Below, in pieces: positions 1-49,510 of a DNA stretch of 49,510 nt. Within the stretch, counting starts at the first letter, position 1. Each line of letters begins with the position of its first letter. The stretch lies in the NCBI GenBank assembly GCA_016928575.1, contig JAFGKK010000061.1:1-49510 (forward strand), read 5' to 3'. A program made the position numbers and the translations under genes. The notes under the pieces are model-generated. The model saw only the letters and a program-made list of their open reading frames with translations. It made no database searches and was not told where the DNA came from. Origin of the DNA: Anaerolineales bacterium (GTDB taxonomy: Bacteria > Chloroflexota > Anaerolineae > Anaerolineales > RBG-16-64-43).

Positions 1-42
1 CCGCCCCTGTCCATCCATCATCCGACGAAAGGAGAATGTACC

Positions 43-1038
43 TTAATGGGGGTCTCTTTTTTGTCCGAATGATGGGGTCCACTTAAGTCCTTGAACCTGA
101 AATACTATGTCGTTAGGTCCTGGGTTGCGTCCGTTCTTTTTCTTCCACTTATTCAAATATCGCATGAACCGGCTATCTTGAACCGGCATATTAGCTCCAG
201 TAATGCAAAATTTCTCATCAAGATATGCATTCCATCTCTTGAAATCGATCGTATCATCAACTTCAGTATCAAAAATCTCGTGGTATGTATATTCAGAGCC
301 CTTTCGAAACAATAATAGATTGTCATGTTTCTTTGCAAAGTAAGCATGTGTCTGCCCCTGAAAAGTTCGATAATGCCAAATTAAATCATTTACCAAATAA
401 GGGCGACCAAATACTTCATCCATAACCAGCCGGACATATCCGTTTACCCTCCAATCACAATGTAAATAAATACTTCCGTTTTCCGCCAGCAAGTCCCGCA
501 TCAGGACCATTCGCTCGTAAATCATGGCGATGAAAGAATCCGCGCCCTGGCCCCAGGTGTCACGGTAGGCGATCTCCTCGAGGATGTTGGGCTTCTTTGT
601 GAAGGTCTCATCGCCTATTTCAATATCCATCGAGAAATCCGCGCCCACATCGAAGGGCGGATCGATGTAAATAAGCTTCAACCCGCCTTGCTTTTCAATT
701 TCTTCACGTAGCGGGCCGTTTTTCAGTGAGGAGAGGATTAGCTTGTTCTCGCCCCAGATGAGCTTGTTCGTCCACCCACTGAGCTGGCGGCCGCGGGTAT
801 CAAAAAGCCCCATTTGCAAAGCCGTATCCGCCGGTTTTTCAGCGCGCGGTTCGTCCACCTGCTCAATGACCTGGAAGGGTAAGACAATATTGCAGACCTC
901 GCTAGTTTTACCGTTCCAAACCAGCTCAACTTCGCGCTTTTCATCGAACAGCAGGAAGCGGTATTTATCCGGAAGGGGCTTATCGGCTTCGAGGTAGCGG
1001 AGGATGTCCTGTCGTTCCTGTTCGGTGAGTCGTGGCAT
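43..1038 (-). pseudogene. C-terminally truncated adenine-specific DNA methyltransferase (type III Mod-like)
   Basis: The product resembles beta-class N6-adenine methyltransferases of the type III Mod kind. The catalytic motif IV DPPF is visible at residues 126-129 (LIYIDPPFD), followed by target-recognition-like sequence containing WGQGADSF and NGSIYLHCDWR. In this class the S-adenosylmethionine motif (FxGxG) lies C-terminal to DPPF. The protein stops at residue 331, before that motif, so the copy should be inactive. Homologues are usually 500 residues or more. The last residues (about KWTPSFGQKRDPH) do not look like methyltransferase and probably read into foreign DNA. Start ATG 1038 has a GGAAGGGG-type ribosome site just upstream. 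The 3' half uses more A/T-ending codons than the rest of the window, which suggests acquisition by transfer. No restriction subunit is seen. Confidence 0.8.
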
Positions 1039-1271
1039 GAAGATCCCCTTCCAACTACTGAATCATCCTATTCGCAAGATGAAATGAGGAAATAAAGAAT
1101 ATTCTTAATCATACAGGTAAATATGTAAAAATCAAAGCATTATTGAGTGATGGATAGTCGCGCAAAGGAGGTAAACAATAATTATTCAGGTTATTGGCGC
1201 GGGCACCGACTAATTGGAATTGGACTGAATCACTACTATTACTCATAACTTGGATAATTATGACAAACAAT
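1039..1271. other. AT-rich non-coding gap inside the island
   Basis: This stretch between the methyltransferase start and the recombinase stop is strikingly AT-rich against the GC-rich surroundings. No convincing gene is visible; short open frames on either strand look random. It probably carries the methyltransferase promoter, but no clear -35/-10 pair could be assigned. Confidence 0.5.
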
Positions 1272-1636
1272 TCACAACCTCCAATTATCCACCGGGCTCG
1301 CCCGCTTGTGCGCCGCGGCGATATCCACTTCGGCCAGACGGGCGTAATGGCGCACCATTTCCAGGCTGTGATGGCCGAGTAGATCCTGGAGGGTGAATAC
1401 GTCCCCTCCATTGCGGAGGTAGTTTATCGCGAAGGTGTGGCGGAACTTGTGCGGGTGGGCCTTGATCCCCAGTTTCTTCCCGAGTTTCGTGATAAACAAC
1501 CGCAGGCTGTTCCGGCAATACGGCTGCTGTTGGTTGTTCAGGAAAAGCGGCGCCTGCGGATCACGGGCGTCCGGCCTGTCCTTGAGATATTTCCATAAAG
1601 ATCGCCGGATCTCATTCCCTACAAAGACGATCCGCC

Positions 1637-1665
1637 CACCTGCCCCGGATGCTCTGTCCGGGGTG
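1637..1665. repeat. Palindromic insertion iv in the recombinase gene
   Basis: Begins CACCTGCCCCGGAT and closes with a complementary TCCGGGGTG after a short loop. It separates the codons for GKEGGAKGG from RIVFVGNE and changes the reading frame. The outer CACCTGCCCCG is identical to the copy at 2315. Confidence 0.7.
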
Positions 1666-1714
1666 CCCGCCCTTCGCCCCGCCCTCTTTTCCGGTGCGAA
1701 TCATGACCCGGCCG

Positions 1715-1800
1715 GTCACCAGGCCTGCCCCGGCGCCTGTCCTCGCGAAGCATCGCCTCTCGATTCTGTTTTCTGAGAGGCGATGAATGCGCAGCGAGGG
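1715..1800. repeat. Palindromic insertion iii in the recombinase gene
   Basis: An imperfect inverted repeat of about 21-25 bases (arms near 1741-1761 and 1775-1799, core GCATCGCCTCTC) next to a CCTGCCCCGG stretch. It lies between the codons for GDVDPGL and VTGRVMIRTGK and introduces an in-frame TGA at 1716-1718. Confidence 0.7.
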
Positions 1801-2314
1801 TGTACTAAGCCGGGGTCCACGTCGCCGATCCGCAAACTGGTGAATTCCGATGCGCGCAAGCCGGTATCCAGAAGAAACTTGATAACCGTCTGATCCCGGA
1901 GAGTGTATGGCCGGCGGGTTGTGAAAGCCTTGCGGTTGGAAGGCCGGCTTTCGCGTTTTTGGACACATCCCTTGACCATCGCCACGACCTCGTCCTTGGT
2001 GAAAGGCTCGATCGGTGGCGAGACGAATTTCGGGACTGGGATCCCCTTCATCGGGGTGGGAAATTCGAATTCCTCGCCGATCCACCGGAAGAAAGCTTGG
2101 AAGGTGACATAGATATTCCGTGTTGTTTTTGGTGAAAGCGGGTGTGTCTTTCCGTTCTTGCGGATGGGGACGTACTCGGTGGTTTTCCAGACCAGGTAGC
2201 GCTTCAGGTCTTGCGAGGTGATGCCGGGAACCTGGGTGTCGCCGCCGATGCGCGCCGCCCAATGCTCGAGGATATCCTTATAACTGCTGACTGTTCGCTG
2301 GCTTAACCCTTGCG

Positions 2315-2340
2315 CACCTGCCCCGCCGAAGGCGGGGTTC
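2315..2340. repeat. Palindromic insertion ii in the recombinase gene
   Basis: CACCTGCCCCGCC with a short loop and GGCGGGGTTC. It is in frame and adds residues around NPAFGGAG in front of the conserved QGLSQRTVSSY segment. Confidence 0.65.
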
Positions 2341-2394
2341 TTGTGAAGAATGAAGCCTTCGATCGCCTGGGAGACCGTTACCCCCCCTCGCATA

Positions 2395-2510
2395 TTCGCT
2401 GCACCGGAAGAACTCCGGTTTCGCATGCTCCCCCGCTGCGGGATCGCGCAGGCTCCAAAATCAATTCGAGAGCCTGCGCCCTCCGCGGGGGCAGGCGGGG
2501 GGCAGGGGTT
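2395..2510. repeat. Palindromic insertion i near the recombinase start
   Basis: Long imperfect inverted repeat with arms CCCCCGC...GCGCAGGCTC and GAGCCTGCGC...GCGGGGG around an AT-rich loop (about 2429-2492). It encodes a low-complexity Pro/Ala/Arg/Ser stretch that normal recombinases lack at the N-terminus. Confidence 0.6.
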
Positions 2511-2527
2511 TTGCGGTCTGACGTTCA

Positions 2528-2561
2528 TAGGAAAATCTCCTTCGAGAAGAAATTTTCCTAT
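2528..2561 (-). promoter_or_regulatory. Leader hairpin covering the recombinase ribosome site
   Basis: TAGGAAAAT at one end and ATTTTCCTA at the other form an almost perfect stem directly upstream of the recombinase ATG. The GGAG ribosome site lies within it, so the hairpin could hide the site. Whether this is regulation or part of a repeat is unknown. Confidence 0.4.
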
Positions 2562-2576
2562 CTACAACCTCCGGGC

Positions 2577-2610
2577 TAATAAAAAACCACCGGCCTCGCG
2601 GTCGGTGGTT
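2577..2610 (-). terminator. Rho-independent terminator of tRNA-fMet
   Basis: On the minus strand AACCACCG and CGGTGGTT form a stem followed by a T run (TTTTTTATT). It begins about 9 bases beyond the tRNA 3' end. Confidence 0.85.
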
Positions 2611-2618
2611 CCAAAAGG

Positions 2619-2690
2619 TAGCGGGGCTAGGATTCGAACCTAGGACCTCCGGGTTATGAGCCCGACGAGCTGCCACTGCTCTACCCCGCA
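2619..2690 (-). tRNA. Initiator tRNA-fMet (anticodon CAT)
   Basis: Cloverleaf on the minus strand with anticodon CAT in the loop CTCATAA. Initiator features are visible: three consecutive G-C pairs at the base of the anticodon stem (GGG/CCC), an unpaired 1-72 position (U against U), and an A11-U24 pair in the D stem. The T arm reads GGTTCGAATCC. The 3' CCA is not fully encoded (ACC followed by T). It has its own promoter and terminator. Its 3' end faces the broken integrase, so it is a plausible historical integration site. Confidence 0.93.
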
Positions 2691-2716
2691 GCGATGTCCC
2701 CCGGTCACGCGCCGGG

Positions 2717-2746
2717 ATTGTAGCACTCCGCCGCCGTCCCGGTCAA
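2717..2746 (-). promoter_or_regulatory. Promoter of tRNA-fMet
   Basis: TTGACC, an 18-base spacer and TACAAT on the minus strand. The predicted transcription start is about 20 bases before the tRNA 5' end. Confidence 0.75.
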
Positions 2747-2815
2747 GGTATCGGGGATTTTCCGCCAAACGGGTTTTCGAAAGGCTTATGTGTCTTTTGT
2801 GCTTTTTGTTGCCGA

Positions 2816-3277
2816 TTACTTCCCCGTATTTCCCGGAATCTTCCGTGCTGGGATCTCCATCTCAATCGCGTACGGCGTAAACCCGATCGATTCGTAGAAC
2901 GCGATCGCCGCCCGGTTCCCGCTCAACACGCCCACGGCGATCCGCTTATCCGCCGGCCAGATTTCTTCGCGCAGGATCCGCATCATCTCGCTCCCCACGC
3001 CGCGCCGCCGCATTCCCCGCTCGACGAAAATCTTCCGCAGGTGGACCGTGTCGGGATGCTCGCGGTGGATCGTGTGCAGCGCGTACCCCGCGGGCTTGCC
3101 CTCCGCCTCGAACAGCACCGTCCGGTAATCGCCCGCCAGGAACGCGCGCATCCGCTGTTCCAGCCAGGCGTCGGATTGAACGCGGTTGCGGTGCCCCTCG
3201 TCCTCCACCAGCGCGCGGTTCATCCGCGCCAGGAACGGGATATCCTCGGTGGTTGCGAAACGGTGTTGGATGATCAT
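2816..3277 (-). CDS. GNAT-family N-acetyltransferase
   Basis: A 153-residue single-domain GNAT protein, the normal length. The acetyl-CoA pyrophosphate-binding motif A is visible as KIFVERGMRRRGVGSEMM, and the C-terminal helix/strand as AIAFYESIGFTPY. The substrate cannot be told from sequence; such proteins acetylate small amines, antibiotics or protein N-termini. Start ATG 3277 has no visible Shine-Dalgarno sequence. It lies between the tRNA and murI, separated from murI by a repeat block, so it is probably a single-gene unit. Confidence 0.85.
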   Translation of the reverse strand: MIIQHRFATTEDIPFLARMNRALVEDEGHRNRVQSDAWLEQRMRAFLAGDYRTVLFEAEGKPAGYALHTIHREHPDTVHLRKIFVERGMRRRGVGSEMMRILREEIWPADKRIAVGVLSGNRAAIAFYESIGFTPYAIEMEIPARKIPGNTGK

Positions 3278-3297
3278 GAAGGATGAGAGGAAAACCT

Positions 3298-3418
3298 CTG
3301 GATGCCCGCTAAAAACATGCGGGTATGACGATCAAAACGTCACTCCCGCGTGCTTTACGCGGGGGTGGATGCCCGTTGCGTTTACCCCCGCTTGGCATGC
3401 GCGGGCGCCGACATGACG
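3298..3418. repeat. Dispersed GCCCGC...GCGGGTATGACG repeat block
   Basis: Contains two to three imperfect palindromic units of the form TGGATGCCCGC...GCGGG...ATGACGATCA. A related block lies near 49375-49500. No coding signal is visible. Confidence 0.6.
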
Positions 3419-3419
3419 A

Positions 3420-4244
3420 TCACTCGAGGTTCTGCTCCATGAGTCGATCATCGTCAGCCCATTTCACTCTCTGCACCGGAAAATCCTCCCCCAGCGCCAA
3501 ACGGATGAAGCGCCGGAGAGAATCCGGATCGCCGCTGGTGAAGGCGCAGACCGACCCGGCCCCGCCGCCGCGCAATCCGCCTTCCGCCAGCAGCTGCTCC
3601 GTCTGCCGTGCGATCGCCGGCGAAGGATCCACGATGGTCACCCGCGGCCCCAGCACCTTCCGCAGGGCGCCCTCCACCAGCGGATAGTGCGTACAGCCGA
3701 GCACCAGCTCGTCGATCCCCTCATCCAGCAGCGGCTGCAGCCGCACGCGCAGGTACGTTTCGAGCTCCGGGCCTTCCGTCTCGCCGGCTTCGATCCGTTC
3801 CACCAGGCCGGGCAGGGTTTGGGGGATCACATGCACGCCCTTCCCGTAGCGGTCCACGGCGCTCGCGAACAGTTCGCCGTGGAAGGTGGCCTCCGTGGCG
3901 ACCACGCCGATCACGCCGCTGTGGCTTTCCCGCGCCGCCGGCTTGACCGCCGGCTCCATCCCCACGAACGGAACTTCCGGATGCGCCGCCCGCAGCGGCT
4001 GCAGCGCCGCGGCCGAGATCGTGTTGCAGGCGACGACGATCAGCTTGGCGCCCCGCGCCAGCAGGAACGATGCGATCCCAAACCCGAGCCGGCGCACCTC
4101 CTCCATCGGGCGCGAGCCGTAGGGCGCGTGGGCTTGGTCCGCCGCGTAGAGAAAATCCTCGCCCGGCAGGCGCAGCCGCAGCTCGCGCAGGATCGTCAAT
4201 CCGCCCACCCCCGTATCGAACACGCCGATGGGTGCCTTGTTCAT
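3420..4244 (-). CDS. murI: Glutamate racemase
   Basis: Converts L-glutamate to D-glutamate for peptidoglycan, in the cytoplasm. The 274 residues are the usual length. The N-terminal FDTGVGGLT motif, the first catalytic cysteine C73 in VACNTISAAA, and the second catalytic cysteine in LGCTHYPLVEG are all present, so both half-sites are intact. ATG 4244 lies 7 bases after a TATAAT on the same strand and has no Shine-Dalgarno sequence, so translation from a leaderless mRNA is likely. The presence of peptidoglycan genes (with murE at 17.5-19.1 kb) indicates a cell that makes murein, although some Anaerolineae lack a complete wall. Confidence 0.95.
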   Translation of the reverse strand: MNKAPIGVFDTGVGGLTILRELRLRLPGEDFLYAADQAHAPYGSRPMEEVRRLGFGIASFLLARGAKLIVVACNTISAAALQPLRAAHPEVPFVGMEPAVKPAARESHSGVIGVVATEATFHGELFASAVDRYGKGVHVIPQTLPGLVERIEAGETEGPELETYLRVRLQPLLDEGIDELVLGCTHYPLVEGALRKVLGPRVTIVDPSPAIARQTEQLLAEGGLRGGGAGSVCAFTSGDPDSLRRFIRLALGEDFPVQRVKWADDDRLMEQNLE

Positions 4245-4251
4245 GAAGGGG

Positions 4252-4257
4252 ATTATA
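4252..4257 (-). promoter_or_regulatory. -10 box for a probably leaderless murI mRNA
   Basis: TATAAT ends 7 bases before the murI ATG, so transcription would start at or next to the start codon. No good -35 was found. Confidence 0.5.
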
Positions 4258-4267
4258 CACGGGTGGT

Positions 4268-4452
4268 GAAAAAAAACAGACAGGCTGGACAGGTTTTTTC
4301 AGGATTTACAGGATGGGGATATAAAAATTACAGAGAGGAGATATGCAGAAATGAACGGTGAAGGGATCCTTAACCGGCTTATTTCACCAAAAGAGAAAAT
4401 GAAATCCTGTCAATCCTCTTGGGTGTATCATCCTGCAAATCCTGTCCAGAAA
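4268..4452. repeat. Inverted pair of CTGGACAGG...CAGGAT repeats
   Basis: The left arm CTGGACAGG(...)CAGGATTTACAGGAT (about 4278-4315) and the right arm, reading CTGGACAGGATTTGCAGGAT on the minus strand (about 4432-4450), face each other across about 120 bases that contain no gene. It looks like a small MITE or a pair of dispersed repeats. Confidence 0.55.
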
Positions 4453-4480
4453 AATAAAACGCGGCCCATCCGGACCGCGT
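4451..4480 (-). terminator. Rho-independent terminator of rplS
   Basis: ACGCGGTCC and GGGCCGCGT pair around a GGAT loop, followed on the minus strand by TTTATTTT. It begins about 27 bases after the rplS stop. Confidence 0.8.
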
Positions 4481-4506
4481 CGTGGAAAAATCGCGATCGA
4501 ACCCGC

Positions 4507-4860
4507 TTAGGCGTTGTCGCTCTTATCGTGCAGCCGCGCGCGCTTGCCCTTCAGGTTGCGCAGGAAGTAAAGCTGCGCCCGGCGCACTTTGGCGCCCTTC
4601 TGGACCACGATCTTATCCAGGCTGGGCGAGCGCAGCGGGAAGGTGCGCTCCACGCCGATCCCGTGCGTGGCGATGCGCCGCACGGTGATGCTCGATTGGC
4701 TTCCGCCCTTGCGCAGCCGGATGATCGTCCCGCGGAATTCCTGGATGCGTTCCTTCTCGCCTTCCTTGATCTTCACGTGGACGCTGACGGTATCGCCGGG
4801 ATGCAGGTCCGGGACGTTTTTGTTGACGGGAAGTTCCAAAGCTTTTAATATTTCGCTCAT
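4507..4860 (-). CDS. rplS: 50S ribosomal protein L19
   Basis: L19 lies at the interface of the 30S and 50S ribosomal subunits. The protein is 117 residues, the family norm, with the conserved DLHPGDTVSVHVKI, EFRGTIIRLRKGG, GIGVERTFPLRSP and RRAQLYFLRNLKGKRARL segments. The start at ATG 4860 is chosen because the family begins just before this point. An upstream in-frame ATG at 5076 would add 72 residues of non-homologous sequence. A promoter with a strong extended -10 lies about 60 bases upstream and a terminator follows, so it is transcribed alone. The usual partners (trmD, rimM, rpsP) are absent here. Confidence 0.96.
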   Translation of the reverse strand: MSEILKALELPVNKNVPDLHPGDTVSVHVKIKEGEKERIQEFRGTIIRLRKGGSQSSITVRRIATHGIGVERTFPLRSPSLDKIVVQKGAKVRRAQLYFLRNLKGKRARLHDKSDNA

Positions 4861-4917
4861 TTCATCCGCCTGCCGGAACAGCAATTTGCCGCCAGAAACC
4901 TCCTGGACGGCATGCAG

Positions 4918-4949
4918 ATTATACCACAGGCCCGGGAAGGTGCTGTCAA
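4918..4949 (-). promoter_or_regulatory. Promoter of rplS
   Basis: Perfect TTGACA and perfect TATAAT on the minus strand, with TGG before the -10 (extended -10). The spacer is 20 bases, longer than ideal, and the extended -10 may compensate. Confidence 0.7.
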
Positions 4950-5106
4950 GCCCGATCCTCACCTCCTTCCCCCGTCCCCTTCCCTGTCTTCCGAGATGAG
5001 TCTGGAGAGGGGCAAGGGGCGCCCCGGCCGGGTGCGCTCCTCGCACGCCCGGATTCGGAGGGTTTTCGCAGATCATTCGCGCATTCCGGGAAGGCGCCGG
5101 GAGTCG

Positions 5107-5112
5107 TATAAT
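5107..5112 (+). promoter_or_regulatory. -10 box for a probably leaderless LCP-family mRNA
   Basis: TATAAT ends 7 bases before the ATG at 5120, the same geometry as at murI. No Shine-Dalgarno sequence lies between them and the -35 is weak. Confidence 0.5.
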
Positions 5113-5119
5113 TCACGGG

Positions 5120-6349
5120 ATGTTCCAACGGACGATGGACTCGATCAACGCGCTGGTGGACCGGTTCCTGCATTGGGCCGGATCCCTGCCGGGGCGCCCG
5201 GCCGCCGGGGATACGCGGCCGGCCCGCGGACCCCGCAAATCCCTGAGGTCCCGCTACTTTCTACTGGCGGGGGCGATCGGGATCGTCTGCCTATGCTCCA
5301 CCCTCGGGATCGGCGTGTGGTCGTACGCGCCGGTCGGCCCCCGGCCCGCCCTGGCCACCCTCACCCCCACCCCGTTCTATCCAGTGCGCGAAACCCTCAC
5401 CCCCTTCGTCCCCGATCTCAGCGGTGGAGGCGAAATCCCCACTCCGGACGGCGCGGGCCTGCTCACGCCCACCCCCCCGATCGCCAACGTCCCTTGGGCT
5501 CCCTACGCCGGACCGATCTACCCCGCCCTGACCCAGATCCCCACCCCGCAGGAGGTCTTCGTCACCGGCGACGACATCATGAACGTGGCCGTGCTCGGCA
5601 GCGACCTGCGCCCCTCCGGCCTGGGCGGCTTCCGCACCGACACCATCATGATCCTGATCCTCAACAAAACCGCGAAGAAGGCCGCCCTGGTTTCCTTCCC
5701 GCGGGATCTCTACGTCTACATCCCGGCCTACGGCATGGAACGGATCAACATGGCCTTCCCCGGAGGATTCACCCTCAACTACCCCGGCGGCGGGTTCGGC
5801 CTGTTCCAGGATACGATGAAATACAACTTCGGCCTGACCATCCACCATTACGCGATGATGAACTTCTGGGGCTTCAAGGACCTGATCGACAAGCTGGGCG
5901 GGATCGACGTCTACTGCGCCTACGGCCTGCACGACACCCGCCAGGGCTATCCCAACGGCTACGGCGTCGCCGCCGGCTGGAACCACATGGACGGGGAAAC
6001 CGCCCTGTGGTACGTCCGCTCGCGCTACACCTCCAGCGATTTCGACCGTGTCCGCCGCCAGCAGGAGGTCCTGCTCGGCATCTCACAGACCCTGCTGAAC
6101 AAGAACGTCCTTTCCAACCTCCCGGGCTTCTTCGTCACCCTGGCCCAATACGTGGAAAGCGACCTGACTCTTGAGGCGATCCTGCCCTTCGCGGAAATGG
6201 CCGCTTCGGTCTCTCTCTCTTCCATCCAGCGGGCCAGCATCGTCCCCAAAGCTTATGCCACCGATTGGATCACACCCGACGGGAAGATGGTGGCGCTCCC
6301 CAATTACCCCGCCATTCACGATCTGCTGGCCGGCCTGCTGGCCGGCTGA
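5120..6349 (+). CDS. LytR-CpsA-Psr (LCP) family membrane protein
   Basis: LCP proteins transfer undecaprenyl-linked glycopolymers onto peptidoglycan outside the membrane. This 409-residue protein has a cytoplasmic N-terminus, one membrane segment (about residues 46-68, YFLLAGAIGIVCLCSTLGIG), a Thr/Pro-rich linker, and the LCP domain from about residue 150. LCP hallmarks are DIMNVAVLGSDLRP, the Arg-containing GGFRTDTIMILI, VSFPRDLYVYIP, DKLGGIDVY and WYVRSRYTSSDFDRVRRQQ. These arginines and aspartates bind the polyprenyl phosphate. It appears to be a single gene followed by a repeat. The exact glycopolymer acceptor or donor is unknown. Confidence 0.92.
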   Translation: MFQRTMDSINALVDRFLHWAGSLPGRPAAGDTRPARGPRKSLRSRYFLLAGAIGIVCLCSTLGIGVWSYAPVGPRPALATLTPTPFYPVRETLTPFVPDLSGGGEIPTPDGAGLLTPTPPIANVPWAPYAGPIYPALTQIPTPQEVFVTGDDIMNVAVLGSDLRPSGLGGFRTDTIMILILNKTAKKAALVSFPRDLYVYIPAYGMERINMAFPGGFTLNYPGGGFGLFQDTMKYNFGLTIHHYAMMNFWGFKDLIDKLGGIDVYCAYGLHDTRQGYPNGYGVAAGWNHMDGETALWYVRSRYTSSDFDRVRRQQEVLLGISQTLLNKNVLSNLPGFFVTLAQYVESDLTLEAILPFAEMAASVSLSSIQRASIVPKAYATDWITPDGKMVALPNYPAIHDLLAGLLAG

Positions 6350-6362
6350 CCCTGTCCCTTCC

Positions 6363-6471
6363 CGTGTCATTCCGAGGCCGCGGGAGCGGCCGAGGAATCA
6401 GCCCTTCCGTCATGCGCCGCCGATTCCTCGCCGCCCTTCCAGGGCTCCTCGGAATGACACTGCGCCGGGGG
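6363..6471. repeat. Palindromic TGTCATTCCGAGG element
   Basis: TGTCATTCCGAGG at the left and CCTCGGAATGACA at the right bracket internal copies of CGAGGAATC and GATTCCTCG. It follows the LCP gene and shows no terminator T run. Related units lie near 29342-29426 and 31711-31834. Confidence 0.75.
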
Positions 6472-6571
6472 TCGAAGTCCGCTTGACTCCCCGGCCCTCC
6501 CGGCATACATTGGATTCATCCGGCCGCTCCCGCCCGTGTGCGGCGGGATTACCGCCGGAACCTGGAGAGAA

Positions 6572-7609
6572 ATGCCCGTCTTGCCGGAGAACCCGACGCC
6601 GAACCCGGACCGCATTTTGCAGTCCGGGGATTCCCTGAGCGCCGCCATCGCCGTGTGGGAACAATCCTTAAAGGAAGCCGGCAACACCCCCAACACGGTC
6701 AACGCCTTCACCGCCGATCTGCGGCTGATGATGCGCTACCTCGGCGGCGGCCGGGCGCTCTCCGGCGTTTCCACCCGCGACCTGCAGGATTTCTTCCATT
6801 GGATGGAAACCGAGCGCGGAGTCCCTTGCAGTCCGAAAACCTACTCGCGGCGGATCACCTCGGTCAAATCCTTCTTCCGGCGCATGCTGGAGACGGGGGT
6901 CCTCGCGGCCGATCCCGCCGTGCCGATCGTCCAACGCCTGGTGCAAAGCCCCCTGCCGGAGATCCTCACCTACGCCGAAGCCCGGCGGGTGCTGGCCGCC
7001 GCCCGCGCGATGCGCTCCGCTCCCGGGCCGGCCATTCTCCGCGGCCGCGGGGGTTCGAAAACCGATCCGAACCGGCGCCCGCCGCCGGGGAAGCCGCTTG
7101 CGGACGACCGGCCGTTCACCCTGGTCTCCCTGCTGCTGCAGACCGGAATCAAAAAAGGGGAATGCACCGGCTTGCGCATGAACCACATCGACTCCGGGGC
7201 CGGGGAGCCCTGCCTGTTCATCCGCTACGGAAATCCGCGCCAGCGCTTCAAGGAGCGCAAGATCGCGCTTTCGCGGGAGTGGGTGGAAAGCTACGCGCGC
7301 TACCTGGAGCAGTACGCGCCAACCGACCGCGTTTTCCCGTGGTCCCCGCGGCGCCTGGAATACCTGCTGGAGGAAATCGGCGCGCGGGCCGGGCTTGAAA
7401 AGCACCTTTCGTTTGACATGTGCCGCTGGACCTGCGCGGTGTTGGACCGCAAGCGCGGCCTGGAGCCCGATAAGGTCCGCCAAAAGCTGGGCCTCAGCCG
7501 GATGCAATGGCGCGAAGTGGGGAAGAAAATCGAACAGCTGACCTCCGCCGCCGGCGAAACGGCCGCTTCCGATGTGCTATACTCGCTGTCCATGGAGGAC
7601 GGCGCGTGA
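6572..7609 (+). CDS. Tyrosine-recombinase homologue with degenerate active site
   Basis: The 345-residue protein has an N-terminal SAM-like core-binding domain (TPNTVNAFTADLRLMMRYL...SPKTYSRRITSVKSFF, split here) and a C-terminal catalytic-type domain. Most catalytic positions are replaced. Box I, usually TGLRxSE, reads TGIKKGE (Arg to Lys). Box II, usually HxLRH, reads DMCRW, keeping only the Arg. The LGH position reads LGLS and the tyrosine position near WREVGKK is gone. DNA cleavage is therefore unlikely, while DNA binding is plausible. ATG 6572 is chosen for GGAGAGA just upstream. The stop overlaps the GTG of the next gene (GTGA), so expression is coupled with the sensor kinase. It may be a domesticated DNA-binding regulator; this is inference. 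Confidence 0.75.
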   Translation: MPVLPENPTPNPDRILQSGDSLSAAIAVWEQSLKEAGNTPNTVNAFTADLRLMMRYLGGGRALSGVSTRDLQDFFHWMETERGVPCSPKTYSRRITSVKSFFRRMLETGVLAADPAVPIVQRLVQSPLPEILTYAEARRVLAAARAMRSAPGPAILRGRGGSKTDPNRRPPPGKPLADDRPFTLVSLLLQTGIKKGECTGLRMNHIDSGAGEPCLFIRYGNPRQRFKERKIALSREWVESYARYLEQYAPTDRVFPWSPRRLEYLLEEIGARAGLEKHLSFDMCRWTCAVLDRKRGLEPDKVRQKLGLSRMQWREVGKKIEQLTSAAGETAASDVLYSLSMEDGA

Positions 7610-10239
7610 ACCTCGAAAGCGGCCGGGTCGGCCGGCACCTCGAAATCATCTACCACCTCAACCGCGAACTCGCCCGGCACCTCGATCTCTCCGAGGTCCT
7701 CAGCCGGACCCTCGAACTGCTCGTCCAATCCCTCAAAGCCTCCGGCGGCAGCATCGCGGTCATCGGCGAGGACGGAAACCTGCTGGACGCCTCGATGGCG
7801 GTCGGCGGATCGATCATCCCCAAAGCCGTCCAGCAGCTGGCCCCGGCTTTGCGCCAGGGCTTGGCCGGCTGGGTCCTCGGAAACGGCAAAGTCGCGCTGG
7901 TCGAGGACACCCAAAACGATCCGCGCTGGATCCCCACCGATCCGAAAGTCGCCCAGGCCCACACCCAAACTTCGCAGCCCACCCGCTCGGCGGTCAGCGC
8001 GCCCCTGCTTGGCCGCGAAGGCGTGGTCGGGGTGATCACCCTGGTGCACACCTCCACCAGCCACTTTTCCAGCGAGGACCTGCGGCTCCTGGCCGCCACG
8101 GCCGAGACGGTTGGTTTGGCGGTGGAAAACGCCCGGCTCTACACCTCGGAGCACCAGCGGCGGATGTTCGCCTCCACCCTCCAGGAGGTGGCGCATATCA
8201 TCAACGCCACGCTGGAGCCGGAGAAGGTGTTCACGCTGATCCTCGACCAGCTTTCCCAGATCGTGACCTTCGATTCAGCCTCGCTCCTGCTGTTGGAGGG
8301 AGACCGGCTGAGGGTCGCCGCCTCGCGCGGATTCGCCGACCCCGCGGTGTTCGAAGATTTCTATTTCCCCTTCCAGCCGGAGAATCCCTCCTGGCGCACG
8401 ATGAAGGACCGCAAAGCGAAAGTGATCGACGACGTCCAGCAGACCGCCGGCTGGCACGTCAACGAAGCAATCCCCGAATCCAAGAAGATCCGCGGCTGGC
8501 TCGGCGTGCCGCTGCTCGTGCACGACAAGCCGGTGGGGCTGATCTCGATCGACAGCCACAAGCCCGCGGCCTACACGCCCGGTGACGCCGGCCTGGCGAC
8601 GGCCTTCGCCGACCAGGCCGCCACCGCGGTGGCCAACGCGCGGCTGTATTCCGAGAGCCAACAGCAGACTCGGACCATGGCGATGATGGCCGAAACGACG
8701 CGGATGATCGTTTCCAGCCTCGACCTGAACGAGGTGCTCAAGGAAGTGCTCAGCCGGGTGGTCGCCTTCCTCGGGGTGGAGGCGGGATCGATCGCGCTGA
8801 TCGACGAGGCCAGCGGCGACCTGGTGTTCCGCAGCGCCACCGGACCCAAGGCCGCCGCCCTGCAGGGCCGCCGGCTGAAGCCCGGCCAGGGCTTGGCCGG
8901 GTGGGTGGTGCAGAACGGCCGGCCGCTCGTCGTCGCCGACGCCCGGCTCGACGAACGATTCGACGCCGCCTTCGACAACCAAACCGGGTTCGTCACCCGT
9001 TCGGTCGCCTGCGTGCCGATCCTCCTCCGCGAGCAAATCCTCGGCGCGGTCGAGGTGATCAATCCGCTCAGCGGGGCCTTCAGCGAGCAGTCGGTCCAGG
9101 TGTTGGAATACCTCACCGGGCTGGCGGCCTCGGCCATCTCGCACGCCCAGCTCTTCGCCCAAACCCGCGCGGCCGAACAGCGCTACCTGACCCTCTTCCA
9201 AGACAGCATCGATCCGATCCTGATCAGCGACCTCGACGGCAAGATCGTCGACGCCAACGCCCAAGCGGCGCAGTTCACCGGCTACTCCCGCGAGGAACTG
9301 CTCAAGCTGCGGATTCAGGCCCTCCATCCGGTCCACACCGCCAAACTCGGCCAGCGCTTCGGCGACATCAAACACGGCGAGGTGCGCAGCTACGAATCCC
9401 GCCTGCGCACGCACAGCGGCAAGCAGGCGCCGGTCGAGCTCTACGTCAAGCGCATCCCGGGGCCGGAGCCGGATCAGGATACGGTGCAGTGGATCGTCCG
9501 CGACATCGCCCAGCGCGCCGACCTCGACGAACTGCGCTCCGACCTGACCTCGATGCTCTTCCACGACATGCGCTCGCCCCTCGGCAACGTCATCTCCAGC
9601 TTGCAGCTGCTCAACGATCCGCCGCCGGCTGACGAAACCGTTCGCTCCCTGCTGACCATCTCGCTGCGCTCGGCGCGCCGGCTTTCGCGGATGATTGATT
9701 CGCTCCTGGACCTGCGTCGCCTGGAGGAAGGCCGCGCGGTGATCAAGCGCACAAAGGTCTCTCTGGCCGCGCTGGCGGCTGAGGCCGTTGAGGAGGCCCA
9801 GCCGGTGGCGGAGGGCAAGGGCATTATCCTGCAGATGGGCATCCCGCTTTCGCTGCCGAGCGTGGAGGCCGATTCCGACATGATCCGCCGGGTGATCAGC
9901 AACCTGCTCGACAACGCGGTGAAATACACCCCCGGCGGCGGAAGCATCCGCCTGACGGCCGAACCGGACGGGTCGAACGTGTGGTTCTCGGTGAGCGACA
10001 CCGGGCCGGGAATCCCGGCCGAGGAGCGCCACCGAATCTTCGACAAATACAGCCGGATCGAGCGCATCGGCGCGCCCAAAGGGCTCGGCCTCGGCCTGGC
10101 CTTCTGCCGCCTGGCGGTCAAAGCCCACGGCGGACGGATTTGGATCGATTCGCCGGCGGAGGGCGGAGCCGCCTTTCGCTTCAGCCTGCCGCAGACGGCG
10201 GCCGCCGAAGAGGCATCCCCGCCCGCCGCCGCAGACTGA
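7606..10239 (+). CDS. Soluble GAF-GAF-GAF-PAS sensor histidine kinase
   Basis: An 877-residue kinase without membrane segments. Three GAF domains (about residues 25-175, 190-345 and 360-515) are recognisable from repeated GLAGWV, SVACVPILLREQILG and VANARLY-type segments. A PAS domain follows (about 525-645, LFQDSIDPILISDLDGKIVDA in part). The HisKA box FHDMRSPLG places the phospho-accepting His at residue 653. The ATPase domain has the N box DNAVKYTP (N770), DTGPGIP and GLGLGLAFCR. Start GTG 7606 has GGAGG 7 bases upstream and overlaps the previous stop, giving translational coupling. No response regulator is adjacent. The signal is unknown; GAF domains commonly sense cyclic nucleotides, redox state or tetrapyrroles. 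Confidence 0.93.
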   Translation: MNLESGRVGRHLEIIYHLNRELARHLDLSEVLSRTLELLVQSLKASGGSIAVIGEDGNLLDASMAVGGSIIPKAVQQLAPALRQGLAGWVLGNGKVALVEDTQNDPRWIPTDPKVAQAHTQTSQPTRSAVSAPLLGREGVVGVITLVHTSTSHFSSEDLRLLAATAETVGLAVENARLYTSEHQRRMFASTLQEVAHIINATLEPEKVFTLILDQLSQIVTFDSASLLLLEGDRLRVAASRGFADPAVFEDFYFPFQPENPSWRTMKDRKAKVIDDVQQTAGWHVNEAIPESKKIRGWLGVPLLVHDKPVGLISIDSHKPAAYTPGDAGLATAFADQAATAVANARLYSESQQQTRTMAMMAETTRMIVSSLDLNEVLKEVLSRVVAFLGVEAGSIALIDEASGDLVFRSATGPKAAALQGRRLKPGQGLAGWVVQNGRPLVVADARLDERFDAAFDNQTGFVTRSVACVPILLREQILGAVEVINPLSGAFSEQSVQVLEYLTGLAASAISHAQLFAQTRAAEQRYLTLFQDSIDPILISDLDGKIVDANAQAAQFTGYSREELLKLRIQALHPVHTAKLGQRFGDIKHGEVRSYESRLRTHSGKQAPVELYVKRIPGPEPDQDTVQWIVRDIAQRADLDELRSDLTSMLFHDMRSPLGNVISSLQLLNDPPPADETVRSLLTISLRSARRLSRMIDSLLDLRRLEEGRAVIKRTKVSLAALAAEAVEEAQPVAEGKGIILQMGIPLSLPSVEADSDMIRRVISNLLDNAVKYTPGGGSIRLTAEPDGSNVWFSVSDTGPGIPAEERHRIFDKYSRIERIGAPKGLGLGLAFCRLAVKAHGGRIWIDSPAEGGAAFRFSLPQTAAAEEASPPAAAD

Positions 10240-10313
10240 ACGGCCGCTCGACCGGCGCCGGCTGTAGATCATCCCGCGCAAGCGGAACCATTCCATCCTT
10301 TTCCGGAGGCCGC

Positions 10314-11186
10314 ATGCCCCGACTTCCCGCACACGTGCTTTTTGAATCCGGCTGCCACGGCCATGGCGTGGCGGCGGTGGTCGGCTCGCAGAATATCCTG
10401 TGCATCGACACCCCCATTCTGCCGATGGAGGCGGAAGCCTGGCGCAAGCGGCTGCTCGAGAAGGGCCGCCCGATCGCCTTCATCGTCCAAATGGATTCTT
10501 CCCCGGACCGGGCCTTCGCCGCCGCCCACCTGGCTTCGCTCTACGAAGGCCAGCCCCCCACTCTGCTGGCGCACCAGCAGACGACCGACGCGGTCAAGAC
10601 CCTCCAGGATTCCCTGAAGAACAATCCCCTGCTCGGCGCGCTGGAAGCTTCCTCCCTGAACCTGGATCCGCTGTCTCTGCGTTGGCCCCGTCCGGCGATG
10701 GCCTTCAACCGGTCGATGACGCTCCATTGGTCGCCGTCGGAGATCGTCCTGCACCACGCGCCGTCGACCGTGCCCGGCGCGTGCTGGGTCCACCTGCCGA
10801 AGGAAGAGATCCTCTTTGTCGGGGATTCCCTCTCCTCCGCGCTTCCCCCGCTGCTGCACGAAGCCCGGTTTGAATCCTGGCTGGAGACCCTGACCGCACT
10901 GCGGCGCGCGCCGTTCAAGGGTTGCCGCCTGATCTGCTCGCACGGCGGCTGGATCGACTCGGACGGCGTCGCCAAGTTCTCCAATTTCCTGCGCGCCGCC
11001 CAACGCAAAGCCGCCGCGATCCGCGAGAAGCCCGATCCGCAGAAGGAGATCGCCCAGGCCGCCCTGTCCCTGCTGGAGTTCTTCACCTTTCCGTCTGAGC
11101 GCAAGGAATGTCTCCTGCGCCGCCTGCAGACCGGCCTGCGCCTGCTCTGGGAACGCGAACACACGCCCGCTGCCACCCAGCCTTAG
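10314..11186 (+). CDS. Metallo-beta-lactamase-fold protein lacking metal ligands
   Basis: The 290-residue protein resembles the MBL fold: early strands with GHGVAAVVGSQNILCIDT, a strand-helix region IAFIVQMDSSPDRAFAAAHL where hydrolases carry HxHxDH, a late ILFVGDSLS strand, and a terminal LICSHGG. The zinc histidines are missing (the motif is replaced by DSSPDR), so hydrolase activity is doubtful. ATG 10314 has GGAGG 6 bases upstream. It follows the sensor kinase by 74 bases on the same strand and may share its transcript. A role as a binding or regulatory partner of the kinase is possible but unproven. The fold assignment is by eye and moderate. Confidence 0.5.
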   Translation: MPRLPAHVLFESGCHGHGVAAVVGSQNILCIDTPILPMEAEAWRKRLLEKGRPIAFIVQMDSSPDRAFAAAHLASLYEGQPPTLLAHQQTTDAVKTLQDSLKNNPLLGALEASSLNLDPLSLRWPRPAMAFNRSMTLHWSPSEIVLHHAPSTVPGACWVHLPKEEILFVGDSLSSALPPLLHEARFESWLETLTALRRAPFKGCRLICSHGGWIDSDGVAKFSNFLRAAQRKAAAIREKPDPQKEIAQAALSLLEFFTFPSERKECLLRRLQTGLRLLWEREHTPAATQP

Positions 11187-11556
11187 CCCCCCGAGAGAAT
11201 AACTCGGCATTTCTTTACTCGAGAAGCTTCTCTCCTCGCCCTTGATCCTCGAGCGTCAAGGACCTGACGGGTGTAATGGATCTGTCAGGTGCCGGATTTT
11301 CGAGATCCGGGCGGGGATTATCAAGCCTCTCTCCCAATGAACTGATAACTACCGGGCTCTGGCGGAGGTAAAGGATCCGCGCCGGAGGATTCTCCGACGC
11401 GGTTTTGCTCCAAGTTGAGATCCCTGAAAAGTCGGAACAAATACCCCTTTTCGTGGATGGTGGGCTCTGCTTGAAAATATGGGGGCGTTTTCGGTTGTTT
11501 TCGCCCGGCTGCCTGTCCTGAGCGGTCTTGCGAAGGAATGCCGGGCATAATATCCG
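11187..11556. other. Gene-free region with a small hairpin repeat
   Basis: No convincing gene. It contains one short inverted repeat, ACCTGAC...GTCAGGT (11262-11290). The rest shows no recognisable signal. Confidence 0.4.
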
Positions 11557-11589
11557 CGCCCGGGGCTGAAGCCCCGGGCGTCTTTTTTT
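11557..11589 (+). terminator. Strong GC-rich hairpin with T run
   Basis: CGCCCGGGGCT and AGCCCCGGGCG pair around a minimal loop and are followed by TCTTTTTTT on the plus strand. It probably ends transcripts from 10314-11186 before they reach the convergent gene. On the minus strand the hairpin follows the stop at 11608 but has no T run. Confidence 0.7.
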
Positions 11590-11607
11590 CTTGGATACCA
11601 TGATCCT

Positions 11608-12957
11608 TTACGCCGGCGGCGTGACCCAATTGACTCCGAAGTTGACCGTTTCCACCTCGCCCGCGGTCAGCGTGACCGTCACCGGATTAGGCGAAGTGAT
11701 GTAGAAATCGATGCCCCCGCCGAGGTAGCGCACGCAATACGTCCCGACCGGAATGTTCTCGAATGCATACGCCCCCGAGGCGCCGATCGCGGCGGATTGA
11801 TAGCCGGCGGAGGGACAGGCCCCCTGACCGAGCTGCACCTCGCCGTGCGGGTAGATCGGTTCGTTGGCGTCCCGCACCCCGTTGTCGGTCATGGCGGGCG
11901 GATTGGCATGGTAGTAATCGCGGAAGATCACGCCGTTGATGGTTCCGAAATACATACACAATCCCGCTTCCGTACCGGTCGGCGTGAAGCCGAAGGCGTC
12001 CCGGCAGGTGTTATCCAATCCCCAAATTTCTTTCAATGGATACAAGGTTGTCTGGACCGGAAGCGGCGAGCCGGCCTCCTTTTGGGTGAAATGATCGTTG
12101 TAGTCCATCCAAGCCGGGTTCCGGATCCCCAGATCCGCCAGTCCGTTCCACAGGAACTGCGATGCGTTGTTTACCACCGAGTACTTGAAAGCCAATTGCA
12201 CCTTCTTGCCCCCCTCGATCTGTCGGATCCAGGCCAAGTCCGGATCGGCCCCCTGCCCGGCGGCGAACAGGTTTTCATCGTACCCGTCGGCCTGGTCCCA
12301 AGGGGCGTTGGAAACCTGCGCCGTCGGCCCGCCCACGTCGTAATTCGTGTCCCTCCAAACCTCCACCCCGTCGGTGGTCCACTCGCCGCTTGGCGGAGAC
12401 GCCCCCCAGATCAGGTAATCCCCGCGGTCGTCCTTGTTGAGGTCGAACTCCGCGCCGTACATCGTCTGCCGGATTCCCTCCGCGCGCGGTTCGAGGAATT
12501 CGAAGGTGACGTACACCCACGGCGACGCGATCTTCAGATCCACCCGTTTCAGATCCACATCCGAAAGGTATTCCATCTCCTCGGCGGTGAACGGCCGCTC
12601 CCAGCGGTTGTTGTGGTATTCGTCCCCGCCGATCGCCTTCTTCTGCGGGGCGTAGGGCTTGGTGTCGAAGTCGGTGATGTAGCGGGTGGTTCCGGAGGGA
12701 TTCTGCGGCGTAACCAAGTGGACGATCGTGTAGGTGGAAGTGGGTGTGGGCGTCGCTGTATCGGCGGGTTCGGGAATATCCGCGGGGCTCTCGGCGGTTT
12801 CCCCGGACGGGCTTCCGCCGGTCTCGGCGGTCGGGGTGGCCTTTGGCTCGGGCGATCCCGCGCCGGCCGCATTCTCGGTCAGATTGCATGCCAGCATCAT
12901 CAGCAGGAGAAGAGGAAGCAACACACAGAATCGATTCGGCGTTTTCGATTTACACAT
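11608..12957 (-). CDS. Secreted lipoprotein, paralogue 1, with Cna-B/SdrD-like C-terminal domain
   Basis: A 449-residue protein with a lipoprotein signal peptide (LLLLMMLACNL, lipobox Cys) and a Thr/Pro/Glu-rich linker. A family-specific domain of about 270 residues follows (landmarks NRWERPFTAEEMEYLSDVDL, MYGAEFDLNKDDRGDYLIWG, GADPDLAWIRQIEGG, FLWNGLADLGI, GLDNTCRDAFGFTPTGTEAG). The C-terminal beta domain resembles SdrD/Cna-B folds (NGVRDANEPI, FENIPVGTYCVRY). The function of the middle domain is unknown. ATG 12957 is chosen for AGGAGGAG just upstream. It belongs to a set of three tandem paralogues and probably has its own promoter. It acts at the cell surface. Confidence 0.8.
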   Translation of the reverse strand: MCKSKTPNRFCVLLPLLLLMMLACNLTENAAGAGSPEPKATPTAETGGSPSGETAESPADIPEPADTATPTPTSTYTIVHLVTPQNPSGTTRYITDFDTKPYAPQKKAIGGDEYHNNRWERPFTAEEMEYLSDVDLKRVDLKIASPWVYVTFEFLEPRAEGIRQTMYGAEFDLNKDDRGDYLIWGASPPSGEWTTDGVEVWRDTNYDVGGPTAQVSNAPWDQADGYDENLFAAGQGADPDLAWIRQIEGGKKVQLAFKYSVVNNASQFLWNGLADLGIRNPAWMDYNDHFTQKEAGSPLPVQTTLYPLKEIWGLDNTCRDAFGFTPTGTEAGLCMYFGTINGVIFRDYYHANPPAMTDNGVRDANEPIYPHGEVQLGQGACPSAGYQSAAIGASGAYAFENIPVGTYCVRYLGGGIDFYITSPNPVTVTLTAGEVETVNFGVNWVTPPA

Positions 12958-13044
12958 CTCCTCCTCCTTTGGAATAGCCTCAAATCCGCCCCTGCGGTCG
13001 AGGATCAACCAAGTGTTTGGAACCCCTCCGCCCATGTTTCTTTC

Positions 13045-13073
13045 AGTGTAGTACAAACCTCCGGCATCCACAA
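13045..13073 (-). promoter_or_regulatory. Possible promoter of secreted paralogue 1
   Basis: TTGTGG, a 17-base spacer and TACACT on the minus strand, about 90 bases upstream of the start. The match is moderate. The remaining 12958-13315 region shows no other feature. Confidence 0.4.
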
Positions 13074-13315
13074 ATTCCGGCCTCCCGGCGCACTTTCCGC
13101 CGGGTCCGCTCGCGCCCATCCGCAGATTGCATCGCCGCGTCCGCGCATTCCGGAAGGCATCTGCCCCCGGGGTCCGCCTTTGCGCTCGAGATCCGGAGCA
13201 CAGCCTGCCCACGGGCCGCGCAAGGAGCCGTCGCGGAATCCCACCGTCCCCCCGCGGATGCCGAACCACCCACGGCGCGCCTATGGAAAATCGCGGCCGC
13301 GCCCGCCGCGGCTGC

Positions 13316-14692
13316 TTAAAAGCCCCCCGGCGGGCACCCGAGTTCCACGTAGATGCCGATGTTCACCACCTCGCTCTCGCCCGCGGCCAATTCCACCGTC
13401 ACCGGATGCGGCGTGGTGTATTCGATCCACCCGGCGTATTCGTGGCTGACGCAATAGGTCCCGGCCGGAACCTCCGTGAAGGAGAACCGCCCGTCGGCGC
13501 CGGGCGCCGTGCTGCGGTATCCGGAAGAGGGGCAGGCCCCCTGGCCGAGCGTGATCTGCCCGGCGTCGGATCCCGGCTCGCCGTCGTCGATCACCCCGTT
13601 GTGCCAGCCGGCAAGGTTGTCGCAGGTCCCATCGAGCCAAAGCCTACCGGAGATGGTGCCGTTGTACATGCACAGCCCCGGTTCGGTGCCGGACGGCGTG
13701 AAGCCGTAGGCGTCGCGGCAGGTGTTGTCCAGTCCCCAGATCCCTTTCAGCGGGTACAGGTCGGCTTGCGCCGGAAACGGCGACCCGGCCTCGGCCGCGG
13801 TGAAGTGATCGTTGTAATCGAACCAGTCCGAGCGCCGGATCCCCGCGTCCGCCAAACCGTTCCAGAGGAACGCTGACGCGTTCCCCAGCGCGGAATATTT
13901 GAACGCCAGCTGAACCTTCGCCCCGCCCTCGGTCTGCCGGATCCACGCCAAGTCCGGATCCGCCCCCTGCCCGTCGGCGAACAGCTTACGCTCGTATCCG
14001 TCCGCGTTCGAAGCCGGCGGATCGCCCGCCTGCGGGTGCGCGCCGCCCACGTCGTTGTTCCCGTCTTCCCACGCCTCCACCCCCTGCACGGTCCAATCGG
14101 CGCCGGAAGGGGAAATCCCCCACACCAGAACGTCCCCGCGGCCGTCCCGGTCCAGGTCGAATTCGCCCCCGTACACCGTCTGCCCCACCCCCGCCGCGCG
14201 CGGGGCGATGAAGAAGAAGGTCAGGTAGATCCACGGTTCCACGATCCGCAATTCCACCCGCTCCAGGTCCACGTCGGAAAGGTACTCCATCGCTTCCGCC
14301 GTGTACGGCCGCTCCCAGCGGTTCCCGGCGAAGATGTCCGATCCGGAAGGCGCCCGCTTCTGCGGCGCGTAGTCGCGGGTGACGGGGTCGGTGACGTAAC
14401 GCGTCGTACCGCCCGCGCCCGGCGGCGTGTTCAGGTGGGCGACGGTGAAGGTCGGGGAGGGCTCCACCGGGCCGGATTCCGCCGTCCCGGAAGATGGGGG
14501 GCCGGCCTGCTCCGTTTCCGATCCGCCTCCCCCGCCCGATTCCGGCGTCGCCGTCACGTAGACCACCTCCCCGGTCGCGTCGCCGGAAACGACGCACGCC
14601 CCACCCGCGATCGCGAGCAGGAACCCCAGCGCCGCCAACGACCGCCACGGGGGTGCGGCGGACTTCGTCTTGCCTGCAGTGTATTCGATCAT
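13316..14692 (-). CDS. Secreted lipoprotein, paralogue 2
   Basis: A 458-residue paralogue of the neighbouring genes, with signal peptide and lipobox (LLAIAGGACVV), a Gly/Ser/Pro linker, then the same middle domain (NRWERPYTAEAMEYLSDVDL, YGGEFDLDRDGRGDVLVWG, GADPDLAWIRQTEGG, FLWNGLADAGI). The C-terminal Cna-B/SdrD-like domain is present (NGVIDDGEPG, FTEVPAGTYCVSHEYAGW). ATG 14692 has GGAGG with a 4-base spacer. Only 61 bases separate it from the truncated upstream paralogue, so the two may be co-transcribed. The ligand and function are unknown; a surface or adhesion role is inferred from the domain type only. Confidence 0.8.
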   Translation of the reverse strand: MIEYTAGKTKSAAPPWRSLAALGFLLAIAGGACVVSGDATGEVVYVTATPESGGGGGSETEQAGPPSSGTAESGPVEPSPTFTVAHLNTPPGAGGTTRYVTDPVTRDYAPQKRAPSGSDIFAGNRWERPYTAEAMEYLSDVDLERVELRIVEPWIYLTFFFIAPRAAGVGQTVYGGEFDLDRDGRGDVLVWGISPSGADWTVQGVEAWEDGNNDVGGAHPQAGDPPASNADGYERKLFADGQGADPDLAWIRQTEGGAKVQLAFKYSALGNASAFLWNGLADAGIRRSDWFDYNDHFTAAEAGSPFPAQADLYPLKGIWGLDNTCRDAYGFTPSGTEPGLCMYNGTISGRLWLDGTCDNLAGWHNGVIDDGEPGSDAGQITLGQGACPSSGYRSTAPGADGRFSFTEVPAGTYCVSHEYAGWIEYTTPHPVTVELAAGESEVVNIGIYVELGCPPGGF

Positions 14693-14753
14693 GCAACCTC
14701 CAGAGGGGGACAAGATTAGGTTTTCGGTTCTTTGCGTGGGAGACTCCGGGACG

Positions 14754-15830
14754 TCAACATAATCCCACTTCCGCGCCCGTCGGGGCATACCCGTAGGCGT
14801 CGCGGCAGGTGTTGTCGATTCCGAACAGCGCCGCCAGCGGGTAATAATCCGGCTGGATCGGCAGCGGCGAACCGGCTTCGCCCTGGGTGAAGCGGTCGTT
14901 GTAATCCATCCAATCCGGCCGGCGCACGCCGAAATCGGCCAGGCCGTTCCACAGAAAATGGGCCGCGTTCTTGATCGCGAGAGACTTGAACCCCAGCTGG
15001 ACCTTCGCCCCCCCTTCCACGCGGCGGATCCACGCCAGGTCCGGATCGGCCCCCTGCCCGCCGCGGAACAGGTTCTGATCATACCCGGTCCCGCCCGTCC
15101 AAGGGGCGTTGGTCATCTGCGGCGAGGGGCCGCCCACGTCCCCGTCGAAATCCGTCCACACCTCCACGCCTTCCACCGTCCACTCCACCCCGGAAGGCGA
15201 CGCCCCCCAGATCAGGTAATCCCCGCGCCCGTCCAGGTCGGTGTCGAATTCGGCGCCGTACATCGTCCGGCCGATACCCTCCGCCCGCGTTCCGGAGGCG
15301 AAGAACGTCACGACGATCCACGGCGGGTCGATCCGCAGTTCCGCCCGGACCAGGTCCACGTCCGGGAGATAGTCCATCGTCCCGGAGGTGTAGGGCCGTT
15401 CCCAGCGGTTGTGTTGATACTCGTCCGAACCGGAGGCGACCCTTTGCTGCGGCGCGTAATCCCGCGTATCGGGGTCGACGATGTAGCGCGTGGCGCCGCT
15501 CCCGGCGGGCGGCGTGGTCGTGTGCGCGTGGGTGGGGGTCGGGGACGGCGACGGCGTTCCGCTCGGCGCCGCCGTCTCCGCCGGAGGGAGGGAGAGGCTC
15601 TCCGTCGGCGTGTCCGCGCGGATATCCGGGGAAGCGGCTGTCGCCGACAGGAACCTGCCCCCGGCGGATGTAGAGTATTGGAAGATGGAGTGCGCCAGCG
15701 CGGTCTGAGTCGCCGGAAGGGAATCCCCGGCGGCGGCCGCGGCCCGGCAGCCCAGCAGGCACGCCAGGACCGGGATCAGCCAAAGCCTGCGGCGGCGGTG
15801 ACGGCGGGGGATGAACATCGGCGCAAGCAT
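14754..15830 (-). CDS. Secreted paralogue 3, lacking the C-terminal domain
   Basis: A 358-residue copy of the same family with a positively charged N-terminus and hydrophobic signal ending in a possible lipobox (VLACLLGCRA), a Thr/Pro linker, and the complete middle domain (NRWERPYTSGTMDYLPDVDL, MYGAEFDTDLDGRGDYLIWG, GADPDLAWIRRVEGG, DNTCRDAYGYAPTGAEVGLC). It stops immediately after GLC, where the other two continue into the Cna-B/SdrD-like domain, so the last roughly 90 residues are missing, probably by a deletion that fused it closely to the next gene. Start ATG 15830 or 15818 is open; neither has a good Shine-Dalgarno sequence. It may still be secreted and functional. Confidence 0.7.
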   Translation of the reverse strand: MLAPMFIPRRHRRRRLWLIPVLACLLGCRAAAAAGDSLPATQTALAHSIFQYSTSAGGRFLSATAASPDIRADTPTESLSLPPAETAAPSGTPSPSPTPTHAHTTTPPAGSGATRYIVDPDTRDYAPQQRVASGSDEYQHNRWERPYTSGTMDYLPDVDLVRAELRIDPPWIVVTFFASGTRAEGIGRTMYGAEFDTDLDGRGDYLIWGASPSGVEWTVEGVEVWTDFDGDVGGPSPQMTNAPWTGGTGYDQNLFRGGQGADPDLAWIRRVEGGAKVQLGFKSLAIKNAAHFLWNGLADFGVRRPDWMDYNDRFTQGEAGSPLPIQPDYYPLAALFGIDNTCRDAYGYAPTGAEVGLC

Positions 15831-15848
15831 CCGGCGGAAAGTCCGCCC

Positions 15849-15877
15849 ATTGTATGTCCCATCCGTCCGCGGTGCAA
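15849..15877 (-). promoter_or_regulatory. Promoter of the secreted paralogue cluster
   Basis: TTGCAC, a 17-base spacer and TACAAT on the minus strand. The predicted start is about 12 bases upstream of ATG 15830. Confidence 0.65.
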
Positions 15878-16057
15878 CCGGCGCGCAAGGAGCGCAGGGC
15901 CGCCCAGCCGCTCCGTCTTCCCCCCCCACCCGGCCGCCGGATCGGAAAAATCCACAAAACGGGAGGACCCTGAACAACTGCGCGGCATCAAGGACCGCAA
16001 TCCCGGCCCCGCACAGCGGGGGAAGGCGCGGGGCATCCCGCATCCCGCCAAAGCCGG

Positions 16058-16087
16058 ATAAAAACGAAGCGGCCGAGACCGGCCGCT
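16058..16087 (-). terminator. Terminator after the cyclophilin lipoprotein gene
   Basis: AGCGGCC and GGCCGCT pair around a six-base loop, followed by CGTTTTTAT on the minus strand. It closes the long minus-strand unit that ends at 16121. Confidence 0.75.
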
Positions 16088-16120
16088 CCGTGATCTGCGG
16101 AGAACGTATGCCGCCCGCGC

Positions 16121-17512
16121 CTATGCCGTCGGCGTCGGCGTGGCGGTCGAGGTATCGGTCGCGGTCGCGCTGGCCGTCGCGTACGGATCCGCTGTCGACG
16201 TTTTGGTCGGGGTGGCCGTGCGCGTCGGCGTGGCGGTGCGGGTCGGGCCGGGGGTCCGGGTTTCGGTCGGGGTCGGCGCCACTCCCAGATCGTCGATCCG
16301 GATCGTGACGATCCGGTCGTTGGTGGTGATCTTGTTCGCGTTGTCCAACGCCTCTTTGTTCGCCAGCCGGCCGAAGGCGGTGTTCTTCCCGTCCAGGACC
16401 TTGTTGGTCACCAGCAGGATGTAGAGCTGGCTGGCGCTGGAATCCTCGCCGTCCTCGGCCAGCCAGTAGCCGAGGGCTCCGGCCTCGTTGGGACAGCCGG
16501 CTTCGTGCGGGATGGTGTAGCCGATGTCGCTTTCCGCCAAGCCGGCGGGCTGGCCGGTGAGCAGGAACTTGTGCCGTTCGACGTAGTTGAAGGGGAAGCT
16601 GTCCCAATAGCCCATCCGCGCCAGGACCACGAAGTTGTTCACGCTTTGCGGCGCTTCGGCGGCGCACAGATCGAAGACCAGCAGGCCTTGGGTGGTGTAG
16701 ACCGAGGCCTGGTAGGCGTGGGTCGGATCGATGGCCATGTTCGGCGGGCCGGTGAACAGGTCGCCGCGGGCGGTCACTTCAAGGGTCGCCAGCGACCTCA
16801 CGTCCGTCGTCGGCCGAGGGTATTTCAGCGTGGCGGTCGCCGTCGGGGGCGGCAGCAGGCTGAAGGGGCTTTCCTCGATCGTCACCGAATACAGCGCATC
16901 CCCGGGCGTGGTCGGATTGGCCGAGGGATCCCGGAGCGTGATCGAAAGCACCACGTCCATGCCGGAAACCACCTGGCCGAAGATCGTGTAGCGGCCGTCC
17001 AATTCCGGATACTCCTTGAAGGTGATGAAGAATTGGCTGCCGTTGGTGTTGGATCCGTAGTTGGCCATCGCCAGCACGCCCGGCTTGTCGAACTTCAGGT
17101 CCTCGCTGATCTCGTCGTCGAACGTGTAGCCGGGCCCGCCGCTCCCGGTCCCGCTCGGATCGCCGCCCTGGGCCATGAAATCCGCCAGCACGCGGTGGAA
17201 GGTGGTGTTGTTGTAGTATCCCTGGCGGGCCAGGAACACGAAATTGTTCACCGCGAAGGGCGCCTGTTCCGCAAAGAGCTGGATCCGGAAATCGCCCTTA
17301 ACCGTTTTGAAATTGGCGATATAGATCTTCGTTTTGTCGATGAGCATCGGCGGAGGATTGGCCCACTTCATCTGGGTGGTGAGCGGGGTCCCCAATCCGC
17401 GCAGGTCCGCCGGCGTGGGGGTGGTGGTGGCGGTTTGGCAGGCCGCCAGCGCCGCTGCGGCCGCCAGCGCCGCGAGGACGGTCCGGGAATTGCAAAGCAT
17501 GCGTTGGATCAA
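16121..17512 (-). CDS. Exported double-domain cyclophilin-type peptidyl-prolyl isomerase
   Basis: A lipoprotein-type signal (AALAAAAALAACQ) and Thr/Pro linker lead into a typical cyclophilin domain with the active-site Arg in FHRVLADFMAQGGD, then NGSQFFITF and FGQVVSGMDVV. A second, diverged cyclophilin-like domain follows (AAEAPQSVNNFVVLARMGYW, then NYVERHKFLLTGQPAG), where the FHR and QGGD residues are lost, so only the first should be active. A Thr/Pro repeat tail of about 65 residues ends the protein (about 463 residues). TTG 17512 is preferred because GGAGG lies 4 bases upstream and it overlaps the murE stop (TTGA); ATG 17500 is the alternative. It probably folds proteins at the outer face of the membrane. 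Confidence 0.85.
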   Translation of the reverse strand: MIQRMLCNSRTVLAALAAAAALAACQTATTTPTPADLRGLGTPLTTQMKWANPPPMLIDKTKIYIANFKTVKGDFRIQLFAEQAPFAVNNFVFLARQGYYNNTTFHRVLADFMAQGGDPSGTGSGGPGYTFDDEISEDLKFDKPGVLAMANYGSNTNGSQFFITFKEYPELDGRYTIFGQVVSGMDVVLSITLRDPSANPTTPGDALYSVTIEESPFSLLPPPTATATLKYPRPTTDVRSLATLEVTARGDLFTGPPNMAIDPTHAYQASVYTTQGLLVFDLCAAEAPQSVNNFVVLARMGYWDSFPFNYVERHKFLLTGQPAGLAESDIGYTIPHEAGCPNEAGALGYWLAEDGEDSSASQLYILLVTNKVLDGKNTAFGRLANKEALDNANKITTNDRIVTIRIDDLGVAPTPTETRTPGPTRTATPTRTATPTKTSTADPYATASATATDTSTATPTPTA

Positions 17513-19074
17513 CTTTCCTCCTTCATCGAATCGGACGTCGGCAACGCCGGCAGCGCCGGTCCGGGCTTGCCCAGAAGCTGCGCCAGAACTGCGCGCATCG
17601 CCTGCCGGTCGTCCCAGGGATATTCTACCTCTCCGAAACACATCGATTGTTCGTGGCCCTTCCCGCAGGCAACGACCACGTCGCCCTTGCGGGCCGCGCG
17701 CACGGCTTCGCGCAGGGCGCGGCCGCGGTCCGGGACGCGCAGAAAATTCACGCCTTCCACCCCGCCGCGGGAGCGCGCGCCGGCGGCCATCTCCTCGAGG
17801 ATTTCCCCGAGGCTCTCGGTGCGCGGATCCTCGGCCGTCAAAATCGTCAGATCGGCGAGCTCGATACCGGCGGCGGCCATCTGCCGCCGCTTTTCGCGGT
17901 CGCGCAGGCCGGCCGCACCGAACACGGCGATCACGCGCGCCCCCTCCGGCGCGGCCGCGCGCGCGCCCCCCAAAACCTGGCGCAGTGAATTCGGCGTATG
18001 CGCGAAATCCACCACCGCCAGAAAATCCTGCCCCTCGGCGATCACTTCCCAGCGGCCGGGCACTCCGGGCGCCTCCGCCAGCGCGGCCGCCGCGGCCTCC
18101 AGGCCGATCCCGAGGCCGCCCGACGCCGCCGCCAGCGCGGCCAGGATGTTGTCGGCATTATAAACGCCGTGCAAGCCGGACCGGACCGGGACGGTCGACC
18201 CGCCCGCCTCGACGGTCATCCGCAATCCCTCCAAATCCGAACGGACGTCCGCCGCCGTGAGGTCGGCCTTAGCCCGCCGCCCGTAGCTGAAGACCCTCGC
18301 CTTCGTCCGCCCGCGCAGATAGTCGAACGAAGGATCGTCCGCGTTCAGCACCGCCAGCCGCTCCGGCGATCCGCCTTTGGGCGGAGCGGCCCCCAGATCG
18401 GCGAACAATCCGGCTTTCACCGCCCGGTAGGTTTCAAAGGTGCCGTGGTAATCCAGGTGCTCATGGGTGATGTTGGTCACCGCGGCGATGTCGAACTCGC
18501 ACCCGGCCGTCCGGTGCTGGGCCAGGCCGTGCGAGGTGACTTCCATCACGCAATGGGTCAGCCGGGCGTCCGCCATCCGCGCCAGATATTCCTGCAGCGC
18601 GGGCGCTTCCGGCGTGGTGACGTGGAACCCGGTGTCCACCTCGCGCCCGGCGATGACCGCGCCGACCGTCGTGATCATCCCCGCCCGCAACCCCGCCCGG
18701 CGCAGGATGTGGAAGATCAGGTTGACCGTGGTGGTCTTGCCGTCGGTGCCGGTCACGCCGATCAGCACCAGCTTGCGGGAGGGATTCCCGAACCAGGCCG
18801 CCGAGATCAGTCCAAGCGCCCGGCGGCTGTCCGGAACCCGGACAAAAGGGACTCCGGCCGCCTCCTCCCCCCGCTCCCCGACCACGGCCGCCGCGCCGGC
18901 CGCCACCGCCTGGCGGATGAACTGATGGCCGTCGACCGTTCCCCCCGTGCACGCCACGAACAATTCCCCGGGGCTGATTCTCCGCGAATCCCGCTCCACG
19001 CCTGCGATTTCCGGATCCCCCTCCGGGGGCAAAACGGCGTGCGGGACGTCGGACATCAACTGGGAAAGACGCAT
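17509..19074 (-). CDS. murE: UDP-N-acetylmuramoyl-tripeptide synthetase (MurE)
   Basis: Adds the third amino acid to UDP-MurNAc-dipeptide in the cytoplasm, using ATP. The 521-residue protein has the usual length and three domains. It shows the ATP loop GVTGTDGKTTT (about residues 107-117), YHGTFETYRAVKAGLF, ALAAASGGLGI, DFAHTPNSLRQVL and the C-terminal specificity loop ILTAEDPRTES. The DPR motif resembles diaminopimelate-type or Thermotoga-type enzymes rather than the Staphylococcus lysine type, so the amino acid cannot be fixed. ATG 19074 has a TATAAT 21 bases upstream and no Shine-Dalgarno sequence. It lies 275 bases after the atp genes and overlaps the next gene by 4 bases. Confidence 0.95.
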   Translation of the reverse strand: MRLSQLMSDVPHAVLPPEGDPEIAGVERDSRRISPGELFVACTGGTVDGHQFIRQAVAAGAAAVVGERGEEAAGVPFVRVPDSRRALGLISAAWFGNPSRKLVLIGVTGTDGKTTTVNLIFHILRRAGLRAGMITTVGAVIAGREVDTGFHVTTPEAPALQEYLARMADARLTHCVMEVTSHGLAQHRTAGCEFDIAAVTNITHEHLDYHGTFETYRAVKAGLFADLGAAPPKGGSPERLAVLNADDPSFDYLRGRTKARVFSYGRRAKADLTAADVRSDLEGLRMTVEAGGSTVPVRSGLHGVYNADNILAALAAASGGLGIGLEAAAAALAEAPGVPGRWEVIAEGQDFLAVVDFAHTPNSLRQVLGGARAAAPEGARVIAVFGAAGLRDREKRRQMAAAGIELADLTILTAEDPRTESLGEILEEMAAGARSRGGVEGVNFLRVPDRGRALREAVRAARKGDVVVACGKGHEQSMCFGEVEYPWDDRQAMRAVLAQLLGKPGPALPALPTSDSMKEES

Positions 19075-19095
19075 CGAGGCGCAATCCAAGAGGTG

Positions 19096-19101
19096 ATTAT
19101 A
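19096..19101 (-). promoter_or_regulatory. Likely -10 box for murE
   Basis: TATAAT 21 bases upstream of ATG 19074. No -35 was recognised. A second TATAAT on the same strand at 19229-19234 has TTGTTA upstream, but with a 24-base spacer. murE may thus be expressed independently of the upstream atp genes. Confidence 0.4.
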
Positions 19102-19177
19102 CCCGCGGAGGATTCGCCCCCCGCCCCGGCCGGCGCGTCTGCTCTTCTGCAGCGACGCGGAGGCGGTCCTTCGTAAG

Positions 19178-19200
19178 AACCTCCGGCCGAACCGGAGGTT
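19178..19200. repeat. Perfect 9-bp hairpin upstream of murE
   Basis: AACCTCCGG and CCGGAGGTT around a 5-base loop. No T run follows on the minus strand. On the plus strand it is followed by CAAAAAA, so it is not a clear terminator. The remaining 19201-19349 region holds AT-rich promoter-like DNA and no gene. Confidence 0.45.
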
Positions 19201-19349
19201 CAAAAAACCGCTTTTTCCTTGAGGATTTATTATATCGAAAGCGGGATTAGCGCCGGATTAACAACCCCGCGGCCGCGATCGGCTTTTTTTGGCTGGAAGG
19301 GGGGAGTAAGCCGCCGTCCTGCGGTCCCGCGCGGCGGATTCCGGACGCT

Positions 19350-20093
19350 CTATAACAGGGTTTTTCGCAGATTTTCGATCTGACCCGCCACCGAGCCGTC
19401 AATCACGCGGTCTCCGACCCGGATTTTCAGCCCGCCTAGCAGGTTCGGATCCACTCCAAAGGCGACCGGAATATCCACGCCCGCCTTCCGGCCCATTTCT
19501 TTGCGGATGGAGTTTTGCTCGGTCTCGCTGAGCGGCAGGGCGCTGACCACCTCGGCGCCGGAAGCCGGCAGCCGTTCGGTGCCTTCCTCGAGCAGGACGA
19601 CCTTGCCGTCGCGCACGCCGCTGAAAAACTCGTCCACCAACGCGCGCTGGCGCTTCTCGTCCAGCGATTCGCCGATCAGCTTATGGGCGGCGGCGATCGC
19701 CAGGGCGGCCACCTTGGGCCGCACCTCCGCCAGAATCCGGTCGCGTTCCGCCAGCGCCTCCTTGCGGGCCGCGTCCCGTATCGCGGCGGTCTCCTTCTCC
19801 GCCGCCGCCTGGGTTTCCCGGCTCGCCCGCTCGGCATTGTCGGCGGCTTCGCGGAGTTTCCGCGCGGTTTCCTGCTGGGCTTGGTTGATGATGTGCTGGG
19901 CTTCGGATTCCGCCTTGGCCCGGGCGGCGGCCGCCACCTCGGCGTTGTATAGGCCGTCGGCGATCTTCTTTTGCCTCTCCTCCAAAGCCTTGATCGCCGG
20001 TTTAAACACCCACGCCCGGAGGATGATCACCAGGACGGCGAAGTTGAGAGTATAGAGCAGCAATGTCCCGAGGTTTAATCCAAGCTTTTCCAT
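19350..20093 (-). CDS. ATP synthase b subunit fused to delta C-terminal domain
   Basis: A 247-residue peripheral-stalk protein. Residues 7-27 form the membrane anchor of subunit b (LNLGTLLLYTLNFAVLVIIL). Residues about 35-150 are a charged Ala/Arg/Glu-rich coiled coil. Residues about 165-247 match the C-terminal part of subunit delta (LPLSETEQNSIRKEMGRKAG, FGVDPNLLGGLKIRVGDRVI, GQIENLRKTLL). The N-terminal delta domain, which normally docks on subunit alpha, is not visible. Fusions of b and delta are known from mycobacteria, but those are much longer. ATG 20093 is chosen over 20099 for GGAGG at 7 bases. It is the last atp gene here; alpha, gamma, beta and epsilon do not follow. Confidence 0.88.
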   Translation of the reverse strand: MEKLGLNLGTLLLYTLNFAVLVIILRAWVFKPAIKALEERQKKIADGLYNAEVAAAARAKAESEAQHIINQAQQETARKLREAADNAERASRETQAAAEKETAAIRDAARKEALAERDRILAEVRPKVAALAIAAAHKLIGESLDEKRQRALVDEFFSGVRDGKVVLLEEGTERLPASGAEVVSALPLSETEQNSIRKEMGRKAGVDIPVAFGVDPNLLGGLKIRVGDRVIDGSVAGQIENLRKTLL

Positions 20094-20354
20094 TTCCATA
20101 CCTCCAACCGGCCGTCCGGCGGCTTCGCGCGCCGACCGGCCCGCTCCGTCCGTTCCCGATCCGCCGCCCTCGGGTCTGAGCAAAGGGTCGAGAAATCAGG
20201 CTTTGCCTTTCCGATCCCCGCCCCGGCCAGGTCATGGGATATCCGGGAAAGTGGAGCGGCAAAGGATTCTCCTTGAGCCGCAGAAGAATGAAGACCGTTT
20301 TGCTTTCTCCGCCCGCCCGCCGAAAAACCTCCCCAGGCTTTTTTCCGCAACCCC

Positions 20355-20612
20355 TCATACGAAGACGATGATCAGCGCCACCGCCAGGGCGTAAATGGCG
20401 ATCGCCTCGGCAAAGACAATCCCGAGGATCATGCTCGTTTGGAGCATCCCGCCCGCGTCGGGATTGCGGCCCATCGCCTGCATGCCGCCCAGGGCCGCCA
20501 TGCCGACTCCCAATCCGGCGCCGATCGTGCTGAGCATGGCCAACCCCGCGGCGATGTAGCGCGTGCCCTGGACGAAGGCTTCGGTGATTAACACCCATTG
20601 ATCCTGAGTCAT
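20355..20612 (-). CDS. atpE: ATP synthase subunit c
   Basis: An 85-residue proteolipid forming the rotor ring, with two membrane helices joined by the RNPDA loop. Helix 1 has the Gly-rich GAGLGVG packing motif. Helix 2 carries the ion-binding glutamate E69 in VFAEAIAIYAL. The positions that coordinate sodium in Na+-type rings (Gln in helix 1 and Ser/Thr after the Glu) are Val and Ala here, so proton coupling is more likely. ATG 20612 follows GGAGG by 8 bases; an in-frame ATG at 20627 would add five residues. It is separated from the b-delta gene by about 260 bases in which no gene is seen. Confidence 0.95.
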   Translation of the reverse strand: MTQDQWVLITEAFVQGTRYIAAGLAMLSTIGAGLGVGMAALGGMQAMGRNPDAGGMLQTSMILGIVFAEAIAIYALAVALIIVFV

Positions 20613-20655
20613 CGTTCTCTCCTCCATGATGCTGTCCCGCTGGAGATCGTCGATC

Positions 20656-21720
20656 TTAATGCTTGCTTTCCCGACCGTCGCCGTGGCCGCCCATCGCGAT
20701 TTGGATGAAGATCACGGTCAACAGCGCGAACACGTAGGCTTGGATCGTGCCGACGAAGAACTCGAAGCCTTCCAGGAACGCCGGGACGCCGACCACCGTC
20801 AGCGATCCGACGATCATCAACAGCAGGCCGCCGGCGAAGATGTTGCCGAACAGGCGAAGGGTGAGCGAGATGATCTTTACGAATTCGAGGATGAATTCCA
20901 GCACGCCCACCAGGAGATTGCTGAATCCGAGGATCATTTCCATCGGCGAAGAAAAGGTGATGTGGAGCGGCAGATACTTGCCGAGGAACGCCCCCTTCTG
21001 CGCCCAGAACCCGAAGACAAAGATGCATCCCACCGTGAACACCGCCATCGAAGCCGGAAAGTTGATGTCGGTGGCCGCACCGCGGAGGAAAGGAACCAGC
21101 TCGTACCTCGGCCCGGCTTCGCCGGCGCCTTCGGCCGCCGATCCATCCAGGGCGTAGAACCCCCCGGCCAGCGGCACCGCCGGGTGGGCTTTGTCGCCGT
21201 GCTCCCCCTCCACCGGCTTCAACCACCCCACCACCTCGTAGCCGGGGATCATCTTGATCCAGTTCGCGCACAGGATCAGCAGAAAAATCGTCATCGCGAT
21301 CGGAAAGACGCGTCCCGCCCAGCGAACGCCGACGGAATTCTTCACCAAATTCCAGAAGTATTCCAACAGCATTTCGAAAGCGAGGTAAAGTTTGGAGGGA
21401 AGGGGATTGCCCCCGCGTACGTACGGGAGGACGAGGAACAGTCCGATTCCCACCAACACCAGGTCGCCCAGCAGTACGGAGAGGACCGTATTGGTGAAGG
21501 GGATGCCGGGGAAATGGAAGGAGCCGAGATCGAAAGCCGGGATGATTTTCGCCCCCGGCCAGATCTCCTCGCTGGCGAGAGTCACCGTCGGAATGACCGG
21601 CTTCAGCGGCCCGTACCACCGCGGGCCGACGAACGCCGCTCCCGCGGCCAGGGCCAGAAGCCCCAGCACGATCCAGCGCTTGAAGCCGTATTTCCCCCTA
21701 TGCTTGGGGATCGAAATCAT
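20656..21720 (-). CDS. atpB: ATP synthase subunit a
   Basis: The stator channel subunit of Fo, 354 residues, somewhat longer than the E. coli protein. The essential arginine R289 lies in IISLTLRLFGNIFAGG. Other landmarks are NWIKMIPGYE and AYVFALLTVIFIQIAM near the C-terminus. A hydrophilic segment of about 40 residues (EGEHGDKAHPAV to PRYELVPF, about 171-211) is inserted between helices, as in other Chloroflexi-type a subunits. It overlaps the end of the upstream atpZ-like gene by 23 bases and ends with a His-rich tail. It is part of the minus-strand atpZ-B-E-F/H group directly downstream of nuoN. Confidence 0.93.
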   Translation of the reverse strand: MISIPKHRGKYGFKRWIVLGLLALAAGAAFVGPRWYGPLKPVIPTVTLASEEIWPGAKIIPAFDLGSFHFPGIPFTNTVLSVLLGDLVLVGIGLFLVLPYVRGGNPLPSKLYLAFEMLLEYFWNLVKNSVGVRWAGRVFPIAMTIFLLILCANWIKMIPGYEVVGWLKPVEGEHGDKAHPAVPLAGGFYALDGSAAEGAGEAGPRYELVPFLRGAATDINFPASMAVFTVGCIFVFGFWAQKGAFLGKYLPLHITFSSPMEMILGFSNLLVGVLEFILEFVKIISLTLRLFGNIFAGGLLLMIVGSLTVVGVPAFLEGFEFFVGTIQAYVFALLTVIFIQIAMGGHGDGRESKH

Positions 21721-22015
21721 TCCGTCCCTTCCCGTTCGGCATGGCGTCTTTCCCCTTCCGGCCCATCACCCGCATGGCGATCCGGAACATCAGGAAGAGC
21801 GATACCGGCATGCTTCCCAGAACCAGCGCGAGGGTCAGCGTCGGCCGGGTTCCCAGAATCCGGTCCAGCCAGATCCCGGCCACGAGCGCCGCCAGGACGA
21901 TGCCGACCACCAGGCATCCGCTTTGGGCGGTCAGACCCGCGATTTGCGATTCGTCCAACAAACGAAGAGGGTTGCCCTTGCCGGAGTTTTGCGCCACGGC
22001 TGCGAATTCTAACAT
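21698..22015 (-). CDS. atpZ: AtpZ/AtpI-like small membrane protein of the ATP synthase operon
   Basis: A 105-residue protein with two membrane helices (about GCLVVGIVLAALVAGIWL and LALVLGSMPVSLFLMFRIAM) and the LD-GT-P pattern (WLDRILGTRPTLT) typical of AtpZ-family proteins, which help ring assembly or Mg2+/Ca2+ supply. Position supports this: it starts 23 bases after the nuoN stop and overlaps atpB. The upstream ATG 22015 is the first in frame after nuoN. The symbol is assigned by family resemblance and context; AtpI cannot be excluded. Confidence 0.75.
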   Translation of the reverse strand: MLEFAAVAQNSGKGNPLRLLDESQIAGLTAQSGCLVVGIVLAALVAGIWLDRILGTRPTLTLALVLGSMPVSLFLMFRIAMRVMGRKGKDAMPNGKGRNDFDPQA

Positions 22016-22038
22016 ACATAACCGCCGGCGCCGGCCTC

Positions 22039-23448
22039 TCAGCCTGCGAACAGCGGCCGGACCGCCTCGAGCGCCGCCTCGAACCACGGCGACGCGGCCA
22101 CACCCATCCAGAGGATGCCCGCCACGGCGGCGGCCAGGACGGCGGCGGTCGCAGGCGGAACGGAAAGGGGAAGAGGTTCGTCCGCGGCGCGGGAAAGGAA
22201 CATCACCTTCAGAATCCCGAGGTAATACGAAAGCGCCAGCACCGAATTCAGCGCCCCGACCGCGGCCAGCCAGGTCAACCCGGCCTGCGCGGCGGAGGCG
22301 AACAAAAACCACTTGGCCGCAAATCCGGCGAAGGGCGGCATCCCCGCCAGCGAGAGCAGCGCCGCCGACATCGCCCAGGCGGCGGCCGGCGAGCGGCGGC
22401 CGAGCCCGGCCAGCGCCGCCAGGTCGCCGCTTCCCGCCGCGCGCTCCGCCAGCGCCGCCACCGCGAAGGCCGCCAGGTTGGCAAGCGCATACGTCAGCAG
22501 GTAGAAGGCGGCCGCCGCCGATCCTTGCGGGGTGAGCGCGGCCAGGCCGATCAGGGCATAGCCGGCGTGGGCGATGGAGGAATAGGCCAACAGCCGCTTT
22601 AAGTTCTTCTGCGCCAAGGCCAGCAGGTTTCCAAGAGTCATCCCGGCCGCGGCCATGACGGAAATCAGCGCCCCGCCATAAGCCTCGGCCGGCGCGGGGA
22701 ACACGGCCGCCAACAGCCGCAGCAGGACGGCGAAGCCCGCGGCCTTGACGGCGGTGGAAAGGAACGCGGCCACGGGCGTCGGCGCGCCCTCGTAGACGTC
22801 CGGCGCCCAGAAGTGGAACGGCACCGCGGCGACCTTGACTCCCAGCCCGGCGAGAATCGGCAGCAGCGCGGCCAACAGCACCGGCAAACCGGCGGATTTC
22901 AACGCGGCCGCCGCGGCCTGCAGGTCCGTCGCGCCGGTGAGGCCGTACACCAGCGAGAACCCGTACAGCATCGCCGCCGAGGCCGTCGCGCCGAAGAGGA
23001 AATATTTCAATCCGGCCTCGGCGGAGCGCGGGTCGCGCCGGAGGATCCCCGCCAGGATGTACAGCGGAACCGCCGCCATTTCCACCGCCAGCGCCAGCAT
23101 TACCAGATCCGAGGCCGAGACCATCAGGCACAATCCGATCGTCGCGAACAGCAAGAGCGCGTAGTATTCGCCGCGATCCCTCACACCTTCGCAGTCGAGG
23201 GAGATCAGCGCGGCGGCCGCCGCACCGGCCAGGAACAGGCCGCGGAAGAAGAGCGCCAGCGCGTCGGCGTTCAGCGTGGCGACGCCCTCCGCCGCGCCGC
23301 CGCCCAACAGCGCAACCGCAAGAATCCCGGCCGTCCCCAGCGCGGTGAGTGCGCCCAGGGCGGCGCGGCGCCGCTCGGGCAGGATCAGATCCAGCCCGAG
23401 GACGATCAGCGCGAGAAACAGCAAAAGCAGTTCGGGGAGCAGGGACAT
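22039..23448 (-). CDS. nuoN: NADH-quinone oxidoreductase subunit N
   Basis: An antiporter-like, proton-pumping subunit of complex I, 469 residues, with about 14 predicted helices. Key channel residues are intact: TM5 Glu in LALAVEMAAVPLY, TM7 Lys in GLGVKVAAVPFHFW, TM8 Lys in FLSTAVKAAGF, and TM12 Lys in PPFAGFAAKWFLF. ATG 23448 is chosen because GGAGG lies about 6 bases upstream; that site is part of the palindrome 23455-23538. It is followed at 23 bases by the atpZ-like gene, so complex I and Fo genes may share a transcript. Confidence 0.94.
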   Translation of the reverse strand: MSLLPELLLLFLALIVLGLDLILPERRRAALGALTALGTAGILAVALLGGGAAEGVATLNADALALFFRGLFLAGAAAAALISLDCEGVRDRGEYYALLLFATIGLCLMVSASDLVMLALAVEMAAVPLYILAGILRRDPRSAEAGLKYFLFGATASAAMLYGFSLVYGLTGATDLQAAAAALKSAGLPVLLAALLPILAGLGVKVAAVPFHFWAPDVYEGAPTPVAAFLSTAVKAAGFAVLLRLLAAVFPAPAEAYGGALISVMAAAGMTLGNLLALAQKNLKRLLAYSSIAHAGYALIGLAALTPQGSAAAAFYLLTYALANLAAFAVAALAERAAGSGDLAALAGLGRRSPAAAWAMSAALLSLAGMPPFAGFAAKWFLFASAAQAGLTWLAAVGALNSVLALSYYLGILKVMFLSRAADEPLPLSVPPATAAVLAAAVAGILWMGVAASPWFEAALEAVRPLFAG

Positions 23449-23454
23449 TTTTCT

Positions 23455-23538
23455 CCTCCCCACCCCTTCCCCCGGCCCCTTTCCCCTCTCCCGGTGTATG
23501 CCGGGAGAGGGGAAAGGGGCCGGTGGATTGGGGCGAGG
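23455..23538. repeat. Long perfect palindrome between the second nuoM and nuoN
   Basis: A 21-base perfect stem (GGCCCCTTTCCCC...CCCGG against its complement) with a six-base loop and further pairing outside (CCTC/GAGG). The minus-strand end supplies the GGAGG ribosome site of nuoN. Confidence 0.85.
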
Positions 23539-23545
23539 ACGACTG

Positions 23546-25018
23546 TCAGTTTCCGATGATCCTCATCAACGATTGCACGCCGCTCTCCGCCAGCGGCGCG
23601 ATCCACGCCGGATACACCCCCATCCCCACCAGGAAGAGCATCAGCAGGATGAGCGCCATGGATTCTTTTGCGGTCAGGCGCGTTGCGCCGCGTTCCTGTT
23701 CGGCGGGCAGGCGGCCGAAGAACACGCGGCGCGCGACCGTCAGGATGTACGCCGCCGTCACCACGATCCCCAGCGCGGCCGCGACCGCCGCCGCCGGGGA
23801 GGCCCGCCACAAACCGAGGAACACCGGAAGCTCGGCGATGAACCCCGAAAACCCGGGCATGCCCATCGAGGCCAGGCCGCCGACGAGGAAGGCCGCCGCC
23901 GCCAGCGGCATCCTGCCCGCCAATCCGCCCAGGGCGGGGATCTCGCGCGCATGGGTCCGGTCGTACACCATCCCGACCACGGCGAAGAACAGGGCTGTCA
24001 TCACGCCGTGTGAAAACATCTGCAGCGAGGCGCCGAGCAGGCCCTCGGGGTTGAGCGCGGCGAAGCCGAGCATCACCAGCCCCATGTGCGAGACCGAGGA
24101 GAAGGCAATGACGTACTTGAAATCGGTCTGGGCCAAGGCGATCAGCGCGCCGTAGAGCACGTTGACCAGCGCCAGAACCAGGATCCACGGCATGTGAAAC
24201 GCGGCCCCTTCGGGCATCAGCAGGATGCCCGCCCGCAGGGCGGCGAACGCGCCCAGCTTCATCAGCACCCCGGCGTGCAGCATCGAAACGGCGGTCGGCG
24301 CGGCGGCGTGCCCGTCCGGGCTCCAATTGTGGAACGGGAACAGGCCGCCCAGCACCGCAAAGCCGAGGAAGACGAACGGGAACACCGCCCGCTGCAGGTC
24401 CGGCGGAAAGTCCGCCGCCTCCAGCGCCGGAAGGTCGAAGGTCGGGGACGCCAGGGAAAACACCAGAACCAGCGCGCCGATCAGCGCGACCATCGACCCG
24501 AGGAACAGGTACAGGGTCAGCTTCATCGCCGCATACTCGCGGATCTTCGGCCAACCCCACAGCGCGATCAACAGGTACATCGGGAAAACGGCGATCTCGT
24601 AAAAGAAGAACAGCAGGAAGAGGTCTTGGGCGACGAAAACGCCGAACACGCCGCTGGCGAGGAAGAACAGCAGGGCGAAGAATTCCCGCGGCCGTTCGTC
24701 GATCCCCAGCGAGACGAGCGTGCCGGTGAAGACCGCGATTCCATTCAGCAGGACCAGCGGCAGGCTGATCCCGTTGACGCCGACGTGATAGCCGATCCCC
24801 CAGCGCGGGATCCAGGCGGCGGCTTCTTCCAGTTGGTATCCCCCCGCCCGCAGGTCGTAGGAAAGGTACGCGGCGGCGGAAAGCGCCAAGGCCGCCGCGC
24901 CCACGGTCAGCGCGAATCCGCGGACGGCGCGCACCCGCCCGGCCGGAATAAGCAACAGGACCAAGGCGGAGCCCATGGGCAGGAAGACGAGCAGGGAGAG
25001 CAGAGGAAAGGAGGTCAT
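23546..25018 (-). CDS. nuoM: NADH-quinone oxidoreductase subunit M, second paralogue
   Basis: A 490-residue antiporter-like subunit. It keeps the TM5 Glu (E141, LFFFYEIAVFPMYLL), the TM8 Lys (K254, HAGVLMKLGAF) and the TM12 Glu (GMPGFSGFIAELPVF). The TM7 lysine found in nearly all NuoM proteins is replaced: the aligned segment reads GFAVLGGLFPFHNW, with Leu at position 223 where the neighbour has AVKLPLWPFHTW. An ungapped alignment with the other NuoM supports this. It may be a modified or uncoupled proton channel. Start ATG 25018 is supported by homology to the usual first helix. It follows the first nuoM by 81 bases that contain a palindrome. Confidence 0.92.
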   Translation of the reverse strand: MTSFPLLSLLVFLPMGSALVLLLIPAGRVRAVRGFALTVGAAALALSAAAYLSYDLRAGGYQLEEAAAWIPRWGIGYHVGVNGISLPLVLLNGIAVFTGTLVSLGIDERPREFFALLFFLASGVFGVFVAQDLFLLFFFYEIAVFPMYLLIALWGWPKIREYAAMKLTLYLFLGSMVALIGALVLVFSLASPTFDLPALEAADFPPDLQRAVFPFVFLGFAVLGGLFPFHNWSPDGHAAAPTAVSMLHAGVLMKLGAFAALRAGILLMPEGAAFHMPWILVLALVNVLYGALIALAQTDFKYVIAFSSVSHMGLVMLGFAALNPEGLLGASLQMFSHGVMTALFFAVVGMVYDRTHAREIPALGGLAGRMPLAAAAFLVGGLASMGMPGFSGFIAELPVFLGLWRASPAAAVAAALGIVVTAAYILTVARRVFFGRLPAEQERGATRLTAKESMALILLMLFLVGMGVYPAWIAPLAESGVQSLMRIIGN

Positions 25019-25039
25019 CGTGTGTCTGGCCTCACCATC

Positions 25040-25090
25040 GATCCACGGCTGGAGGGGCGTAGCGACGCTGCGCCCTTACGATCGGGGATC
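25040..25090. repeat. Palindrome between the two nuoM genes
   Basis: AGGGGCGTAGCG and CGCTGCGCCCTT form a hairpin, bracketed by GATCC and GGATC. It is a different family from the other nuo-junction palindromes. Confidence 0.65.
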
Positions 25091-25099
25091 CTGGCGAGG

Positions 25100-26605
25100 T
25101 CATCGTATCGCCGTTCCGATCATTCCCAGTATCCATCCCGGCCACAGGCCGACCGCCAGCGAGAGAATCATCAACGGCGCCATCGCCGCCTGCTCGCGTG
25201 CGCCGATTTCGAGCGCCGCATCCTTCCAGCGTTCGGGCAGGGCCCCGTGCAGGATCCCGCCGATCGCCTTCAACGCGTAAGCGCCGGTGAAGAACAATCC
25301 GCCCGCCGCCGCGCCGACCGCGAGCGGAAACGCCGGAAACGCTCCAAGGATCACCATCAGCTCCGAGACGAACCCGCCCAGCCCCGGCAAGCCGAGCGAG
25401 GCCATCGCGGTGAAGGTCAGGATCCCGCCGAATACAGGCGCGCGCGCGAAGAGGCCGCCCAGGTCCTCGAGCCGGCGGGTGCGGGTCCGCTCGTAGAGCA
25501 CGCCCACCAGCAGGAACATTCCGGCCGCGCTCAGCCCGTGGGTGAACATCTGCAGCGCCGCGCCCCGCAAAGCCAGCCCGGCGGAGGCGCCCTCCGCGCC
25601 GCGGGCCGCCGCAGCGGCAACGCCCAGCACCACGAAGCCCATATGGTTGACCGAGGAATAGGCGACCAGGCGCTTGAGGTCGGCCTGCGCCCAGGCCGCC
25701 AGCGCGCCGAGGACGATCGCCGCCGCGGCCAGGGCGGCGAGCAATGGGGCGGTCCGCGCGGTTTCCTCCGGAAACAGCGGCAGCAGCACGCGCAGGAAAC
25801 CGTACCCGCCCATCTTCAAAAGGACCCCCGCCAGGATCATCGAACCGGCGGTCGGCGCCTCGGTGTGCGCGTCCGGCAGCCAGGTGTGGAACGGCCAAAG
25901 CGGCAGCTTCACCGCGAAGGCGGCCGCCATCCCCCAAAACGCCAGGCCCTTCACCGCGGCGAGGGGCGCGCCGAACAGCATCCCTTGCGAAAGCGCGGGC
26001 CAGCTCTCGACCAGGGCCGTCAGGTCGAAGGTCCCGGCGGCGATCCGCATCGCCTGGACCGCCAACAGCAGGCCCAGCGAGCCGCCCATCGTGTACAGCA
26101 GGAACTTCAGCGCCGCGGCGTCGCGCCTCTCCCCGCCCCACAAATGGATCAGGAAATACATCGGGACCAGGCTGAACTCCCAGAAGAGGAAGAACATCAG
26201 CAGGTCCAGGGAGAGGAACACGCCCAAAACCGCGCTTTCCAGGATCAGCAAGAGGGCCAGAAAGGCGCGCACGTTCTCCCGCACGCCGGCCGCCGCGAGG
26301 AGCGCCGCGGAGGTCAGCAGGGCGGTGAGCAGGACGAGCGGGATCGAGAGGCCGTCCGCCGCCAGAAAATATTCCGCCCCGACCGCTGGATACCAGGCCG
26401 TCCGCTCTTGGAATTGGTAGCCGCCCGCCGCCCCGTCGTAGCCGAGCCAGAGCGCGGCGGCCAGCCCGAGGGGGATCAAGCTGGCGGCGAAGGCGAACGC
26501 CTTCAGCATCTTTCCGCGGCCGGGCAGCAGGAACAACAGCCCCGCCCCCAGCGCGGGGCTGAAGAGGAGAAGCGAGAGGATGTGGCGCGAGAGAAAGTCG
26601 GTCAC
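25100..26605 (-). CDS. nuoM: NADH-quinone oxidoreductase subunit M, first paralogue
   Basis: A 501-residue proton-pumping subunit with the full set of channel residues: TM5 Glu E143 (FFLFWEFSLVPMYFL), TM7 Lys K233 (FAVKLPLWPFHTWLPDAH), TM8 Lys (LAGVLLKMGGYG) and TM12 Glu (GLGGFVSELMVILG). The start is GTG 26605 with AGGAAGGA upstream; part of that ribosome site comes from the palindrome at 26616-26697. It is the more typical of the two NuoM copies. Having two NuoM genes in one cluster is unusual and matches enlarged complex I variants. Confidence 0.93.
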   Translation of the reverse strand: MTDFLSRHILSLLLFSPALGAGLLFLLPGRGKMLKAFAFAASLIPLGLAAALWLGYDGAAGGYQFQERTAWYPAVGAEYFLAADGLSIPLVLLTALLTSAALLAAAGVRENVRAFLALLLILESAVLGVFLSLDLLMFFLFWEFSLVPMYFLIHLWGGERRDAAALKFLLYTMGGSLGLLLAVQAMRIAAGTFDLTALVESWPALSQGMLFGAPLAAVKGLAFWGMAAAFAVKLPLWPFHTWLPDAHTEAPTAGSMILAGVLLKMGGYGFLRVLLPLFPEETARTAPLLAALAAAAIVLGALAAWAQADLKRLVAYSSVNHMGFVVLGVAAAAARGAEGASAGLALRGAALQMFTHGLSAAGMFLLVGVLYERTRTRRLEDLGGLFARAPVFGGILTFTAMASLGLPGLGGFVSELMVILGAFPAFPLAVGAAAGGLFFTGAYALKAIGGILHGALPERWKDAALEIGAREQAAMAPLMILSLAVGLWPGWILGMIGTAIR

Positions 26606-26615
26606 GGTATTCCTT

Positions 26616-26697
26616 CCTCATCTTTTCCCCCCGCCCCCCTTTCTTCTCCCGGCATAAGCCGGGAGAAGAAAGGGGGGATTTGGGGGTTTGGATGAGG
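26616..26697. repeat. CCTCATC...GATGAGG palindrome between nuoL and nuoM
   Basis: Near-perfect inverted repeat (CCCCCCTTTCTTCTCCCGGC against its complement) ending in CCTCATC/GATGAGG. Same family as 28914-28994 and, more loosely, 49261-49338. Confidence 0.85.
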
Positions 26698-26714
26698 TAA
26701 TAGAAGGCGCGAGA

Positions 26715-28901
26715 TTATGGGACTTTCAACATTCCCCACGCCAGCGCCGCGGCCAGGGCCGAGAAAACAAAAAATGCGATCAGCAGGTATTCCTGCACCC
26801 GCCCGCTCTGCAGCGCGCGCAACCCGCCGGCCGCGCGCCGGCTTGCGCGTCCGATTCCGTCGGCCGCGCCGTTGATCAGCGCAAGATCGACCGCGCCGCG
26901 CAGCACCCGGCCTGCGGAGCCCGCAGCTTTCCACGCGGCACGCAGGATTCCGCCGAGGATCCGTCCGTCGATCCATTCGGACACCAACACCCGCGCCGCC
27001 CAGCGGGCCGGCTCGGCGAAAACCTTGCGGTACAGGTTGTCGAACCGGCAGCCCGCCTGCAAAAATCCGTACGCGCCCCCGAACAGCGCCTCGAGCGGAT
27101 CCTTCCGCCCGGCGCCGTAACGGCGGTGCAGGAGCCAGCCGAGGAGCAATCCGCCGGTGCCGGCCAGGAGCGAAACCGCCAGGACCACGGGGGCGAACGC
27201 GTCGGCCTCGGCCGCCGGACCGCTTTGAATCCAGCGCTGCGGCGATAAAGGCGTCGCGGTTTGGGCGGTCAGGCGCCCGATCCAATCCGGCAGGATCCCG
27301 CCCAGGACGGGAAAATCCTCCGGGATGCCGGCCCAACCGGCGGCGACGGCCGGGACAACCAGGAAGGCGATCGGGGCAAGCATCCAGCGCGACGGCTCGG
27401 CGGCCTGCGCCGCCGCCCGGCTGCGCGGCCGGCCGAGGAAAACCAGCGCCAGCAGGCGCGCGACGTAGACGGCGGTGATCAGCGCCGCGGCCGCCAGGAC
27501 GAGGAAAACGCCCGGCGAGGAATGGAAGGCGCGGGTCAGAATGCCGTCCTTGGACCAGAATCCCGAGGTGACCAGCGGAAGCCCCGCCAACGAGAAGCCC
27601 CCGGCGAGGAACGCCGCAAAGGTCAGCGGCATCCGCGCCGCCAGGCCGCCCATCGCGCGCATATCCTGCGGATCCTCCGCGCCCGCCCCCGCCTGCATCG
27701 CCCCGTGTTCGATGCCGTGGGCGACCGACCCGGCCCCGAGGAACAGCAGGGCCTTGAAGCAGGCGTGCACCGCCAGGTGGAAGGCCGCGGCCGCGGAGGC
27801 GCCGATTCCCGCCGCGGCGACCATGTACCCGAGTTGGGAGACGGTCGAATAGGCCAGCAGGCGCTTGAGGTCGGTCTGGGTCAGCGCGCACGCGGCCGCG
27901 AACAGCGCGCTGGAGGCGCCGAGCAAGGCGGCCGCGCCGCTCGCCGGCGAGCCCGCAACCCAAAGCAGGGGCGCCGTCCGCAGCAGCAGGTACACGCCGG
28001 CTGAGACCATCGTCGCGGCGTGGATCAGCGCCGAGACCGGCGTCGGGCCTTCCATCGCGTCCGGCAGCCAGACGTGCAGCGGCCACTGCGCGCTTTTGCC
28101 GATCGTCCCCGCCAGGAACAGCAGGCCCGCCAATCCGGCGGCGCTCAAACCGGGGACGGCCGAGGGGGCGGCGGCCATCGAAGTCAGATTGTCGGGCGAA
28201 AGGATCTCGCGCAGGGAGAGAGTCCCGCTGAAATTCCAGCACACGGCCATCCCGATCAGCATCAGCACGTCGCCGATCCGGGTGACAAGGAATGCTTTCA
28301 CCGCCGCCCGGCGGGCGCGCTCGCGCCCGTACCAAAACCCGATCAGCAGGTACGAGCACAGCCCCATCACCTCCCAGCCGACGAAGAACGACGCCAGGTT
28401 GTCGGCCAGGACGAGCAGCAGCATTCCGAAGGCAAACAGCGAGAGGAGCGCGAAGAACCGGCCGTAGAGCGGCTCCACGGTCGGAACACGCCGGATGCGC
28501 CCGCCGTCCCGGACCTCCATTCCGCGCGGCGGAAATCCGGGCGCGTCCGCCGGACCCGGGTTCCGGCCGAAATGGTGGTAGCCGATGCTGTAGACGAATA
28601 TCGCAAGCAGCGTGACCATCACAAAAGCCAGCATCAGCACCGTCAGGCCGTCGACCAACACGCCGACCCGCACTGCCGCCGGCCCGGGTATCCAGACGAC
28701 CGATTGCGAGACCGGATTCTGCGCCAGATTCCCGCCCTGCAATGCGCCGATTATTAAAGGAAATGCGCCGGCGGCGGAGAGCAACAGGCTCCCCACGGCG
28801 GCCGCGGTGCTCAGCGCGCGGTTCCGGCGTGTGAACAGCAGGATCACGGCGAAAGCCGCGAGCGGAGGAAGAGGGATCAGGAATGCGGTCGTGGCAAGCA
28901 T
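26715..28901 (-). CDS. nuoL: NADH-quinone oxidoreductase subunit L with extended lateral helix
   Basis: The terminal proton-pumping subunit of the membrane arm, 728 residues against about 613 in E. coli. Channel residues are present: FFVGWEVMGLCSY (TM5 Glu), AGTIGKSAQWPLHVWLPDA (TM7 Lys), AVHACFKALLFL (TM8-9 Lys) and SGFWSKDGIL (TM12 Lys). The C-terminal stretch from FDNLYRKVFAEP to RALQSGRVQEY, which forms the lateral helix clamping the arm, is about 81 residues, roughly 30 more than in E. coli. A second insertion of about 30 residues lies after YSIGYHHFGRN. ATG 28901 matches the family start; the ribosome site is weak (GAGGGG at 13 bases). Confidence 0.93.
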   Translation of the reverse strand: MLATTAFLIPLPPLAAFAVILLFTRRNRALSTAAAVGSLLLSAAGAFPLIIGALQGGNLAQNPVSQSVVWIPGPAAVRVGVLVDGLTVLMLAFVMVTLLAIFVYSIGYHHFGRNPGPADAPGFPPRGMEVRDGGRIRRVPTVEPLYGRFFALLSLFAFGMLLLVLADNLASFFVGWEVMGLCSYLLIGFWYGRERARRAAVKAFLVTRIGDVLMLIGMAVCWNFSGTLSLREILSPDNLTSMAAAPSAVPGLSAAGLAGLLFLAGTIGKSAQWPLHVWLPDAMEGPTPVSALIHAATMVSAGVYLLLRTAPLLWVAGSPASGAAALLGASSALFAAACALTQTDLKRLLAYSTVSQLGYMVAAAGIGASAAAAFHLAVHACFKALLFLGAGSVAHGIEHGAMQAGAGAEDPQDMRAMGGLAARMPLTFAAFLAGGFSLAGLPLVTSGFWSKDGILTRAFHSSPGVFLVLAAAALITAVYVARLLALVFLGRPRSRAAAQAAEPSRWMLAPIAFLVVPAVAAGWAGIPEDFPVLGGILPDWIGRLTAQTATPLSPQRWIQSGPAAEADAFAPVVLAVSLLAGTGGLLLGWLLHRRYGAGRKDPLEALFGGAYGFLQAGCRFDNLYRKVFAEPARWAARVLVSEWIDGRILGGILRAAWKAAGSAGRVLRGAVDLALINGAADGIGRASRRAAGGLRALQSGRVQEYLLIAFFVFSALAAALAWGMLKVP

Positions 28902-28913
28902 GTGCGCTTCGCC

Positions 28914-28994
28914 CCTCATCCAACCCCCTGCCCCCCTTCCTTCTCCCACCATGCGTTGGGAGAAGGAAAGGGGGATTGGGGGGAATGGATGAGG
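28914..28994. repeat. CCTCATC...GATGAGG palindrome between nuoK and nuoL
   Basis: Inverted repeat with core CCCCCTTCCTTCTCCCA against its complement, ends CCTCATCC/GGATGAGG. Same family as 26616-26697. Confidence 0.85.
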
Positions 28995-29006
28995 CGGAGA
29001 GTAAGG

Positions 29007-29315
29007 TCAGCCTTTCATCAGATCCGTCTCTTCCGGAAGGACGGTTTTCCGCAGGCGGTACACCGAAAGGATCAACGCCAGGCCGACCGCGGTTTCCGCC
29101 GCCGCGACCGCCAGCAGGACCGCCGCAAACACCTGCCCGTTCATCTGGCCCGGCGCCGAGTAGCGCCAGCACGCCAGCAGGTTGACGGTCGCCGCGTTGA
29201 GCATCAGCTCGATGCCCATCAGCGCCGCAATGGCGTTGCGCCGGGCGATCGCGCCGTAGAGCCCGACGGCGAACAGCGCGGCGGCGAACACCAGGTACCA
29301 GCTGAGGGGGATCAT
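29007..29315 (-). CDS. nuoK: NADH-quinone oxidoreductase subunit K
   Basis: A 102-residue three-helix subunit, the normal size. The two membrane glutamates required for proton transfer are present: E36 in LMGIELMLNAA and E74 in VAAAETAVGLAL. Start ATG 29315 gives the family N-terminus (MIPLSWYLVFAAALF); no good Shine-Dalgarno sequence is seen. It lies between nuoJ and nuoL, separated from both by palindromic elements of about 80-100 bases. Confidence 0.95.
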   Translation of the reverse strand: MIPLSWYLVFAAALFAVGLYGAIARRNAIAALMGIELMLNAATVNLLACWRYSAPGQMNGQVFAAVLLAVAAAETAVGLALILSVYRLRKTVLPEETDLMKG

Positions 29316-29341
29316 GATTCGGCGGATCCTTTCCTTTACTG

Positions 29342-29520
29342 TGTCATCCCAAGGGACCTTCGATCCCCGAGGAATCGGCCTTCCACGTTGTCATCCTGAG
29401 GGGCTTTTAGGCCCCGAAGGATCGGCGACTCCTTATCAACCCTCCCCATCCCCAATTCCACCCGCCGCCGATTCCTCGCGGCCTGGCGGCCGCTCGGAAG
29501 GCCGGGTCCCGCCGGCCGCG
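29342..29520. repeat. Direct copies of TGTCATCC...GAAGGATCGG palindromes between nuoJ and nuoK
   Basis: Two direct units of about 36 bases (about 29342-29377 and 29390-29426; the second has the strong stem GAGGGGC/GCCCC). A related CGATTCCTCG piece continues to about 29520 inside the nuoJ 3' end. Confidence 0.7.
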
Positions 29521-30005
29521 AGGGCCGCGCCGATCAGCGCCGAGAGCAGCAGCACCGATACGGCTTCGAAAGGTGCAAGAAAGCGGGCGGGATCGGTCAG
29601 CGCCTCCCCCAACTCCGCCACCGCATCCATGGCCGGGAGGGGCGCGGGGGTCAGGTTAAAGTGAACGAACCGGGAAAGTCCGGCGGCGGTCCCCGCAAAG
29701 ACCGCCGCGGCGAGGACCGCCGCCAGCGGCGCGTAGCGGTGGGCCTGCGGCGCGTGATCCTGCAGCTCGCGCCGGGTCAGCATCACCGCCAGCGCGATCA
29801 GCACGGCGATCGCTCCGGCGTAGACGGCCGCTTGGGCGGCGGCGAACAGCGACGCCTCGAGCAGCGCGTACACCGCCGCCACGGCGAACAAACAGCCGAT
29901 CAGCGCGAACGCGGAGCGGACCAGGTTGCGCAGCAGGACCGAGGCGAGGGCCAGTCCGAGCCCGAGGGCGGCGAATCCCAGAAAGACGATTTGGTCGGCG
30001 GTCAT
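29436..30005 (-). CDS. nuoJ: NADH-quinone oxidoreductase subunit J
   Basis: A 189-residue five-helix subunit of the membrane arm, with the conserved TM3 region containing the pi-bulge (AAAQAAVYAGAIAVLIALAVML, here split across helices). ATG 30005 overlaps the nuoH stop (ATGA), which fixes the start. The last roughly 25 residues (TRPSERPPGREESAAGG) are hydrophilic, low-complexity and coincide with a palindromic repeat, so the tail seems to derive from an insertion. It is the partner of NuoH/NuoK in the coupling region. Confidence 0.92.
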   Translation of the reverse strand: MTADQIVFLGFAALGLGLALASVLLRNLVRSAFALIGCLFAVAAVYALLEASLFAAAQAAVYAGAIAVLIALAVMLTRRELQDHAPQAHRYAPLAAVLAAAVFAGTAAGLSRFVHFNLTPAPLPAMDAVAELGEALTDPARFLAPFEAVSVLLLSALIGAALAAGGTRPSERPPGREESAAGGIGDGEG

Positions 30006-31219
30006 GCGGACCCCTCCCGCGCCTCGCCCCCGCCCCTGCCCTGCCCCGTTTGGCGGAGTGCGCCACACGCATGAGGGTCGCGGCGGGGGCGCGGCCGGCG
30101 GCCGAGTAAAGCGGCGGCGGCTCCCGCAATGAGCAGGTTGGCCCCGCACAGCGCGGCGGTCCGGACCCATCCGGGATTTTCCGCCAGGGCGCGGCCGACG
30201 ACGGCGACGGTCCCGACCAGGACGATCATCGCCGGCGTGAGGACTTTCCAGCAAAAATCGAGCATCCGGTCGATGCGGACGCGCGGCAAAGTCCCGCGGG
30301 CCCAGACCAGCAGAGAGTAGACGCCGAAGGCCTTGAGGACAAAGTACAACGCCCCCAGGGTGGGATGCTCCTCCGCCCCCGGCCCCTGCCACCCGCCGAG
30401 GAACAGCACTGCAAACAGCGCCCCGGCCGTGAAGGCGTGCAGGAATTCGGCGGCGTAAAACATGCCGAAGCGGATGCCGGAATACTCCACGTGGAAGCCG
30501 CCCACGATCTCCGACTCGGCCTCGAGCAGATCGAACGGGGCGCGGGCCGTTTCGGCCAGCGCGGCGACAAGGTACGCCAGCGCGGCCAGCGGAGCCGCCG
30601 CCGCGAACCAGATCTCCCGCTGGGCGGCGACGACGCCCTGCAGGCGCATTGTGCCGCTGAGCATCACCGGAACGAGGGCCGCCAGCAGGGCCGGCACCCC
30701 GTAGGAGACGAGCTGGGCCACCGCGCGGAACGCCCCCAGCAGGGCGAACGGATTGTTCGAGGACCACCCCGCCAGGAGGACCGCGAGCGTCCCGAGGGAC
30801 GCAGCCGCCGCCAGGAACAGCACCCCCACGTCGAGGTCCGCCCCCTGGGCTCCGGCCGCGATCGGGATCACCGCCCAAAAACCGACCGCCCCCATCACCG
30901 CGAGGATCGGCGCCAGTTGGAAGAGCGGCCGGTCGGCCCGCGGCGGAATAAAATCCTCTTTCAACACAAGCTTAAGCAGATCGGCGAAGGGCTGGAACAA
31001 GCCGAAGGGGCCCACGCGGTTGGGGCCGATCCGGTCCTGCATCCGGGCGACGGCTTTGCGCTCGAACCAAATGAGAAACACGACGAATAACAGGCCCGAA
31101 AGCCCGAGCAAAAAGGCCCGCGCGACGGCGAAGATCCAGGCGGTCGCAGCGGCGGGAACGCCCCAGCCGGCCAGGATGCCGCTGAGCCAATTGGTGATCG
31201 TGGTGAAGAGGTCGCCCAT
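30002..31219 (-). CDS. nuoH: NADH-quinone oxidoreductase subunit H
   Basis: Forms the quinone-binding heel of complex I. The 405-residue protein shows the signature IWFERKAVARMQDRIGPNRV followed by GPFGLFQPFADLLKLVLKED, and the acidic loop FDLLEAESEIVGGFHVEYSG that leads protons and quinone. Homologues are about 330-370 residues. The extra C-terminal tail of about 30 residues (RRPRPRRDPHACGALRQTGQ and following) is Arg/Gly-rich and lies within a palindrome, so it is probably repeat-derived. ATG 31219 is 18 bases downstream of the nuoA stop. It overlaps nuoJ by 4 bases. The usual neighbours nuoB, C, D, G and I are absent. Confidence 0.94.
   Translation of the reverse strand: MGDLFTTITNWLSGILAGWGVPAAATAWIFAVARAFLLGLSGLLFVVFLIWFERKAVARMQDRIGPNRVGPFGLFQPFADLLKLVLKEDFIPPRADRPLFQLAPILAVMGAVGFWAVIPIAAGAQGADLDVGVLFLAAAASLGTLAVLLAGWSSNNPFALLGAFRAVAQLVSYGVPALLAALVPVMLSGTMRLQGVVAAQREIWFAAAAPLAALAYLVAALAETARAPFDLLEAESEIVGGFHVEYSGIRFGMFYAAEFLHAFTAGALFAVLFLGGWQGPGAEEHPTLGALYFVLKAFGVYSLLVWARGTLPRVRIDRMLDFCWKVLTPAMIVLVGTVAVVGRALAENPGWVRTAALCGANLLIAGAAAALLGRRPRPRRDPHACGALRQTGQGRGGGEAREGSA
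30025..30091. repeat. Palindrome inside the 3' end of nuoH
   Basis: CGCCCCCGCC and GGCGGGGGCG about 47 bases apart bracket the codons for the extra NuoH tail, just before the nuoJ start. Confidence 0.55.
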
Positions 31220-31237
31220 CGGATCGCGCGGCCCGGA

Positions 31238-31594
31238 TTACTGCCAGGCCAGCCCCCCCTTGCGCGCGAGATAAGCCAGGCCCGCGCCGAGCAGGAGCAA
31301 AAACGCAGCCCCCTCTACGGCCGCATAGAGCGGCAGCCGGTTGCAGGCGGCCGCCCAGGGGAACAGAAAGACCGCCTCGACGTCGAAGATCAGGAAGGCC
31401 AGCGCGTACAAATAAAAGGAAGCGCGGAATTGGATGCGGATCGGACCGCGGGCGCGGATGCCGCATTCGTACGGTTCGGCCTTCACGCGGCCGGGACGGC
31501 GCGGACCCAGCCACGCGCCGGCCAGAATCGGCAACAGGGGAAAGAAAACCGCCAGCAGGAAAAAAACGCCGATAAACGCCCAGTCGGATACCAT
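31238..31594 (-). CDS. nuoA: NADH-quinone oxidoreductase subunit A
   Basis: A 118-residue three-helix subunit, the usual size. The conserved loop VKAEPYECGI and the acidic helix LIFDVEAVFLFPWA are intact. It is the first gene of the minus-strand complex I cluster, with a good promoter about 30 bases upstream of ATG 31594 and no strong Shine-Dalgarno sequence. In most genomes nuoB, C and D follow; here nuoH follows directly after 18 bases. Confidence 0.94.
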   Translation of the reverse strand: MVSDWAFIGVFFLLAVFFPLLPILAGAWLGPRRPGRVKAEPYECGIRARGPIRIQFRASFYLYALAFLIFDVEAVFLFPWAAACNRLPLYAAVEGAAFLLLLGAGLAYLARKGGLAWQ

Positions 31595-31624
31595 TGTCGA
31601 TTGTTCCGGGAGGAATGGAGGGGA

Positions 31625-31653
31625 ATGGTAGCAGGTGCGGGAGGAAAAGTCAA
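31625..31653 (-). promoter_or_regulatory. Promoter of the nuo-atp cluster
   Basis: TTGACT, a 17-base spacer and TACCAT on the minus strand. The predicted start is about 25 bases before nuoA. Confidence 0.7.
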
Positions 31654-31710
31654 AGGAGAAGGGACGCCGAAAAAAGCCGCTATAATGGAATCCGCGTTCC
31701 CGCCGGAGTG

Positions 31711-31834
31711 CATCATTTCGAGGAGCCCCGAGACCTTCCGGGGCGGCGGGGAATCGGCGGCGGATGGAATGGGGGACCGGAACGCAGAATAAGCAATCAT
31801 CGATCCCTCGGAGTCTAAAGGCCCCTCGGGATGA
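31711..31834. repeat. Degenerate inverted TCATCC/GAGG repeat upstream of sppA-like gene
   Basis: A left unit (ATCATTTCGAGGAGCCCCGAG) and a right unit facing it (CTCGGAGTCT...CCCCTCGGGATGAC). Same general family as 29342-29426. A plus-strand TATAAT at 31681-31686 just outside may serve the next gene, but lacks a -35. Confidence 0.5.
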
Positions 31835-31854
31835 CCCAGCAAATGGAGGCGACC

Positions 31855-32850
31855 ATGCAGACCAATCGATCCCCGTGGTGGGCGCTGGGCGGCGCGGGAT
31901 TCGGCTTCCTCCTGCCCTTCGTCGGATTCGCCTGCATCGCCATGGTGTGCATGGCCAGCATGGCGGGCATGAGCATGATGAGCGGAACGGGCGCGGCGCC
32001 CACCAGCGCGGCCCACCTCTCCGGCCCCCTGCGCGGACCGGCGGTCGCGGTCATCGACATCGTCGGCGAAATCGTCAGCGGCCCCGCGGCGTCGCTCGGG
32101 GTCAGCTCGCTGGCCTCCTCGGACGACATCGTCCCGCTCGTCCATCAGGCGGCGGCCGATTCCGAAATCCGGGCGATCCTTCTGCGGATCAACAGCCCGG
32201 GCGGATCGGTGGTGGCCTCCGACGAGATCTACCACGCGCTCAAGGAATGCGGCAAGCCGATCGTCGTCCTGATGGGCGAGACGGCCGCCTCCGGCGGATA
32301 CTACGTCAGCATGGCGGCCGAGCACCTGATCGCCAACCCCGCCACGCTGACCGGCTCGATCGGGGTGATCAGCTCCTTCCCGGAAGCGTCGGAGTTGTTG
32401 AAGAACCTGGGCGTGACGGTCTCGGTGATCAAATCCGGCGAGGTCAAGGACCTCGGCAGCCTCTACCGGCCGATGACCGAGGCGGAGAAAGCCGAATGGC
32501 AGAAGATCGTGAACGAGATCTACGAGAGCTTCGTCCGGATCGTCGCCGAGGGCCGGAACATGCCGCTCGAGAAAGTGCGCGACCTCGCCGACGGCAGCGT
32601 CTACACCGGCACCCAGGCGCTCGAGCTCGGGTTGATCGACGCCCTCGGATACCAAGAGGATGCGGTCGCCAAGGCGGCCGAACTGGGCGGCATCACGGGC
32701 GCTCCGCGGGTGATCCTCCTCGCTCCGCCGCAGGCGTCGCTGCTTTCGTCCCTGCTCTCCGGCCGCTTCCTGCCAAACTTGAATCCGGAGAATTACCTCG
32801 GCGGCCTGCTGGCGCCCAAGTTGGAATACCGCTGGACGGGCCAGCCTTAG
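31855..32850 (+). CDS. sppA: SppA-like signal peptide peptidase (S49 family)
   Basis: A membrane-anchored serine protease that degrades cleaved signal peptides outside the membrane. The 331 residues correspond to the short, single-domain type. One N-terminal membrane helix (about residues 14-40, unusually rich in Met, Ala and Cys) precedes the S49 domain. The nucleophile Ser146 lies in GETAASGGYYVSM and the general base Lys198 in KSGEVKDLGS, with RINSPGGSVVAS earlier. ATG 31855 is preferred over 31831 because GGAGG lies 5 bases upstream. It is divergent from nuoA. Confidence 0.93.
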   Translation: MQTNRSPWWALGGAGFGFLLPFVGFACIAMVCMASMAGMSMMSGTGAAPTSAAHLSGPLRGPAVAVIDIVGEIVSGPAASLGVSSLASSDDIVPLVHQAAADSEIRAILLRINSPGGSVVASDEIYHALKECGKPIVVLMGETAASGGYYVSMAAEHLIANPATLTGSIGVISSFPEASELLKNLGVTVSVIKSGEVKDLGSLYRPMTEAEKAEWQKIVNEIYESFVRIVAEGRNMPLEKVRDLADGSVYTGTQALELGLIDALGYQEDAVAKAAELGGITGAPRVILLAPPQASLLSSLLSGRFLPNLNPENYLGGLLAPKLEYRWTGQP

Positions 32851-33074
32851 CGGCGCGCGCAGCCGACAGCCGCGGCCGGGCGGCGCGGATCCTCCATCGC
32901 CCGAGGGCGGGCTGAATCCTCGCGGCGCCAGTCGCTTAAACCGGTGATTGTTGCCGACGGGGTGTTGAATAAAAAAAAGCCACGGCGGTCGAGCCCGGTT
33001 CAAACAGCCCGCCGGGCAAGTCGGCGGCAAATCCCCGCACGTCCGGATTTTGATCCGGGCACAGGCAACCGATC

Positions 33075-33986
33075 ATGACCTATAATCTCCAAGGGCTCGT
33101 TACCGGAAAAATCGCCATCGGCTTGGCGGCGCTCCTGGCACGGGTGCTTCCCCCGCGGCTGGGATACGCCGCCGCCGATTTCATCGCCGACCGGATCGCC
33201 GCCTTGCGGACCCTCCCGACGGTCCGTGCAATCCGCGCCAACCAATGGGTCGCGCGCGGCGAATCGCTTGCCGGAGGGGACCTGGACCGGGCCGTCCGCG
33301 AAACCCTCCGGAATTCGGCGCGATCGATCTTCGACTTGTACCGCTTCCTCCAGAATCCGCGGGCGGCCCGCCGGTCGATCGAGATGGATCCCGCCGCCCG
33401 CAGGCTGATCCGGCGGCCGGAGTTCGGCGAGCGCGGATTGGTGGTGGTCAGCCTGCACCTCGGCAACTTCGACCTGATCCTGCACGCCCTTTCGATGGAG
33501 GGGGTGCGGCCCCTGATCCTGACCATCCCGGATCCGCAAGGCGGAAGGCGCTTGGAGTTCGACTCCCGCCGGAAAGCCGGCGCGAACATCCTGCCCATGT
33601 CCTTCGCCTCCCTGCGGCAGGCGGTCCATCACCTGGAACAGGGGGGCTTCGTTGCAACCGGGATCGACCGGCCCGTTCCCGATCCGCAAGTCCGCCCGCT
33701 GTTCTTCGGCCGCCCCGCCGCGCTCCCCGTGCACCACATCTTCCTCGCGCTGAAGGCCAAAGTCCCGCTGACGGTCCTGGCGACCGTCCGCCGTCCGGAC
33801 GGGAAGCACTACATCCATTCCTCCGGCCTGGTGGAAATGGATCCGCATCCGGACCGGGAAACGGAGACCCTGCGCAACGCCGAGAAGGTCCTGCGCGCGG
33901 CGGAAGGATTCATCCGCCGGGCACCCGGGCAATGGTCGGTGTCGCTGCCGGTGTGGCCGGAGGCGTTGGAGCTCGCCCCCGCGTGA
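33075..33986 (+). CDS. LpxL/PatA-like lysophospholipid-type acyltransferase
   Basis: Resembles the LpxL/HtrB family, which also includes the PatA enzymes that acylate phosphatidylinositol mannosides. The 303 residues fit. The catalytic H-x4-D motif is visible as VSLHLGNFD (H128, D133), followed by the FDSRRKAGANILPMS and GIDRPVPDPQVRPLFFGRPA segments that bind the acceptor and donor. Because the next gene is a CDP-alcohol phosphatidyltransferase and no lipid A genes are seen, an actinobacterial-like phospholipid or glycolipid pathway is a better guess than lipid A. ATG 33075 has no clear ribosome site. The 32851-33074 gap shows no gene. Confidence 0.82.
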   Translation: MTYNLQGLVTGKIAIGLAALLARVLPPRLGYAAADFIADRIAALRTLPTVRAIRANQWVARGESLAGGDLDRAVRETLRNSARSIFDLYRFLQNPRAARRSIEMDPAARRLIRRPEFGERGLVVVSLHLGNFDLILHALSMEGVRPLILTIPDPQGGRRLEFDSRRKAGANILPMSFASLRQAVHHLEQGGFVATGIDRPVPDPQVRPLFFGRPAALPVHHIFLALKAKVPLTVLATVRRPDGKHYIHSSGLVEMDPHPDRETETLRNAEKVLRAAEGFIRRAPGQWSVSLPVWPEALELAPA

Positions 33987-34020
33987 TTGCGGGACGCGGT
34001 ACAATGGCTTCCGACAGCCG

Positions 34021-34704
34021 ATGAACGACATCCGCAATCATCAAAGGGTGAACGATATCCTCCTCGGTCCGCTGGAACGGCCGGTGCTGCATTGGCTGGC
34101 GGTCCACCTGCCGGCCTGGGTGACCCCCGATTTCTGCACCTTCGTCGGCACGTGCGGCGCGTTGGTGATCTTGGTCAGCTACGTGCTGAGCAACCTGCAT
34201 CCCGCCTTCCTGTGGCTGGCTTCGCTGGGGTTCGTCGTCAACTGGCTGGGCGACAGCCTGGACGGCACGCTCGCCAGGCACCGGAACATCGAACGCCCGG
34301 TGTTCGGTTTTTTCGTGGACCACACCAACGACGCGGCCTGCCAGATCGTCATCTTTCTGGGACTCGGTCTCTCCCCCTATGTTGGGTTCCATGTCGCCAG
34401 CCTCACCCTGGTCGCCTATATGCTGTTGTCGGTGCTGGTGTACGTGCGCACCTGCGCCTCGGGCGAGTTCAAGATCTCCTACGGGAAACTCGGCCCGACG
34501 GAAATCCGCGCTCTGGCGATCGGATTGAACGCCGCGATGTTTTTCGGCGGCAGACAGGCGATTCCGCTCCCGGCCGGCGCCTTCGGCACCATTCTAATAA
34601 ATCCGTACGACCTGATCGTCGCCGGGATCGCCGTCCTCCTGCTGGTTTTCTTCCTCGTCACCGCGGTGCGGGAATCCATCCGGATGGGAAAGACCAACCG
34701 CTAG
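34021..34704 (+). CDS. CDP-alcohol phosphatidyltransferase
   Basis: Membrane enzyme that moves a phosphatidyl group from CDP-diacylglycerol to an alcohol such as inositol phosphate, glycerol phosphate or another polyol. The 227-residue protein has the full metal-binding signature: D78-x2-D81-G-x2-A-R, then G96, D100 and D104 (GDSLDGTLARHRN followed by GFFVDHTND). Six membrane helices are predicted. It starts 35 bases after the acyltransferase gene. A TACAAT at 34000-34005 could be a -10 but lacks a -35. The alcohol substrate cannot be told from sequence; the pairing with a PatA-like gene suggests phosphatidylinositol-type lipids (inference). Confidence 0.87.
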   Translation: MNDIRNHQRVNDILLGPLERPVLHWLAVHLPAWVTPDFCTFVGTCGALVILVSYVLSNLHPAFLWLASLGFVVNWLGDSLDGTLARHRNIERPVFGFFVDHTNDAACQIVIFLGLGLSPYVGFHVASLTLVAYMLLSVLVYVRTCASGEFKISYGKLGPTEIRALAIGLNAAMFFGGRQAIPLPAGAFGTILINPYDLIVAGIAVLLLVFFLVTAVRESIRMGKTNR

Positions 34705-34908
34705 CCGCCCTCCGCTTTCGGCTTCCCCTCCCTCCTCGACCGGTCAAATACGGACCTTCGCCCCAAGCGGGTCAGCGCGGAGGCCGGGCGTCCCCGGCGC
34801 GGGCGGGCTTTGCGGATCGGGGATACAATCCGCGGCACGGGCCGCCGGACGGCGGCCTTCGTCCGCGGATCCCGCAGTCCGGGATCCGTTCCCCCAGAGG
34901 AGGATCTC

Positions 34909-35193
34909 ATGGATATCGTCGGTTTGATCATCGCGCTGGTCAGCGGAGCCGTCGGCGGAAACGTCGCCGGCGCGCTGATGAAGGACAAGAACCTCGGCCT
35001 GCTGTGGAACTCCGTCGCCGGGATTGTGGGCGGCGGCCTGGGCGGCTGGCTGCTCAACCTGATCGTCCCCGGCCTGGCGGGCGGGGGCGGACTCGATATC
35101 GGCTCGATCCTGGGCCAGATCGCCAGCGGCGGCGTCGGCGGCGGGATCATCATGGTCGTCGTCGCGCTGATTAAGCAAGCGATCAAGAAGTAG
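34909..35193 (+). CDS. Small glycine-zipper membrane protein
   Basis: A 94-residue hydrophobic protein with three membrane-compatible segments, rich in Gly/Ala/Val (IIALVSGAVGGNVAGALM, VGGGLGGWLLNLIVPGLAGG, GGVGGGIIMVVVALIK). It resembles the group of small Gly-zipper membrane proteins related to YeaQ/YmgE but cannot be assigned further. ATG 34909 has GAGGAGG with a 5-base spacer, an excellent ribosome site that decides the start. A rho-independent terminator follows, so it is a single-gene unit. The 34705-34908 gap shows no other gene. Confidence 0.7.
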   Translation: MDIVGLIIALVSGAVGGNVAGALMKDKNLGLLWNSVAGIVGGGLGGWLLNLIVPGLAGGGGLDIGSILGQIASGGVGGGIIMVVVALIKQAIKK

Positions 35194-35237
35194 CCGGGCG
35201 CCGGCCGGAAAGAGAACCCAACCGAATATGCCAAGCG

Positions 35238-35272
35238 TGAGACGCGCAGGGATTTCCTGCGCGTTCTCTTTC
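35238..35272 (+). terminator. Terminator of the small glycine-rich gene
   Basis: ACGCGCAGG and CCTGCGCGT pair around GATTT, with outer GAG/CTC, followed by TTTCG. The T run is short. Confidence 0.6.
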
Positions 35273-35343
35273 GCCCCCGTCCTTGAACCGGTATATACTC
35301 GACCGAACCGAATCAGCTTCCGGCTCACCGGGGAGGAGCAAAT

Positions 35344-35996
35344 ATGGATTCCAATTCCATCGTCAGCATGAACGTCGGTCCGGCCGAGAGAACCCGGTTT
35401 CTTCTGGCCGGGATCCTGATCATCATTTCGCCCTGATCGTCGCCTCCCTCCTTTGCGGGTCGGTCATTCTCATCCTCACCGTGCTCGGGTCCATCCGGCA
35501 TGCTTGGGAGACAGTCCCGATATTGCACAACGCAGACCCCTGGGAAATCCTCACCCGGCCGGACAACCCGCTTTCCCCATTGGCGCCTGGGGCGCTGATT
35601 GGTATCCTGCTCGGCGCGGCGATGTTGATCCTCGAGGGTTTCGCGGCGTTGTGGTTATTCCTCACGGGATGCCTGACCATCCAGTTGGTCCGAAAAACGC
35701 GCATGGATCTTTCCGCCGACGGATTGACCTTCCGTTTTCCGGGAGCCGTCATGACCACCGGCTGGGAGAACGTCCAAGGAGTGAAGGCGAAAAAGTATTT
35801 CTTCGGCTTGAGGGAGTATGAAGCGCTGGTTCTGGCCGAGCCCACCCGGCAAACCCTGGCATGGTGGTTTCCCTTTTGGTCCCGACAACCGGTCCGCGAG
35901 ATCCCGCTTTCCATGTTCCCCGATTGGCGGGAGCGGGAACTCGGGGCGGCGGCCAGGCGATACGCGCCGGGGATCCTGGAAAACGGGAAAGGTTGA
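35344..35996 (+). pseudogene. Two-helix membrane protein with PH-like domain, one frameshift
   Basis: ATG 35344 has GGGAGGAG upstream and encodes about 30 residues ending ...RFLLAGILIII before a TGA at 35434. The following codons in the next frame continue the same hydrophobic helix (FALIVASLLCGSVILI). The full protein would have two membrane helices and a C-terminal domain like bacterial PH/YcxB-type domains (MDLSADGLTFRFPGAVMTTG, WENVQGVKAKKYFFG). One base is missing near 35420-35433, either a real mutation or an assembly error. Without repair the product is lost. No function can be assigned. Confidence 0.6.
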
Positions 35997-36207
35997 AACC
36001 CGGACGCCGTCCGGACCGGATCGATACTACCCGGAGGATGGGTGAGCAAGAATTGCGCGCATCCGGAGAAACGCCTGCGCATTTATGCACGGCGCACAAC
36101 AAGATACAAGCGCCGGAGGACGGCCGACGGCGCCGGCCTCTCCATAGCCTATCGGCGCTCCGAACCACAGCCGCCGCTGTCAATCGAATGATCCAATGGG
36201 AGCAGCC

Positions 36208-36678
36208 ATGCCGGGTGATCCGTGGATACTCGCTTCGCTTGCCGTAATCGAAGAGGATAAAAAAATCCTCCTGGTCCGGGAATCCGCCGCGCCCTGCCGG
36301 GGGAAGTGGTCGCTTCCCGGCGGGCGCGCCTTGCCGGGCGAATCGATCCTGCAAACCGCGGTCCGGGAGATCCGCGAGGAGACGGGGATCGCGGCCGAGC
36401 TGACCGGATTGCTGTACATCGACCAGATGTTCGACGAGGGCGGCGGACGAATCCGTTTCGTCTTCGCCGGAAGAGCCGCCGGCGGCGGGCTGAAGCAAAT
36501 CGAAGACGAGCATTCCCTGCGCGCCGGATGGTTCGACGACGAGGAAGCCGGCCGTTTGGATCTGCGCAGCCCGTTCATGCGCAAGATCATCGGATTGCGC
36601 CGCGCGAATCCGGCGGGGTTGCCAATCGGCCGAATCCATGTGTTCACCCCGGAGGATTACCGATCGGAGCGGCCCTGA
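36208..36678 (+). CDS. NUDIX hydrolase
   Basis: A 156-residue pyrophosphohydrolase with a complete Nudix box (G-x5-E-x7-REIREETGI, about residues 39-61) and the upstream GKWSLPGG. These coordinate Mg2+ and hydrolyse a nucleoside diphosphate linked to some group X. The substrate is not predictable; ADP-sugar, NADH or oxidised nucleotides are typical. ATG 36208 is preferred over 36196 because GGGAG lies 5 bases upstream. The 35997-36207 gap shows no gene. Confidence 0.88.
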   Translation: MPGDPWILASLAVIEEDKKILLVRESAAPCRGKWSLPGGRALPGESILQTAVREIREETGIAAELTGLLYIDQMFDEGGGRIRFVFAGRAAGGGLKQIEDEHSLRAGWFDDEEAGRLDLRSPFMRKIIGLRRANPAGLPIGRIHVFTPEDYRSERP

Positions 36679-36757
36679 ACCCCCCGGCGCCGGCCGGCGC
36701 GAGTGGCGTCCCCGGACCTATGCTATCCTTGGATGGATCCCGTCCAGGAAAATTCCG

Positions 36758-37443
36758 GTGTTCACCCTCCCCATTTTTCCGATCTACATCCCCTTTCTGC
36801 GGAGCCTGTTCCCCTACGGGGCCAATATCTGGCTGGGCGGCGTGGTCCTACTGTGGCTGACGCGCTATACGCGTCCGTTGGGAACGCGCTGGGGACGGCC
36901 ATATTGCATCCTGTCGGCGGTCCTCCGCCTGCTGGGGGCGATCGCCATCGCCGCCGGATGGCTGGCCCCGTTCACGCCCTACGCCGCCGGCGATGAACCG
37001 CGGATCACCTGGCCGGTCTCCCATTCCGCGGTGGAATGGGTGACCTGGATCGCGATCCTGCTCTGCTTCGGCTTCGGCCTGTGGAGCGTCGCCGTCCTCG
37101 GCCTGCGGCGTTCGTTCCTGTTCCGCCGCCTCGACGACGCGCCGGTCGTCCGCGGGCCGTACGCGCCCGTCCGCCGTCCGAAATTTCTCTCCGCGATCGG
37201 CATCACCCTGTTCAACCCGTTGACCACACCGGATATCGCACCGCCCGGCCCTCGCCGGAGTATTCCAATCCGCTGTTGAACTGGTCGCTGTTCACCCTCG
37301 CCCTGTGGGTGCCGGCGCTGCTCGAGGAACGGGAGCTTGTCGGCCATTTCGGCGGTGCGTACCGCGATTACCAGGGCAGCGTGCCCTGCCTATTCCCAAA
37401 TTGGGCGCCGCCCCGCCGCCCGGAGCGCAAGGAGGAACGATGA
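36758..37443 (+). pseudogene. Isoprenylcysteine methyltransferase-like membrane protein, one frameshift
   Basis: The product matches the small phospholipid/isoprenylcysteine methyltransferase (ICMT/PEMT) fold: several membrane helices, the cofactor-site VVRGPYAPVRRPKF, and the C-terminal LEERELVGHFGGAYRDYQGSV followed by PCLFP. The first part and the last part are in different frames; about one base is missing in 37220-37270, between FNPLTTPDIA and NPLLNWSLFTLAL. The start is probably GTG 36758 with AGGAAA upstream. The stop overlaps the next ATG (ATGA), so a working ancestor was coupled to the next gene. Assembly error and true decay are both possible. Confidence 0.65.
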
Positions 37444-38294
37444 ACATCCCCAGATACTGGGCTAGAAGCGAAACGCCGGCCGCCGGTCCGGCAAAGGAAT
37501 ATGCCATCAGCAGCTGGGCGGGGTCCGACGTCAGCCTGGAGGACGCGCGCGCCAAGGCCGCGGCCCGAGCGGCGCAAATCGCGCAGAAGGTCGCCCGCGG
37601 AGAACCGCTGGGCCGCTACGGATACGCCGACCGGCCCCTGCGCGAGGAAATCAAGACGACCGTGCAAAACCGTTCCCGCGAGGAGGTCGGCATCGTCACC
37701 CGCAACCCCTACGGCGCGCTGGTGCTCAACGCCGTCGGCGCCATGTTCATCGACATCGACATCCCGGGGATGGACAAGCCGAAGAAGGCCGGACTCTTCG
37801 GCGGGAAAAAGGCTACCTTCCACCCGGATCCCTACCTGCCGGCGGTTCGCGACGTGGAAGCCTGGGCCGGGCGGCATCCGGAATACGGGCTCCGGATTTA
37901 CGCCACCTTCGCCGGATTGCGCTGCCTGATTGTGAACACGGTGGTGGATCCGAAAAGCGGCCAAGCCTCCGAGATCATGCGGGAGTTGAAATCCGACCCG
38001 CTGTACCAGAAGCTGTGCCTCGCCCAGGAATGCTTCCGCGCGCGCCTGACGCCGAAGCCCTGGCGCTGCGGCATGACTGGACCGTCCGCCTTGCTGCGCT
38101 ATCCGCGGGAGAATCCTCGGCGCGAGGAGGAATTCCGCCGCTGGGAGAAACAATACGAAACCGCCGCGTCTCAATTCGCCACCTGCTCCCTCGTAAAGCA
38201 GATCGGCGCCCTGCACGTGCATACCGACGTCGAACCGATTCTGGAACTCCACGACCGGGCGACCCGGGTCGAAAGCGGATTGCCGCTGGCCTGA
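37440..38294 (+). CDS. Conserved protein of unknown function (MxIPRYWA family)
   Basis: A 284-residue soluble protein starting MNIPRYWARSE. Proteins with this kind of start and the segments AISSWAGSDVSLEDARAKA, YGYADRPLREEI, VTRNPYGALVLN and MFIDIDIPGMD occur in several phyla, but no function is known to me. The acidic FIDIDIP segment followed by LRIYATFAGLRCLIVN vaguely recalls the hhDhD and second motif of archaeo-eukaryotic-type primases; this is weak. ATG 37440 has GGAGG 4-5 bases upstream and overlaps the previous stop, implying translational coupling. No signal peptide or membrane helix is present. Confidence 0.75.
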   Translation: MNIPRYWARSETPAAGPAKEYAISSWAGSDVSLEDARAKAAARAAQIAQKVARGEPLGRYGYADRPLREEIKTTVQNRSREEVGIVTRNPYGALVLNAVGAMFIDIDIPGMDKPKKAGLFGGKKATFHPDPYLPAVRDVEAWAGRHPEYGLRIYATFAGLRCLIVNTVVDPKSGQASEIMRELKSDPLYQKLCLAQECFRARLTPKPWRCGMTGPSALLRYPRENPRREEEFRRWEKQYETAASQFATCSLVKQIGALHVHTDVEPILELHDRATRVESGLPLA

Positions 38295-38943
38295 TCCTTT
38301 TCCATCCTCACCTCTATCCCCGGTTCCTCCCCTCGCTCCGCTCGAGGACAGGCTTTCCCCCTCTCCTGGCATACCCCCGCTTCCCTCGCTTCGCGCGGGC
38401 AGGCGTCAGGAAAGGAGGAAGAGATGAAGGGGTAAGGCAGTTAGGATGGGACGATGACGGGATTTTGAGCAATTACAAGGTATTTATATTTACCGATTCC
38501 GCGCGGGCGGGGCTGACGCGCTTGCCGCCTGCCTCCGCCCGCCAGTCTGCGGCTTCGCCGCCATCCCCGTCACTCCACCGTCATCCAACCCGTTGCGCCG
38601 CCCACCGAAAAAACCCGCGCCCGCCGACCGTTTCCCGGTCCCCGCCTCGGCGATCCCGCTGAGGGGACCGTTCCGCGGGCGCGGAACGATGGGCGCGAAT
38701 TTCGGATCGTCAAGGTCTTTCAAATCCCCCGTCGGATTGGCAGAGAGGATGCGGCGTTTGGGTTGGACGGCGGAGAGGCGGGGAAACATCCGATCCGATC
38801 TGTTCCGCCCGCCTCCGATTTCCGCCGGAAGATGCCGCCCGCGGCCTTCCCCGCCGCCATCGGGTAGAATATCCCCGCATCCGGTCCTCCCGCCTTCTTT
38901 CCCGGCAACCGGAGGCCATCATCCGGAAAGGCAGGTCGCGTCG
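38295..38943. other. Gene-free region with repeat remnants
   Basis: About 650 bases without a convincing gene. The first 150 bases (about 38304-38450) are an imperfect palindromic block, with CCATCCTCACCTCTATCCCC facing GGGGTAAGGCAGTTAGGATGG. The rest is GC-rich with no recognisable RNA gene. A TAGAAT near 38867 could be a -10 for the next gene. Confidence 0.45.
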
Positions 38944-39444
38944 ATGGTGGAAATCACATTTGCACTCACGGGATGGGAATATTTCGAGGGTCTGCTGGTC
39001 AGCTCCCTGAAGCGGATATTCCCGCGGGTCGGGTTTCTCGCTTTTCCGGTGATCATGCTGATCGGCCTGTTCGGAGTTTTGCGCATCTCCGACGATCCGC
39101 TGTCGTTGGCGGCTTATGCGCTTGCCGCATGCGCCCTGCTATTCGTCCTGCTCGCCGTCGTGCCGGCCGTGCGGGCCGTCCAATACGCCCGAAGCAAGGA
39201 CCGGGCGCAACCGGCGACCTGGCGCTTCGGCGAGGGGCGGATCGAGATCCGCATCGGAGGCAACGGAAAGAAAACGGACTGGAAGGCCTTCGCGCGTCCG
39301 GCCGAGACCTGGCACCTGTTCCTGCTCTATTCGGCCGCCGACGGGCGGACCATCTACATCCTGCCGAAGCGCGCCTTCCGCGATAAACCGCGGCAGGACC
39401 GGTTCCGGGAAATGGCGGTGAAGGCGCTCGGCAAGATGCGGTGA
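38944..39444 (+). CDS. Membrane protein with YcxB-like C-terminal domain
   Basis: A 166-residue protein with two membrane helices (about residues 27-47 and 55-78) followed by a soluble domain (WRFGEGRIEIRIGG, DWKAFARPAETWHLFLLY, GRTIYILPKRAF) typical of YcxB-like proteins. The sequence TIYILPKRAF is the family hallmark. Function is unknown. ATG 38944 fits the family start. It is followed by two small genes on the same strand. The pattern resembles the frameshifted gene at 35344-35996. Confidence 0.75.
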   Translation: MVEITFALTGWEYFEGLLVSSLKRIFPRVGFLAFPVIMLIGLFGVLRISDDPLSLAAYALAACALLFVLLAVVPAVRAVQYARSKDRAQPATWRFGEGRIEIRIGGNGKKTDWKAFARPAETWHLFLLYSAADGRTIYILPKRAFRDKPRQDRFREMAVKALGKMR

Positions 39445-39506
39445 ACCGATCATCGCCGGTCGGCGATCGACCTTAAAAAATCCGCCGCCGCCGGGCAAGG
39501 AGTAGC

Positions 39507-39908
39507 ATGGCCGGCATACTGGACCCCCTCACCTTTCCGACCGTCAACCTTCCCGCCGTCTGGTGCCCGAAAAAAGAGAAATTATCGGGGAAGAGGCTGG
39601 CGCTGTCGATCGAGGAACAAGCCAAGGGCAGCCTGCTCCAATGCGCGGATCCGGTCGAGGCGGCGCTTCGATTGATCTACGGCGAGACCGAAATCGAGCG
39701 GACGTTCACTCCGCCGGAGGGATACGACGAGGCGGTTCAAGGAGCCTGGGACGATTCCCAGGTTACTTTCGCCTTCCGGCGGCGGGTGTGGAGAGAAACC
39801 GAAGAGCGGGAAACGGATTGCCTGCGGATGGTGTACCGCATGGACGGCGCCGGCCGCTTTCAGACAGAGATCACTCCCGAACGCTTCACCATCGCCCGGG
39901 AAGGCTGA
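39507..39908 (+). CDS. Hypothetical protein, 133 residues
   Basis: I do not recognise the family. The protein is soluble, rich in Glu and Arg, with segments GILDPLTFPTVNLPAVW, ECADPVEAALRLIYGE-like text around residues 45-60, and VTFAFRRRVWRETEERE. No signal peptide or motif is seen. It lies 62 bases after the YcxB-like gene and 23 bases before the zinc-ribbon gene, so it probably belongs to the same small transcript. High GC at codon third positions supports coding. Confidence 0.6.
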   Translation: MAGILDPLTFPTVNLPAVWCPKKEKLSGKRLALSIEEQAKGSLLQCADPVEAALRLIYGETEIERTFTPPEGYDEAVQGAWDDSQVTFAFRRRVWRETEERETDCLRMVYRMDGAGRFQTEITPERFTIAREG

Positions 39909-39931
39909 GTTGTTCCGGATCGGAGGCGGAC

Positions 39932-40297
39932 ATGGGCAATTACGGCGGATCGGACGTGGGCGCCTGCCCGGCTTGCGGCGCGTTTCTTCCCGTGGACGCG
40001 GAAAAATGCCCGGCCTGCGGGAAGGTTTTCCGGGAAATGGAGGAACGGGAGGACGAAACCGAGGGCGCGGACTTTTCCTGGGCCGACCACCGCACTTGCC
40101 AGAGATGCGGCGGAGTCCTGGAGCGGGGGTTTCTCGAAGATCAATCCGCCAAAAACGACGTCCTCGACCTTTCCTGGGCGGCCGGCGACCCGGACGAAGC
40201 GGGCCGGGCGGGATTCACCCGGAAGCGGTTTTCGGTCACCGCCCTGCGCTGCACGCGCTGCGGGAACCTGGAACTGAAGGCGTTGGACCGGGCGTAG
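39932..40297 (+). CDS. Small zinc-ribbon protein
   Basis: A 121-residue soluble protein with four CxxC pairs: C12/C15 and C26/C29 form a first zinc ribbon (CPAC...CPAC), and C56/C59 with C107/C110 form a second, split one (CQRC...CTRC). An acidic stretch lies between them. Such ribbons mediate protein or nucleic-acid contacts; the role is unknown. ATG 39932 has GGAGG 5 bases upstream. It is the third gene of a short plus-strand run. Confidence 0.75.
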   Translation: MGNYGGSDVGACPACGAFLPVDAEKCPACGKVFREMEEREDETEGADFSWADHRTCQRCGGVLERGFLEDQSAKNDVLDLSWAAGDPDEAGRAGFTRKRFSVTALRCTRCGNLELKALDRA

Positions 40298-40390
40298 GAA
40301 AACCGACCATGGTTAGTGGACGACGAACGTCGGCTGGTTTCGAACGGGAAAATCATCGATCTCCAAAGAACCATCTTGAATCGTGACCGG

Positions 40391-40424
40391 CCATGGTCCA
40401 TCGTCCATGGTCGATGGTCCATGG
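40391..40424. repeat. CCATGGTCCAT palindromic array
   Basis: Tandem, partly palindromic CCATGGTCCAT units across 34 bases between the zinc-ribbon gene and the GNAT gene. No coding role is seen. Confidence 0.6.
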
Positions 40425-40448
40425 CTACTTACATAGTGGAGAAAACCC

Positions 40449-40895
40449 TTGCAGGCCGATCCCGCATCCGCTGTCATAATCCGAAACGCCACGGAGTCCG
40501 ACGCGCCGGCTATCGCCCGCTTGGTGGGGCAATTGGGGTATCCTTCGAGCGACGCCCAAATCGCGGATCGAATCTCGAGAATGCGCGGGAGCCCGGAATA
40601 CGCCGTCTGGGTCGCGGAGACGGAAGGACGCGTGGTCGGGCTGGTCGGCGTCTTTCTCCATAGTGCGCTTGAATACGACGGATTGCACGGCCGCCTGCTG
40701 GGGCTGGTGGTGGACGAGCCATACCGCGGCCGGGGCATCGGAGAACGGATGATGGCATGGACGGAGGGCCGGCTCAAGCAACGCGGGATCGACAAATTGA
40801 CCCTCACTAGCGGACGCCAGCGGATTGAAGCCCACGAGCTCTACCGGCGGCTCGGGTACGAACAACCCGGACTGCGCTTCGGCAAGGATTTATAG
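40449..40895 (+). CDS. GNAT-family N-acetyltransferase
   Basis: A 148-residue GNAT protein with acetyl-CoA motif A (LVVDEPYRGRGIGERMMAW) and the C-terminal HELYRRLGYEQ. It probably starts at TTG 40449, supported by GGAGA 7 bases upstream; no ATG is available near the family start. The substrate is unknown. It stands 25 bases ahead of the HAD gene and could be co-transcribed with it. Confidence 0.85.
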   Translation: MQADPASAVIIRNATESDAPAIARLVGQLGYPSSDAQIADRISRMRGSPEYAVWVAETEGRVVGLVGVFLHSALEYDGLHGRLLGLVVDEPYRGRGIGERMMAWTEGRLKQRGIDKLTLTSGRQRIEAHELYRRLGYEQPGLRFGKDL

Positions 40896-40919
40896 GCGCT
40901 GGGGAGAAAATGCCGGCGG

Positions 40920-41618
40920 ATGAGCCCCGGCAAAACCCGCTGGATCGTGTTCGACGCGATGGGCGTGATCTTTGACGAAGCCGACGACGTCTCCAACCGG
41001 CTCGTCCCGTTTCTCCGCCGGCGGGGCTGCTCCGCCGACGGGGAAACCGTGCACGCCGCGTACCGGCAGGCCAGCTTGGGGCGGATCGCTCCCCGTGAAT
41101 TACGGAACGGCTTCGGGCTGGGGCGGGAATATCCCGCCGTCGAACGCGAATATCTCGACAACTGCCTGCAGCTGGATCCGCACCTGCTGGAAACCGCGGA
41201 AGCGCTGGCGGGGAAATATTCCCTGGCGATCCTCTCCAACGACGTCGCCGAGTGGTCGGCCTATCTGCGAAAACGGCACGGGTTGGAAAAGCTGTTTCGA
41301 ATTACGGTGACCAGCGGCGAGGCCGGTTTCCGCAAACCGGATCCGGCGATCTACCGCATTCTGCTCGAGCGCCTGCGCGCCGACGGGAAGGATTGCCTAT
41401 TCATCGACGACCGGAGGGAAAACCTTCCGCCGGCGGCCGCGCTGGGGATCTTTTCGGTGTGGCTGGCGAAGGAGGGAAGCGGCGACCAGGACGCGGCCTA
41501 TCCACGGATCGGCAGCCTCGCGGAACTGCCGGGGCTGGCGGATGAATATTTCTCAAACAGCCCGTCATCCTCACCCGGCAATCCCCCATTTTCCAAAGGA
41601 TACCATCGCGTGTTGTAG
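40920..41618 (+). CDS. HAD-superfamily hydrolase with altered motif I
   Basis: A 232-residue HAD-IA type phosphatase-like protein. Motif I reads VFDAMGVIF, so the nucleophile D12 is present, but the second aspartate, the usual acid/base, is Met14. Motif II is LSNDV, motif III is around GFRKPDP, and motif IV is FIDDRREN. The change suggests reduced or different activity, as seen in some HAD subfamilies. The last roughly 20 residues (SNSPSSSPGNPPFSKG) overlap an inverted-repeat-like stretch and look non-native. ATG 40920 is the first in frame. Confidence 0.8.
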   Translation: MSPGKTRWIVFDAMGVIFDEADDVSNRLVPFLRRRGCSADGETVHAAYRQASLGRIAPRELRNGFGLGREYPAVEREYLDNCLQLDPHLLETAEALAGKYSLAILSNDVAEWSAYLRKRHGLEKLFRITVTSGEAGFRKPDPAIYRILLERLRADGKDCLFIDDRRENLPPAAALGIFSVWLAKEGSGDQDAAYPRIGSLAELPGLADEYFSNSPSSSPGNPPFSKGYHRVL

Positions 41619-41676
41619 GATCGCGCAGTCCGGGAGATGGCCATAGGGGGATGGAGGGAATGGATCGGGAGGCGCG

Positions 41677-42921
41677 ATGTGCAATGAACTTTTTTTATTA
41701 TCCGCCCCCTCCCCTGCCCTCCCCCGCCAAGCAGCCCGCTTGTCGGGGGAGGATTTCGCGCAGGAATCCTCCCCCGCCAGGCGGATGATGCCTGACGGAT
41801 CAGAACCCACGACGCAGGAATCCTCCCCCGCCAGGCGGATGATGCCTGACGGATCAGAACCCACGACGCGGGAATCCTCCCCCGGTAGGCGGGTTATGCC
41901 TAACGGGGGAGGACAGAGGAGGGGGATCCTTCTGGCTGGGATTGCATCAGCGGCATGCGCATGCGGTTTCTTTACGGTGCGCCCGTCGCCGGCACCCACT
42001 CCCTCCGCGGCGCCCACGGAATGCTCCACGCCGAATCCTTCGACCCTGCCGGTTGCCGCCGGGCAGGTTGCCATCCCCGTGGAAGGAAGCCTCCAGAATC
42101 CGGCCTGGTCTCCGGAAGGCGTCCGGCTGATGTTCACCCGGTTTTCCGGCGGATACAACCGCGGTCCGGCGGACATCCTGATCTACGACCTGAGGGATCA
42201 CTCCCTAAGGGTTCTCGTTTCCGACGGCAGCGACAATGTCAACCTTCCCGGATCAGCGTGGAATGCCGCCACAAGCCGGATCGTCTTTTCCTCCTCCCGC
42301 GAACCGCACGACGAAATTTATTGGATCGCCGAGGACGGCGGACCTGGTGAGGAGATCCGAATCACCGACCGCGCCGACCGGATGGCCTACGAACCTTCGC
42401 TTTCCCCCGACGGCGTCCGGGTGGTTTTCGAATCGCACCGGCTGGACGCGGAGGACAACGGCGTGATCACCGTGTTCGCGGTGGATGGATCGGACCCGTA
42501 TCGGGCGCTGACGGATCCGCAGGAGGATTGCCGCCAGCCGAACTGGTCGCCCGCCGGCGGACGCATCGTCTATCAGAGGTTCGACGGAACGCAATGGGAT
42601 TTGTGGGTGGTCAACGCGGACGGATCGGACCGCAGGCGGATCACCGGCGGCGACGGCGACAAGACCGACGCTTCCTTCTCTCCAGACGGGGAATGGATCG
42701 TGTTCAGCGTGGAAGAGCCGGACGGCGGATCCGTGAACCTGTTTGTCATCTCCGTTTCCGGCGGTGATCCGATCCAAACCACGCGGGTGTCCGGGTACGC
42801 GGGAGCCCCTTCCTGGTCGCCGGACGGCAAATACCTTGCCTTCGAATATTCCCCCGCAGATCCGGACAGATCGCCCGGAACGGCGATCTGGATCGTCGCG
42901 GCGCCGACGTTGCCGGTTTGA
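41677..42921 (+). CDS. PD40/TolB-like beta-propeller protein with repeat-derived N-terminus
   Basis: From about residue 135 the protein is a TolB-like propeller with repeated blades (NPAWSPEGVRLMFTRF, YEPSLSPDGVRVVFESH, QPNWSPAGGRIVYQRF, DASFSPDGEWIVFSV, APSWSPDGKYLAFEY). A hydrophobic stretch (GILLAGIASAACACGFF) could be a signal or lipobox. The first roughly 75 residues are encoded by a palindromic repeat block with two exact 18-residue repeats (ESSPARRMMPDGSEPTT units). ATG 41677 has GGAGG 4-5 bases upstream; ATG 41896, after the repeats, is an alternative that would give a short, plausible signal peptide. It is probably surface-located and of unknown ligand. Confidence 0.75.
   Translation: MCNELFLLSAPSPALPRQAARLSGEDFAQESSPARRMMPDGSEPTTQESSPARRMMPDGSEPTTRESSPGRRVMPNGGGQRRGILLAGIASAACACGFFTVRPSPAPTPSAAPTECSTPNPSTLPVAAGQVAIPVEGSLQNPAWSPEGVRLMFTRFSGGYNRGPADILIYDLRDHSLRVLVSDGSDNVNLPGSAWNAATSRIVFSSSREPHDEIYWIAEDGGPGEEIRITDRADRMAYEPSLSPDGVRVVFESHRLDAEDNGVITVFAVDGSDPYRALTDPQEDCRQPNWSPAGGRIVYQRFDGTQWDLWVVNADGSDRRRITGGDGDKTDASFSPDGEWIVFSVEEPDGGSVNLFVISVSGGDPIQTTRVSGYAGAPSWSPDGKYLAFEYSPADPDRSPGTAIWIVAAPTLPV
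41699..41924. repeat. Palindromic element with 54-bp direct repeats inside a coding region
   Basis: The outer inverted ends CCCCCTCCCCTGCCCTCCCCC and GGGGGAGGACAGAGGAGGGGG match in type those at 46441-46532. Inside are two identical 54-base units (about 41765-41818 and 41819-41872) and a third, diverged one. Confidence 0.75.
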
Positions 42922-43048
42922 GCATGGCTTGCTCCCCTGGGAGCTGTTCAGACAGCCGGAGCGCGCTACTGAATCGACTTCCTTGAATTCGTGTGACCGT
43001 CATCCCCGCGCCGGCCGCAGTGGTCGGAGGCGTGGTGCGGGCTTGACG

Positions 43049-43077
43049 CTCGAAAGCCGCCGGACGGCGCTTTCGAG
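43049..43077. repeat. Hairpin between convergent genes
   Basis: CTCGAAAGC(C)GCC and GGCGCTTTCGAG pair around GGAC. There is no T run, so termination by this hairpin is uncertain. The rest of 42922-43124 shows no gene. Confidence 0.5.
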
Positions 43078-43124
43078 GCAGACGCTCCTCCACGCTCCGT
43101 TGGTGGAAATTCCGCGCCGTATTC

Positions 43125-44579
43125 CTATCCCAGCTCCTGCTGCGCGCAGTCTTCGATCGTCTGGGCGGCCTGTTCCGGCGTCACCCTCCCGGCCAAGAGG
43201 TCCCAGACGCTGTCGTAGACGACTTGGCCCAAATACGGACCCAGGTACTGGTCATAGTACAGCTGCAGGTATTTCGCCTTGGCAAGCTGGCGTTGGACGG
43301 CGAGCAGGAGGGGATCCGTCAAGCCCGCTTCGCCGCCCTTGACCACCGGGATGCATAAGTTTTCTTCCGCGCATCGGATTTGAGCCTCCACCCGGGTCAG
43401 GTACTTCGCGAAATCGACGGCCTCGGCCGGGGCGTTCTTGCCGACGGCGAAGCCGTTGCCGCCGCCGAACACGTCGTCCGGGTCGCCCGCCCCGCCCTCG
43501 ACCGCCGGGAAGGGAAACCAGCCGAGGTTTTCGAGGAAATCCTGCGGGTCTCCGCTATTGTCCCGATCCACCATCGGGGCCCATTGACCCATCAGCTCCA
43601 TCGCGGCATCGCCGTAGCCCATGGCGGTTGCTTCGTCGATGTAGGACGCGGTCAGAAAGTCTTCCTGAAACGCCGAATTCGCAACCAGCTTCTGGAGCTC
43701 CCGGCCGGCCTCGACGAACGCCGGATCGGCGAAGGATCCCGTGCGGTCGTAGGCCGATTCGAACGCGGCTTGGCCGCCGATGCGGGTGGCCAGGTACGCG
43801 TACCAGAACATGCCCGGCCATCTGTCGCCTTCGCCGAGGGCCACCGGGATGATCCCGGCCGCCTGGAGCTTCATGATGTCGATGAAGAAGTCGCTCCATG
43901 TCGCGGGCGGATTGGGGATTCCGGCGGATGCGAAGAGCTGCTTGTTGTACCAGAAACCCACCAAGCCCATATCCCACGGCACGCCGTAATTCCTGCCGCC
44001 GTACGAATATACGCCGAGCGCCCCCGGGCTGAAGGTGCCGCGCCAGGCTCCCCCGTCCGAGTCGAGGTAGGCGGTGATGTCCTTGAGCAATCCGGCCTCG
44101 GCATATTCGTTCAGCGTCCGGCCGCCCCAGCTCTGAAAAAGGTCGGGCGGATCGCCGGATTGCATCACCGTGGTGAGTTTGGTTGTAAAGGGCTCGTTTT
44201 CAAGCACGGTGACGTGGATGGTCACGTTGGGATGGACGGCCATGTACTCATCCGCCAGGGTCTGCCAGTAATCCCGCCCTTCGTTGGAGGAATTTATATG
44301 CCACCAGGTGAAGGTCACCGGGGACGTGCCGGTCGGCTCGACGGTCGGGACGGGCGGCTCCGCCGTGCCGGTCGGTTCCGCGGGCTCGTCCGGCGCGGAG
44401 GCCGCGGCCGCGGTGGCGGCGCCCGTGGCGGCCGCCGGCGGCGAATCGGTTCCGCGGGTCATCAGGTAAACGCCGCCGATCGCCGCAGAAGCAAGAAAAC
44501 CGCACATACAACAAACGAGCGCCGCCAATCCCGCGGCGACGATGTATCGGATTGCGTTGTTGGATTTCCGAACGGTCAT
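43125..44579 (-). CDS. Extracellular solute-binding protein (family 1), paralogue A
   Basis: A 484-residue ABC-type sugar-binding protein. It has an N-terminal membrane/signal helix (about residues 9-38), an Ala/Pro/Thr-rich linker, and the binding domain beginning TFTWWHINSS. Landmarks are SGDPPDLFQSWGG, GVPWDMGLVGFWYNKQLF, the sugar-site region WPGMFWYAYLATRIGG, and GGGNGFAVGKNAPAEAVDF. Carbohydrate import is the usual role; the sugar is unknown. ATG 44579 has GGAGGG upstream. No permease or ATPase gene lies nearby, so it is an orphan binding protein. It is about half identical by eye to the next gene upstream. Confidence 0.88.
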   Translation of the reverse strand: MTVRKSNNAIRYIVAAGLAALVCCMCGFLASAAIGGVYLMTRGTDSPPAAATGAATAAAASAPDEPAEPTGTAEPPVPTVEPTGTSPVTFTWWHINSSNEGRDYWQTLADEYMAVHPNVTIHVTVLENEPFTTKLTTVMQSGDPPDLFQSWGGRTLNEYAEAGLLKDITAYLDSDGGAWRGTFSPGALGVYSYGGRNYGVPWDMGLVGFWYNKQLFASAGIPNPPATWSDFFIDIMKLQAAGIIPVALGEGDRWPGMFWYAYLATRIGGQAAFESAYDRTGSFADPAFVEAGRELQKLVANSAFQEDFLTASYIDEATAMGYGDAAMELMGQWAPMVDRDNSGDPQDFLENLGWFPFPAVEGGAGDPDDVFGGGNGFAVGKNAPAEAVDFAKYLTRVEAQIRCAEENLCIPVVKGGEAGLTDPLLLAVQRQLAKAKYLQLYYDQYLGPYLGQVVYDSVWDLLAGRVTPEQAAQTIEDCAQQELG

Positions 44580-44786
44580 ATTCCCTCCATTAAGAAGATC
44601 TGAACAGTTCGATAGAACCAATAGATTATCCCCGAATCGGTCGACGCGCGCAATCTCCGCCGGCGAAGTCCGTTCGCCGTCTTTTCCGAACGGCGGCGAG
44701 CGCCGGTGGAAACGGATATTCGAGGGCGGCCGGGCGGTCCGGATGAAACTTGATCGGCTTCCCCGTTCATTCGCCGGACGGGGGGA

Positions 44787-46208
44787 TCACCCCAAATCCG
44801 CTTCGGCCGCGTCTTCGATCCCCCGGGCGGCTTGTTCCGGCGAGAGCGTCCCGGCGAAGATTCCCCAGACGCCGTCGTTTATTGCGCTCTCCATCGTCCT
44901 GGGCAGAGCTGAGTCATAGTACAGCTGCACGTATCCGGCCTTCCAAACCGCCTGCTGAATGACGACCATCAAGGGATACGTCAATCCCGCTGCGCCGCCT
45001 CGGACCGGCGGGAGGGATGAACCGAAAGCAGCCGCCGCATACCGGGCAAGCGATTCCGCGCGGGTAAGATACTTGAGGAAATCGACGGCTTCCGGCGGGG
45101 CGTTCCTGCCGACCATAAAGCCTTTTCCACCGCCGAGGACATCGTCCGGATCGCCCCTTCCGCCTTCGACCGCCGGGAAGGGGAACCAACCCAGCGCATC
45201 CCCAAGCCCTTGCTTGTCGGCGCTGGCGAAATTATACGCGGTCGGACTCCACTCGCCCATCAGCTCCATCGCAGCCCGGCCGTCGCCGATCAGGGCGGCC
45301 ACGTCTTCGTAAGCCGTGTCCAGGAATCCCTCCTGGAAGGGCGAGCGCGTCACGAGATCCCTGAGCAGTTCTCCGGCTTCCAGGAACGGCGGATCGGCGA
45401 AGGACCCCGTGCGGCTGCAGGCGGCCTCGAAGGCGGCCTGGCCGCCGAGGCGGGTGGCGAGGTATTCCCACCACAGTGCGGCCGGCCACCGATCGCCGGC
45501 GCCGACGGCGATCGGCGTGATCCCGGCAGCCGCGAGCGCGTCGACGGCGTGGAGGAATTCCGCCCAGGTCGCGGGCGGAGCGGTTATCCCGGCCCGCGCG
45601 AAGAGCGTCTTGTTGTACCAGATCCCGGCCATTCCCATCTCCCACGGCGCGCCGTAGTTCCTGCCTGCGAAGGAAAAAACGCCCAGGGCGCCCGGACCGA
45701 ACGTCTCGCGCCAGGCGCCGCCGTCGGCGTCGAGGTACCCGGTGATATCCAACAGGAAACCGGCTTTGGCGTACGCGGTTAACTCGGATCCGCCCCAGCT
45801 GAGGAAAATATCGGGCGGATCGCCGGCCCGCATGGCGTTATCCACGGCGGTTTTGTGGGATCCGCCGCCTTCCGGCGTGGTGATTTCGATCGTCACGTTG
45901 GGATGCGCGGCCGTGTATTCGTCGGCCAGCTTCCGCCAGACTTCTCGGGTATTCGTCACATCATCGGTATGCCACCAACGAATGGTCACCGGTCCGGCGC
46001 GGGTCGGCCCGACGGTGGGGAGGGAGGATGCGGCCGCGTCCGGAGGGGAAGCCGCCGCCTCGGCGGACGGGGAACGGCTTTCCCGCCCCGGCAGGGGGAC
46101 GCCGCCGCGGTGGACCGCAAAAACAATCACTACGGTTGAAACGAGGCAGACCGATAATCCGATCGGCAACCCGGCTGCCAGCGAGCTTTTGGATTTCCCC
46201 TTTTGCAT
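44787..46208 (-). CDS. Extracellular solute-binding protein (family 1), paralogue B
   Basis: A 473-residue paralogue of the gene at 43125-44579, with an N-terminal signal/anchor helix (LPIGLSVCLVSTVVIVFAV), an Ala/Ser/Pro linker, and the binding domain starting TIRWWHTDDV. Shared landmarks are AGDPPDIFLSWGG, GAPWEMGMAGIWYNKTLF, WPAALWWEYLATRLGG and GGGKGFMVGRNAPPEAVDF. ATG 46208 has GGGAGGG 4 bases upstream. It is 207 bases from paralogue A, with no permease or ATPase nearby. The tandem arrangement suggests a recent duplication and divergence in ligand. Confidence 0.88.
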   Translation of the reverse strand: MQKGKSKSSLAAGLPIGLSVCLVSTVVIVFAVHRGGVPLPGRESRSPSAEAAASPPDAAASSLPTVGPTRAGPVTIRWWHTDDVTNTREVWRKLADEYTAAHPNVTIEITTPEGGGSHKTAVDNAMRAGDPPDIFLSWGGSELTAYAKAGFLLDITGYLDADGGAWRETFGPGALGVFSFAGRNYGAPWEMGMAGIWYNKTLFARAGITAPPATWAEFLHAVDALAAAGITPIAVGAGDRWPAALWWEYLATRLGGQAAFEAACSRTGSFADPPFLEAGELLRDLVTRSPFQEGFLDTAYEDVAALIGDGRAAMELMGEWSPTAYNFASADKQGLGDALGWFPFPAVEGGRGDPDDVLGGGKGFMVGRNAPPEAVDFLKYLTRAESLARYAAAAFGSSLPPVRGGAAGLTYPLMVVIQQAVWKAGYVQLYYDSALPRTMESAINDGVWGIFAGTLSPEQAARGIEDAAEADLG

Positions 46209-46243
46209 TAGCCCTCCCGATCCACGGCTTGACCGTCCCGAAG

Positions 46244-46440
46244 GACATTCTATCAGCGGGTGAAAAAAACGCCGCCGGCGCTGCGGAGTTGCGCCGGGCG
46301 ATCGGCGCGCTCGGACTCGATCCGGCGGGTCGGATCCTCCCCTTCGCGGTGTTCTCGCTCCCGGCCGGTCCCGGCGCGAAGGTCACCGACCGCGGCATCT
46401 GGGCCGGGAGGAACGGGAAGCTGGTAACGCTGGTCGTGTG
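46244..46440 (+). pseudogene. Possible gene remnant
   Basis: A high-GC3 stretch reading AELRRAIGALGLDPAG, then ILPFAVFSLPAGPGAKVTD and GIWAGRNGKLVTLVV looks coding, but has no clear start and runs into the palindrome at 46441. It may be the remnant of a gene interrupted by that element. The family is not recognised. Confidence 0.3.
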
Positions 46441-46532
46441 CCCCCCCTCCTCCATCCTCCCCCAGTTGCGTCGGCAGACTCTTAAAAGAAGCACAAAGGT
46501 CCTGACGCAAATGGGGGAGGTTCGGAGGGGGA
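46441..46532. repeat. MITE-like palindrome with long inverted ends
   Basis: CCCCCCTCCTCCATCCTCCC with TTGCGTC on one side and GACGCAA with GGGGGAGG...GGAGGGGG on the other form an inverted repeat of about 30 bases around an AT-richer centre. The ends resemble those at 41699-41924. Confidence 0.75.
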
Positions 46533-46565
46533 TATAATTCCCCCTTGCCGCCTAAACATCTGAGC

Positions 46566-46596
46566 GTGACGAACCGCCGGGGTCGGGTGTTACTAT
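46566..46596 (+). promoter_or_regulatory. Possible promoter of sdhCDA
   Basis: GTGACG, a 19-base spacer and TACTAT (overlapping TATAGT), about 50 bases before sdhC. Moderate match. Confidence 0.35.
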
Positions 46597-46645
46597 AGTG
46601 CCCGGTCCCGCCGCGCGCAACGCCGTGCTGGAACGGAGCCCTGGC

Positions 46646-47059
46646 ATGCAATCGTTTGTCCGATTCACCCGCGCCTCCCTGCATTACCGCCCGCGGGAGG
46701 GAATGGTCGCCTTTGTGCTTCACCGCATCAGCGGGCTGGCGGTGCTGCTGTTCCTTTCGATTCACATCGTCGACACGTCGATGGTGTACCTTCACCCGCA
46801 GGGGTATGAGCAGTTCATGGCCGTGTACCGCTCCCCCTTCTTCATGCTGGCCGAGATCGCGCTAATGGCCGGGGTGGTCTACCACGGGCTGAACGGCTTC
46901 CGCATCGCGCTGTTCGACTTGGTCCTGCCGCAGGCCTGGACGATCGACCGGGAACGGTTGTCGGTCCGGCTCACGATCCTGCTCGCTTTCCTGTGCTGGT
47001 TGCCCGCCGGAATCATCATGGGCGGCAACTTCGTCGGCTACACCTTTCTCGGCTGGTAG
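46646..47059 (+). CDS. sdhC: Succinate dehydrogenase cytochrome b subunit
   Basis: Membrane anchor of complex II, 137 residues, with three helices. Heme/quinone region residues are present: [19 protein letters not shown] (His) and [16 protein letters not shown] (His). ATG 46646 fits the family start; GGAG lies upstream. It is followed by sdhD at 9 bases and sdhA, so this is the sdhCDA order. Confidence 0.9.
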
Positions 47060-47068
47060 GAGTTTGCG

Positions 47069-47446
47069 ATGACCGCCCTGTCTACCCGCCTCTCCGCCGG
47101 CCGTCCTTCCTGGATGACCGCCGCCTGGATCCTGATGCGGCTGAGCGGGATCCTGCTCCTGCCGCTGGTCTGGATCCACGTGGTGATCCAGGACATGCTG
47201 GTCGGCGTGCATCACATCAACCTGGATTACGTGGCGATGCGCTGGGCCAGCTTCGGCTGGCGCGCGTACGACGCGTTCCTGCTTTGCTTCGCCTTCGCGC
47301 ACGGCGTAAACGGCCTGCGCCAAGTGCTGGAAGATTACATCCACGGCCGGCGGACGCGGCGCGTGATCCGAATCCTGCTGTTTCTGTTTTGGCTGTTCGT
47401 CACGCTGCTCGGGGCCGCCGCCGTGATCGGAGGAGTCCGTTCATGA
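47069..47446 (+). CDS. sdhD: Succinate dehydrogenase membrane anchor subunit
   Basis: A 125-residue protein with three membrane helices and histidines in the first two ([19 protein letters not shown] and [19 protein letters not shown]). AGGAG precedes ATG 47069. Its stop overlaps the sdhA ATG (ATGA), fixing both ends. It pairs with SdhC to hold the heme and quinone sites. Confidence 0.88.
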
Positions 47447-49254
47447 CCGCAGAGCACACGTTCGACGCGGTGATCGTCGGAGCCGGCGGAGCCGGCCTGA
47501 TGGCCGCGCTGCACGCATCGCCGGGAACGAAGGTGGCGGTGCTTTCCAAGATGCACCCCGTCCGCTCGCACACCGGGACGGCGCAGGGCGGCGTGGCCGC
47601 GCCTCTGGGAAACATGGAGGAAGACCGCTGGGATTGGTACATGTACGACACCGTCAAGGGCGGCGATTACCTGGTCGACCAGGACGCGGCCGAGATCCTC
47701 GCCCGCGAATCGGCCGAGACGGTGCTCGAGCTCGAGCACCTCGGACTGCCCTTCGACCGCACGCCCGACGGCCGGATCGAACAGCGCCGCTTCGGCGGCC
47801 ACACCCGCGAGTTCGGCAAGGCGCCCATCATGCGCGCCTGCAAGAGCGCCGACCGCACCGGCTTGATGATCCTGCAGACCCTGTACCAGAATTGCCTCCG
47901 CCGCGCGGTGCGCTTCTTCGACGAATTCTTCGTCCTCGACCTGATCCTGGAGGACGGCGCGGTCCGCGGCGTGGCGGCGGTGGAGATCAAGACCGGTGAA
48001 ATGCACCTCTTCCACGCCAAGGCCGTGCTGCTCGCCAGCGGCGGCTTCGGGCGGATGTTCGCCGTCACCTCCAACGCCCACTCGCTCACCGGCGAACCCG
48101 TGGCGGCCGTCTACCGCCGCGGCCTGCCGCTGGAGGACATGGAATTCTTCCAATTCCACCCGACCGGCATTTACAAAATGGGAATCCTGCTTTCGGAGGC
48201 GGCGCGGGCCGAGGGCGGGATCCTGCTCAACGGCGCGGGCGAACGCTTCCTCGAAAAGTACGCGCCGCATCTCAAAGACCTCGCCCCGCGCGACATGATC
48301 TCGCGCTTTATGTACCAGGAGATCCGCGCCGGACGGGGCGTGGAGGGGAAGGATTACCTGCACCTCGACCTGCGGCCGGAGACGATCAACCGCTTCGGCA
48401 GCGCGCCGGGCGGCCGGACCGTCGCCGCGGCCGACCTCGAGGCTTCGCTGCCCGACATCATCGAGTTGATGCGGGTCTATCAAGGGATCGATCCGATGAA
48501 GGCGCCGGTGCCCGTCCAGCCGACCGCGCATTACTCCATGGGCGGCATCCCGACCGATTGCAACGGGCGCGTGCTGCGCTCCGCCGCCGCGCCGGGCGGG
48601 AATCCCGACACGGTGCCGGGTCTGTTTGCCGCGGGCGAATGCGCCTGCGTCTCGGTTCACGGCGCCAACCGCTTGGGGACCAATTCGCTCGTCGACCTGC
48701 TGGTGTTCGGCCGGCGCAGCGGGCTCGCGATCTCGGAATACTGCGCCGTCCGCACGCTGGGTGCGCTTCCGGCCGACGCCGGGAAGGACGCGGAGCGCGA
48801 ACTGATCCGCCTCAAGGAAAGCCGCGGGTCCGAACGGGTCGGCGCACTGCGCGCCGCGATGCAGCGCTGCATGACCGAACACGTCGGAGTCCAGCGCATC
48901 GCCCGCGGGCTGGAGAAGGCCCTGCAGATCCTGCGCGATCTGAAATCCCGCTACCGACGAATCGGTCTGGCGGACCTCGGGCGCCGGTGGAACACCGAGA
49001 TCCTCGAAGCCTTCGAACTCGGCGGTCTGCTCGACCTAGCCGAAGTGACCGCCGCCTGCGCCCTGCACCGCACCGAAAGCCGCGGGGCTCATTTCCGCGA
49101 GGATTTTTCCAGCCGCGACGATTCCAACTGGCTCCATCACACGCTCGCCCGGCGCAGCGGCGGAGCGGGCGCGGCCCCGGTCTTCGAAGGCGTCCGCTTC
49201 GAGCAACGCCCGGTGGTCATCACCCGTTTCGCGCCGGAGGCGCGTGATTATTAA
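47443..49254 (+). CDS. sdhA: Succinate dehydrogenase flavoprotein subunit
   Basis: Oxidises succinate to fumarate on the cytoplasmic side of complex II. The 603-residue protein has the FAD-binding [10 protein letters not shown], the covalent-flavin histidine H43 in [22 protein letters not shown], the active-site [24 protein letters not shown] and [20 protein letters not shown] 47443 overlaps the sdhD stop. The iron-sulfur subunit gene sdhB, which should follow, is not within the remaining 256 bases; these hold repeats only. Confidence 0.95.
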
Positions 49255-49260
49255 GCCCTC

Positions 49261-49338
49261 CCTCACCCCCATCCCCTCTCCCAGCTGATCCCTCGCTTCG
49301 CTCGGGACAGACGCTGGGAGAGATGTGTCCGGATGAGG
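49261..49338. repeat. CCTCACC...GGATGAGG palindrome after sdhA
   Basis: CCTCACCCCCATCCCCTCTC opposite a degenerate GGGAGAG...GGATGAGG, with an internal CGCTTCGCTCG hairpin. Related to the palindromes at 26616 and 28914. Confidence 0.6.
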
Positions 49339-49374
49339 TTTGCGAGAACGTCGCTGGATGTCCGCTTCTTGGGC

Positions 49375-49500
49375 GCGGGCGTGACGATCAGGATGTCATC
49401 CCCGCGTGGTTTTGGCGGGGATCCATGGACTTTTTTTCTGCGGATACAGAATTCCAAAGCCGCTGGATTCCCGCTAAGTACCCGCGGGCATGACGGGACT
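49375..49500. repeat. Dispersed GGATTCCCGC...GCGGGCATGACG repeat block
   Basis: Two related palindromic units of the type ATGTCATCCCCGCG...GGCGGGGATCC and CTGGATTCCCGC...CGCGGGCATGACG. Similar to 3298-3418. No gene is visible to the end of the window. Confidence 0.6.
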
Positions 49501-49510
49501 TGCCAGCCGC

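Follow-up and report, generated by a model that had tools for sequence, protein, structure and literature searches.

Several systems have been described in which short palindromes multiply, move or receive other DNA. The GTAG- and CGTC-tagged REPs combine a hairpin of 20-40 bp, an unpaired tetranucleotide at one end and a high copy number. Occasional copies lie in genes and some lie inside other palindromes whose free targets are found elsewhere; in Thermomicrobium roseum, GTAG-23 has hundreds of such free targets (Di Nocera et al., 2013; PMC3733652). Rickettsia palindromic elements (RPE) are also palindromes within genes, some of them in frame (PMC3733652). Single-stranded DNA transposition of the IS200/IS605 and REP/RAYT type, as with TnpA-REP, involves a hairpin with a tag, directional insertion after a short motif and no target duplication; the REP tetranucleotide can guide the cleavage site, and the spread of REP-type palindromes is still described as poorly understood (PMC8266576). 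In yeast mitochondria, the GC clusters are mobile hairpins, short and rich in GC, which merge to form larger clusters (PMC4478555). Finally, some ISs use REPs as their insertion targets (PMC1525189).

The DNA considered here (the window) is a stretch of 49,510 nt from an Anaerolineales bacterium. Contig C61 of this 3.84 Mb genome (G000) has at its beginning a tyrosine recombinase gene (Phage_integrase; 1272..2528, minus strand) interrupted by four palindromic inserts (ins1 to ins4). With a probability of roughly 0.6, we consider that a small mobile palindrome of REP type, moved in trans as single-stranded DNA by an HUH/Y1-type transposase, entered this gene on four occasions. As in the tagged REPs, the unit is a hairpin with an unpaired tetranucleotide. 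However, its tetranucleotide is CCTG, read as CAGG on the opposite strand; nesting reaches several levels, and exact empty sites are available for a coding gene broken by the units (compare PMC3733652). A length of 17-27 nt and 75 places in the genome, with none for the reversed control, agree with the general definition of a REP as a palindromic repeat of 20-40 bp in high copy. Because the tag is CCTG rather than a terminal GTAG or CGTC, the unit is filed as a REP variant and not within the GTAG/CGTC superfamily. It does not form a REPtron, in which a RAYT gene is flanked by inverted REP copies (loci L103 and L104), nor a MITE with terminal inverted repeats and target duplication, the duplication being seen in 0/4 inserts.

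The in-frame RPE described in PMC3733652 resemble ins3, ins4 and a leuC-leuD linker described below, whereas two of the four inserts here break the frame and the tag is CCTG. The likeness to IS200/IS605 and REP/RAYT (PMC8266576) extends to the presence of a RAYT-like gene; here, no unit lies beside that gene. The motif 5' of the inserts is one base at most (A in 4/4; a purine in 10/10 filled hosts), insert ends being partly guided by the consensus. Yeast GC clusters differ in showing a putative target duplication and in lying in organelle DNA (PMC4478555), and where ISs use REPs as targets, the inserted piece is an IS and not, as here, a hairpin of 17-27 nt (PMC1525189). Beyond PMC3733652, searches of one open-access library listed neither a CCTG-tagged unit nor such nesting in Chloroflexota. 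They also retrieved no fixed loop position with matched empty and filled copies, no multi-level nesting and no gene with four insertions set against an intact relative. Exact empty and filled sites for a 21-nt unit, in a gene compared with a close relative and in a host with 78 empty and 10 filled copies, mean that the unit has precise ends and a defined target. They also demonstrate that a functional gene can be disrupted by hairpins of this kind.

When genome contigs were searched with the N-terminal half of the recombinase, a single relative was found, in a MAG of the Anaerolineae (PLND01000100.1; L010); its recombinase protein is 100% identical to G003:C18 in a protein search of the genomes. 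There, the recombinase is intact, adjoins the same tRNA-Met and has all four insertion sites empty; a comparison with empty sites in related strains had been suggested in a first-pass annotation of the window. Relative to L010, the window gene carries 92, 25, 21 and 126 additional nt (ins1, ins2, ins3 and ins4, respectively). All four inserts read A|CCCC...GGGGCAGG, with the tag at the 3' end of the written strand, and target duplication is absent in 4/4. The ends of ins2, ins3 and ins4 are arguable by 1-2 bases because L010 has substitutions there; they were placed where all four inserts agree, partly with the unit consensus in mind. PF00589 is recognized in both open pieces of the interrupted gene, with 56.1 bits in the C-terminal piece and 25.4 bits, slightly below the cut-off of 27.1, in the N-terminal piece.

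The simplest insert is ins3 (2317..2337, minus strand), a bare single unit, CCCCGCC-TTC-GGCGGGG followed by CAGG, with a 7-bp stem and a 3-nt loop, which adds seven residues in frame. ins2 (1639..1663, minus strand) has the same layout with a 7-nt loop, CCCCGGA-CAGAGCA-TCCGGGG followed by CAGG. ins1 (1724..1815, minus strand) is composite: its outer hairpin of 27 nt, CCCCGGC-TTAGTACAC-GCCGGGG plus CAGG, holds an inner unit of 65 nt (1736-1800; CCCTCGC...GCGAGGACAGG), inserted one base before the outer 3' arm and itself enclosing a third stem-loop. ins4 (2381..2506, plus strand) lies near the N-terminus in the opposite orientation. Its outer hairpin, CCCCCC...C-GGGGGG plus CAGG, ends in GGGGGGCAGG and contains an inner unit of 66 nt (2430-2495), CCCCCGC...GCGGGGGCAGG (GCGGGGG plus CAGG), again one base before the outer 3' arm; a second hairpin also lies within, and a related copy exists at G000:C72:32075. 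Predicted folding agrees with all these structures. The four palindromic elements reported by the first-pass annotation are true insertions relative to the intact L010 gene, and its description of a REP-like mobile element is supported by the empty sites in the orthologue and by the dispersal of a unit with exact ends.

The same annotation had two elements in frame and two breaking it, as is found. The lengths of ins3 and ins4 are multiples of three, whereas those of ins1 (92 nt) and ins2 (25 nt) are not. Since 92 + 25 = 117, the original frame is regained past both. Two stop codons stand in the original frame between ins1 and ins2, so that the gene falls into two pieces: an N-terminal one, which we take to hold the region of the first catalytic arginine, and a C-terminal one, presumably with the rest of the active site.

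The unit is a GC-rich hairpin, of about 17-27 nt in all, closed on its 3' side by an unpaired CAGG; read on the opposite strand, the CCTG tag comes first and the hairpin follows. The tag gives the inserts an orientation, and CCCG, CTTG and CCTA occur as variants of CCTG. With ins1 as the query, 39 additional weak matches appeared in G000, mostly to a single stretch of 29 bases, and through these the genome-wide family of a 21-nt unit was reached from the ins1 inner unit. In its full genomic form, CCCCCGCTTCGCGAGGGCAGG, this unit agrees with ins3 in length and tag and differs from it in bases on both stem arms. Its 19-base core, CGCTTCGCGAGGGCAGGCG, is found with at most two mismatches at 75 places in G000 (0 for the reversed control). 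With at most one mismatch, it is present in 3 of 61 genomes (G000 itself and 60 relatives), at 44 places in G000, 13 in G001 and 16 in G003, all of one family; it is absent at this threshold from two further members of that family. In the window, a unit matching at 19/21 positions, CCCTCGCTTCGCGCGGGCAGG, lies at 38383..38403 (plus strand); it is enclosed by the palindrome CTCTCCTGGCATA...CGTCAGGA, together with a second left half-unit that adjoins it. No exact unit was found in viral contigs, and k-mer enrichment in 450 kb gave no clear lead. The idea that CAGG generally follows perfect hairpins was rejected, as it is not enriched there: it stands 3' of 7 of 1180 perfect GC-rich hairpins in 826 kb, and with CCCC/GGGG only ins2 and ins3.

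By eye, only one of 42 units lies in a recognizable gene, a fused gene of leuC-leuD type, and Pfam, run on that one, gives Aconitase and Aconitase_C. At G000:C66:52175-52340 (L133:12175-12340), the linker between its domains contains two palindromic composites, in frame and with unit-like cores. This linker lengthens the protein, the frame being of 741 aa in G000 vs. 684 in G001 and 643 in G003, a difference of 57 and 98 residues. Longer units with constant ends around stems that differ from copy to copy were also seen (G000 C72:32075, C3:4266, C120:19452 and L033; G001 L120 and L126).

Units are also found inside other palindromes. Among 42 distinct units (those matching at least 18/21), 8 are surrounded by an outer perfect stem of 12-22 bp, vs. 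a fraction of about 0.0005 at random positions. The hosts of these eight all vary on one theme, CTCTCCTGGC-ATA[unit]C-GCCAGGAGAG, hence they are not mutually independent; further hosts have the forms GATGCCCGC-TACGAACA[unit]C-GCGGGCAT or ACCCCGGC-TTCGAA[units]...GCCGGGGT. The host family CCCGC-loop-GCGGG[CA]ATGA is present in 78 empty and 10 filled copies in G000, G001 and G003 taken together, nine G002 entries being excluded. Empty hosts have a 9-nt loop in 77/78 cases (consensus TAAGAACAC). In filled hosts, the insert is of 21 nt (7 copies), 19 nt (2) or 17 nt (1), and in 10/10 it separates loop base 8 from loop base 9, so that a single base is left ahead of the 3' arm. The preceding base is A in 8/10 and G in 2/10. 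These ten come from 34 longer-looped matches, of which 24 were omitted: most start inside a unit, which prevents any judgement of the outer arm, a few represent arrays or sequence of other types, and one shows a 14-nt difference of another kind. An empty host, CCCGC-TAAGTACCC-GCGGGCATGA, lies in the window at 49470..49493 (plus strand). Read on the other strand, the host palindrome CGTC-ATGCCCGC-...-GCGGGCAT-CC resembles the CGTC-tagged REP form described in PMC3733652, with a longer loop here. Seven consecutive empty CCCGC...GCGGGCATGA palindromes follow one another at about 42-nt spacing at G000:C109:13-290.

The rule of one base before the 3' arm also holds at the inner level of ins1 and ins4, and the presence of units at this fixed place in loops explains nested forms like these. 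Arrays of the form (CCCCCGCTT)n(CGCGAGGGCAGG)m resemble units inside units, with n = m in 15/30. Equal half-unit numbers were considered as proof of self-nesting, an idea borne out only in part, since n = m in only 3/18 arrays with n of at least 2. The correlation between left and right half-unit numbers is 0.76 over the 30 arrays and 0.34, not significant, among those 18; the right count was manually reduced by one in L078, L086 and L087, where a host arm had counted as a unit. As n and m are often unequal, slippage adds and removes halves. An unbiased scan of long-looped palindromes found a unit in only 4/371. When an orthologous, unit-sized empty site was sought by comparing C107 with G001, only a larger, poorly alignable intergenic difference was seen.

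In the recombinase gene, the ins1 target can form a hairpin, TCACCAG...C-CTGGTGA, with 7 bp and the arm one base on (P = 0.0075, uncorrected for four sites). The hairpin at the ins4 target is weak, and none was found at the ins2 and ins3 targets, so that a convincing hairpin is absent at three of the four sites. Since only the ins1 site fits the stem rule, units often target hairpin loops but do not require them.

The absence of duplication, the insertion 3' of a short motif and the hairpin with its tag are the grounds for the single-strand route. By analogy with IS200/IS605 and REPs, for which this is proposed, the unit would move as single-stranded DNA, cut and joined in trans by an HUH/Y1-type transposase; the arms of its hairpin may vary together. 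Being single-stranded, hairpin loops would be preferred. Units also enter coding DNA, where their insertions would persist only if harmless or recent. The search for a RAYT transposase advised by the first-pass annotation succeeded in part: one RAYT-like gene is present in G000 (C122:12193-12534, within a full frame of 202 aa) and one in G001 (C90:2462-2812), with NF047646 scores of 60.9 and 56.5 bits, below the curated cut-off of 80, and PF01797 scores of 27.1 (above 23) and 21.5 (below). The flanking units failed to appear. No unit of at least 17/21 was found in the loci L103 (7 kb) and L104 (5.6 kb), and the best that L103 contains is one 16/21 match, 3.1 kb from the RAYT-like gene. In G003, which has 16 units, the two Y1 matches score as ordinary IS200-like proteins. 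For these reasons, the insertion events are treated as observed and the enzyme as a candidate.

A more specific version can be offered tentatively. The 21-nt unit would be addressed by structure: it would find palindrome loops, including that of its own hairpin, and insert exactly one base before the 3' arm. Palindromes would then grow inward through successive nesting, and CCTG would define a third tag class with its own enzyme. This is possible rather than probable.

The main rival to transposition is template switching at hairpins, an unlikely but serious explanation. The nascent strand would stall at a hairpin, switch to another, copy a unit and return via short CG/GC homology, with no transposase. 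After filled hosts and unit copies, the next bases are mostly C/T plus G, which amounts to microhomology, the unequal half-unit arrays indicate slippage, and the available text of PMC3733652 names no dedicated transposase for CGTC-type palindromes. However, copying errors would have to produce four inserts with identical ends (A|CCCC...CAGG) in coding DNA, three of them at sites with no convincing hairpin, and the single position in 10/10 filled hosts despite three insert lengths.

It is improbable that the nesting reflects few insertion events, with ready-made composites of outer palindrome and unit being spread by an IS-type transposase or by gene conversion. Several composites do have long flanks in common at many places, for example in the CTCTCCTGGCATA and ACCCCGGCTTCGAA groups. 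Yet several outer palindromes, unrelated to one another, contain the same 21-nt unit, and in G000 and G001 one host family is represented by both empty and filled copies whose loop diversity overlaps. Moreover, ins3 is a bare unit.

According to the first-pass annotation, an active element might target or tolerate DNA that was already decaying. The two frame-breaking insertions would fit this, as would the probable place of the gene in a dispensable integrated element. The adjoining tRNA-Met(CAT) gene (2617..2690, minus strand), also the neighbour in L010, is the probable attachment gene of the recombinase-bearing element. Positions 1-1272 of the window, ahead of the recombinase, have a lower G+C and encode an N6/N4 DNA methylase; they are probably the remainder of the integrated element, ended by the start of the contig. 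No relative of the N-terminal half was found in phage records. Between the window gene and L010, amino-acid identity is 92% over 299 codons, with dS of about 0.84, dN of about 0.04 and dN/dS of about 0.05, whereas the neighbouring acetyltransferases are only 61% identical; the recombinase has probably moved between lineages with its element. Judged by this codon comparison, the gene was under strong purifying selection until the units entered it, and no lesion is found in it beyond ins1 and ins2. Since dN/dS is so low, the inserts are the first lesions of the gene and not insertions into decaying DNA. The recombinase was broken recently, by two of the four insertions, and prior decay is largely refuted as an explanation and very improbable.

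That the hairpins are normal parts of the gene or products of chance is practically excluded: the genome is GC-rich and the 11-mer CACCTGCCCCG is not rare, but the inserts are absent from the orthologue and from the 11 homologues wherever these can be read. The aligned homologous loci (L161-L164 and L166-L172, L161 being the L010 gene itself) have no insert at the ins1 and ins2 sites in 11/11 cases and none at the ins3 site in the 10/11 where it is readable, and no intact relative thus carries the same hairpins where these sites can be read.

The exact common start of two elements, CACCTGCCCCG at 1637 and 2315, was correctly read in the first-pass annotation, but such an 11-mer is weak evidence for a family. 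Base composition predicts about 0.13 exact copies for the window; with one mismatch, 4 are found vs. a shuffle mean of 2.5. As a family mark, CACCTGCCCCG was rejected. It occurs 10 times in G000 (4 for the reversed control), 8 of these outside the recombinase gene, and 0/6 of the outside contexts examined resemble a hairpin of the insert kind. Elsewhere in the window, AT skew is strong (about 0.2 to 0.32) across the 10 kb of positions 22001-32000, where GC skew is nearly absent and G+C is high.
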